A DNA stretch of 33,786 nt, from the IMG/VR virus record IMGVR_UViG_3300035204_002166, positions 1 through 33,786 of that record, one strand, 5' to 3'. The position numbers were made by a program, and so were the translations under genes. This DNA comes from a virus. Under the pieces are notes generated by a model. It saw only the letters and a program-made list of their open reading frames with translations, was not told the DNA's origin and did no database searches. Numbering within the stretch: position 1 is the first letter of the stretch; every line of letters starts with the position of its first letter. Positions 1-33,786 of the stretch are shown in pieces.

Positions 1-887
1 AAGGGGAACATTTTCTTTGCCGCTTCTTTCTCAGCATCTACTACCTCTTCTTTCTCTTTTGGAGTTGTCTCTACTGGTATCTTTTTTATTTCGTCCTCTG
101 TTGGCATTTTTACATTTTTGTCTAAGGCCCACATGATTTTATGTTTTTCACAATAGTCAACCATCCTGCGCACAGGCACGATAAGGTTGAATCCCTCTCC
201 CGCTCCCCTTACGAGCATACCTACGTATTTTGGGTTTTCTTCTTTTAAATAAACCCCGCCCCCGCTACTTCCGGGGAAGGCGACACACGTTGTTTGGTCA
301 AATATGTGTTTATTTAATTGCTTTAAAATTCTACCATGCTGAGAATAAATCCCGTCTGTCATGGAATTCGCACCCATTTGGCCAAGTAGAGAACCCACGT
401 GTAGGAGGTCTGTGCCTAAAGCTGGAATTTTTTCTTCAAGATAAAAGGTTACACTATCTGTCACAAAGTTAAGTTTACGAACACGAAGCAATGCAAGATC
501 GTGGCCCTTTTCACTCTCAGAATACTTTAATACTTCCGCATCCATCTGAAGCCGCCCCACGGTTCGACCATTTTGCCGAATTTCTTTAATAACCACAGGA
601 TCTTTGAATTCTACCAAGGTTTTTGGTGTTCCTCGAACCAAAACTTTTCTTTTGGTCCTTAGGTTATCTATAACGTGAGCGGCGGTCCAAATAAAATTGA
701 CCAAGTCCCCATTAGAGTCCTTCCTAGAGAAGATCACCCCCGAGCCCTCGCCCGCGCTAAATGCGCCTTCTGATCTGATCGTAACAGATACATTTTGAAG
801 ATGTTCTGCGGCAGACCGTTTCTTTTCACCAGCATACGAAGAAAAAGTAAGGGTGAAACCTAGTATGAGTATAGCTAGCTTTTTCAT
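1..887 (-). CDS. Secreted trypsin-like serine protease (3' end outside window)
   Basis: Read from the start codon at 887 down to the left edge with no stop; about 295 residues are visible. The N-terminus is a signal peptide (MKKLAILILG then a hydrophobic run, likely cleavage after SSYA), so the protein should act in the periplasm or outside. The trypsin-fold triad is complete: His71 in TAAH, Asp130 in GHDLALL, Ser208 in PGSSGGG. After the protease domain comes a charged Glu/Lys-rich stretch running off the edge; a PDZ domain could follow but is not visible. An AGGA ribosome-binding site lies five bases before the ATG. The family is S1, closest in style to HtrA/Do-like enzymes. A secreted protease is unusual cargo for a phage; its substrate cannot be inferred. 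Confidence 0.85.
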   Translation of the reverse strand, partial: MKKLAILILGFTLTFSSYAGEKKRSAAEHLQNVSVTIRSEGAFSAGEGSGVIFSRKDSNGDLVNFIWTAAHVIDNLRTKRKVLVRGTPKTLVEFKDPVVIKEIRQNGRTVGRLQMDAEVLKYSESEKGHDLALLRVRKLNFVTDSVTFYLEEKIPALGTDLLHVGSLLGQMGANSMTDGIYSQHGRILKQLNKHIFDQTTCVAFPGSSGGGVYLKEENPKYVGMLVRGAGEGFNLIVPVRRMVDYCEKHKIMWALDKNVKMPTEDEIKKIPVETTPKEKEEVVDAEKEAAKKMFP

Positions 888-934
888 ATTATCCTATTTT
901 AGGAAGCCGGCTTTATTTTTACAAATTTTATTTT

Positions 935-1786
935 TTAGACTACCGCTCTGCCTTTCTGGTTTTTCCAGTCTTTTTCTGGTCTATCTATTTCGTTATTTCT
1001 TTTAATGCTTGCCGCTAGTACACTTGCACCCTCATTGCCAATCCCTATTTTAGAAAATTGTTTTTGAAGCGCTGCGGTGTCTTTGGGGAAACAGGTTCCA
1101 CCAAACCCGCGCTTTCCGTCTGGCCCCGGAACTTGGGTGTGAGATTTGTTAATTCTTTCGTCTAAAACCACCATATCTTTCACGCGTTCATAATCAAGGT
1201 CTAGCGCTGTACAAAAATCATGAATTTCATTAAAAAAGGAGACCTTAACTGCTAAAAAACAATTTCTGGTATATTTCACCAACTCTGCTTCCTCTGTGGT
1301 CATAAAGTTCATTCTTGGTTTGTTATAAAGAATGTTACTATCATAGGCGGATTTAAAAACAGACCATAATTCGTCTCTTATTCGATCATTTCTATCATTT
1401 GTTCCTAATATCCAGTCGGTTTGATTGAGGAAGTCTTTCTTCCAGTTTTTTTCAGTTAAAAACTCAGGCATGAACATGGTGCCGAGCCTCTTTGATGTTC
1501 CCACGGGAACTGTTGATTTTATTATTATCCTTTCCGAATCGAAACCATGGTCTATTAGCTCAATAACAATCTTGTCTACTTGCACTGTGTTTGCGCTTCC
1601 ATCTAAATCCATTGGCGTCGGAACACATACAAATATAAAATCACAACAAGTCAAATCTTTTAGCTCTAAATCATAATGACTACATTTATGTGGATCCAAG
1701 TCGTAAACAAATAATTCAGTGCTATCACCTAGGAGGGCTGTTGCTCCCCCCACAAACCCGTTTCCTACTATGCCAATTGCTTTCAT
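935..1786 (-). CDS. Short UDP-glucose/GDP-mannose 6-dehydrogenase-like protein
   Basis: 283 residues. An N-terminal Rossmann NAD site (GNGFVGG, residues 8-14), the VCVPTP segment near 53-58 and the catalytic-cysteine motif GFGGTCFPKD (Cys232) identify the nucleotide-sugar dehydrogenase family, which oxidises UDP-glucose or a similar sugar nucleotide to a uronic acid. Family members are usually about 390-450 residues. Here the protein ends shortly after the central dimerisation region, so the C-terminal nucleotide-binding domain is missing, as in some phage and viral homologues; whether it is active is open. A good Shine-Dalgarno (GGAG) precedes the ATG, and the upstream gene's stop is one base away (TAACATG). 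The glycosyltransferases upstream suggest a shared role in glycan modification. Confidence 0.82.
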   Translation of the reverse strand: MKAIGIVGNGFVGGATALLGDSTELFVYDLDPHKCSHYDLELKDLTCCDFIFVCVPTPMDLDGSANTVQVDKIVIELIDHGFDSERIIIKSTVPVGTSKRLGTMFMPEFLTEKNWKKDFLNQTDWILGTNDRNDRIRDELWSVFKSAYDSNILYNKPRMNFMTTEEAELVKYTRNCFLAVKVSFFNEIHDFCTALDLDYERVKDMVVLDERINKSHTQVPGPDGKRGFGGTCFPKDTAALQKQFSKIGIGNEGASVLAASIKRNNEIDRPEKDWKNQKGRAVV

Positions 1787-1787
1787 G

Positions 1788-1967
1788 TTATCTCCATATG
1801 TCGGGGTTTTGTTCCCTTTTTCTTCTCATGTACTCCCTTTTTTGTCTTCTTCTTTTTTCTGGGTCTTTTTTATCATACTTGTTTCTCGCTTTTTTTAAAG
1901 CCTTTTTTCCTTTTCCTGTTTCGAGGTATCTTTTCTGGGATGAGTATTTATTTTTGTCTTTTTTCAT
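1788..1967 (-). CDS. Small Lys/Arg-rich basic protein
   Basis: 59 residues from the ATG at 1967; an ATG at 1982 in the same frame would add five residues but falls inside a repeated sequence module, so the shorter start is preferred. The protein is extremely basic, with segments such as GKGKKALKKARNKYDKK and RRRQKREYMRRKREQNP, and is likely to be helical and to bind nucleic acid. No defined domain is recognised. Its stop overlaps the Shine-Dalgarno of the dehydrogenase gene, with a TAACATG junction, so the two are probably translated together. Confidence 0.6.
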   Translation of the reverse strand: MKKDKNKYSSQKRYLETGKGKKALKKARNKYDKKDPEKRRRQKREYMRRKREQNPDIWR

Positions 1968-2020
1968 ATATCGTCCACCCATGCTTTCGATTTTTCGTTT
2001 CGGTTTAAAATCTGTTTTTT
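1964..2020 (-). repeat. AWVDDI module, copy A
   Basis: On the minus strand this segment reads as an 18-codon open frame without ATG, starting just after an in-frame TAA and ending ...AWVDDI-stop. A second copy at 6671-6727 has the same frame, length and C-terminal six residues. The last 16 bases (plus-strand 1966-1981 and 6673-6688) are identical and the rest is diverged. It ends at the start codon of the basic protein gene. Confidence 0.5.
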
Positions 2021-2053
2021 TTATATTCGTTTTGAGTTATCAAAATTAAAAAA

Positions 2054-2887
2054 TTATCTTGCCCAATTAACTCCGACCCAGATCTTAGATCCGTCTGGAT
2101 AGACTGCCCCCGTGTCTCCCATCAGTGAGGATGGAAAACCTGTGTCTGAGAAGAACTGGGAAAAAATCTCTCGAGTCGTAGCGTTGTAAAGGGATTGTCT
2201 ATTTAGGAAAAAATTTGACGAAGGGTTTATTTCTTCCCCTGTTTTAACCGCCCAATACCTACAGTTGTCAGCGTTCTTCATTTTGGTTATTATTTTTAGG
2301 GGCTGCCAAGCTTGGTAGCTAGATTTAAGTGCATCAATGATTTTATTCTCTGCTCGTTCATCATCTCCATGCCAGTGAAAATGCCCTTTTCCTTCTACAA
2401 TAAAAGGCTGCCAGTTTATTTTATTTAAAAGAAATTCTGAATATATACGACCAGCGCCAATGGAGTCGTTCTTTCTAGATGGTACTGTATTGGAATACCC
2501 CTCCCAATAGTGAATCTGGTTACTTCCTGTGTCTACTAAATGAAAATCTTTGAGCCCCACGTAATGAGTACCACGCTTGACGTGGTCTAACGCCCACTCA
2601 AAGTAATTTTGCGTAATAAAGTCGTCACTCCCGATAAGGGTTACGGCGTCAGGATTAAATTGCTTGCAGTATAAAAAGCCTTCGTCATATTTTCTATCAA
2701 GAGGTTCGTTACCTCTGTTAATGTATGTCAGTCCTCTGGCTAATCTTTCTGATTTTTTTCCTTCGCTGCCGACAACTACGATCATATACTCTGTGCGAGA
2801 ATCATCAAACTGATAATAATAATTTAATAAATGATTCGTAAGCCAATCTCTTCCCCAGATCGGTATAATTATGCATAGTTTTCTCAT
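2054..2887 (-). CDS. Glycosyltransferase-like protein (GT-A type)
   Basis: 277 residues from the ATG at 2887, chosen because MRKLCIIIPIWGRDW is a typical GT-A opening strand; an upstream in-frame start at 2905 would add six residues inside the preceding small gene. The sequence contains DAVTLIGSDDFI near residues 88-99, which looks like the metal/sugar-nucleotide-binding acidic motif of family 2-like enzymes. Donor and acceptor are unknown. The ATG overlaps the stop of the zinc-ribbon ORF (ATGA), which suggests translational coupling. It is followed by the AWVDDI module and the basic protein gene. Confidence 0.65.
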   Translation of the reverse strand: MRKLCIIIPIWGRDWLTNHLLNYYYQFDDSRTEYMIVVVGSEGKKSERLARGLTYINRGNEPLDRKYDEGFLYCKQFNPDAVTLIGSDDFITQNYFEWALDHVKRGTHYVGLKDFHLVDTGSNQIHYWEGYSNTVPSRKNDSIGAGRIYSEFLLNKINWQPFIVEGKGHFHWHGDDERAENKIIDALKSSYQAWQPLKIITKMKNADNCRYWAVKTGEEINPSSNFFLNRQSLYNATTREIFSQFFSDTGFPSSLMGDTGAVYPDGSKIWVGVNWAR

Positions 2888-2970
2888 TTTATCCACCAAG
2901 CGCATCTAGGGCACTGGAATTTGGTTTCCACAAAACAGTGGCCACATTTAGGGCACTTTTTAACCTTCAA
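2884..2970 (-). CDS. Candidate zinc-ribbon microprotein, 28 aa
   Basis: A short frame from a TTG at 2970 (a second in-frame TTG lies 12 bases upstream) encodes about 28 residues with two CxxC knuckles, KCPKCGHCF and QCPRCAWW, ending WIK-stop. The four-cysteine spacing is that of a treble-clef or ribbon zinc site. It overlaps the end of the upstream gene, and its TGA overlaps the ATG of the glycosyltransferase. This leaves almost no gap between 2887 and 2960 and supports the frame being real. The non-ATG start is the main doubt. Confidence 0.5.
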   Translation of the reverse strand: MKVKKCPKCGHCFVETKFQCPRCAWWIK

Positions 2971-3148
2971 GTTCGTCTTCAAAGTCTTTAAGCTCGGTTA
3001 GTCTGTGTTCCACTACTTTCGTGGGGTATACTACCACCTTTGTGTTGTAAAGCAACTGATATTTTTCAGCATCACCTTTATTTTTAAGAAAAGCGAGAGT
3101 GTGCCACTGTAAATTATTCGATTGCTGTTTAACTTCATAAATTTTCAT
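2960..3148 (-). CDS. Small hypothetical protein, 62 aa
   Basis: Starts MKIYEVKQQ and ends with an acidic tail (LKDFEDELEG). No signal peptide, membrane segment or known motif is visible. A GTGTAAT hexamer-like box sits seven bases before the ATG, as it does before two other genes in this window, but it overlaps the stop codon of the upstream gene. The segment WHTLAFLKNKGDAEKYQLLYNTK has the look of a small alpha/beta phage protein. No function can be assigned. Confidence 0.6.
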   Translation of the reverse strand: MKIYEVKQQSNNLQWHTLAFLKNKGDAEKYQLLYNTKVVVYPTKVVEHRLTELKDFEDELEG

Positions 3149-3156
3149 ACAATCTA

Positions 3157-3897
3157 TTACACTTTGACATAGCCTTTTGATTGAACGAAAGTGTACTTGG
3201 TTTCTTCTCTGTCAATTTCGTGTATTAAGTGCGCTGGAACCTTGCCAACAAGCCAGCAGTCTGGGTGCCAACTCCACGGATTTACGCCTAGGTTGCTTTT
3301 GAGGTGAAGAAAGAAGCTGCTTTTATGGCTGAAAATTTTGTTGGATTCATCCTTTAGGAATCTTAGTGTGAAGCTTAGGTCAGACCTATCAATTTCGCCA
3401 GCAGAGGGCGTGAATGGGTACTTTAGCCATAAGTGCTTAGACATTCCTGACATACCCCAGTTAACAAAATAAGTTTCAAACACGTCGTCCTTAATTGCCT
3501 TTATTTCTTTTTTGGTTATGAAGTTGTATGAATCTGCTGTCGGCGCACCACCGCTAAAGTCAATCGGCTCGCTGCTAATAGTCATTCTGGGGTCATCAAG
3601 AGAAAGATTGCAGTACCCTGTCACCACGTTTATATATGGGTCTTTTTCCTCTAGGGTTTTGACTAAGCAGTTAACACCCACTTGGTTAAGGATCAGGTCG
3701 TGAGAAGTTACCCAATAATAGTCGTAATCCGTATTTTGAATAAAGCTTGGAATAACCACGGAAAGCTGAATTTCGTCATACCCCACAAACCAAGCCTTAT
3801 CCATGTTTATTTCTTTGATTGAGTCAACCACCTCAAAAATATGGCTGGCCTTGAGAATAATTAGACAATGTTTTTTATTGTAGGGCCGTTGATTCAT
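3157..3897 (-). CDS. Probable glycosyltransferase-like protein, 246 aa
   Basis: Not firmly recognised. The N-terminal half has alternating strands and helices (KHCLIILKA; QLSVVIPSF) and a segment DYDYYWVTSHDLILN near residues 58-72 that resembles the region around the acidic motif of GT-A enzymes. GMSGMSKHLWLKYPF near 148-162 resembles the acceptor side of such proteins. It sits between an HNH gene and small genes leading to a clearer glycosyltransferase. The ATG follows the HNH stop by one base (TAACATG). A nucleotide-sugar role is inferred from general shape and neighbours only. Confidence 0.55.
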   Translation of the reverse strand: MNQRPYNKKHCLIILKASHIFEVVDSIKEINMDKAWFVGYDEIQLSVVIPSFIQNTDYDYYWVTSHDLILNQVGVNCLVKTLEEKDPYINVVTGYCNLSLDDPRMTISSEPIDFSGGAPTADSYNFITKKEIKAIKDDVFETYFVNWGMSGMSKHLWLKYPFTPSAGEIDRSDLSFTLRFLKDESNKIFSHKSSFFLHLKSNLGVNPWSWHPDCWLVGKVPAHLIHEIDREETKYTFVQSKGYVKV

Positions 3898-3898
3898 G

Positions 3899-4183
3899 TT
3901 ACTTATATTTTTTGTGCATTCCGGCGTGAATCTCTGCGTGACAATTTCTACACACTAGAATAGTGTTGTCTGCCTCCTTTTTTAATTTTTTGAGACTGCA
4001 GTCCCTTTTTAGTGCTATGGCAAACCTTTTTTTGGCAATGTGATGAAAGTCTAGTCCTCCGTGGTATTTTTTGTACCCACATATACAGCATTTTCCTCCT
4101 TTATATTTTACTAATGCCGCCTTCTTTTCTCTCTGCCTGTCTACTGTCCTTCGGGATTTTATTTTTTTTTGATCTTCCGTCAT
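3899..4183 (-). CDS. HNH endonuclease
   Basis: 94 residues from the ATG at 4183; an upstream in-frame start would run into tRNA-Ala and is rejected. The basic N-terminus is followed by the zinc-HNH core: CCICGYKK, LDFHHI, then ILVCRNCHAEIH. The two CxxC pairs should bind structural zinc and the histidines form the beta-beta-alpha metal nuclease site. Free-standing HNH genes in phages are often homing or nicking nucleases, and placement next to a tRNA gene is compatible with that. No intron is evident here. Confidence 0.85.
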   Translation of the reverse strand: MTEDQKKIKSRRTVDRQREKKAALVKYKGGKCCICGYKKYHGGLDFHHIAKKRFAIALKRDCSLKKLKKEADNTILVCRNCHAEIHAGMHKKYK

Positions 4184-4195
4184 GTTGTTTTTTTG

Positions 4196-4271
4196 TGGTG
4201 GAGGTAATCGGGCTCGAACCGATGACATCCTGCTTGCAAAGCAGGCGCTCTACCAACTGAGCTATACCCCC
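4196..4271 (-). tRNA. tRNA-Ala (UGC)
   Basis: Complete cloverleaf on the minus strand: acceptor GGGGGUA paired with UACCUCC (with the G3-U70 pair typical of alanine tRNA), D arm GCUC/GAGC, anticodon loop UUUGCAA with anticodon UGC, T arm with GGUUCGAGCC. The 3' CCA is encoded. It is one of four tRNA genes within 2.7 kb. Confidence 0.95.
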
Positions 4272-4304
4272 CAAATTAAAACTTAAACAGTATATCACTT
4301 TTTT

Positions 4305-4333
4305 TTGTATTTAAAACCCGTTTCCGCTATAAT
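4305..4333 (+). promoter_or_regulatory. Sigma70-like promoter for the SpeD operon
   Basis: -35 TTGTAT (4305-4310), 17-base spacer, -10 TATAAT (4328-4333). Only seven bases separate the -10 box from the ATG at 4341, so transcription should begin at or next to the start codon. It lies between the divergent tRNA-Ala gene and the operon. Confidence 0.7.
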
Positions 4334-4340
4334 TAAACAA

Positions 4341-4763
4341 ATGGATTTTGATTGTACCACAGGCTCAGATTATTACGACGATATCTTGGCTGAAAATCAT
4401 GGTTACGAGCATGTTTGGGAAGATTTAGCTCCAGATATCTGTAGGCAACGCCTAGTCATAGAAGGCACACTTCACAATGTATTTTTGCCCGAAGACATGA
4501 CTCGTTATTGCCATGAAATAACTAAGGTACTTAACATGACAGAGGTAACTTCTCCTGCCTGTAATCATGATCCCCATTATGGTTGGTGTGCCTACACCCA
4601 CTGGAAAGAATCAGGGATGCATATTTACGCGTGGGACAATAGAGATCCAAAGTTTTTTTCTATTGATATTTATACATGTAGAAAATTTAACCCTCGACAC
4701 GCGATAGATTATACGGAAGAATTTTTTGGAGATAACTTAATTAAGATAACTTGGAAGGAATAA
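4341..4763 (+). CDS. speD: S-adenosylmethionine decarboxylase-like protein (SpeD)
   Basis: 140 residues from the ATG at 4341; a longer TTG start at 4305 would lie inside the promoter. The C-terminal half reads HWKESGMHIYAWDN (residues 87-100) and FFSIDIYTCRKFNP (105-118). This matches the AdoMet decarboxylase pattern, with a Glu-Ser pair (90-91) at the self-cleavage/pyruvoyl site and a conserved Cys113 in the DIxTC motif. The histidine expected a few residues after the processing serine is shifted. The enzyme feeds aminopropyl groups to polyamine synthesis; phage copies are known in marine viruses. Activity is likely but not certain. Confidence 0.72.
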   Translation: MDFDCTTGSDYYDDILAENHGYEHVWEDLAPDICRQRLVIEGTLHNVFLPEDMTRYCHEITKVLNMTEVTSPACNHDPHYGWCAYTHWKESGMHIYAWDNRDPKFFSIDIYTCRKFNPRHAIDYTEEFFGDNLIKITWKE

Positions 4764-4765
4764 AC

Positions 4766-4888
4766 ATGGGAATATTTTTAGTAGTACTGGTTGGGGTAGT
4801 AACTGTATTGTGTTACGGAATGCTTAACAATTGCCTACGTGCAATGAGTAAAGTTAAAAGGGAAAACAAAGATGACGTACGAAAGTGA
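4766..4888 (+). CDS. Small single-pass membrane protein, 40 aa
   Basis: The short frame begins MGIFLVVLVGVVTVLCYGML, one transmembrane helix, followed by a basic tail (MSKVKRENKDDVRK). It starts two bases after the SpeD stop and overlaps the next gene by 17 bases, so it fills the gap in a tight operon. The spacing and clear hydrophobic helix support it as real. Function unknown. Confidence 0.6.
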   Translation: MGIFLVVLVGVVTVLCYGMLNNCLRAMSKVKRENKDDVRK

Positions 4889-5288
4889 GAGAAACGAACA
4901 CGAAGAGTATGCGGAGGAGCAAACCTTCCATACATCAAACAGGCTTGCCCCAGAGGGGGATCAGAAAGTTGTTCTCGTAGATATCGATGAAACTATTTGC
5001 TTTTACACTGGTAAAAGACAGTACAATTTAGCTGAACCAAGTCACGAAAATATAGAAAAAATTAACAAGCTATATGATGAGGGGTGGAGGGTTATATACT
5101 GGACCGCAAGAGGTGGTTCTGAAAAATCTAAAAAGACGGGAGCATGTTACTACGAATTTACGTGGAAGCAGCTAGAATCATGGGGTTGTAAATTCCACGA
5201 CTTGTCTACTGGCACGAAAGGAAAGTGCGTAAAGCCGATCTACGACTTAGTTATTGATGACAAATCTAAAAGAATAGAAGAAATATAA
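4872..5288 (+). CDS. HAD-superfamily phosphatase
   Basis: 138 residues. Motif I is VVLVDIDETIC (residues 33-43; nucleophile Asp37, acid/base Asp39), motif II is VIYWTARG, and the C-terminal acidic motif is DLVIDDKSKRI. These define a small, capless HAD phosphatase of the kind found in phages (polynucleotide 3'-phosphatase-like or nucleotidase). No kinase domain is attached. The first 30 residues are acidic and probably disordered. An AAGGG Shine-Dalgarno lies upstream inside the small membrane gene. A strong terminator follows. Confidence 0.82.
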   Translation: MTYESERNEHEEYAEEQTFHTSNRLAPEGDQKVVLVDIDETICFYTGKRQYNLAEPSHENIEKINKLYDEGWRVIYWTARGGSEKSKKTGACYYEFTWKQLESWGCKFHDLSTGTKGKCVKPIYDLVIDDKSKRIEEI

Positions 5289-5324
5289 AATTTTATCAAG
5301 GGGGTGGACCAAGGTGGAGGCCCG

Positions 5325-5370
5325 AAGTTGCAGCATGTTCAGTGTATGGACCTCTGCTGCAACTTTTTTT
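5325..5370 (+). terminator. Rho-independent terminator of the SpeD-HAD operon
   Basis: A perfect 11-bp stem (AAGUUGCAGCA, 5325-5335, with UGCUGCAACUU, 5355-5365) with a 19-base loop runs into seven T residues. It sits 36 bases after the HAD stop and separates this operon from the opposing tRNA-Val. Confidence 0.88.
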
Positions 5371-5371
5371 A

Positions 5372-5448
5372 TGGTACGAGCGGAGGGATTCGAACCCCCG
5401 ACATCCACGGTGTAAACGTGGCGCTCTAGCCAACTGAGCTACGCTCGT
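5372..5448 (-). tRNA. tRNA-Val (UAC)
   Basis: Acceptor ACGAGCG/CGCUCGU, D arm GCUC/GAGC, anticodon stem CCACG/CGUGG with loop UUUACAC (anticodon UAC), T arm GGGGG/CCCUC-type with UUCGAAU, encoded CCA. It lies immediately downstream of the terminator of the next gene to the right. Confidence 0.94.
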
Positions 5449-5487
5449 AAAAAACCCCACCCCAAGCCGAAAAGCCTAGGGGTGAGG
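5449..5487 (-). terminator. Terminator after the small membrane protein gene
   Basis: On the minus strand a nine-pair GC-rich stem (CCUCACCCC, 5487-5479, with GGGGUGGGG, 5463-5455; one G-U pair) is followed by six T residues (5454-5449). It ends the transcript from the promoter at 5822-5849. The tRNA-Val 5' end is the very next base, so the tRNA would need read-through. Confidence 0.75.
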
Positions 5488-5519
5488 GTATGGACAATCA
5501 CCGATGATTAAACGGCGAA

Positions 5520-5810
5520 TTAATTATCCTCTTTCTCAAGGGTTTGAGGGAGTTCCGCTGGAGTAGCTGGGGTTGCTGGGGTTGCTGTTGCTGTGTTTGA
5601 GAGTGGCTGTGGAGACTGGGAGCTATCTGCTTGCTCGTCTTGAATCTTCATCAGTCCTGTCAAAACATACCCTGTTAAGCAAAAGTTTACAGCCAATAAG
5701 ATAACTGCCGCACGGGCGTATCCTGTTTTAACTTGCGTATATTTGCTTTGCCCTGTTTCACAACACTCACTCTGGTCTGTTTCGCACTGGTTTTTGTTTT
5801 TATTACTCAT
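5520..5810 (-). CDS. Small membrane protein with Pro/Ala/Thr-rich tail
   Basis: 96 residues: a polar Cys-containing N-terminus (residues 1-30), one transmembrane helix (ARAAVILLAVNFCLTGYVL, about 32-50), and a C-terminal low-complexity tail with TATPATPATPAELP. It is probably anchored in the inner membrane. It has its own promoter and terminator. No family recognised. Confidence 0.65.
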   Translation of the reverse strand: MSNKNKNQCETDQSECCETGQSKYTQVKTGYARAAVILLAVNFCLTGYVLTGLMKIQDEQADSSQSPQPLSNTATATPATPATPAELPQTLEKEDN

Positions 5811-5821
5811 AATGAACTTTC

Positions 5822-5849
5822 ATGTTAACATTAATTTCAGGGGTGTCAA
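5822..5849 (-). promoter_or_regulatory. Sigma70-like promoter for the 96-aa membrane protein
   Basis: On the minus strand: TTGACA (5849-5844), 16-base spacer, TAACAT (5827-5822), then 11 bases to the ATG at 5810. Perfect -35 match and the same 16-base spacing as several other promoters here. Confidence 0.65.
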
Positions 5850-5859
5850 CAATATTTTA

Positions 5860-5936
5860 TGGTACTCTTGCTGGGACTCGAACCCAGAACCCTCTGTTTA
5901 GAAGACAGATGCTCTATCCAATTGAGCTACAAGAGC
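5860..5936 (-). tRNA. tRNA-Arg (UCU)
   Basis: Acceptor GCUCUUG/CAAGAGU, D arm GCUC/GAGC, anticodon stem UCUGU/ACAGA with loop CUUCUAA (anticodon UCU), T arm CUGGG/CCCAG with UUCGAGU, encoded CCA. The base before its 5' end is the stop codon of a probable broken reading frame. AGA codons read by this tRNA are common in the neighbouring genes. Confidence 0.94.
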
Positions 5937-6073
5937 TTAAATAAAATTAAAAACCTTTAAGAACACCAAAAGCCCCGTAATGGCCGCGATTACGCTTCCG
6001 AATGTCCTGATGAGTTCAAGCTTGTGGTTGTGCCTGTCTATCCACCTTTCGTAATTCTTTCCCTATCTGTCAT
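5937..6073 (-). pseudogene. Probable frameshifted small membrane protein
   Basis: From the ATG at 6073 the frame reads MTDRERITKGG-stop. Shifting by one base at about 6041 opens a frame continuing ERWIDRHNHKLELIRTF and then a clear transmembrane helix (GSVIAAITGLLVFLKVF), stopping exactly at the tRNA-Arg boundary. The downstream frame has no usable start of its own because TAG precedes it. A single missing base, real or a sequencing error in an A/G run, would give one protein of about 45 residues. The ATG lies in a 33-base copy of the methyltransferase start region, which supports it as a genuine start. Confidence 0.5.
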
Positions 6074-6628
6074 GCTTTCATGATGCATCTTTTTAATGAG
6101 AAAAATGTACTCGATCCCGTATTGGGTCTTAGATTCTTCAATGGTTTCCATTTCGTATTTCAAACCGTATTGATCGAATATTGATGTTATGTCTTCCTTT
6201 CTGAAAGAAATATCCGGTACGCCAATTTCATTCCAAGCGATAACCTCTGTTTTTTCTTTGAACTGAGTAAATAAAATTAAAACAAATTTTTGAGTAAACG
6301 ATTCACAAGCGTTCATCAGTATGTCTTTCCATTGTAAATTATGCTCTAAGACATGTCGCATAAAAATTCCTTCACAATTACTTTTATATTTAGTTAAATC
6401 AGCTTTTTTGTCTGAGTGAGGAGTAATTGATCCATCTATTCCTGTATATTTTTTCGACAAACATTTTGTTTTAAACCAGCCAACTCCACAGCCCCAATCT
6501 TCTACCGCATCACAATCTTTCAGAAACTCTGCTCCTTTATCGTAAGTTTCTGTATTACCATACCAGTCAAGGGGGACGTCAGAACCGACGTCCTTATACA
6601 GGTCATTCCATTTGTCCATATTTGTCAT
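6038..6628 (-). CDS. Class I SAM-dependent methyltransferase
   Basis: 196 residues. The SAM-binding loop is VEDWGCGVGWFK (43-53), followed by YTGIDGS (motif II) and MRHVLEHN, a common post-motif sequence in small phage and sugar methyltransferases. Substrate unknown. The last 12 residues overlap the start of the next small frame. It is transcribed from a promoter only six bases before its ATG and has no Shine-Dalgarno, so a leaderless message is likely. Confidence 0.78.
   Translation of the reverse strand: MTNMDKWNDLYKDVGSDVPLDWYGNTETYDKGAEFLKDCDAVEDWGCGVGWFKTKCLSKKYTGIDGSITPHSDKKADLTKYKSNCEGIFMRHVLEHNLQWKDILMNACESFTQKFVLILFTQFKEKTEVIAWNEIGVPDISFRKEDITSIFDQYGLKYEMETIEESKTQYGIEYIFLIKKMHHESMTDRERITKGG
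6061..6093 (-). repeat. Duplicated start module, copy 2
   Basis: 33 bases that match 6616-6648 at 28 positions. The shared core on the minus strand is ATCATGAAAG-Y-ATGACA-R-ATA. In copy 1 it holds the -10 box and ATG of the methyltransferase; in copy 2 it precedes the probable frameshifted membrane gene. Confidence 0.6.
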
Positions 6629-6648
6629 ACTTTCATGATACGTCTTTT
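6616..6648 (-). repeat. Duplicated start module, copy 1
   Basis: Carries the -10 box (TATCAT) and first codons (ATG ACA) of the methyltransferase gene. Five of 33 positions differ from the copy at 6061-6093, one of them inside the -10 box, which may weaken promoter activity of copy 2. Confidence 0.6.
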
Positions 6649-6662
6649 TTTAAATAAATCAA
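6635..6662 (-). promoter_or_regulatory. Sigma70-like promoter for the methyltransferase
   Basis: On the minus strand: TTGATT (6662-6657), 16-base spacer, TATCAT (6640-6635), then six bases to the ATG at 6628. The predicted transcription start coincides with the start codon. Confidence 0.65.
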
Positions 6663-6670
6663 GGTCAAAC

Positions 6671-6727
6671 TTATATATCGTCCACCCAAGCAACGGTTTT
6701 TCTGTTCGTTTTAAAAGTGACTTTTTT
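6671..6727 (-). repeat. AWVDDI module, copy B
   Basis: Second copy of the module at 1964-2020. The frame runs from after an in-frame TAA for 18 codons to AWVDDI-stop, again without ATG. It lies between tRNA-Gly and the methyltransferase promoter. Confidence 0.5.
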
Positions 6728-6733
6728 ATTTTA

Positions 6734-6807
6734 TGGAGCGGGTGGTGGGAATCGAACCCACGTTATCAGCTTGGAAGGCTGGAGTAATACCATTATACGA
6801 CACCCGC
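6734..6807 (-). tRNA. tRNA-Gly (UCC)
   Basis: Acceptor GCGGGUG/CACCCGC, short D arm, anticodon stem with loop CUUCCAA (anticodon UCC), T arm GUGGG/CCCAC with UUCGAUU, discriminator U and encoded CCA. Complete and canonical for glycine. Confidence 0.94.
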
Positions 6808-6842
6808 ACCACACACCCTGTAACATAGGGGGTCTTTTTTGT

Positions 6843-7214
6843 TTAGTCAATTGCTATTGTAATAGCTTTTGCCTTCTCTGATTTGGGTATCTTTACCGTA
6901 AGGAGTCCGTCTTCATGTTTTGCTGACAGACTAGAGAGGTCCACCTCGTCGGGAAGCGCAAAAGAATATGAAGCGGTTGAGTCGTTTTCATTCTTTGCTA
7001 CAATATGCACGCGCCCTTCATCAAGTCTCGCGGCAATATCTTCTTTCTTGAAGCCAGCCAAGGGAACGTAGTATTCGTAGTGTTCTTCTTTCTCTCTGCA
7101 GTTGATTGAATTATCTTTTCTACGCCAGTAAGAATGATCGCCATCAAAGTAGGCGTTGTCCCAGTTGGTTAGAAAATTATCAAATAGTGTATTTGTTAAT
7201 GTTAGTGTTCTCAT
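6843..7214 (-). CDS. Hsp20/alpha-crystallin small heat-shock protein
   Basis: 123 residues from the ATG at 7214; an in-frame ATG at 7232 would add six residues, but the phage-style opening MRTLTLTNTLFDNF favours the shorter form. The alpha-crystallin domain runs from HYEYYVPLAGFKKEDI to GLLTVKIPK, with the usual G-L-L-T-V motif near its end. Small heat-shock proteins hold unfolded proteins in soluble form; T4-like marine phages commonly carry one. It is followed by tRNA-Gly on the same strand. Confidence 0.9.
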   Translation of the reverse strand: MRTLTLTNTLFDNFLTNWDNAYFDGDHSYWRRKDNSINCREKEEHYEYYVPLAGFKKEDIAARLDEGRVHIVAKNENDSTASYSFALPDEVDLSSLSAKHEDGLLTVKIPKSEKAKAITIAID

Positions 7215-7445
7215 AGTAACTGTATTAAGCATGCTTCATGCCAAAAAAAACCAAAGAAAATGAAAAGAAAATAAATATAAGGGACATCGTGACTCTTATC
7301 TTAAATAAGTGTAGTGCGCCACCATGACTCTTCTGTTTTTTTTATTTACAATCTTCCGCTCACCGTGTAATATTAAATAAGAAAGTAGATGACAAAAACA
7401 GGTCTTAAGATGAGACAACATAACCGTGGAGGATACATTGGGATT

Positions 7446-7988
7446 TTACTTTTTGACGGACAGGAAGGGAAACTGTTTAACTAATTCTTCCCTATTGCTA
7501 CAAAGATGGGTGTAGTCCTGTGTAAGCTCTTCTCCGTTTTTTATTTTCTCGATAGTCACAAAAGACAAAAAGTCTCCAGCGCTCCCCTCGTTAGAAAGCC
7601 TTACGTTTGGGTGATCTGAATGATTTAAATAAAAAGAAACATCTATTGAATTAATTCCCCTGCTTGGAAAATGGTAAGAACCGTACTCTGTCTTTACTAG
7701 CATATCATTTACGTAGTCAATCATTGGCTGCTCTAGCCCGAGAACCTCTCTTTCGCTTATTTCAATAGCCTCGCCCGCACTGAGGGCGGCGTTAGCAAAC
7801 TTAAAAACCTCTACGTCACTTGGAATATTTTTTATCGCAAAAACGCCGACTCCGGAAATTTTTGAAACACCAAGTCTACAGTAGGTGTCGTCCCTTAAGT
7901 TAGATAAAAGGCTGCTTCTTCTTTCTAGTCTTTTTAGATTTCTTTCCTGCCTTTTTACTGGATCTTTTTCTGGGGGGTGGTGGCTCAT
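7446..7988 (-). CDS. SET-domain protein (lysine methyltransferase family), paralogue 1
   Basis: 180 residues. The SET signature is in order: SGVGVFAIKNIPS (45-57), FYLNHSDHPNVR (119-130, the NHS SAM-binding motif) and ELTQDYTHL (154-162, the catalytic-tyrosine region). SET enzymes methylate lysine side chains of proteins. The N-terminal 35 residues are basic and are encoded by DNA that also encodes the Lys-rich tail of the upstream metallopeptidase in another frame (89-base overlap). No later in-frame ATG precedes the domain, so the overlapping start stands. A second SET gene lies at 30456. Confidence 0.82.
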   Translation of the reverse strand: MSHHPPEKDPVKRQERNLKRLERRSSLLSNLRDDTYCRLGVSKISGVGVFAIKNIPSDVEVFKFANAALSAGEAIEISEREVLGLEQPMIDYVNDMLVKTEYGSYHFPSRGINSIDVSFYLNHSDHPNVRLSNEGSAGDFLSFVTIEKIKNGEELTQDYTHLCSNREELVKQFPFLSVKK

Positions 7989-8301
7989 TGTTCGTTAGTC
8001 TTTTGTCCTTCCTCCATCCTTGTCGATATAGAAATCCCGCAACGGTGTTAGCATATCTTGTTACTTCTTTCTCTGATTTGTCCCAAAAAAAAGCATGACA
8101 AATTTCATGGATTATTGTATTAAGTTCGGATTTTTGCGTTAAGTATGGGTTAATGTAAATTTTAGAATTTTTTTCTTCAGGATCGTCACAGAGACCATGT
8201 ATGTCCCCGTAATAAGACTCGTTAGGTTTTACAAAATAAACCTCATATCTTATTCCGTCAACATTTCTAAATTTAAAACAAAAGTTTTTCTTGCTTACCA
8301 T
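7900..8301 (-). CDS. Zincin-like metallopeptidase with Lys-rich tail
   Basis: 133 residues. The zinc motif HEICH (His65, Glu66, His69) sits in LNTIIHEICHAFFWDKSE, followed by a helix EKEVTRYANTVAGFLYRQGW typical of small phage zincins related to the SprT/ImmA-type fold. Residues after about 105 are a low-complexity basic tail (PPPPRKRSSKKAGKKSKKTRKKK). That tail is encoded over the start of the SET gene. The first 29 bases overlap the end of the upstream glycosyltransferase. Substrate unknown. Confidence 0.75.
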   Translation of the reverse strand: MVSKKNFCFKFRNVDGIRYEVYFVKPNESYYGDIHGLCDDPEEKNSKIYINPYLTQKSELNTIIHEICHAFFWDKSEKEVTRYANTVAGFLYRQGWRKDKRLTNNEPPPPRKRSSKKAGKKSKKTRKKKQPFI

Positions 8302-9034
8302 CCTTTAGCTCCATTATTTCGTTTACCCAATTCAAGAGGTCTATTTTATTTTCTATTCCTCCGCACCAATTCGCGTGGTGGACTAGGGTGTCCTCCGGAA
8401 CAAAGATTTTCGTTTTTTCCTCCCAGCTTTTATTATGCCACCACAATCCACTCTGATCTTCCTCAGAGAAATTATTTATACCGTCCGTATACAGCCCGTG
8501 AGTATAATACCTCTGCGGTAGCCATCCGCAGGAAATTTCAGGCCTATCATTAATCAGGCTATTAATAGTTGACTGCTCTGAGGTTTCGAAGCTCACGCTG
8601 TCATCGCTCGAGTCATGGGAGGACAGTGTATTCATTACGCCCTCAAAGAGGGCTCTAATCTTCTTGGAGTTTCGAACAATAAAAAAGCCGCCACATCTGC
8701 CCACTTCATCCGAATTGTGATCCTTCATAAAGGATATATCATTGTCTCCCAAGCATGATGTTAGGTCTGCCTTTATTTTCCCATAAAACTTTATGTCTAC
8801 ATCTGAAAAAAGTATAAGGTCGCCATCTTTGAAAAGATTTAAATATTTATTTATAAATATCTGCTTCTCTATCATTTGCGTTCTCCACCCATCGGAAAAA
8901 AGATCTCCTGACTTACATTTTTGGGGGACTTGTTCTACGGTGAGGGATAGACCCCTCTCAAATGGAAAAGACTTGAGGAAGAAGCCCTCCATGAAAGGTC
9001 TGTGGCTATGGCTATAACTTGCGCAAACATACAT
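8273..9034 (-). CDS. Glycosyltransferase, GT-A fold with DxD motif
   Basis: 253 residues from the ATG at 9034, one base after the upstream stop (TAA-A-ATG). A longer start at 9115 would lie wholly inside the upstream gene. The motif LILFSDVDIKFYG (73-85) contains DVD (78-80), the metal-binding DxD of nucleotide-diphospho-sugar transferases. The segments GRCGGFFIVRN and GWLPQRYYTHG plus the late HHANWCGG resemble GT77-type and related phage enzymes. Donor and acceptor cannot be told from sequence. Confidence 0.75.
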   Translation of the reverse strand: MYVCASYSHSHRPFMEGFFLKSFPFERGLSLTVEQVPQKCKSGDLFSDGWRTQMIEKQIFINKYLNLFKDGDLILFSDVDIKFYGKIKADLTSCLGDNDISFMKDHNSDEVGRCGGFFIVRNSKKIRALFEGVMNTLSSHDSSDDSVSFETSEQSTINSLINDRPEISCGWLPQRYYTHGLYTDGINNFSEEDQSGLWWHNKSWEEKTKIFVPEDTLVHHANWCGGIENKIDLLNWVNEIMELKDGKQEKLLF

Positions 9035-9035
9035 T

Positions 9036-9467
9036 TTATACAATCGCAAAGGGCATTTCTGCTGGGCGAAATTTTGGGTCCCCCTCTTTCCCTTGGTGAC
9101 GGAAACGCTGTCCATCTTTCCAGAAATGAATTTTTTCTACCGAGTTTAGTAGGCTTTTCACATGTGTCGCTGCCACCTCACAATTACGCAGGGAGTCTGC
9201 AAAATATCCGTACTGTTTTTTTGCATTCTCCACTCTTTTCTCCCTGTTGCAGCCACAGCCTCCTTTGGTGTTCTCGTAGGTCTTAATAAAGTTCTGAAGT
9301 TTGACCTTTAGATCTGCTACTTTCTTTGCCTCCTCGGCATCGAGGCCTTCTAGAGGGGGAAGCATGTCTTCCCCGTTGGCTTTAGAAAATAAAACGAGTT
9401 CCTTCATGTTAAAGAAACTATAATAACTATAATCGGGTGTTACCCATACTGGTGTACTCTCACTCAT
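9036..9467 (-). CDS. Hypothetical protein, 143 aa
   Basis: Not recognised. The central region (LDAEEAKKVADLKVKLQNF) is likely coiled-coil. It is followed by GGCGCNREKRVENAKK, where the CGC pair might bind metal. The C-terminus resembles a small beta segment (IHFWKDGQRFRHQGKEG). It overlaps its upstream neighbour by eight bases and is one base from the downstream glycosyltransferase, so it belongs to the same operon. Confidence 0.65.
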   Translation of the reverse strand: MSESTPVWVTPDYSYYSFFNMKELVLFSKANGEDMLPPLEGLDAEEAKKVADLKVKLQNFIKTYENTKGGCGCNREKRVENAKKQYGYFADSLRNCEVAATHVKSLLNSVEKIHFWKDGQRFRHQGKEGDPKFRPAEMPFAIV

Positions 9468-9810
9468 AAGCTTTCCTAGATATAAATTTTAAAATTAAAA
9501 ACAAAAATAAAGACAACCACAAGTTCATTACAAATAAACCCAAATCTTTATGAGTATAACACACTGCAACATTGAGCCAAAAGCCAAAACAATATGGACA
9601 AGAAAGTAACTTTCTTAGAAAGGTTTTCTTATCCCAAGCTAGCCACTCCCAATAGGTGTCTGCAGGATTGTCATCCAAGTAGTCTTCGTACTCCTTTATT
9701 TTAAATAACTTTGCAAGCCCAAACAGCTTAACGTATTCTACAAAGAAATCAGTTTCATATATATAAAAAAGTAAAACTGAAACTAAAAATGGATAAGCTA
9801 ATGACTCCAT
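9460..9810 (-). CDS. Inner-membrane protein with CPYCFGFW motif
   Basis: 116 residues with an N-terminal membrane helix (FLVSVLLFYIY), a polar acidic middle, the motif SCPYCFGFWLNVAVCY (about 70-85) and a C-terminal helix (LWLSLFLFLILKF). The CxxCxGFW pattern is that of the DUF1360 family of bacterial and phage membrane proteins, function unknown. A TATTAT box lies nine bases before the ATG, but the -35 is weak. Confidence 0.65.
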   Translation of the reverse strand: MESLAYPFLVSVLLFYIYETDFFVEYVKLFGLAKLFKIKEYEDYLDDNPADTYWEWLAWDKKTFLRKLLSCPYCFGFWLNVAVCYTHKDLGLFVMNLWLSLFLFLILKFISRKAYE

Positions 9811-9832
9811 ATCGTTAACATAATACTTTAAA

Positions 9833-10252
9833 CTAACCTTCTAGTCTAACTAATTTTATGTTGTACCAATTAAAAATTTCCTTGGCTTGCTCGTCTCTTT
9901 CGTAGGTTTCTTTATAATAAACCTCCTGCACACCGTAAGCAGCAACCATGGTAGCGCAAGAAGAGCAGGGTAAAAGGGTGACCGCCAGAAGCTTCACTTC
10001 TCCCCTTTTGCATAAGGAGAGGCAGTTTGCCTCCGCATGAATCATAAATTTTCTACGGTAATCTCTATTATCCCAGAAATTTTTATAAGGCATAGATACG
10101 CCCGAGGCCAGCCCGTTATACCCCACTCCTATAACCATGTTTTGGCTATTCAAAGCGCAAGCTCCTACTTTTTGGTAGGGGTCCTCGCTTCTTTGGGATG
10201 CTGCTTGAGCTATGTTAAGGGCGTATTGCTCCCAAGATATTCTGTTACCCAT
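9833..10252 (-). CDS. dCMP deaminase (cytidine/deoxycytidylate deaminase family)
   Basis: 139 residues. Zinc site: His72-Ala-Glu74 (FMIHAEANCL) and Cys96/Cys99 (LLPCSSCA). The opening KVGACAL and GVGYNGLASG motifs are those of deoxycytidylate deaminase, which makes dUMP for thymidylate synthesis. It fits the phage's other nucleotide genes. Its ATG overlaps the end of the winged-helix regulator by eight bases, so both are expressed from the promoter at 10524-10551. Confidence 0.88.
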   Translation of the reverse strand: MGNRISWEQYALNIAQAASQRSEDPYQKVGACALNSQNMVIGVGYNGLASGVSMPYKNFWDNRDYRRKFMIHAEANCLSLCKRGEVKLLAVTLLPCSSCATMVAAYGVQEVYYKETYERDEQAKEIFNWYNIKLVRLEG

Positions 10253-10514
10253 CAGAATTACAAGTCATCATGGAGTCATCTTCGATAACTGTTTTCTTGT
10301 ATTCTACTCGCGGTCTGCCGGTCTTAGTTTTAGTTGATCCAACGACGGTCAAGTCTCCCATGTCTACAGCTTTGTTTAGTTTACTGTGTATCGTAACGCG
10401 AGACACCTTTTCGGTTGAGGTATCGACAATGTCTTGAGCAGTGAAAACTACGTCAGGCCAAGCAATATCTACTGGTGGACGTCCTCTTTTAGTAACCTTA
10501 ATTTTAGTATCCAT
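10245..10514 (-). CDS. Winged-helix / AT-hook-like DNA-binding protein
   Basis: 89 residues. The start KVTKRGRPPVD and a later TGRPRVEYKK are AT-hook-like GRP segments. Between them FTAQDIVDTSTEKVSRVTIHSKLNKAVDMGDL reads as a helix-turn-helix with recognition helix, as in small winged-helix transcription factors. It is the first gene of an operon with dCMP deaminase and has an inverted repeat over its own -10 box and start, which suggests autoregulation. The family is inferred from pattern only. Confidence 0.62.
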   Translation of the reverse strand: MDTKIKVTKRGRPPVDIAWPDVVFTAQDIVDTSTEKVSRVTIHSKLNKAVDMGDLTVVGSTKTKTGRPRVEYKKTVIEDDSMMTCNSDG

Positions 10515-10551
10515 ACTACTGACATAGTACTAGGTTTTTTTGTAAAGTCAA
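10514..10551 (-). promoter_or_regulatory. Promoter with overlapping palindromic operator
   Basis: Minus strand: TTGACT (10551-10546), 16-base spacer, TACTAT (10529-10524), nine bases to the ATG at 10514. A perfect inverted repeat, TACTA-N6-TAGTA, spans 10529-10514 and covers the -10 box, the predicted start site and the first base of the ATG. Confidence 0.6.
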
Positions 10552-10597
10552 GGAGGTTTTTTTTGGATATAGAGACAAATTCAATCATTATAATCAT

Positions 10598-11122
10598 ATG
10601 ACTATTCAAGATGCCTCAAACCAGCTATTTACTTGGTTCGAAGAAAACGACAACTTCGAGATTGGTAGAGATTTAAAAAAAATTCTGCCGATCATAGACG
10701 ACGAAGAGGCTACCCTCACCGCCTTTAAAATAGCCCTAGAAAAGCTAGAAGAAATGCAGCTTGTCGCCTCTAAGGATTACGCAGATAAGAAATATTATAT
10801 TCTCGAAAAACATATGGACGCGTTCCAACAAAATGTTGAGCTTGGCCCTTGGACCGCTAAGTTCGTGACTCAAGAAATTAACGAATTCTGCGAAATACTT
10901 CAGGATAATACAGACTTATGCCAAGCCTCTAGCATACAGGAAAAAGACGTAAGAAACCTTGTCCATGTAATCCAGTGGTATAAGGCTCGAATTCTTGAGA
11001 AAGAGCAAATCATCTCAGGGACAGCCTCCCTTGCCGCTCTTGCTGGTGACGCGTTAAACGGTATAGATAATAAAAAAGATGATGACGAAGGTAAAAATGG
11101 CAACAAAAAGAAGAAAAAATGA
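10598..11122 (+). CDS. Hypothetical protein, 174 aa, basic C-terminus
   Basis: Not recognised. Mostly helical and acidic (LFTWFEENDNFEIGRDLKKIL; ALEKLEEMQL), possibly winged-helix-like in the first 70 residues, with an alanine-rich helix (SGTASLAALAGDAL) and a charged tail NKKDDDEGKNGNKKKKK. A TATAAT sits three bases before the ATG, closer than usual for a promoter. Its stop overlaps the next gene's ATG (ATGA), so it is probably co-translated with the FKBP-like protein. Confidence 0.65.
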   Translation: MTIQDASNQLFTWFEENDNFEIGRDLKKILPIIDDEEATLTAFKIALEKLEEMQLVASKDYADKKYYILEKHMDAFQQNVELGPWTAKFVTQEINEFCEILQDNTDLCQASSIQEKDVRNLVHVIQWYKARILEKEQIISGTASLAALAGDALNGIDNKKDDDEGKNGNKKKKK

Positions 11123-11646
11123 GCGACGAAAAAAAAATAAATAAAGATTGGGAGAATTTTCAAAAAAAGCGAAACCCAGAGGCTGATCTAGATGCGGCGT
11201 GGGCTGGGTACAAGAAGAAGCTCAAGATTATATCAGACAAAGAAGCCTTAGAAATGGTCAAGGAAAAATCTAGAATCATTGAAGAGGGCACTGGAGAAAG
11301 AAACCTCCTCGAGCTAATGCCTCTTTGCAAGTTTAAGGGAGGGGCAAGTCGAGGGAAAAGATACATGAGGGCCACAATCGACTACTCAATAAGGCTAATT
11401 CAGGAAGAAAAAACACTAATAGAAAAGAAAAACCTCACAATTAACATACCCTCATTAAAGCCGGGTGCCTTTCCTAGAGGTCTCGAAATAGCCGTGAGCG
11501 AAATGAAGCCAGACGAACTCAGAAGCGTCATCCTCCCACCTGAATTAGCGTTTGGGGCTAAGGAGGGCATACCCGGTATCCCAGCGTTCTCAACTGTAGA
11601 CTTCGAAATAAGGCTAGTGAATGTTGACTGCGGAATAACGATCTAA
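11119..11646 (+). CDS. FKBP-type peptidyl-prolyl isomerase-like protein
   Basis: 175 residues. The C-terminal 110 residues follow the FKBP pattern: RYMRATIDYSIRL as the first strand, then RGLEIAVSEMKPDE, VILPPELAFGAKEGIPGIPA and a last strand STVDFEIRLVNVD. The N-terminal 60 residues are highly charged and helical. FKBPs catalyse proline isomerisation or act as chaperones. Key aromatic residues of the active site were not individually checked. It is directly followed by the structured RNA region. Confidence 0.75.
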   Translation: MSDEKKINKDWENFQKKRNPEADLDAAWAGYKKKLKIISDKEALEMVKEKSRIIEEGTGERNLLELMPLCKFKGGASRGKRYMRATIDYSIRLIQEEKTLIEKKNLTINIPSLKPGAFPRGLEIAVSEMKPDELRSVILPPELAFGAKEGIPGIPAFSTVDFEIRLVNVDCGITI

Positions 11647-12137
11647 AAAAATCTTGCTCATTGAAAAATTGATGGTAAGATTCTCAAAGTTCTTTGTTAG
11701 CGGTGAAATAGCTTGTGGAGGTTATCTCCACAGAACTCGTAAGAGACCACAGGCCCGTAAAAAGACCTTAGCCAACTAGACCTAATAAGTCTACTGTTAT
11801 TTCGGGAAAAAGCGACAGTTGAGGCTAATGTGAGTAGAAATACTCAAGCTAGAAACTTCATCCTCTCAAGAGGAAAAAGGATAAGCAGTCAAAAGAAAAG
11901 TCCCACCGCAGAAACAAAGAGCTCTATAGCTTAACAAGTCAGCGAGCGAGACTAAAAGAGGTTAACGCGACGGACTAAAGCGGCTTTGTTAAGAGTAAGA
12001 TTTATCTCCTAGTGGACAGCTATGTTCTTATCTCGAAAGCCTTACAGGCTTTCTCAGCTCAAAGGAAAAATTTAAAGGATAAGCAGTCATACACGAAGAT
12101 TGTTAGATTTAAAGTTTAAATAATTTTTATATAATAT
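11647..12137 (+). ncRNA. Large structured RNA candidate, family unassigned
   Basis: This 491-base stretch has no credible coding frame but many perfect hairpins: TGTGGAG/CTCCACA (11714-11732), TAGAC/GTCTA (11777-11793), GAGTA-GAAA-TACTC with a GNRA loop (11832-11845), CCTC-TCAA-GAGG (11862-11873) and GAAAGCC/GGCTTTC (12035-12053). A 16-base exact repeat, AAAGGATAAGCAGTCA, occurs at 11876-11891 and 12074-12089. The two ends can pair (AAUCUU at 11650-11655 with AAGAUU at 12096-12101; AUCUAA at 11641-11646 with UUAGAU at 12103-12108). The GNRA loop and flanking genes favour the plus strand. It does not match tmRNA, and no convincing RNase P or group I core was seen. Phage ornate RNAs such as GOLLD or ROOL are candidates I could not test. 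Confidence 0.65.
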
Positions 12138-12797
12138 ATGAACAAGATAATAGGTATATCAGGAGTAGCGGGTTCCGGTAAGGATACTTTCTGTGACTTT
12201 CTTTCAGCTAGACTACCCTGCGAAAGGTATTCCCTAGCTACTGAATTAAAAAACGAAGTCAATCAATGGTGCAGAATGCACTACCATATTGATTCCGTTA
12301 ACTGTAGTAGAGACGAAAAGGAGATCATTCGCCCGTTCCTCGTTGCTCACGGAACAACCAAACGTAAGCTTTCGGACGGTAGGCACTGGATTGAGAAGCT
12401 ACACAATAAGGTAATCAAAGGAAATCGTTCTAAATTTAAGATTATCACTGACATAAGGTATGATGACTACGAAAATGACGAGGTTTCTTGGTTAAAGAAC
12501 GAGCTTGGGGGCATACTTGTTCATGTCTCTCAATATACAATAGAAAATGCGGTCCACATAGAGAAACCCGTGAATTATATTGGTCCAACTAGGCGCTTTA
12601 GGGAGCCAGCAAACTCCGAAGAAGCCAGAAATGATCCTAATCTAAAAGAAAAAAGTGACTTTCAAATCGAATGGGAGTTTATTAAGAATGGTCAAATAGA
12701 ACAATTAGAACCATACATAAACGACTTTATGGCATGGCTAATCGGTGACCATGAAAAAGATAACACCAGCAGACAGCACTTTAATAAGGAAAGTTAA
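12138..12797 (+). CDS. Deoxynucleoside monophosphate kinase
   Basis: 219 residues. P-loop GVAGSGKDT at residues 9-17, followed by FCDFLSARLPCERYSLATELK, matching T4 gp1-like dNMP kinases, which phosphorylate dNMPs to dNDPs. The segment KFKIITDIRYDDYEND carries the conserved DIR motif. The ATG follows the structured RNA with no Shine-Dalgarno; a TATAAT only two bases upstream is too close to drive this start. It overlaps the sigma factor gene by 47 bases. Confidence 0.85.
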   Translation: MNKIIGISGVAGSGKDTFCDFLSARLPCERYSLATELKNEVNQWCRMHYHIDSVNCSRDEKEIIRPFLVAHGTTKRKLSDGRHWIEKLHNKVIKGNRSKFKIITDIRYDDYENDEVSWLKNELGGILVHVSQYTIENAVHIEKPVNYIGPTRRFREPANSEEARNDPNLKEKSDFQIEWEFIKNGQIEQLEPYINDFMAWLIGDHEKDNTSRQHFNKES

Positions 12798-13365
12798 AAA
12801 AAACGGATGCAATGAAAGTTACAAACTTCTAGCCAGCAGGCATGAAAAATTATTCTATAAAATATGTCAAAAATACATACCCGCAGCCTATACCAAGGGA
12901 ATTAAGAAACAAGACATCTTTAATGATAAAGATTTTGTAATATTCAAAGCACTCTCTTCTTACAAAAACAACAGAAAAACAAAATTCTCTACGTGGCTAG
13001 GAAACTGTACGAAATACTACTGCCTCGGCTTAATAAATGCCAACAACAGATATGTAAACTCTGAAGAAGAATTGCTACAGATAATACTAGACAGTCAATC
13101 AAGGCAAATACACGATCAAGAAATAAAGTATAAATTTGACAAAGAGTATGTTTTTAATATCTTAGATAACCTAAAAGACAAACGTATCTCTAAAGTATTT
13201 AAACTAAGGTTCTTCGACGAATCAAAGGAGAATAGAAAGCCGACTTGGAGTTTTATAGCTAAAGAAATAAACACTAGTACCCAGACAGCGATCAACCTAT
13301 ATAACAGAGGAAAGAAAATGCTTCACAAGAAAATAACCTCAAAACAATCTCAAGATATGATTTGA
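12751..13365 (+). CDS. Sigma70-family RNA polymerase sigma factor
   Basis: 204 residues from the ATG at 12751 (an in-frame GTG is two codons upstream). Region 2-like: YKLLASRHEKLFYKICQKY, then DKDFVIFKALSSYKNNRKTKFSTWLGNCTKYYCLG, containing the polymerase-binding and -10-recognition helices. Region 4-like: WSFIAKEINTSTQTAINLYNRGKKMLH. No region 1 or 3 domain is present, so it resembles small T4 gp55-type or ECF-like sigma factors that redirect host polymerase to phage late promoters. The target promoter sequence is unknown; the TATAAT-type sites listed here are more like host sigma70. Confidence 0.8.
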   Translation: MKKITPADSTLIRKVKKNGCNESYKLLASRHEKLFYKICQKYIPAAYTKGIKKQDIFNDKDFVIFKALSSYKNNRKTKFSTWLGNCTKYYCLGLINANNRYVNSEEELLQIILDSQSRQIHDQEIKYKFDKEYVFNILDNLKDKRISKVFKLRFFDESKENRKPTWSFIAKEINTSTQTAINLYNRGKKMLHKKITSKQSQDMI

Positions 13366-13389
13366 CATCTTAAAAAAACATGTTATATT
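13362..13389 (+). promoter_or_regulatory. Sigma70-like promoter for the 93-aa protein / glycosyltransferase operon
   Basis: TTGACA (13362-13367), 16-base spacer, TATATT (13384-13389), then nine bases to the ATG at 13399. The -35 overlaps the sigma factor stop codon. Confidence 0.72.
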
Positions 13390-13398
13390 CAAAGGATC

Positions 13399-13680
13399 AT
13401 GAGTACTGATAACAAAACAGATAAAACAGACTGGCAGAAAAGAGAAGTAGGGGCCCTTTGGAAAAAGGAAAGTGCCACCCAGAAATTCTTCTCAGGGCAT
13501 GTAAAGGTTGACGATTACGGAGAGGAAAAACTCCTCAAAGTTGTTGTATTCTCCAACAGGCATAAAAATAAGGACAATCATCCAGATTTCCGTATTTACA
13601 CTGTGGACGAACAGAAACCTCGTTCTTCCAAGCAGGAAGAAACCGTTTCTTCAGAAGTAGGAACTGAAGAAGTTCTTTAG
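13399..13680 (+). CDS. Small DUF736-like protein, 93 aa
   Basis: The core REVGALWKKESATQKFFSGHVK...LLKVVVFSNRHKNKDNHPDFRIY resembles a small conserved phage/plasmid family (DUF736-like) with an OB-like pattern of strands. No activity is established. The C-terminal 25 residues are acidic and Ser-rich. It starts nine bases after a strong promoter with only a short AAAGGA stretch upstream, and the glycosyltransferase gene follows after three bases. Confidence 0.6.
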   Translation: MSTDNKTDKTDWQKREVGALWKKESATQKFFSGHVKVDDYGEEKLLKVVVFSNRHKNKDNHPDFRIYTVDEQKPRSSKQEETVSSEVGTEEVL

Positions 13681-13683
13681 GAC

Positions 13684-14766
13684 ATGGAGTTTGCCGTTAA
13701 TGTTCCGGTAACGGAAACATCTTTCGGTCAAATCGGTACATCTCTTTTAAGAGAATTACATGCTAGAGGGATGGAACCGGCCTTGTTTCCCATGGCTGGT
13801 TCTGTCTCTCTTGCCTCACAAGAGTATTCTCAAGAATTTGAAGAGTGGATTTACAGATGCATAAGTAAATCCTATTTCCATGACAGAAAGAACCCCTGTT
13901 TTCGCTTATGGCACTTGAATGACTCGCTGCAATCATACAGTGAGAAGCAAATGCTTTTGACTTTTTACGAAACGAATTTACCCACCGCCCAAGAGTTAAA
14001 TATAATTAAAAATAATAGAACCTTTGTAAGTAACAATTATACTGCGGAAATATTCAAGTCTCACGGCGCTGAAGTAGGTGTCCTACCCTTAGCTTTTGAT
14101 TCTCATAATTTTCAAATAAATAATAAAAAATATTTTAATGATGACAGAATCACATTTAACCTATGCGGTAAATTTGAAAAAAGAAAACATCACAAAAAAA
14201 TAATAAAAGCTTGGGTCAAAAAATACGGAAACAACAGCAACTACTACCTACAGTGCGCGATCTGGAACGGTTTTCTGAAGCCGGAAAAGAATAAAAGCAG
14301 CTTTGAATCATGCCTAGAAGGAGAGACTTATTACAATGTACAATTTTTAAGCTGGCTAGATAAAAATAAAACTTACAATGATTTTCTTAATTCCGGAAAT
14401 ATAGTTATCGGAATGTCGGGCGGCGAAGGATGGGGCTTGCCAGAGTTTCAGTCCGTAGCGCTTGGTAAGCACGCCGTAATCCTAGACGCGCACGCGTATA
14501 AGGATTGGGCAAATAAAGACAACGCCACGTTAGTCCAACCAAATGGAAGAATCGACTCAGATGACGAAGCTTTCTTTAAGAAAGGAACTAAATTTAACCA
14601 AGGGACTTTCGCCAACTGGAACGAAGATGATTTTATAGACGGGTGTGAAAAGGCTATTGAAAAATATAAAGAAAACCCAGTTAACGAAAAAGGAATTAGC
14701 CTACAAAAAACATTTACTTACGAGAAAATGGTTGATAGAATACTGGAAGAACTAAAAAAAATATAA
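13684..14766 (+). CDS. Glycosyltransferase, GT-B fold (family 4-like)
   Basis: 360 residues. The N-terminal Rossmann-like half starts MEFAVNVPVTETSFGQIGTSLLRELHARG. The donor-binding half has FNLCGKFEKRKHHKKIIKAW (158-177) and the family-4 signature GGEGWGLPEFQSVALGKHAVI (246 on), where Glu254 corresponds to the nucleotide-sugar-contacting glutamate. It joins four other glycosyltransferase-like genes in the window. The stop and the next ATG overlap (TAATG). Confidence 0.82.
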   Translation: MEFAVNVPVTETSFGQIGTSLLRELHARGMEPALFPMAGSVSLASQEYSQEFEEWIYRCISKSYFHDRKNPCFRLWHLNDSLQSYSEKQMLLTFYETNLPTAQELNIIKNNRTFVSNNYTAEIFKSHGAEVGVLPLAFDSHNFQINNKKYFNDDRITFNLCGKFEKRKHHKKIIKAWVKKYGNNSNYYLQCAIWNGFLKPEKNKSSFESCLEGETYYNVQFLSWLDKNKTYNDFLNSGNIVIGMSGGEGWGLPEFQSVALGKHAVILDAHAYKDWANKDNATLVQPNGRIDSDDEAFFKKGTKFNQGTFANWNEDDFIDGCEKAIEKYKENPVNEKGISLQKTFTYEKMVDRILEELKKI

Positions 14767-15131
14767 TGCCCATTTACGAATACAGCCATCCAGAAACCGG
14801 TAAAGTAATAGAAGTTATACAAGGTATGACAGACAAGCACACCTTTGTCGATGACCAAGGTGTAGAATGGAAAAGGGTCTTCAATTTACCTAACGCAGCC
14901 ATAGACACAAGCGTAAATCCATTCTCTGAGCAGGAGTTTGTAGACTACACAGCAAAGAAAGGCATGACCGCTGGAGAAATGATGGATCTCTCAGGAGAAC
15001 TAAGTAAAAAAAGAGAAAATTCTAAAGACAACGGTATCGATCCAGTAAAACAAAAAACGGTTACCGAATACGAAAAAAAGACGGGCAAGGCTCACCCCAA
15101 TAAATCAGGAAACAAACCAAGAACATTATGA
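14766..15131 (+). CDS. FmdB-like small protein lacking zinc cysteines
   Basis: 121 residues. The opening MPIYEYSHPETGKVIEVIQGM follows the FmdB/regulatory-protein pattern (MPxYEY...), but the CxxC pairs that normally bind zinc are replaced, leaving only the fold signature. The rest is charged and probably disordered, with a basic end (GKAHPNKSGNKPRTL). Such degenerate FmdB proteins are widespread in tailed phages, role unknown. Overlaps its neighbours on both sides by one and four bases. Confidence 0.65.
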   Translation: MPIYEYSHPETGKVIEVIQGMTDKHTFVDDQGVEWKRVFNLPNAAIDTSVNPFSEQEFVDYTAKKGMTAGEMMDLSGELSKKRENSKDNGIDPVKQKTVTEYEKKTGKAHPNKSGNKPRTL

Positions 15132-16405
15132 AATTTTCTGTATTCACACCGTCCCACGATCTCAAGCATATCGATCGACCACTTGAGAGTCTCGAAAACC
15201 AAACATTTAAAGACTTCGAATGGGTGCTCCTGTTAAACAATGAAGCAAAAAAGGAACAAAGCAAACTTGAAGAAAAAATTAAAAAGAAAAAAATAAATTA
15301 TAAGTTCGTAGAATTCTTTCAAGTTAACAATAAAAACATTGGATACCTCAAAATGGAGTGCTGCAGAAATGCTAACGGAGAAATTCTGGTAGAACTTGAT
15401 CACGATGACGCCTTGGAACCAAATTGCCTAGAAGAGCTTGCTAAAAAGTTTGACGAAACTAATGCCGACTTCGTTTACTCTTCCGACTACTCCGTAAGAG
15501 TTAGTGAAGACGGAAAAGAAGAGTTTCAAACCCCGTTTAACCCCATGATGGGGTGGCAACAGGGAGAAAAAGACGGAAAGAAATACCACCCATCCTTTGA
15601 GCCATCTCCATTAGCTTTTTCTTACATCTGGTATGCGCCAGATCACGTAAGAGCTTGGAAAAAAGATTTTTACGAGAGCATAGGTGGCCATGACCCGAGC
15701 ATGGATATATGCGATGACTTCGACCTGCTCTGTAGAACATACACTGAAGGAAAATGCGGACACATACCGGAGCCCCTGTATAAATACTATTTCCATCAAG
15801 ACAATACTGCTTACGGGGATAAAAATGAAAAAATTCAAGAGTTAACACACGACCTTCACGATAAATATATTCAAGGGATGGTTGAAAAATGGTGCGACGA
15901 CGCGGGGCACTTTAAAGTTGACCTTTGCTCTTTCAACAATAAACCAGAAGGGTATGTCGGCATCGACAAAAGGAAATTGAACGACGAAGACATAGAGTTC
16001 GACTTAGACCAACCGAACTGGCCCTTCGAAGATGGCACGGTGGGATTATTTCGATGTCAGGACGCCTTAGAGCACCTAAAGGACCCAATTAATACCATGA
16101 AAGAAATGCATAGATGTCTAGCGCCGTTTGGGTGGGCCTTGATTGAGGTACCCTCGACAGATGGTCGCGGAGCATTTCAAGATCCAACCCATGTAAGTTT
16201 CTGGAATAGCAACAGCTTCTGGTATTACACTAAAGCTCAACAGGCTCACTTCATAGGCACCCCTGTTAAATTTCAGCTCAACAGAATACTAGATTACTTT
16301 CCGTCAGATTGGCATAAATTCCATAAGATAAAGTACACCAAGGCACACTTAGTTAAAATTCCTTGGGACCACAACAAGTCCTTGCCTAACGGAAGAGAAA
16401 TTTAA
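15128..16405 (+). CDS. Glycosyltransferase family 2 fused to a methyltransferase-like domain
   Basis: 425 residues. N-terminal GT2 domain (about 1-235): MKFSVFTPSHDLKHIDRPLESLENQTFKDFEW-type opening and the metal-binding ELDHDDALEP (DHDD 91-94), then CDDFDLLCR. C-terminal domain (about 255-425): VDLCSFNNKPEGYVGIDKRK, then FRCQDALEHLKDPINTMKEMHRCLAPFGW, as in class I SAM methyltransferases, though the first glycine-rich loop is weak. The fusion suggests a sugar is transferred and methylated on the same acceptor. Confidence 0.78.
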   Translation: MKFSVFTPSHDLKHIDRPLESLENQTFKDFEWVLLLNNEAKKEQSKLEEKIKKKKINYKFVEFFQVNNKNIGYLKMECCRNANGEILVELDHDDALEPNCLEELAKKFDETNADFVYSSDYSVRVSEDGKEEFQTPFNPMMGWQQGEKDGKKYHPSFEPSPLAFSYIWYAPDHVRAWKKDFYESIGGHDPSMDICDDFDLLCRTYTEGKCGHIPEPLYKYYFHQDNTAYGDKNEKIQELTHDLHDKYIQGMVEKWCDDAGHFKVDLCSFNNKPEGYVGIDKRKLNDEDIEFDLDQPNWPFEDGTVGLFRCQDALEHLKDPINTMKEMHRCLAPFGWALIEVPSTDGRGAFQDPTHVSFWNSNSFWYYTKAQQAHFIGTPVKFQLNRILDYFPSDWHKFHKIKYTKAHLVKIPWDHNKSLPNGREI

Positions 16406-16464
16406 TTTTGTTCTTTATTTTTCAAAAATATCCCTTAAACTTAAGTTAAGTTAGGACTTCACTG

Positions 16465-18933
16465 ATGAGCGATTCTGTAATCTATGTTAAGAAAAGAAAC
16501 GGACGACTCCAAGACCTTGACATAAATAAAATTAACCTTTGCGCCGAGAGAGCGTGTGAAAACCTAGAAGGAGTTTCCGCCAGCGAAGTTGTACTAGACG
16601 CTCACGTTCAGCTATACGACAAGATTACAACCAAGGAGATAGACAAGGCTCTCATTCTATCTGCGCGTCAAAAAATAGAAAAGGAACCTAATTATAATTT
16701 TGTTGCCTCTAAGCTCTTGCTCTTTAATGTACATAAAGAAGTCTTCGGCAGTAGCGTGGACAAGGACGCCTTTGATCATCAATATCGCTTAGCCTTTATA
16801 AAGAACGTTAAACTTTTAGTAAAAGAAGGAATTCTCTCCAAAAAGCTTTTAGATTTTGATTTAAAAAAACTCTCAGAATCCCTCAAACTATGCAGAGATT
16901 ATAAATTTAAATACCTTGGACTACAGACCCTTTATGACCGCTACCTACTCCAGATAAACAACCGAAGGCTAGAAGCTCCGCAGTCATTCTGGATGAGGGT
17001 AGCCATGGGGCTTGCTCTTAATGAAAAAAACAAGGAGCAAAAAGCTATAGAATTTTATGAAACCATTTCAAAATTTTTACTATGCCCTTCTACACCCACT
17101 CTTTTTAATAGCGGGACTACTCATAGTCAGCTTAGTTCTTGCTATCTCAACACTTTCGATGATAGCATCGATGGCATATTTGAGGGCGCATGGCAAGAGG
17201 CTCGAAAATCTAAATACGCAGGAGGCTTAGGTTTTGATGTCACTAATTTTCGTTCTTCTGGGTCTCACATCAAAGGAACAAATGGGACTTCTAGCGGGCT
17301 TGTACCTTGGCTTAAAATTTACAATGATTTACTTGTGGCAGTTAACCAAGGGGGTAAACGTCCCGGTGCTGGCTGCGCTTATCTTGAGCCTTGGCATTTA
17401 GATATAGAAGATTTTCTTGACCTTAAAAAGAACACGGGGGATGAACGCCGTAGATGTCACGACATGAATACTGCCAACTGGTTGCCGAATTTATTCTTTG
17501 ATTATGTAGAAAAAAATAAAGACTGGTATCTTTTTTCTCCTTCAGATGTTAGAGACCTACACGAGCTTTACGGGAGTAACTTTGACAAGAGGTACAAAAA
17601 ATATTGCAAGCAAGCAGACGATGGAGAATTGACTAACTTCCGCGTTATTAATGCCAAAGAACTATGGAAAAAAATGCTAAGATCCCTGTTTGAGACGGGT
17701 CACGCTTGGATGACATTCAAAGACAACGCTAACATGCGTTATTCTAACTCTCACGAAGGTGTTATTCATAGCTCTAATCTTTGTACTGAAATCTTTTTGC
17801 ACACTAAGCCGTCTCAATTTAAAAACGGTATAAAAAGCGAAGTGGGCGAGACGGCCGTCTGTAACCTAAGCTCCATTAACCTTAAAGAACACCTTAAGCA
17901 AAACGGCAAGCTAGATTTTAAAAAATTATCAAAAACGATAGCAACACAAATGCGAATGCTAGACAACGTAATTGATTTAAATTTCTACCCTACCGCTGAA
18001 GCAGAAAAAGCAAACCTTTCTCATCGTCCGGTTGGAGCAGGAAGCATGGGTTGGGCCGACGTATTTCATTCCTACAAGGTTAACTTTTCCTCAGATGACG
18101 CTATCAAGTTCTCCGATGAACTTTATGAGTTTATTTCATATCATTGCATCTCAAACTCCAGCAAACTAGCTAAAGAAAAAGGCCAGTATTCTACCTACGA
18201 AGGATCTCTCTGGGATCAGAATATCCTACCATCAGACACCTATAAAGGCCTAATGGAATACATGAATGAATACAAGCCTATTCTCCACCGAGGAAGGAAG
18301 TACTGCCCTGACCTAGACTGGAAAGAGCTTCGTGCTCACATAAAGGAACATGGCATGCGCAACAGCAACACCATGGCCATTGCCCCGACAGCGACAATTT
18401 CCTACATACAAGGGTGCTCTCCCTGTATTGAGCCAGACTTTTCCGTCTTATTTGTATATGAAAATAAAAGCGGCAATCTTACTATAGTAAACGAGTGGTT
18501 CATAAAAGAATGCCGCGAAAGAAACATATGGAACCAAGGCCTTATTGACGCAATAAAGGCCGTAGACGGCGATCTAACGCGATTAAACGGTGACATACCG
18601 CAAGACCTAAAGGAAAGATATTGCACGGCCTTTGACCACGATCAATTTAAGTTACTTGAATGCGGGGCTGCGCGCCAAAAATGGATAGACATGGGGCAAA
18701 GTTTAAACTTGTTTAATAATAAAACTTCGTTAAAATATTTAAATGATCTTTATTTTCACGCAAAGAAGCTGGGACTAAAGAGTACATATTATTTAAGAAA
18801 CCGTGCGGCAAGCGAAATTGAAAAAGCTACGACTAGTAGTAACGGTAGTCATAGTGGCTCAGGTGATACTGATACTCTTAATACTGCTGTACAATCTTGC
18901 AACATAGACGGAACATGTGAAAGCTGTCAATAA
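16465..18933 (+). CDS. nrdA: Class I ribonucleotide reductase, large subunit
   Basis: 822 residues. An N-terminal ATP-cone regulatory domain occupies about residues 5-95. Catalytic residues are in place: Cys226 (SSCYLNTFDD), Asn438, Cys440 and Glu442 (SNLCTEIF), Cys466 (AVCNLSS), the radical-transfer tyrosines in STYYLRNR, and the C-terminal redox pair in GTCESCQ. It reduces ribonucleotides to deoxyribonucleotides together with NrdB. An AGGA site lies eight bases before the ATG. Overlaps a small gene by one base and is two genes from nrdB. Confidence 0.95.
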   Translation: MSDSVIYVKKRNGRLQDLDINKINLCAERACENLEGVSASEVVLDAHVQLYDKITTKEIDKALILSARQKIEKEPNYNFVASKLLLFNVHKEVFGSSVDKDAFDHQYRLAFIKNVKLLVKEGILSKKLLDFDLKKLSESLKLCRDYKFKYLGLQTLYDRYLLQINNRRLEAPQSFWMRVAMGLALNEKNKEQKAIEFYETISKFLLCPSTPTLFNSGTTHSQLSSCYLNTFDDSIDGIFEGAWQEARKSKYAGGLGFDVTNFRSSGSHIKGTNGTSSGLVPWLKIYNDLLVAVNQGGKRPGAGCAYLEPWHLDIEDFLDLKKNTGDERRRCHDMNTANWLPNLFFDYVEKNKDWYLFSPSDVRDLHELYGSNFDKRYKKYCKQADDGELTNFRVINAKELWKKMLRSLFETGHAWMTFKDNANMRYSNSHEGVIHSSNLCTEIFLHTKPSQFKNGIKSEVGETAVCNLSSINLKEHLKQNGKLDFKKLSKTIATQMRMLDNVIDLNFYPTAEAEKANLSHRPVGAGSMGWADVFHSYKVNFSSDDAIKFSDELYEFISYHCISNSSKLAKEKGQYSTYEGSLWDQNILPSDTYKGLMEYMNEYKPILHRGRKYCPDLDWKELRAHIKEHGMRNSNTMAIAPTATISYIQGCSPCIEPDFSVLFVYENKSGNLTIVNEWFIKECRERNIWNQGLIDAIKAVDGDLTRLNGDIPQDLKERYCTAFDHDQFKLLECGAARQKWIDMGQSLNLFNNKTSLKYLNDLYFHAKKLGLKSTYYLRNRAASEIEKATTSSNGSHSGSGDTDTLNTAVQSCNIDGTCESCQ

Positions 18934-19196
18934 TGACAAGAAAAAAGACATTAAAGCTAATAGAAAACCTAGCCATCACCTTAAATAAAGAAAAAGGTAT
19001 GGAGGATGCAGCGTCTGTGATGTATGTCCTCGCCGGAACAATCGCTCTCGATAACGAAGAAGCCTTAAGCTCTCTGTGCATGCATAATGTGATATGGGCT
19101 GATCAAACTTTAAAAGCTATCCAACCATCAAGCAAAGTCGACGGAGGCACGCCCCCGCCACCTGCAAGACCAGACGACACAGAAAAAAATGAGTAA
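18933..19196 (+). CDS. Small hypothetical protein between nrdA and nrdB
   Basis: 87 residues, helical (LKLIENLAITLNKEKGMEDAAS; ALSSLCMHNVIWADQTL), ending in a proline-rich, acidic tail (GGTPPPPARPDDTEKNE). The ATG overlaps the nrdA stop (TAATG) and its end overlaps nrdB by eight bases, so it is made in step with the reductase. It is not a glutaredoxin or NrdI: no CxxC or flavodoxin motif is seen. A reductase accessory role is inference from position only. Confidence 0.65.
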   Translation: MTRKKTLKLIENLAITLNKEKGMEDAASVMYVLAGTIALDNEEALSSLCMHNVIWADQTLKAIQPSSKVDGGTPPPPARPDDTEKNE

Positions 19197-20202
19197 GAAA
19201 GACGGTACACTATTAGGCGACAATGTTTCTGGGGTAAACCAAATTTTACCACACAAGCATGAATTCGCTTGGGATCTATTCCTTAAAGGCGTAGCGAACA
19301 ATTGGTCTCCAGCGGAGATAAACATGTCTACGGACATAGAACAATGGAAATCTGGTGATCTCTCAGAAGACGAGAAGCTACTAATAAAAAGGACTCTAGG
19401 CTTTTTTGCGGGAACCGAATCGCTAGTAGGAAACAACCTCTTGTTGACCGTTAACAGATGGGTGACAGACCCAGAATGTAGACAGTATATCCTTCGTCAA
19501 GCTTACGAAGAGTCACTCCATAATTGGACGGTAGTTACGTGTTGCGATAGCTATAATTTAAAAATTTCCGAAGTCTACGAAGCTTATATTAATATTCCAT
19601 CCATTAAGGCCAAGGACGATTTCTTGATGAGCGTCACCACAGATGTCAATCGTCAAGATTTTTCCACGAAAACGATAGAAGGGAAGAGAGAATTTACACG
19701 AAATTTAGTTACGTACTATCTTTTAGCGGAAGGGACTTTTTTCTTTAGCGGTTTCGCAATGATCCTAGCTCTTGGTAGACAAAATAAATTGCCGGGATTG
19801 TCAGACCAAATCCGATATACCTTAAGAGACGAAACCCTGCATATACAATTTGGAACTTACCTTATTAATGTTATTAAAGAACAATACCCATCGGTGTGGA
19901 CAAAAAAATTCGAGACAGAAACTATTGAGCACATTAAAAAAGCGGTAGAGCTTGAAGTGCAATACGCTCACGACGTTCTTCCTCGAGGGATTCTAGGGCT
20001 AAATGCTGAGATGTTTGTCGATTACATGCAATATATTGGCAACAGACGCCTAGAAGGAATAGGCATTGACTTCCGTTTTGATAGCGACAATAACCCATTT
20101 CCATGGCTGTCTGAAGTTGTCGATACGGGGGCAATGACTAATTTTTTTGAAAGAAAAGTGAAGGACTACCAAAATTCTGGAGTCTTAGAGGATGATTTTT
20201 AA
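19189..20202 (+). CDS. nrdB: Class I ribonucleotide reductase, small subunit; radical Tyr absent
   Basis: 337 residues. Metal ligands by family pattern: Glu78 (FFAGTESLVGNN), Glu108 and His111 (EESLHNW), Glu181 (LLAEGTFFF), Glu215 and His218 (RDETLHIQF). The position four residues after His111, tyrosine in ordinary class Ia enzymes, is Val115. That, plus glutamate rather than aspartate as first ligand, resembles the chlamydial-type class Ic subgroup, which uses a Mn/Fe cofactor without a tyrosyl radical. The C-terminus LEDDF is the usual NrdA-docking tail. The metal state is inferred, not seen. Confidence 0.93.
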   Translation: MSKKDGTLLGDNVSGVNQILPHKHEFAWDLFLKGVANNWSPAEINMSTDIEQWKSGDLSEDEKLLIKRTLGFFAGTESLVGNNLLLTVNRWVTDPECRQYILRQAYEESLHNWTVVTCCDSYNLKISEVYEAYINIPSIKAKDDFLMSVTTDVNRQDFSTKTIEGKREFTRNLVTYYLLAEGTFFFSGFAMILALGRQNKLPGLSDQIRYTLRDETLHIQFGTYLINVIKEQYPSVWTKKFETETIEHIKKAVELEVQYAHDVLPRGILGLNAEMFVDYMQYIGNRRLEGIGIDFRFDSDNNPFPWLSEVVDTGAMTNFFERKVKDYQNSGVLEDDF

Positions 20203-20208
20203 ACAAAC

Positions 20209-20400
20209 ATGAAAACACTAGTAACACTAACGGCAGCTACAATGCTGCTTTCAATGGGGTGCACAAGCACCGTAACCCTTGGCACAAAAGCTAACGAGTC
20301 TCAGGTTGTGGGAGCTACGGCAGGAGAAGAAGGGGTAAGCGTTACCCTTCCTCTTATTAAAGGCGAAGTTTCTCCAGTGAAAACCACGCCCAAGAAATAG
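20209..20400 (+). CDS. Small lipoprotein, 63 aa
   Basis: Signal peptide MKTLVTLTAATMLLSMGC with a lipobox (LSMGC, Cys18), then a short mature domain of about 45 residues ending in a Lys/Pro tail. It should be lipid-anchored in the periplasmic face of a membrane. It lies six bases after nrdB and directly before a terminator. The role is unknown; small phage lipoproteins can act in lysis (outer-membrane spanin) or in superinfection exclusion, and nothing here decides between them. Confidence 0.7.
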   Translation: MKTLVTLTAATMLLSMGCTSTVTLGTKANESQVVGATAGEEGVSVTLPLIKGEVSPVKTTPKK

Positions 20401-20428
20401 GCGTAAATAAAACCATAGCACACAGCAA

Positions 20429-20470
20429 ACCCCTTCCGAGTAATGTCTTTCGCTCGGAAGGGGTCTTTTT
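20429..20470 (+). terminator. Rho-independent terminator after the nrd operon
   Basis: A 12-bp perfect stem (ACCCCTTCCGAG, 20429-20440, with CTCGGAAGGGGT, 20453-20464) with a 12-base loop, followed by C and a T run. It also sits just beyond the stop of the convergent signal peptidase gene and may act weakly in that direction. Confidence 0.92.
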
Positions 20471-21005
20471 AATACAAAATTTTTCCTACAATATTCTCTG
20501 TACGCAACAGCCCAAACCAAGAATCTTCCCTATTATCCCCTATAACCCACACGTGCCCCTCAGCAATAGTTTCCTTGCCTTGGCTCACGTATTTAATTAT
20601 AGGGCTTCCGATATCCGGACCACTAAAGTATCTTAATATTTCATCGTTTTCATCTACAAGATAACACCCTATTCTACCCCGCCCGAAAGGATCTTGTAAT
20701 TTCCTATGATTTAAATAGATAACCCCCTCTTTTATTTCTATTGTGTCCCCGGGAAGCCCTATTATTCTTTTACTTAATTTTTCGTTTTCATCCTTAATTA
20801 CAACTTTATCGTATCTTTTGGGGTGCCAACTTTTTCCTAGAGAAGAAGACCTTTCGATGACAACCCACTCCCCGTTTGTTAGAGTAGGCTCCATGCTTTC
20901 TCCCACGGTTTTTACAAACCTATATTTAGAGCTAAAAGGAAAAGTTACTATCAGCAAAAGACAGCAAACCCTAAACACCTTATTCTTTAATAACCTTGTA
21001 AACAT
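20469..21005 (-). CDS. Signal peptidase I
   Basis: 178 residues. One N-terminal membrane helix (VCCLLLIVTFPF, about 13-24), then the catalytic Ser37 in TVGESMEPTL, the box-B-like GEWVVIERS, catalytic Lys79 in SKRIIGLPGDTIEI, and the late GHVWVIGDNREDSWFG. All SPase I boxes are present at near-normal spacing for a short enzyme. It would cleave exported proteins at the inner membrane. The first 26 bases overlap the upstream lipoprotein gene. A phage-encoded signal peptidase fits the number of exported proteins seen here. Confidence 0.88.
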   Translation of the reverse strand: MFTRLLKNKVFRVCCLLLIVTFPFSSKYRFVKTVGESMEPTLTNGEWVVIERSSSLGKSWHPKRYDKVVIKDENEKLSKRIIGLPGDTIEIKEGVIYLNHRKLQDPFGRGRIGCYLVDENDEILRYFSGPDIGSPIIKYVSQGKETIAEGHVWVIGDNREDSWFGLLRTENIVGKILY

Positions 21006-21375
21006 ACCTATTGATTAAGAATCTCGCAATCAACCCAACAATTACCAATATTATACCCCATATCATTAAGGCTTTAAAATTAATTTTGATATTATTTTTT
21101 TTAATTATTGGCTCTTTGCCCGCGTTTTTCTCGGATAGGCTTCCATCAGGGTTGAGTTCGTAAATTTTAGGCTTTGACTTTACTTCCTCCCCAGCGACCA
21201 CTTCGCTAACCTTGCTTGCGCCCCACCCTATGGCCTTAAATGGAGCAGCAGCAACGCTCCTCACCGCCTTACACCCCGACATAAGCATAACTAGCCCCAG
21301 AGTAGCAACAATAAGAAGCAGCCTTACCCTCTTATAGGTATTCTTCTTGAATATGGGTGGAAAAAAGCAGCTCAC
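20980..21375 (-). CDS. Lipoprotein with C-terminal membrane anchor (u-spanin-like)
   Basis: 131 residues from a GTG at 21375 that overlaps the upstream stop (GTGA). N-terminal lipoprotein signal: KRVRLLLIVATLGLVMLMSGC with lipobox cysteine 35. Then an Ala/Val-rich and charged linker (36-99) and one C-terminal transmembrane helix (KALMIWGIILVIVGLIARFL, about 101-120) with a basic end. A lipid anchor at one end and a membrane helix at the other is the topology of unimolecular spanins, which span the periplasm and disrupt the outer membrane at lysis. No holin or endolysin was identified beside it, so this is a topology-based guess. Confidence 0.6.
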   Translation of the reverse strand: MSCFFPPIFKKNTYKRVRLLLIVATLGLVMLMSGCKAVRSVAAAPFKAIGWGASKVSEVVAGEEVKSKPKIYELNPDGSLSEKNAGKEPIIKKNNIKINFKALMIWGIILVIVGLIARFLINRYVYKVIKE

Positions 21376-21593
21376 AAGTCCCTCAAATTATCAAACTCAA
21401 ACATTTCCATCTCAGGCAAGCCTACTCCGTGATCACGGTACTGAGGAACACGCCCTTCGTGCAGGGAAGCAATGTTTTTGTAATCGATTTTGTTTTTTTC
21501 CTTATCCCACACACTATTAGGATCTCGCTCTGCGATATCTTTTTTTATTCGTTTGATATGTTTTCTAAGTGCAATTTCTGTTTTATTATTCAT
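21372..21593 (-). CDS. Small hypothetical protein, 73 aa
   Basis: Charged and mainly helical (EIALRKHIKRIKKDIAERDPNS), no signal peptide or membrane segment. The C-terminus is acidic (EMEMFEFDNLRDL). Its ATG overlaps the upstream gene's stop by four bases and its own stop overlaps the spanin-like gene's start, placing it in a four- to five-gene minus-strand operon. Function unknown. Confidence 0.6.
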   Translation of the reverse strand: MNNKTEIALRKHIKRIKKDIAERDPNSVWDKEKNKIDYKNIASLHEGRVPQYRDHGVGLPEMEMFEFDNLRDL

Positions 21594-21838
21594 GATATCA
21601 AAGCTATTATATTTAAAGCAAGGCTAACCCCTAGCGCGCTAGCTAAGGCAACCATTATGTATTCTTGCGTCGTAAGCCGACTAGAACCTTCTTTAGTCTT
21701 TTTTTTGATTTTCATTGAAGGCTTTTTGTCTTCTTTATATATCCACCAATTCCCCGACTTATCTTGCGCTGCCCACTCTTTTTCTTGACCCTTCCACCAG
21801 TAACTGTCTTTATTTAGCGTTCTCATATCTAAATCCAT
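21590..21838 (-). CDS. Small tail-anchored membrane protein, 82 aa
   Basis: A soluble N-terminal part rich in Trp and charged residues (YWWKGQEKEWAAQDKSGNWWIYKEDKK), a basic stretch, and a C-terminal transmembrane helix (EYIMVALASALGVSLALNIIALI). The Trp-rich segment may bind membrane or sugar. It overlaps both neighbours by a few bases. Function unknown. Confidence 0.6.
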   Translation of the reverse strand: MDLDMRTLNKDSYWWKGQEKEWAAQDKSGNWWIYKEDKKPSMKIKKKTKEGSSRLTTQEYIMVALASALGVSLALNIIALIS

Positions 21839-22218
21839 TTATCAGGATCAACGGGCTTGGGTGAGTCAATTTTTGGAGGCCAATGCCCAATTTTCTTAAG
21901 GTAATCTACTAGTTTTTGAAGAATTATAGCTTGTTCATTTATCGTTTCCACCGCTTGCTCTATTTGGTCGTGTTGCTGGCTAGAGGTTTTTAGTATATCG
22001 TTAATCATCCCGAACTGATCAATTGTGGTTTGTGTCAATTCGTTGTTTTCTTTAGTAAGTTCTATCTTGTCCATTAAGTGACCAACTTCTTTTGTGGCAT
22101 GCTTTATATCTTTTACAAACATAATAGACATCATAATCAAAGCGACGACACATCCTGTATAAATGCTTGTGGCATTCCTGTTTCCCCAAGCGGCAACTGA
22201 AGCCAAAAGTTTCTTCAT
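21829..22218 (-). CDS. Membrane-anchored coiled-coil protein
   Basis: 129 residues from the ATG at 22218; the longer frame from 22251 is less likely because it would cover the promoter-like region. One N-terminal membrane helix (SIYTGCVVALIMMSIMFV), then a long heptad-like helix (HLMDKIELTKENNELTQTTIDQF; QHDQIEQAVETINEQAIILQKLVDYL) and a proline-rich end. The topology is like that of holin-associated or tether proteins. GTGTAAT lies seven bases before the ATG. Confidence 0.6.
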   Translation of the reverse strand: MKKLLASVAAWGNRNATSIYTGCVVALIMMSIMFVKDIKHATKEVGHLMDKIELTKENNELTQTTIDQFGMINDILKTSSQQHDQIEQAVETINEQAIILQKLVDYLKKIGHWPPKIDSPKPVDPDKWI

Positions 22219-22326
22219 ATAAATAATTACACCATTAAAATTGCAAAACATTTCTTAAAGAACTTGGTTAAGCACTACACTTATTAATCTGAAATGTGAA
22301 ATAAAAATTAATATTTATTTTAATAC

Positions 22327-22355
22327 TTGAGGAATCTATTTTTCTTTAGTGTAAT
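22327..22355 (+). promoter_or_regulatory. Promoter candidate in the divergent intergenic region
   Basis: TTGAGG (22327-22332), 17-base spacer, TGTAAT (22350-22355), then 11 bases to the ATG at 22367. It lies between the minus-strand membrane operon and the rightward operon. Confidence 0.5.
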
Positions 22356-22366
22356 TAAGTTCAGAC

Positions 22367-22636
22367 ATGAAAAATTTACTATCAAGACTTCGTAAGTGGT
22401 GGTCTAGCGGAGCTAAATTGCGCGACCTGCACCTATGGGATAAAGTTCTCGACCTAAAAGACTGGCTAATGAGCCACCTAACTTGTCATACATTCTGGAA
22501 ATCAATGGTTTTGATTCTTTCAGCTGTATTGTTGCATTTTGGATGTCTTTGTCCTTGGACCGTGCTAAAGCTGGGTCTCCTATCTTGGGGTTTAATCTTG
22601 CTACACAAGCACCATTCAGAGCATTGGCATATTTAA
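22367..22636 (+). CDS. Small membrane protein, 89 aa
   Basis: An amphipathic basic N-terminus (MKNLLSRLRKWWSSGAKLRD) followed by two hydrophobic segments (WKSMVLILSAVLLHFGCLC and VLKLGLLSWGLILL) and a His-rich end (HKHHSEHWHI). Two helices and short length are compatible with a holin, but no family is recognised. An overlapping frame in the same region is taken as a shadow. Confidence 0.55.
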   Translation: MKNLLSRLRKWWSSGAKLRDLHLWDKVLDLKDWLMSHLTCHTFWKSMVLILSAVLLHFGCLCPWTVLKLGLLSWGLILLHKHHSEHWHI

Positions 22637-22693
22637 ATCAATTAGAGACATTTTTACATACCTATTTTCTTAAAAATCCGTGTAATTACCTAC

Positions 22694-22990
22694 ATGGAAG
22701 GAGTATCATTTCAACTATTTGTTAACGTAGTCTTCACTCTAATCACCTTTCTAGGAGGGTGGGTACTTAAAGTAGTCTTTTCAGGCATCAAGGAATTGAG
22801 AGACGAAATGGAAGACCTTAGAGACGGAAGAAGAGAAGACTATAGAGAATTATCGGAAAGAATGCACAATGTTGCTCTTTCTATGCCGGAAAAATTCGTA
22901 TCTAAAGATGACTTCAACACCTTTTCCGAGCGAATGATTGATAGATTTGATCGTTTAGACGAAAAAATCGACTCTCTTGTCAAAAAGTAA
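22694..22990 (+). CDS. Single-pass membrane protein with coiled coil, 98 aa
   Basis: N-terminal membrane helix (FQLFVNVVFTLITFLGGWVLKVVF) followed by a long charged helix with heptad spacing (IKELRDEMEDLRDGRREDYRELSERM; DDFNTFSERMIDRFDRLDEKID). This layout is common among small phage proteins found near lysis genes. GTGTAAT is seven bases before the ATG. Function unproven. Confidence 0.65.
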   Translation: MEGVSFQLFVNVVFTLITFLGGWVLKVVFSGIKELRDEMEDLRDGRREDYRELSERMHNVALSMPEKFVSKDDFNTFSERMIDRFDRLDEKIDSLVKK

Positions 22991-22992
22991 GC

Positions 22993-23020
22993 TTGATTCC
23001 CGTAAAAAATTCCATATAAT
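22993..23020 (+). promoter_or_regulatory. Sigma70-like promoter for the recombinase operon
   Basis: TTGATT (22993-22998), 16-base spacer, TATAAT (23015-23020), then nine bases to a GTG start at 23030. It begins just after the stop of the previous gene. Confidence 0.7.
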
Positions 23021-23029
23021 GGTCTTGTA

Positions 23030-23419
23030 GTGTTCACTAAAAAAACATACGAGACGATTATCCACTTATTCCTAAAAAGCCCAGCAAATTGCTATCGACC
23101 AAAAGAGTACAGGCTTGCTAAATTCATGATTAAAATGATTCCAGACTTAAGCTTCTGGAAATCCATTCAACCCGACTTCGTAGAGATAGAGGGTCGCGTG
23201 ATGTCCCTAAGTTACTTTCTTACCAAAGAAAACAAGAGCCTATTCCTTGATGAATACGAGCGCCACAAAAAAACATCCAAATTTGAACCTGACAAACTAA
23301 AAGAAAAGAGCTACCCTTTAGAAGACCGTAAGATAGAGAAAGGCTCTTCTGTGAAGTCCCCGAATAAAAAATTAAATTTATTGAACTTTATAAAACATGG
23401 CACGAAAAAAGAAAACTGA
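23030..23419 (+). CDS. Hypothetical protein upstream of the recombinase, 129 aa
   Basis: GTG start at 23030, placed by the promoter nine bases upstream and the absence of a nearby ATG. Helical and basic (KKTYETIIHLFLKSPANCYRPKEYRLAKFMIK), with a charged C-terminal third. It overlaps the recombinase by 23 bases, so it is probably translated with it. It may be a replication or recombination accessory protein, inferred from position only. Confidence 0.6.
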   Translation: MFTKKTYETIIHLFLKSPANCYRPKEYRLAKFMIKMIPDLSFWKSIQPDFVEIEGRVMSLSYFLTKENKSLFLDEYERHKKTSKFEPDKLKEKSYPLEDRKIEKGSSVKSPNKKLNLLNFIKHGTKKEN

Positions 23420-24497
23420 AACAACCGCAGGAATATCCCCAGAAGACCAGATTCAAGCTTACCTTGAACAAAATAAAGGGGATCACTATAACTTTGAAGA
23501 AGAACGGAACTACGTCGTATCCAGCGGCAGCCTATTAATGGATATTGAAATGGGGGGCGGCATAGGCCCCGGAATCATAAGAGCTTCAGGAATTACCGAA
23601 GGAGGTAAAACATCCTGCGCCTTAGCCTTTGCTAAGAACTTCCAAAAGATGGACGACGCAATGGTTGTCTATTTTAAATCCGAAGGAAGACTTCCTCACG
23701 ACATGCTTGAAAGAGCGGGTATAGATGAAGACCCTAAGAAATGGAAAATAATTAAGTCAAACGTGTACGAAACGGTTATCAATCTGATGAGAGAGCTCGT
23801 TAAAAATAATGACAAAAATTTTAAATACATGTTCATTATAGATTCCATGGACTCTTTGGTTCCAAAAAATGACCTAGAAAAAGGGCCGGAAGAAGCAAAC
23901 AAGGTCGCGGGAGGTGCTCTATTAAGTTCAGACTTCTTAAGGAAGATGGCGTTAGCTCTCTCTACTAGGGGTCACATTTGCTATATGGTATCCCAAGTAA
24001 GAAGTAAGGTTCAAATTAACCCCTACGAAAGGACCGACGCCAGAGTAACTAACGCTTCTGGCGGCAACGCGCTGCTTCATTACAGTGATTGGATTTTAGA
24101 ATTCCAAGAAAGACATTTAAAGGACATTATATCCTCCGAAGCAAACGGCAAAGGAGACCTGCGCGGCCATTGGTGTAAAGTTGTTTTTAAGAAAACCCCG
24201 AACGAAAAAACCGGAACCTTAGTCAGGTACCCAATAAGATACGGAAGCAAAAACGGCAAAAGTATTTGGGTTGAATATGAAGTGGTTGATATGATGCTTC
24301 AGTGGGACATGGCCAGCAGAAAAGGTGCGTGGATTACTATATCAGACAACCTAATAGAAGAGGTTAAGGAAGAGACTGGTCTAGACTTAGATAAACAGCA
24401 CCAAGGTTTAGATAATCTCAAAAAATACTTTGAAGACAACAAAGAAATAGGAAAATTTTTATTTTTTAAATTTAGAGACGTGCTTAAAAAGTCTTAA
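23397..24497 (+). CDS. RecA/UvsX-like recombinase
   Basis: 366 residues. Walker A GITEGGKT (65-72), Walker B YMFIIDSMDSL (144-153, Asp149), and MVSQVRSK with the glutamine expected of the RecA ATP-sensing region. Length and divergence match the UvsX group of T4-like phages rather than bacterial RecA. It forms filaments on single-stranded DNA and drives recombination-dependent replication. The gene has no Shine-Dalgarno and ends 19 bases before the tmRNA. Confidence 0.88.
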   Translation: MARKKKTETTAGISPEDQIQAYLEQNKGDHYNFEEERNYVVSSGSLLMDIEMGGGIGPGIIRASGITEGGKTSCALAFAKNFQKMDDAMVVYFKSEGRLPHDMLERAGIDEDPKKWKIIKSNVYETVINLMRELVKNNDKNFKYMFIIDSMDSLVPKNDLEKGPEEANKVAGGALLSSDFLRKMALALSTRGHICYMVSQVRSKVQINPYERTDARVTNASGGNALLHYSDWILEFQERHLKDIISSEANGKGDLRGHWCKVVFKKTPNEKTGTLVRYPIRYGSKNGKSIWVEYEVVDMMLQWDMASRKGAWITISDNLIEEVKEETGLDLDKQHQGLDNLKKYFEDNKEIGKFLFFKFRDVLKKS

Positions 24498-24516
24498 TAT
24501 AGTGTAAATAATTTAT

Positions 24517-24946
24517 GGGGGCGTACTGGATTCGATTTGGATTCTTACGCCAGATTGCAAGCAGAGGATGATGGTTGGCCTCTTAAAACATCTATCAAAA
24601 AAACATAAATGCCAACGATAACGTTGACATGGAGTTCGCTCCTTCAGTAGCTGAAGCTGACGAGATTCTCGCCAAGTTCGGTTACGTTGAAGAGGAAGCT
24701 CTCCAACCGGTGGCATAAGTCCCACCGCGTCCTACTCTGGATGCTCGTTAAAGAGCTAGGGCGACGACAGCGAGCAAAAAACTGGAGCACGTAAGGGAGC
24801 CCAGTATAAATTTATTATGTCCTTTACAACCTCGTGTAGGCCGTTTGTCGGTGACATGCCAAGCGAGTATTAACACCGACTAAGCTTGTAGTATATCTGA
24901 GCAGATGGCTCTAAAGACGTGGGTTCGACTCCCACCGCCTCCACCA
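24517..24946 (+). ncRNA. ssrA: tmRNA with a 35-codon tag frame
   Basis: 430 bases. The 5' end GGGGGCG pairs with CGCCUCC near the 3' end, with G3-U70 for alanine charging; CUGGAUUCGA follows, and the T arm is GGGUUCGACUCCC, then an encoded ACCA. It is one-piece, not permuted. The tag frame starts at resume codon GCC (24611) after ATAAAT, encodes 35 residues beginning ANDN and ending EEALQPVA, and stops at TAA 24716-24718. Most bacterial tags are around 10-15 residues, so this is long; the PVA end is a plausible but not standard degron. tmRNA rescues stalled ribosomes; a phage copy may serve its own translation or alter the tag. Confidence 0.93.
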
Positions 24947-24951
24947 ATTTT

Positions 24952-25030
24952 AAAGCCTGAGCGTAGTGTGAGCTTGCACGCCTTCGCGCGTAGGAGGACC
25001 GGAGTAGCTAACCGGCGCTCAGGCTTTTCT
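24952..25030 (+). terminator. Composite terminator after tmRNA
   Basis: A perfect 12-bp outer stem, AAAGCCTGAGCG (24952-24963) with CGCTCAGGCTTT (25016-25027), ends in a short T run. Unlike a simple terminator the 52-base interior can form further small stems, such as CCGG/CCGG (24999-25002 with 25012-25015) and CCT/AGG (24981-24994), giving a branched structure of about tRNA size. Confidence 0.75.
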
Positions 25031-25056
25031 AAAAAATGAGAAACTAAATTAATTTA

Positions 25057-25473
25057 ATGAGGCTGCTCAACATACATGGAAGACCGCAAAACAAAAGCGT
25101 ATCTAAATACCTCATAGACTGGAACAAAAAGTCAAGATCCAAACTTCAAAAAAAAGTAAAAGACTTCCTCAAGCCCCATTGGCTTTCCCACATAGTGTAT
25201 GAAGAGTTCCCCGTGTACGGAACCAGACTCAAAGTAGACATTCTAAACGCGACAATCAAAGTTGCCGTAGAGGTAAACGGCCCACAGCACTCTTCCTTTA
25301 ATAAGTTTTTTCACGGTAACTCAAGAGCGAAGTACCTTGCTTCAATTAAAAGAGACTGGGAAAAGGCTAAGTGGCTCGAAAAAAACGGGTACAAACTGAT
25401 AGAACTAGAAGAAAGTGACTTAGAAAACCTATCTAAAAAGTCCATTGAAACTACATTTGGGATAAAGATTTAA
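25057..25473 (+). CDS. PD-(D/E)XK-type endonuclease (Vsr/DUF559-like)
   Basis: 138 residues. The core FPVYGTRLKVDILNATIKVAVEVNGPQH carries the D...E-x-N pattern of this nuclease fold (Asp in KVDIL, Glu in AVEVNG). It is followed by a conserved helix RDWEKAKWLEKNGYKLIELEESDL, as in DUF559 and very-short-patch-repair-like proteins. The N-terminus is strongly basic. Phage members are often resolvase- or repair-like nucleases, fitting the neighbouring recombinase and helicase. Confidence 0.75.
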   Translation: MRLLNIHGRPQNKSVSKYLIDWNKKSRSKLQKKVKDFLKPHWLSHIVYEEFPVYGTRLKVDILNATIKVAVEVNGPQHSSFNKFFHGNSRAKYLASIKRDWEKAKWLEKNGYKLIELEESDLENLSKKSIETTFGIKI

Positions 25474-25481
25474 TTTTTTTA

Positions 25482-25509
25482 TTGCCTCTAATAAAAATTC
25501 CCGTATACT
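25482..25509 (+). promoter_or_regulatory. Sigma70-like promoter for the helicase-primase operon
   Basis: TTGCCT (25482-25487), 16-base spacer, TATACT (25504-25509), then six bases to an ATG at 25516. Transcription is predicted to begin at that ATG. Confidence 0.65.
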
Positions 25510-25515
25510 CAGTAC

Positions 25516-25683
25516 ATGCAAACAAACGACAACAATACTGAGTGGTGTAACAAGACAGAAACAAGCAAGGAGGGAGTCGAGATGAAAGGCAGTAATAAAT
25601 ATGGAACAAATATATTCGATACAGATAGAAAGACACGTGCTAGGCGGGCTAATCAAAAACCCCAAACTTTTCGCAGACATTGA
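25516..25683 (+). CDS. Short ORF overlapping the helicase start, 55 aa
   Basis: An ATG directly after a strong promoter opens a 55-residue polar frame (starts MQTNDNNTEWCNK, ends KPQTFRRH). It overlaps the first 83 bases of the helicase gene in another frame. The second half may simply be helicase coding sequence read out of frame, while the first half fills an otherwise empty gap. It could be a leaderless small protein or a translational regulator of the helicase. No domain recognised. Confidence 0.4.
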   Translation: MQTNDNNTEWCNKTETSKEGVEMKGSNKYGTNIFDTDRKTRARRANQKPQTFRRH

Positions 25684-27088
25684 GAGATACATCTCTGAAA
25701 AAGACTTTATAAACGAAGTTCATCAAACCATCTTTTGTGTACTAAGAAGTACGATAATTAAAAACGAAAGCGTCGATACAGTAATTGTCGCTGAAAAAAT
25801 AAAAAACATCGGTATATCCTTCAAGGATGATATTAATATTTATGATTATTTAGAATCAATTTCTTTCGTATCAATAAATGTCAAAGGCTTAATGGAAGCC
25901 GCGCAGGAACTCGCCAAGCTAACAGTCAGAAGAAATGTTTACAATAAGTGTGATGAAATAAAAAAATACCTAAAGGAAAATGGTGAAAAAAACATTGACG
26001 AGATCGTAAGCGAAGTAGATACACTATATGGCGATGAACTTAAAGAAATAGAAACAGCAGAGAAAGATCCAGAACTACTCTTAAACGACATAGAGTCTCT
26101 AGTAGAAGAAAGGGGCGACAATCCCTGCGAAGAATCCGGATTTGCTACGCCTTACCCAGAATTCAACAGAATGTATGGAGGGCTACGTCCGGGGAACTTA
26201 TACGCGATTGTTGCTAGACCCGGCCAAGGTAAATCTACCTTCATAGCTGATCTGTGCAGAAAGATAGCAGAAAAAGGTAAAGTAAAAGCCCTCCTGCTAG
26301 ATACAGAAATGGAGACGGAAGACGTAAAATTTAGAATAGCTTCAGCGCTTAGCGGGGTATCCCTTTGGCACCTTGAAACAGGCAACTGGAAGAGAAACTC
26401 GGAGTTAATAGAGAAAGTTAGAGCCGCTTTTAAAAAAATAAGTAATTGCGAATTTTACCACTACCCAGTAGGAAATAAAAACATCGACCAACTATGTTCG
26501 TTCGTACGTAGGTGGGCTATGACTCACGTCGGTAGAGGAAACCCGTTTATCCTAGGGTATGATTACATAAAGCTTACAGGAGAAAGAGTTGGAAACAACT
26601 GGGCAGAGTACCAAGCGATAGGAGACAAAGTCGACAAGCTCAAGAAACTTGCAGAAGAACTAGAATGCCCAATAGTTACAGCAATGCAAATGAACCGAAG
26701 TGGAGAAAATTTCAACAGACGCGGAGGCGCAGTCATCGATGATAGCTCCGCAATTGCCCAATCCGACCGTCTTCAATGGTTTGCGTCATTCGTTGGAATT
26801 TTTAGGAGAAAAACCGTAGATGAGCTTGCTAATGACGGAGAAGAGTTTGGAACGCATAAGCTTATTACTCTTAAAACAAGATTCCAAGGTAAAGATGCAG
26901 CCGGACACCATGATCTAGTAAGAAGAACTGACGAAAACGGTAATGTAAGATTTGAAAATAACTTTCTTAACTTTACTGTAAGAAATTTTAACGTTGAGGA
27001 ATCTGGCAGTGCTGCTGATATTGCGGCTAGAGAAAGAATGCAGTATTCTTTAGAAGACGAAAGCAACCAAGACGGTGACGTAATATAA
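25601..27088 (+). CDS. DnaB-family replicative helicase
   Basis: 495 residues. The N-terminal domain (about 1-120: ERHVLGGLIKNPKLFADIERYI) matches DnaB's helical primase-interaction domain. The RecA-like motor domain begins near 185 with GGLRPGNLYAIVARPGQGKST (Walker A 205-213). It is followed by LLLDTEME, FILGYDYIKL (Walker B region), CPIVTAMQMNR and AIAQSDR. It is a 5'-3' helicase that unwinds the fork and loads primase. The primase gene follows immediately. Confidence 0.9.
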   Translation: MEQIYSIQIERHVLGGLIKNPKLFADIERYISEKDFINEVHQTIFCVLRSTIIKNESVDTVIVAEKIKNIGISFKDDINIYDYLESISFVSINVKGLMEAAQELAKLTVRRNVYNKCDEIKKYLKENGEKNIDEIVSEVDTLYGDELKEIETAEKDPELLLNDIESLVEERGDNPCEESGFATPYPEFNRMYGGLRPGNLYAIVARPGQGKSTFIADLCRKIAEKGKVKALLLDTEMETEDVKFRIASALSGVSLWHLETGNWKRNSELIEKVRAAFKKISNCEFYHYPVGNKNIDQLCSFVRRWAMTHVGRGNPFILGYDYIKLTGERVGNNWAEYQAIGDKVDKLKKLAEELECPIVTAMQMNRSGENFNRRGGAVIDDSSAIAQSDRLQWFASFVGIFRRKTVDELANDGEEFGTHKLITLKTRFQGKDAAGHHDLVRRTDENGNVRFENNFLNFTVRNFNVEESGSAADIAARERMQYSLEDESNQDGDVI

Positions 27089-28012
27089 ATGGACTTTAAA
27101 AATATCCTCCTAGACGTTGGGTATTCCAACATAAAAGATAACGGAAGGGAATTCCGAATGAAACCTATGTATCGGGATTCCAGTAGCGATACGGTGCTTT
27201 CCGTCAGGAAGGATACGGGCCACTTTATTGATTTCAGTAAGCAAATTAGCGGTTCGTTTGAACATTTAATACAACTTTCCATGGGGCTAAAGACCATAGA
27301 GGAAGCTAAGGTTGTTCTTAAAGATAAATGGGAAGTCAGTGGCGAAATCAAAAGAGAGCACAGACCCCCCGTCTCAGGCATTAAAATTTTCCCAAGTTCC
27401 TACCTCGAAAAAGTAGTTCCAGATCATTCTTATTGGGAAAGTCGCAATGTATCAAAGCAAACGCTAGAGCTCTTTAAGGGTGGGGTTGTTCACAACGGAA
27501 CAATGGCCAACAGGTATGTTTTTCCAATTTTTAATTCCAAGGAGGAGCTAATAGGAGTAACAGGAAGATACACTAAAGAAATTCCTGAAGGAAAAAGTAC
27601 CCCCAAGTGGCTGCACAGAGGGAAGACGTCAGAATGGAAATACCCCCTTCAAGTAAACCACAAAGCCCTTAAAGAAAAAAAAGAAATCATCCTGATTGAA
27701 AGCATTGGAGATATGCTTGCCCTGTGGGAGTGCGAGATTAAAAATACTATAGTAGTTTTTGGACTAAACATAAGTCCTTCCCTTATTAGTTTATTAATTA
27801 AGTTAGATCCTAATAAAATTTTTGTATCTTTTAACGATGACTCAGATAATAATAGCGCAGGGAACAAAGGTGTTGAGGCTGCCGTAAGAAAACTTAAAAA
27901 TTATTTTGACCCCCATCAAATCCAAGTGGCTTTTCCTACCAAAAATGACTTCGGGGATATGAGCAGAGAAGAGATATTGGAATGGAAAGAGATAAATATC
28001 TTAAAGAAATAG
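27089..28012 (+). CDS. DnaG-like primase with Toprim domain
   Basis: 307 residues. The N-terminal region (YRDSSSDTVLSVRKDTGHFIDF) follows the CHC2 primase fold but has none of its zinc cysteines. A linker and core follow (YVFPIFNSKEELIGVTGR, 143-160), then a Toprim domain with Glu204 (ILIESIGD) and FNDDSDNN (249-256). Primes lagging-strand synthesis with the adjacent helicase. Translation starts right after the helicase stop; no Shine-Dalgarno is seen. Confidence 0.85.
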   Translation: MDFKNILLDVGYSNIKDNGREFRMKPMYRDSSSDTVLSVRKDTGHFIDFSKQISGSFEHLIQLSMGLKTIEEAKVVLKDKWEVSGEIKREHRPPVSGIKIFPSSYLEKVVPDHSYWESRNVSKQTLELFKGGVVHNGTMANRYVFPIFNSKEELIGVTGRYTKEIPEGKSTPKWLHRGKTSEWKYPLQVNHKALKEKKEIILIESIGDMLALWECEIKNTIVVFGLNISPSLISLLIKLDPNKIFVSFNDDSDNNSAGNKGVEAAVRKLKNYFDPHQIQVAFPTKNDFGDMSREEILEWKEINILKK

Positions 28013-28257
28013 AACTTACGCTCGCTGAGATCGTAAAAGAAGAAGACTCTGTAAAAATAATCAAACGATGCCTAGAAAAACGGGAAGAAGAACTGTCTTT
28101 TAATTCTTTTAGATACGGAAGAAGCCTAGGAGAAAACTATTCCATAGGGTATAACTCTAAATCTGGGGAAGAATATTACAATGAAATAATTAAAGTTAAA
28201 AAGATAAGAAACTTAGTTGACTATCTCCTCCTACTAGCGCAAAATAAAGACAACTAA
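27982..28257 (+). CDS. Small hypothetical protein, 91 aa
   Basis: Overlaps the primase end by 31 bases and is followed by the VOC gene after three bases. Charged and helical (KYLKEIELTLAEIVKEEDSVKIIKRCLEKREEEL), likely coiled-coil, with a Tyr/Gly segment in the middle. Function unknown; the position suggests replication or an operon linker. Confidence 0.6.
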   Translation: MERDKYLKEIELTLAEIVKEEDSVKIIKRCLEKREEELSFNSFRYGRSLGENYSIGYNSKSGEEYYNEIIKVKKIRNLVDYLLLLAQNKDN

Positions 28258-28260
28258 AAC

Positions 28261-28812
28261 ATGAGACTAGACCACATAGCTTATAGGACAAACGATAGAT
28301 ATAAGACCGCATCCTTTATTCAAGAAGCTTTTGGATACAAAATTGGGACAGAATTTCAAATCGAATTCGACGACAAGTCTAAGGCCGACTGCCTAGCTCT
28401 AGTTCCGCCAGAAACAAGACATCCAGATACAGCGCTTTGGACTTATCATGCCTTACAAGCTGGCCCCTATGCCCCCATTAAAGCAGAGTATCATGCTCCT
28501 CCTGAGATTTTCGTTAGTGATGGTAGCGAAGGCTCAATTGTTGGAGACTGGGTAGCCGAAAGAGGAAATGTCGGCGGCATCCATCACATGGCCTACCAAG
28601 TAGAGGACGTAGAAGCAACCATGAACGAGTGGAAAGAAAAAGGATACGCGGAATTTTATTCCGAAAAGCCAATCACCTGCAAAGACCCCAACCTAACGCA
28701 GGTTTTCACCAAACCATCACAACTAACAGGAGTAATATATGAATTCATTAATAGAGAAGGCGCTGGGTTCTGCAAAGACAGCGTTAAAGAGCTTATGGAA
28801 TCAACCAAATAA
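28261..28812 (+). CDS. VOC/glyoxalase-fold metalloprotein
   Basis: 183 residues with two repeats of the vicinal-oxygen-chelate fold. Metal ligands by family pattern: His5 (RLDHIAY), His108/109 (GGIHHMAYQVEDV) and Glu161 (GVIYEFINR). The closest look is methylmalonyl-CoA epimerase/4-hydroxyphenylpyruvate-dioxygenase-like proteins; the exact reaction is not decided. It is ten bases upstream of an aldehyde dehydrogenase, so the pair may act in one short pathway. Confidence 0.78.
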   Translation: MRLDHIAYRTNDRYKTASFIQEAFGYKIGTEFQIEFDDKSKADCLALVPPETRHPDTALWTYHALQAGPYAPIKAEYHAPPEIFVSDGSEGSIVGDWVAERGNVGGIHHMAYQVEDVEATMNEWKEKGYAEFYSEKPITCKDPNLTQVFTKPSQLTGVIYEFINREGAGFCKDSVKELMESTK

Positions 28813-28822
28813 TTATCATTTC

Positions 28823-30352
28823 ATGAACTTCGAAGGCAGAAATTATATCAACGGCAAGTGGAAAGCCACTGCAGAAATGTACACCAAACTAAACCCTGCT
28901 ACCGGCAAAGCACAAGGGGCGTTTCCCCTAAGCGGTCACACGGAAGTGGAGATGGCGGTGGAGTCTGCGCGTAGAACTTTTCATAAATGGAAAAAAGTAA
29001 GCCGCTTTGTCCGTTCAGACTACATGTATAAAGTAGCTCAAATAATTGAACGCCGAAGAGAGGAGCTCGCAACCGTAATTTCCTTAGAGACAGGCAAAAA
29101 CTACAACGAATCCATAGCGGAGGTAAATGAAGCTTTACATATGGCTCAGTTTGCGTTTAGTTCTGGTAGATATTCCCACGGCGAAGCAGTTGCGTCTGAG
29201 ATAGAAGATAAAGATTGTTATATGCTGCGCAAACCGAAGGGTGTAATAGCTATTATATCTCCGTTTAATTTTCCATTAGCAATTGGAGCATATTGGTGCG
29301 CGGCACCAGCAATTGTAGAGGGAAATACGGTAGTAATTAAACCTAGTGAAGATGCACCAATGTCAACCCAAATGGCTGTCGAGATTTATAAGGAAGCTGG
29401 TCTCCCTGATGGAGTTGTTAGCTTGGTGCATGGGGTTGGTTGTACTGGTGATCTCTTGGCTCGCGCTGATGTGGATCATATTTGTTTTACTGGTTCTGCC
29501 GAAGTTGGTCAACACGTTAGAAAAGTAGCAGCCGAAAGTTGGCACAAGACGACCTCATGCGAAATGGGCAGCAAGTCTGCCTGTATTATATTTGATGATG
29601 TCGAAGCTAAACTTGCCCTAGAAGCAGCCATTGCAAGCGCGCACAAGCTCTCTGGGCAACGTTGTGTTTCTTCAGGCAGAATGATAGTACAAAGATCCAT
29701 TGTAGACCAATTCGCTAAAGACTTTGCCAGTGCTGCGTCTAACCTAAAAACAGGAAACCCTTTTGAAAAGGTAGTTAGCACCTCTGGCACACCAGACGCC
29801 GTTGGCTGGGTAGAATACAAGCCAGATGAGTCCATGAACTATGGCCCTCTAATTAATCAACAAGGTTTCGAAAAAGTTAAAAAATATAACGACATGGTCC
29901 TAGCTGACGCAGAAGCAGAGGTTTTACTTGAACCTAAATATGAGACTATAAATGATAGAGCATTTTTCTCTTCTTTTATGGTTTACAAAACCGAGTGGCG
30001 TGATGTACCTTATCTAAAGAATGAAGTGTTTGGGCCTCACGTTGCTATTATTCCTTTTGACGATCTCGATGACGCCATTCGTATCTATAATGATACTGAT
30101 TACGGGCTTGCGGTTGGTGTGCTTACGAACGATTTTAGAAAAGCACGAGTCTTACGGGACGAATGTGAAGCGGGAATGATTTACTGGAACGGTGGGTCCA
30201 TTGCCGCAGAGTCACATCTTTCTTTCGGAGGCGTAAAGAAATCTGGCAACGGATTTCCAAGCGCAGCCAGAACATACAGAGCAGTAACCCACGAAGTTAG
30301 CTGGACGGTAAACCACGCCGACAAGCTAACCTTCCCACAAGGAATGAAATAA
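28823..30352 (+). CDS. Aldehyde dehydrogenase (NAD(P)-dependent, ALDH superfamily)
   Basis: 509 residues from the ATG at 28823; an ATG at 28739 in the same frame lies inside the VOC gene and would add 28 non-conserved residues. Catalytic residues: Asn149 (SPFNFP), NAD motif GSAEVG (224-229), Glu247 (CEMGSKSA, where most have LELGGK), Cys281 (SGQRCVSSGR). The overall pattern is nearest to ALDH7/semialdehyde dehydrogenases. It oxidises an aldehyde to an acid; substrate unknown. The altered base region is worth noting. It appears to be a phage-carried metabolic gene. Confidence 0.88.
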   Translation: MNFEGRNYINGKWKATAEMYTKLNPATGKAQGAFPLSGHTEVEMAVESARRTFHKWKKVSRFVRSDYMYKVAQIIERRREELATVISLETGKNYNESIAEVNEALHMAQFAFSSGRYSHGEAVASEIEDKDCYMLRKPKGVIAIISPFNFPLAIGAYWCAAPAIVEGNTVVIKPSEDAPMSTQMAVEIYKEAGLPDGVVSLVHGVGCTGDLLARADVDHICFTGSAEVGQHVRKVAAESWHKTTSCEMGSKSACIIFDDVEAKLALEAAIASAHKLSGQRCVSSGRMIVQRSIVDQFAKDFASAASNLKTGNPFEKVVSTSGTPDAVGWVEYKPDESMNYGPLINQQGFEKVKKYNDMVLADAEAEVLLEPKYETINDRAFFSSFMVYKTEWRDVPYLKNEVFGPHVAIIPFDDLDDAIRIYNDTDYGLAVGVLTNDFRKARVLRDECEAGMIYWNGGSIAAESHLSFGGVKKSGNGFPSAARTYRAVTHEVSWTVNHADKLTFPQGMK

Positions 30353-30354
30353 TT

Positions 30355-30480
30355 ATGGCTAATAAAGAAAAAAGAAAAAAAGAAAAGAAGAAACCCGCAA
30401 AACTAACGCCAGCGGAAAAGAAAAAGAAGAAGAAAGAAAAGAAAAGGAAGAAGGGGTGCGCAAAAAAAATAAGCTTTTAA
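30355..30480 (+). CDS. Lys-rich peptide, 41 aa
   Basis: Starts two bases after the dehydrogenase stop. About half the residues are lysine (20 of 41), with PAKLTP in the middle and a short end GCAKKISF. It resembles a histone-tail-like or nucleic-acid-binding peptide. The last 25 bases overlap the SET-domain gene. The strong A-bias means an accidental frame is possible, but the start, spacing and overlap suit a real gene. Confidence 0.5.
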   Translation: MANKEKRKKEKKKPAKLTPAEKKKKKKEKKRKKGCAKKISF

Positions 30481-30896
30481 ATTTCCTAAAGGAAAATCTT
30501 TACTGCCGAGCTAGGTGTTCTCCGGTTCACGGAGTCGGCGTTTTTGCTATAAAGGACATACCTTCTGACACTGACCCCTTCCTAGCTCTTGAAAAAGAAG
30601 GGCATGATAACGATTATCATTTTTATTCTCCCGAAGAATTAAGTGTTTTAGAGAAGGGGGTTTTTGAGCTAGTAGACGACTACACTAGGCTTACGATGTG
30701 CAAGGGTAAATATGAAATTTCTGAAGGATTACCCAGATGGGTGCAAGGTGGTTGTGTTTATCTTATTAACCATTCTGACGCTCCAAATTTAAAGTACGTT
30801 GCAGTCACGGACGACGTCATAACGACAAAAAAAATAAACAAAGATGAAGAGCTTTTTTTAGACTACAACGATCCCGCGGTAAAAAACTGCGAATAA
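30456..30896 (+). CDS. SET-domain protein (lysine methyltransferase family), paralogue 2
   Basis: 146 residues from a GTG at 30456 preceded by a purine-rich AGGAAGAAGG. SET motifs: HGVGVFAIKDIPS (25-37), YLINHSDAPNLKY (102-114), ELFLDYNDP (132-140). It shares layout and several segments with the protein at 7446-7988 but is shorter at the N-terminus. Predicted protein lysine methyltransferase; the target is unknown. It overlaps a Lys-rich peptide gene. Confidence 0.8.
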   Translation: MRKKNKLLNFLKENLYCRARCSPVHGVGVFAIKDIPSDTDPFLALEKEGHDNDYHFYSPEELSVLEKGVFELVDDYTRLTMCKGKYEISEGLPRWVQGGCVYLINHSDAPNLKYVAVTDDVITTKKINKDEELFLDYNDPAVKNCE

Positions 30897-30897
30897 C

Positions 30898-31554
30898 ATG
30901 GCTTACTTAAATACAAATATCCCACCTCAAGAGTGCTTTGTAAGGGGCGAGTTTTTAAGAAACATGGAGGACGGTCACGGTACGTTTTATCCATGCGTTA
31001 TTTTCGGGGTAGCAAGTCTTACCAGTAACGTCCCTCTTTTTCATTGTCTAATGGAGGATGGAGGTATTTTTTGGAGGCTACCAATCCACGCTTTTTGCCA
31101 CAAGGAAGACATTCCTGCGGTGGAGCTTGATGAATTAATGCTTTGGGATAGCTTTAGTAATTATATAAGCGTTACGGTGTTCGATCTTCTCAGAAACAGG
31201 AAGATGAAATATACAAGCCGTCGCAAGGAAAAGTATGAGGGAATATATTTATTTACCTTAGACTGGGGTCACGAGGATGCAAACATGGCTGACGTTGGCT
31301 TTTCGGAGGCAGCAGGACAACATAAATGCGGGCACGTTATAAAACTTGATAACGGAAATTATGCAGCACAACCTAACAACAGGCTGCTGTGCCATGACCC
31401 TTCGTTTTGTACAAAGCCGGGGCAAATGGTGGTAGAAAGAAAACTACACGAACATAAATGGTCGGTAGAACAAAACTGGAAATGGGTTTTGGAAGATAAC
31501 TCAAATTACGACTACAACATAACCCCTCGCGATGATAACGAATATAAAAAATAA
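30898..31554 (+). CDS. Hypothetical protein, 218 aa
   Basis: Follows the SET gene with a TAACATG junction. Features: an acidic, Trp-rich middle (GIFWRLPIHAFCHKED), a GHEDANMADVGFSEAAGQHKCGHVIKLDNGNYAAQPNN segment, and a final WSVEQNWKWVLED. It resembles conserved uncharacterised proteins of marine T4-like phages. No catalytic motif recognised. Some His/Cys residues could bind metal. Confidence 0.65.
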   Translation: MAYLNTNIPPQECFVRGEFLRNMEDGHGTFYPCVIFGVASLTSNVPLFHCLMEDGGIFWRLPIHAFCHKEDIPAVELDELMLWDSFSNYISVTVFDLLRNRKMKYTSRRKEKYEGIYLFTLDWGHEDANMADVGFSEAAGQHKCGHVIKLDNGNYAAQPNNRLLCHDPSFCTKPGQMVVERKLHEHKWSVEQNWKWVLEDNSNYDYNITPRDDNEYKK

Positions 31555-31572
31555 ATTAAAAAGTGATTTGTT

Positions 31573-31601
31573 TTTATATTTTGACAGTCTAACCCTATAA
31601 T
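31573..31601 (+). promoter_or_regulatory. Promoter candidate for the ExbB/ExbD-like operon
   Basis: Perfect -10 TATAAT (31596-31601), ten bases before the ATG at 31612. The best -35 at normal spacing is weak (TTTATA, 31573-31578). A perfect TTGACA (31581-31586) is only nine bases from the -10 box and is too close to be used with it. Confidence 0.5.
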
Positions 31602-31611
31602 TAATAAACAC

Positions 31612-32088
31612 ATGACAACTTTTACAAAATGGTTTCTACTTAATTCCGTATTCATGACGGCAGTTTTCTTTGCTGAAACGAAAGGCGGAATTTCACTCAT
31701 GGTTAAAAGTGACGTTAGTTATTTAACTATAGCGATAATGACACTGTATGTAGTTATGTCTACTTATGTTGGCAAGCTGTGCTATCTAGCTGACAGGCTT
31801 GATACAAAAAAAGCTGAACACGACGCCCAATATCTCACTAGAAGAGCCGAAGTAGGATGGTTTACTGCCGAGCACTTTTTTTCCCTAGGATTACTTGGAA
31901 CAGTATTTGGTTTATGCGTGGCAACATCAACTAGCCTTAACGAAGGCACGGAGGTCAGCGATATAGTCTCCGGACTTAAAACAGGACTTAACACGGCATT
32001 CTATACAACAATCTGCGGTATTGTTTTCAGCCTCCCCCTCCAAGCTCAACTAATGATACTAAGGTTTAGGATTGAAAATGACGGTTAA
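31612..32088 (+). CDS. MotA/TolQ/ExbB-like proton channel protein
   Basis: 158 residues with about four membrane helices: near 6-22, 35-56, 86-105 and 127-148. The family core is FSLGLLGTVFGLC (90-102) and GLKTGLNTAFYTTICGIVFSLPLQ (121-144), the two conserved helices that surround the partner's helix in ExbB, TolQ, MotA and ZorA. Such proteins form a pentameric inner-membrane channel that uses proton flow to move a partner. It overlaps the ExbD-like gene by 11 bases. Rare in phages as far as I know. Confidence 0.82.
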   Translation: MTTFTKWFLLNSVFMTAVFFAETKGGISLMVKSDVSYLTIAIMTLYVVMSTYVGKLCYLADRLDTKKAEHDAQYLTRRAEVGWFTAEHFFSLGLLGTVFGLCVATSTSLNEGTEVSDIVSGLKTGLNTAFYTTICGIVFSLPLQAQLMILRFRIENDG

Positions 32089-32689
32089 TAAAGGATATAA
32101 AAAATTTTTTTCATTCAGACCATTCATCGACGTACTCTTCTGCTGTCTGTTGATGCTAGTCGCCATTCTGTTTCTTCTTAAGGCTGACGAGGAAAAAGTT
32201 AAGATGCGACCACCCAACACACTGTATGAGGTTATATTAACGTGGGACGGAAACAGCGAGGACGACTTAGATCTTTATGTCCAAGCCTCTACAGGACACA
32301 TAGTTAGTTTTAACAACAGAGAAGGAGGAGAAGGTAGCCTAATAAGCCTTAACCATGATGCACTAGGTAAATCCAGAAACAACAGTCTTGAAACAGACAC
32401 AGAAGGGAAAGTCGTAGGATTCAACGAAGAAATCGTAGGGTTCCGGGGAGCAGCAGAAGGAGAGAATATAGTTAACGTGCATGTCTACAGTAAAAAAGAC
32501 GAAGACCCAGTGGAAGCAACAATAACTTTAATCAAAGTAAAACCCTACAAACAAGTGATATTAAAAAAGAAAATATTTAGCGCAACAGGAGACGAAAAGA
32601 CGGCTTTTCGTTTCAGGACAGATAAAAACGGAGAAATAACAGAAATAAATGAATTACCCACGATTTTAACAAACCCACTAGAAGAATAA
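32078..32689 (+). CDS. ExbD/TolR-like protein with DUF2135-like periplasmic domain
   Basis: 203 residues from the ATG at 32078 (a TTG two codons upstream is possible). One membrane helix with Asp18 near its start (FRPFIDVLFCCLLMLVAILFLL), matching the proton-carrying aspartate of ExbD/TolR/MotB. The outside domain begins YEVILTWDGNSEDDLDLYVQASTGHIVSF, like the DUF2135/YfaP family in which DxDL loops mark a beta-sandwich. No peptidoglycan-binding OmpA domain is present, so it differs from MotB and ZorB. It pairs with the upstream channel gene. Confidence 0.75.
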   Translation: MTVNKGYKKFFSFRPFIDVLFCCLLMLVAILFLLKADEEKVKMRPPNTLYEVILTWDGNSEDDLDLYVQASTGHIVSFNNREGGEGSLISLNHDALGKSRNNSLETDTEGKVVGFNEEIVGFRGAAEGENIVNVHVYSKKDEDPVEATITLIKVKPYKQVILKKKIFSATGDEKTAFRFRTDKNGEITEINELPTILTNPLEE

Positions 32690-32691
32690 CC

Positions 32692-32862
32692 ATGCTCGAC
32701 CGTGTGTTAAAATGGAAAATTTCTAGACTAGAATCTAGAATAAGTCAGTTAGAGATAAAAGCCTCTAAGCTGAAGAAAAATTTGACACTAGAAAGGGCAA
32801 AGAGGTGGCGGAACAATACATATTCAGCGCAGACGCGAAAGAATTGTTCTACGACAAGTTAA
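32692..32862 (+). CDS. Small basic coiled-coil protein, 56 aa
   Basis: Starts two bases after the ExbD-like stop. A single charged helix with heptads (WKISRLESRISQLEIKASKLKKNLTLERAKRW), then a polar end. It overlaps the next gene by 58 bases. The heptad pattern continues until the overlap, so the first 38 residues are the convincing part. Confidence 0.5.
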   Translation: MLDRVLKWKISRLESRISQLEIKASKLKKNLTLERAKRWRNNTYSAQTRKNCSTTS

Positions 32863-33215
32863 GCAGCTTGCATGACGACTATGTATATCACTTATTATTA
32901 AGCGGTGTAGCACGAAAGGGGGCAAATTTAGAATCTATAAAAATGACTAAATCACCTCGCGTAAATAGGAAGTATTGTGAAAGAGTAGTAGGGGGGTTAG
33001 TTAATTTAAAGCCAGAAATAACAGTAAAGCTAACGGAAGACAGGACCACTAGACTAGAATGTTTTTTTACAAAAATAAACGACGACGAGTACCTAAACCA
33101 TGTTTACATGATACAGAATGTAATGGATTGGCCTCAAATCGACAACTTTAGCTGTCAGGTTTGGTATATGGGGGAAACAAACATGAAAGAAATAAAGGCG
33201 CACTGGGATGAATGA
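32805..33215 (+). CDS. Hypothetical protein, 136 aa
   Basis: GTG start at 32805 preceded by AAAGAG. Alpha/beta composition (MTKSPRVNRKYCERVVGGLVNLKPEITVKLTEDRTTRLECFF; VMDWPQIDNFSCQVWYMG) without a known motif, signal or membrane segment. It overlaps the next gene by eight bases. Function unknown. Confidence 0.62.
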   Translation: MAEQYIFSADAKELFYDKLSSLHDDYVYHLLLSGVARKGANLESIKMTKSPRVNRKYCERVVGGLVNLKPEITVKLTEDRTTRLECFFTKINDDEYLNHVYMIQNVMDWPQIDNFSCQVWYMGETNMKEIKAHWDE

Positions 33216-33390
33216 CATAAAGCTACCGCCATATATGGTTCCCTATAAAAACCGTAAGAAATTTTGCAGAAAAGTAAGGGACACTGAAACAGAAATAGAA
33301 GAACTTAAAAAAGAAGGCAAATGGAAAGATGTAGCTCATTTGGGTTACGTTTTAAGAAACGCTTGGTGGGGGTATAAAAGATATAAATAA
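33208..33390 (+). CDS. Small hypothetical protein, 60 aa
   Basis: Basic, helical protein (KNRKKFCRKVRDTETEIEELKKEGKWKDVAHLGYVLRNAWWGYKRYK), possibly a coiled coil followed by an aromatic helix. It starts within the end of the previous gene and lies four bases before the next. Function unknown. Confidence 0.58.
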   Translation: MNDIKLPPYMVPYKNRKKFCRKVRDTETEIEELKKEGKWKDVAHLGYVLRNAWWGYKRYK

Positions 33391-33394
33391 TGAC

Positions 33395-33619
33395 ATGTGG
33401 GAAGAACTATTAAAAGAAGTGGCGGTTATTAAGTGGGGCATAGTTTGCATAGCGGTGTCCCTATGGGGGTTAACTATTTATTTTTTGCTAAAGAAAATAC
33501 CAAAATGGTGGAAGAGCTTTCAAGGGGGTAAGAAAAAGAAAAAACCCTTTACACTAGAACAAATGAACAAAGACTTAGCGAAGTCTACTCGCCAGAGAAG
33601 ACGTAACTGGGACGGATAA
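33395..33619 (+). CDS. Small single-pass membrane protein, 74 aa
   Basis: One membrane helix (WGIVCIAVSLWGLTIYFLL, about 14-32), then a strongly basic tail (GGKKKKKPFTLEQMNKDL; STRQRRRNW) that should stay in the cytoplasm. It precedes the cytochrome gene with a TAACATG junction, so it is probably translated with it. Function unknown. Confidence 0.62.
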   Translation: MWEELLKEVAVIKWGIVCIAVSLWGLTIYFLLKKIPKWWKSFQGGKKKKKPFTLEQMNKDLAKSTRQRRRNWDG

Positions 33620-33620
33620 C

Positions 33621-33786
33621 ATGAATATAGCATTACCAATTTTATTATTAGTGTTTGTTAGCCTTGCTCAAGCAGACGACAACATTAAAAAAGGCAAAGA
33701 GCTTTTTATTAGCAAGAGTTGCTCTTTGTGTCACCAGACAGAAGAGAGTGTACCATGCCCAGCGGGTGACGCATTAAAGTCTCCCA
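33621..33786 (+). CDS. Secreted c-type cytochrome (3' end outside window)
   Basis: 55 residues visible. Signal peptide MNIALPILLLVFVSLAQA with likely cleavage before DDNIKKG, then KGKELFISKSCSLCHQTEES with the haem-c attachment motif CSLCH (Cys34, Cys37, His38). The K-G-x-x-x-F lead-in and a further Cys-Pro are typical of small class I cytochromes c. It would be exported and matured in the periplasm by host haem-lyase machinery. A phage cytochrome c is very unusual; the missing axial methionine should lie beyond the edge. Confidence 0.8.
   Translation, partial: MNIALPILLLVFVSLAQADDNIKKGKELFISKSCSLCHQTEESVPCPAGDALKSP

Follow-up and report, generated by a model that had tools for sequence, protein, structure and literature searches.

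Among the biggest RNAs that still lack a known function are large structured RNAs of phages, for example ROOL and GOLLD. Both occur in phages and prophages, often close to tRNA genes, as large, stand-alone, pseudoknotted RNAs of unknown function (659 and over 800 nt), and both form RNA-only cages (PMC12286853). The locus presented here lies in a 33,786-base linear IMG/VR virus record (IMGVR_UViG_3300035204_002166), the whole of which is called the window hereafter. It encodes a DnaB-type helicase, a class I ribonucleotide reductase, a dNMP kinase and a sigma-like protein as well as four tRNAs and a tmRNA, and thus most probably represents part of the genome of a large tailed phage. No related phage or plasmid record was found in INPHARED or PLSDB. 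The gap between the FKBP and dNMP-kinase genes encodes, with near certainty, a real structured RNA of ~400 nt, located 4.9-7.5 kb from the tRNA genes of the window (Table 1). As for the surroundings of the RNA, the FKBP gene adjoins it in some relatives only; the sigma-70 region 2-like protein, which may direct phage transcription, had no match among the INPHARED phages; and a tmRNA above the Rfam cut-off was also present in 6 of the 12 related records.

Table 1. Features of the RNA locus and of other parts of the window, in window coordinates; promoter and RNA extent are inferred.
Feature	Position	Strand	Remarks
FKBP gene (FKBP-type prolyl isomerase)	11119-11646	+	upstream flank of the RNA gap
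Putative sigma-70-type promoter	11654-11681	+	TTGCTC (11654-11659), 16-nt spacer, TAAGAT (11676-11681)
RNA gene; inferred length of the mature RNA about 405 nt	11688-12092	+	block conserved in homologs
P1, 5′ strand GUUCUUUGUU	11689-11698	+	pairs with 11913-11922; swapped strands at least as good as native in 2/50,000 permutations
P2, 5′ strand GCGGUG	11700-11705	+	pairs with 11904-11909 (CACCGC); covariation count
P4, 5′ strand GCUU	11711-11714	+	pairs with 11810-11813 (AAGC), pseudoknot; 4/4 pairs with two-sided changes, 100% paired
P3, hairpin GUGGAG/CUCCAC	11715-11732	+	missing in the most divergent homologs
P5, 5′ strand CCCG	11754-11757	+	pairs with 11803-11806 (CGGG), pseudoknot; 100% paired
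P6, 5′ strand UUAGCC	11768-11773	+	pairs with 11823-11828 (GGCUAA); 6/6 pairs with two-sided changes, 100% paired
P7, hairpin UAGAC/GUCUA	11777-11793	+	5/5 pairs with two-sided changes, 93.9% paired; loop AAUAA conserved
P8, 5′ strand CUGU	11794-11797	+	pairs with 11815-11818 (ACAG); encloses the 3′ strands of P5 and P4
Module 1, arm 1 GCU-AGAAA-CUU	11848-11858	+	pairs with repeat copy 1; native vs. swapped arms 1/50,000
Module 1, hairpin CCUC/GAGG	11862-11873	+	covariation
Repeat copy 1 AAAGGATAAGCAGTCA	11876-11891	+	
P10, 5′ strand CUUAACAA	11930-11937	+	pairs with 11986-11993 (UUGUUAAG); 0/50,000 permutations as good
Module 2, arm 2 GACAGCU-AUGUU-CUU	12015-12029	+	complementary to both repeat copies
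Module 2, hairpin GAAAGCC/GGCUUUC	12035-12053	+	alignment; missing in divergent homologs
Repeat copy 2 AAAGGATAAGCAGTCA	12074-12089	+	near the inferred 3′ end
dNMP-kinase gene	12138-12797		downstream flank of the RNA gap
Sigma-70 region 2-like protein gene	12745-13365	+	beside the kinase, conserved throughout the lineage
tmRNA	24517-24946	+	RF00023 match; tag AEADEILAKFGYVEEEALQPVA
Aldehyde dehydrogenase family protein gene	28739-30352	+	phage-encoded

A sequence-only reading of the gap (11647-12137) had proposed a structured RNA of ~490 bases. The structured RNA proved real, but the first ~40 bases lie outside the conserved block (about 11688-12092) and resemble a promoter. The gap was rightly taken as non-coding, as no ORF of at least 60 aa occurs inside it, and a conserved protein frame, sought across the homologs because it would have refuted the RNA, was not found. 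The longest stop-to-stop stretch measured 41-75 codons in 22 homologs and 122 codons in L175, with no common length, and the indels of the homologs break the frame, their changes being compensatory. Hairpins were present, including GUGGAG/CUCCAC and GAAAGCCU/AGGCUUUC, together with the GNRA tetraloop (CUC-GUAA-GAG). By contrast, the pairing suggested for the ends of the gap, involving positions 11647-11661, was not conserved, the true closing helix being P1. The predicted fold had an energy of -122.2 kcal/mol, compared to -106 ± 5.4 kcal/mol for dinucleotide shuffles (z = -3.0), none of the 100 shuffles being as stable.

A total of 23 distinct full-length homologs were obtained from IMG/VR contigs by means of a kinase search, a sigma-like protein search and scans with conserved DNA patterns, the last of which recovered L172, L174 and L175. 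In the close phages, the RNA showed 85-93% DNA identity, compared to 57-72% protein identity for the adjoining kinase; the divergent homologs were L017, L020, L058, L062, L065, L104, L116, L172, L174 and L175. Moreover, a covariance model of the core (R1) matched exactly once per record in all 12 related records and found a further homolog that had been absent from model building (L021, 1584-1701, E 3e-6), which retains the core but shows no obvious copy of the 3′ modules. A scan of genome contigs gave 15 matches; on visual inspection, none had the flanking features of the RNA, and all seemed to be due to chance.

In the conserved fold, P1 and P2 close a first domain and P10 closes a second one; the fold further comprises a core and, towards the 3′ end, two modules that resemble each other. 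Helices P4 and P5 cross P6 and P8, so the core is a pseudoknot, and it bears invariant single-stranded motifs, among them CCGUnAAAAGnC directly after the 5′ strand of P5. Aligning the homologs, a check that the earlier reading had proposed, revealed extensive compensatory base changes. In the core (alignment A4), 97.9% of the pairing cells were paired and two-sided changes appeared in 22 of 29 pairs, values reached by none of 500 shuffles on either measure. Over the 51 pairs of alignment A2, 95.6% were paired vs. 84.5% in shuffles, and 32 pairs showed two-sided changes vs. 18.5 in shuffles, with no shuffle equalling either figure, while sliding the structure along the same alignment dropped the pairing to 39-47%. 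At the level of single helices, P5 changed from CG to UA in two homologs, and P8 occurred as CUGU/RCAG, ACGU/GCGU and GAGU/GCUU. Furthermore, P1 and P10 were tested free of any alignment by swapping strands between phages (50,000 permutations); it should be noted that such permutations treat related sequences as independent, so the fractions are not strict probabilities. Overall, the covariation seen in these comparisons is decisive for a conserved secondary structure.

Each of the 3′ modules is arranged as arm, CUU, hairpin, AAAG and repeat copy, the copy forming the 3′ strand. The repeat, the most unusual feature of the RNA, is the 16-base exact repeat noted earlier, and its two occurrences are indeed 198 bases apart. 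In each phage, one copy nearly duplicates the other, but the sequence itself varies with the lineage (AAAGGATAAGCAGTCA in the window, AAAGGAAGGCTGG in L017, AAAGCTGGGAGTCA in L020, AAAGCTAAGAGTCAGT in L058 and AAAGGCTGACAGTCAA in L104). The mean longest run shared by the copies was 13.8 nt within a phage vs. 6.1 nt between phages, and none of 100,000 permutations equalled the native copy-to-copy identity. As regards the arms, the native fit was better than the swapped one for all four combinations of arm and copy: out of 50,000 permutations, 1 and 20 did as well for arm 1 with copies 1 and 2, respectively, and 326 and 1049 for arm 2. This signal depends on the conserved anchors used for cutting the arms, as no signal appeared when they were cut otherwise, and the arms of L058 fit their copies poorly. 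In addition, the arms and copies share short cores, and therefore the pairing test cannot separate exchange from simple local pairing.

Two other ideas about the repeat were considered and rejected. The motif UUCUUAUC (12026-12033) was dropped as a single internal switch strand, since it is kept in L065 and L104 while the repeat changes. The reverse complements of some repeats resemble the 5′ halves of anticodon arms, e.g. L017 and tRNA-Gly UCC; nevertheless, position 37 would have to be a U for the window type, which is true of no phage tRNA that could match.

Further noncoding stretches were observed in other phages. Many of the more distant ones have a different structured RNA of ~450 nt ('type 2'), with the signature GCCCCGGCGTGTTGTGGTT, which in most cases occupies the same locus, 5′ of the dNMP-kinase gene: it was found in L161 (about 910-1380, minus strand), L138 (4573-5025) and L132 (4944-5414), and also in L115, L124/L164, L157, L109/L160, L165, L169 and L170. 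It matched neither the window family nor Rfam, and its consensus fold energy was -45 vs. -0.5 for shuffled columns. By eye, it ends in two similar A-rich copies that differ between phages (AGAAAAAUGU, AAAGGAAG, AAAAGCAG). A third kind of stretch, without an Rfam match, was found upstream of the kinase in L154 (2750-3232), L158 (4623-4965) and L126 (4838-5307), those of L154 and L158 carrying CCCCGTAATCTA.CGTCCGGCTCTGCT.

The explanation that we favour, tentatively and with a little less than even confidence when taken as a whole, is that a lineage of large phages carries a free-standing gene for a noncoding 'ornate' RNA, in which either repeat copy could serve as the pairing strand when the RNA switches conformation or assembles into multimers; this mechanism is inferred and untested. 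The host RNA polymerase would transcribe the RNA from its own promoter, and the product would act during infection as an RNA, alone or as a ribonucleoprotein, as inferred by likeness to ROOL and GOLLD. In the most speculative step, the two copies would be interchangeable partners of the two arms: each arm could pair locally with the copy of its own module, or arm 2 could take up copy 1 in an exchanged register, be it in the same molecule or in another one, and this exchange would act as a conformational or multimerisation switch. If the copies are interchangeable, they would therefore stay identical while their sequence drifts.

The main rival to this switch model, unlikely in our view yet still to be reckoned with, takes the copies as recognition sequences for one common trans-acting partner (an RNA of phage or host origin or a strand-reading protein), so that the arms would only mask them and the RNA would be a two-site guide, a sponge or a protein scaffold. 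Such a partner would suit copies that change in concert and whose identity, over 13-16 nt, exceeds what arm helices of 3-6 bp need; this excess also tells against the switch model. However, no complementary site with up to 2 mismatches was found in the 109-kb record of L104, the copies themselves excepted. Among six other records, only three had isolated sites with 2 mismatches, at chance level and in unrelated places, and the window holds no complementary site better than chance. This search covered partial contigs, and the host is unknown. A broader suggestion, for which our confidence is likewise low, treats the RNA as a device that is programmable or assembles itself, in which two identical, fast-drifting strands are the recognition element, either for RNA-RNA strand exchange, as a lineage-specific password, or for one lineage-specific target, the 'type 2' RNAs being independent versions of it.

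It seems improbable that the RNA is a highly diverged representative of an established large RNA class (ROOL, GOLLD, group I intron, RNase P RNA or tmRNA). The size, the pseudoknots, the phage location and the nearby tRNAs do recall ROOL and GOLLD. Nevertheless, the Rfam 15 search with the window and three divergent homologs, which carried out the covariance-model check proposed from the sequence, gave no match at the gathering threshold and only a chance match at E ≤ 5, thus naming no family, and an ordinary tmRNA is carried by the same phages. The large structured RNA of unassigned family that had been proposed is hence supported by both the compensatory changes and the lack of an Rfam match, and no account of the family was found in the literature searched. 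On these sequence grounds, the RNA is the founder of a new family contained in no Rfam entry.

A cis-acting leader of the dNMP kinase mRNA (riboswitch or attenuator), with the copies as alternative switch strands, is a still weaker candidate and is largely refuted by the varied gene contexts. In the window and in most close homologs, the kinase follows the RNA directly, and competing strands are a hallmark of attenuators. Against this, another gene separates the RNA from the kinase in L058, L062, L172 and L174; a tRNA gene comes next in L104 (4935-5007, plus strand, anticodon GCC by inspection), directly 3′ of repeat copy 2; in L021 the order is different, with the RNA upstream of a sigma-like gene; and the kinases of L116 and L175 appear from their sequences to have promoters of their own downstream of the RNA. 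As its downstream context varies between phages, the RNA is not read as a kinase-mRNA leader. The neighbouring gene w10598 was rejected as an obligate protein partner, since it is not beside the RNA in L172 and L174.

Transcription of the RNA probably begins at a sigma-70-type promoter of its own, with an inferred start site at about 11687-11689, although no expression data are available. The pattern TTG-N19-22-(TAnnnT or nATAnT), ending 4-14 nt before P1, was found in 20 of the 23 homologs vs. 2.3% of shuffles; the hexamers of the window itself are a weak match to the consensus, and its site is missing from the strict scan. No terminator-like site was found for the RNA, which also speaks against a leader, and therefore the 3′ end was inferred from the stop of conservation just after repeat copy 2. 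The position of the tRNA in L104 means that RNase P could set the 3′ end there.

Direct repeats that stay identical would also suit a DNA element, i.e. a site of recombination, replication or packaging, but this is hardly credible given the RNA-type compensatory changes throughout the element, the conserved promoter and the absence of the repeats from the rest of the window. Lastly, the RNA could be a template on which a reverse transcriptase jumps from one identical copy to the other, a mechanism of some defence-associated systems. This would require only copy identity, as observed, but is barely tenable, as no reverse transcriptase (PF00078) was found in 12 records of about 0.7 Mb in total.

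The family is well supported, with a likely promoter and a knotted core, and at ~400 nt it is short enough for ordinary biochemistry. Two copies that must match offer a direct handle on function, because mutations in one copy, in both copies, or in a copy together with an arm predict different outcomes for each mechanism.

In comparison with known systems, the RNA shares competing complementary strands with riboswitch and attenuator leaders, from which it differs in its own inferred promoter, the lack of a detected terminator and the lack of a fixed downstream gene. Group I introns and RNase P RNA are similar in size and in having crossing helices, but the RNA has no Rfam match to them, its helix order differs, and it sits between intact genes without interrupting any. 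The tmRNA is of similar length, has several pseudoknots and occurs in the same phages; however, RF00023 does not match the RNA, its only match in the window being the tmRNA gene listed in Table 1. With ROOL and GOLLD, it has in common being large, stand-alone, pseudoknotted, phage-encoded and near tRNAs, one of them directly 3′ in L104. On the other hand, it has no sequence or covariance-model match to either and is shorter, at about 400 nt, and duplicated near-identical 3′ strands are, to our knowledge, known from neither. By analogy, and with multimers only hypothetical, the RNA would resemble ROOL and GOLLD solely at the level of a 'large ornate phage RNA'.
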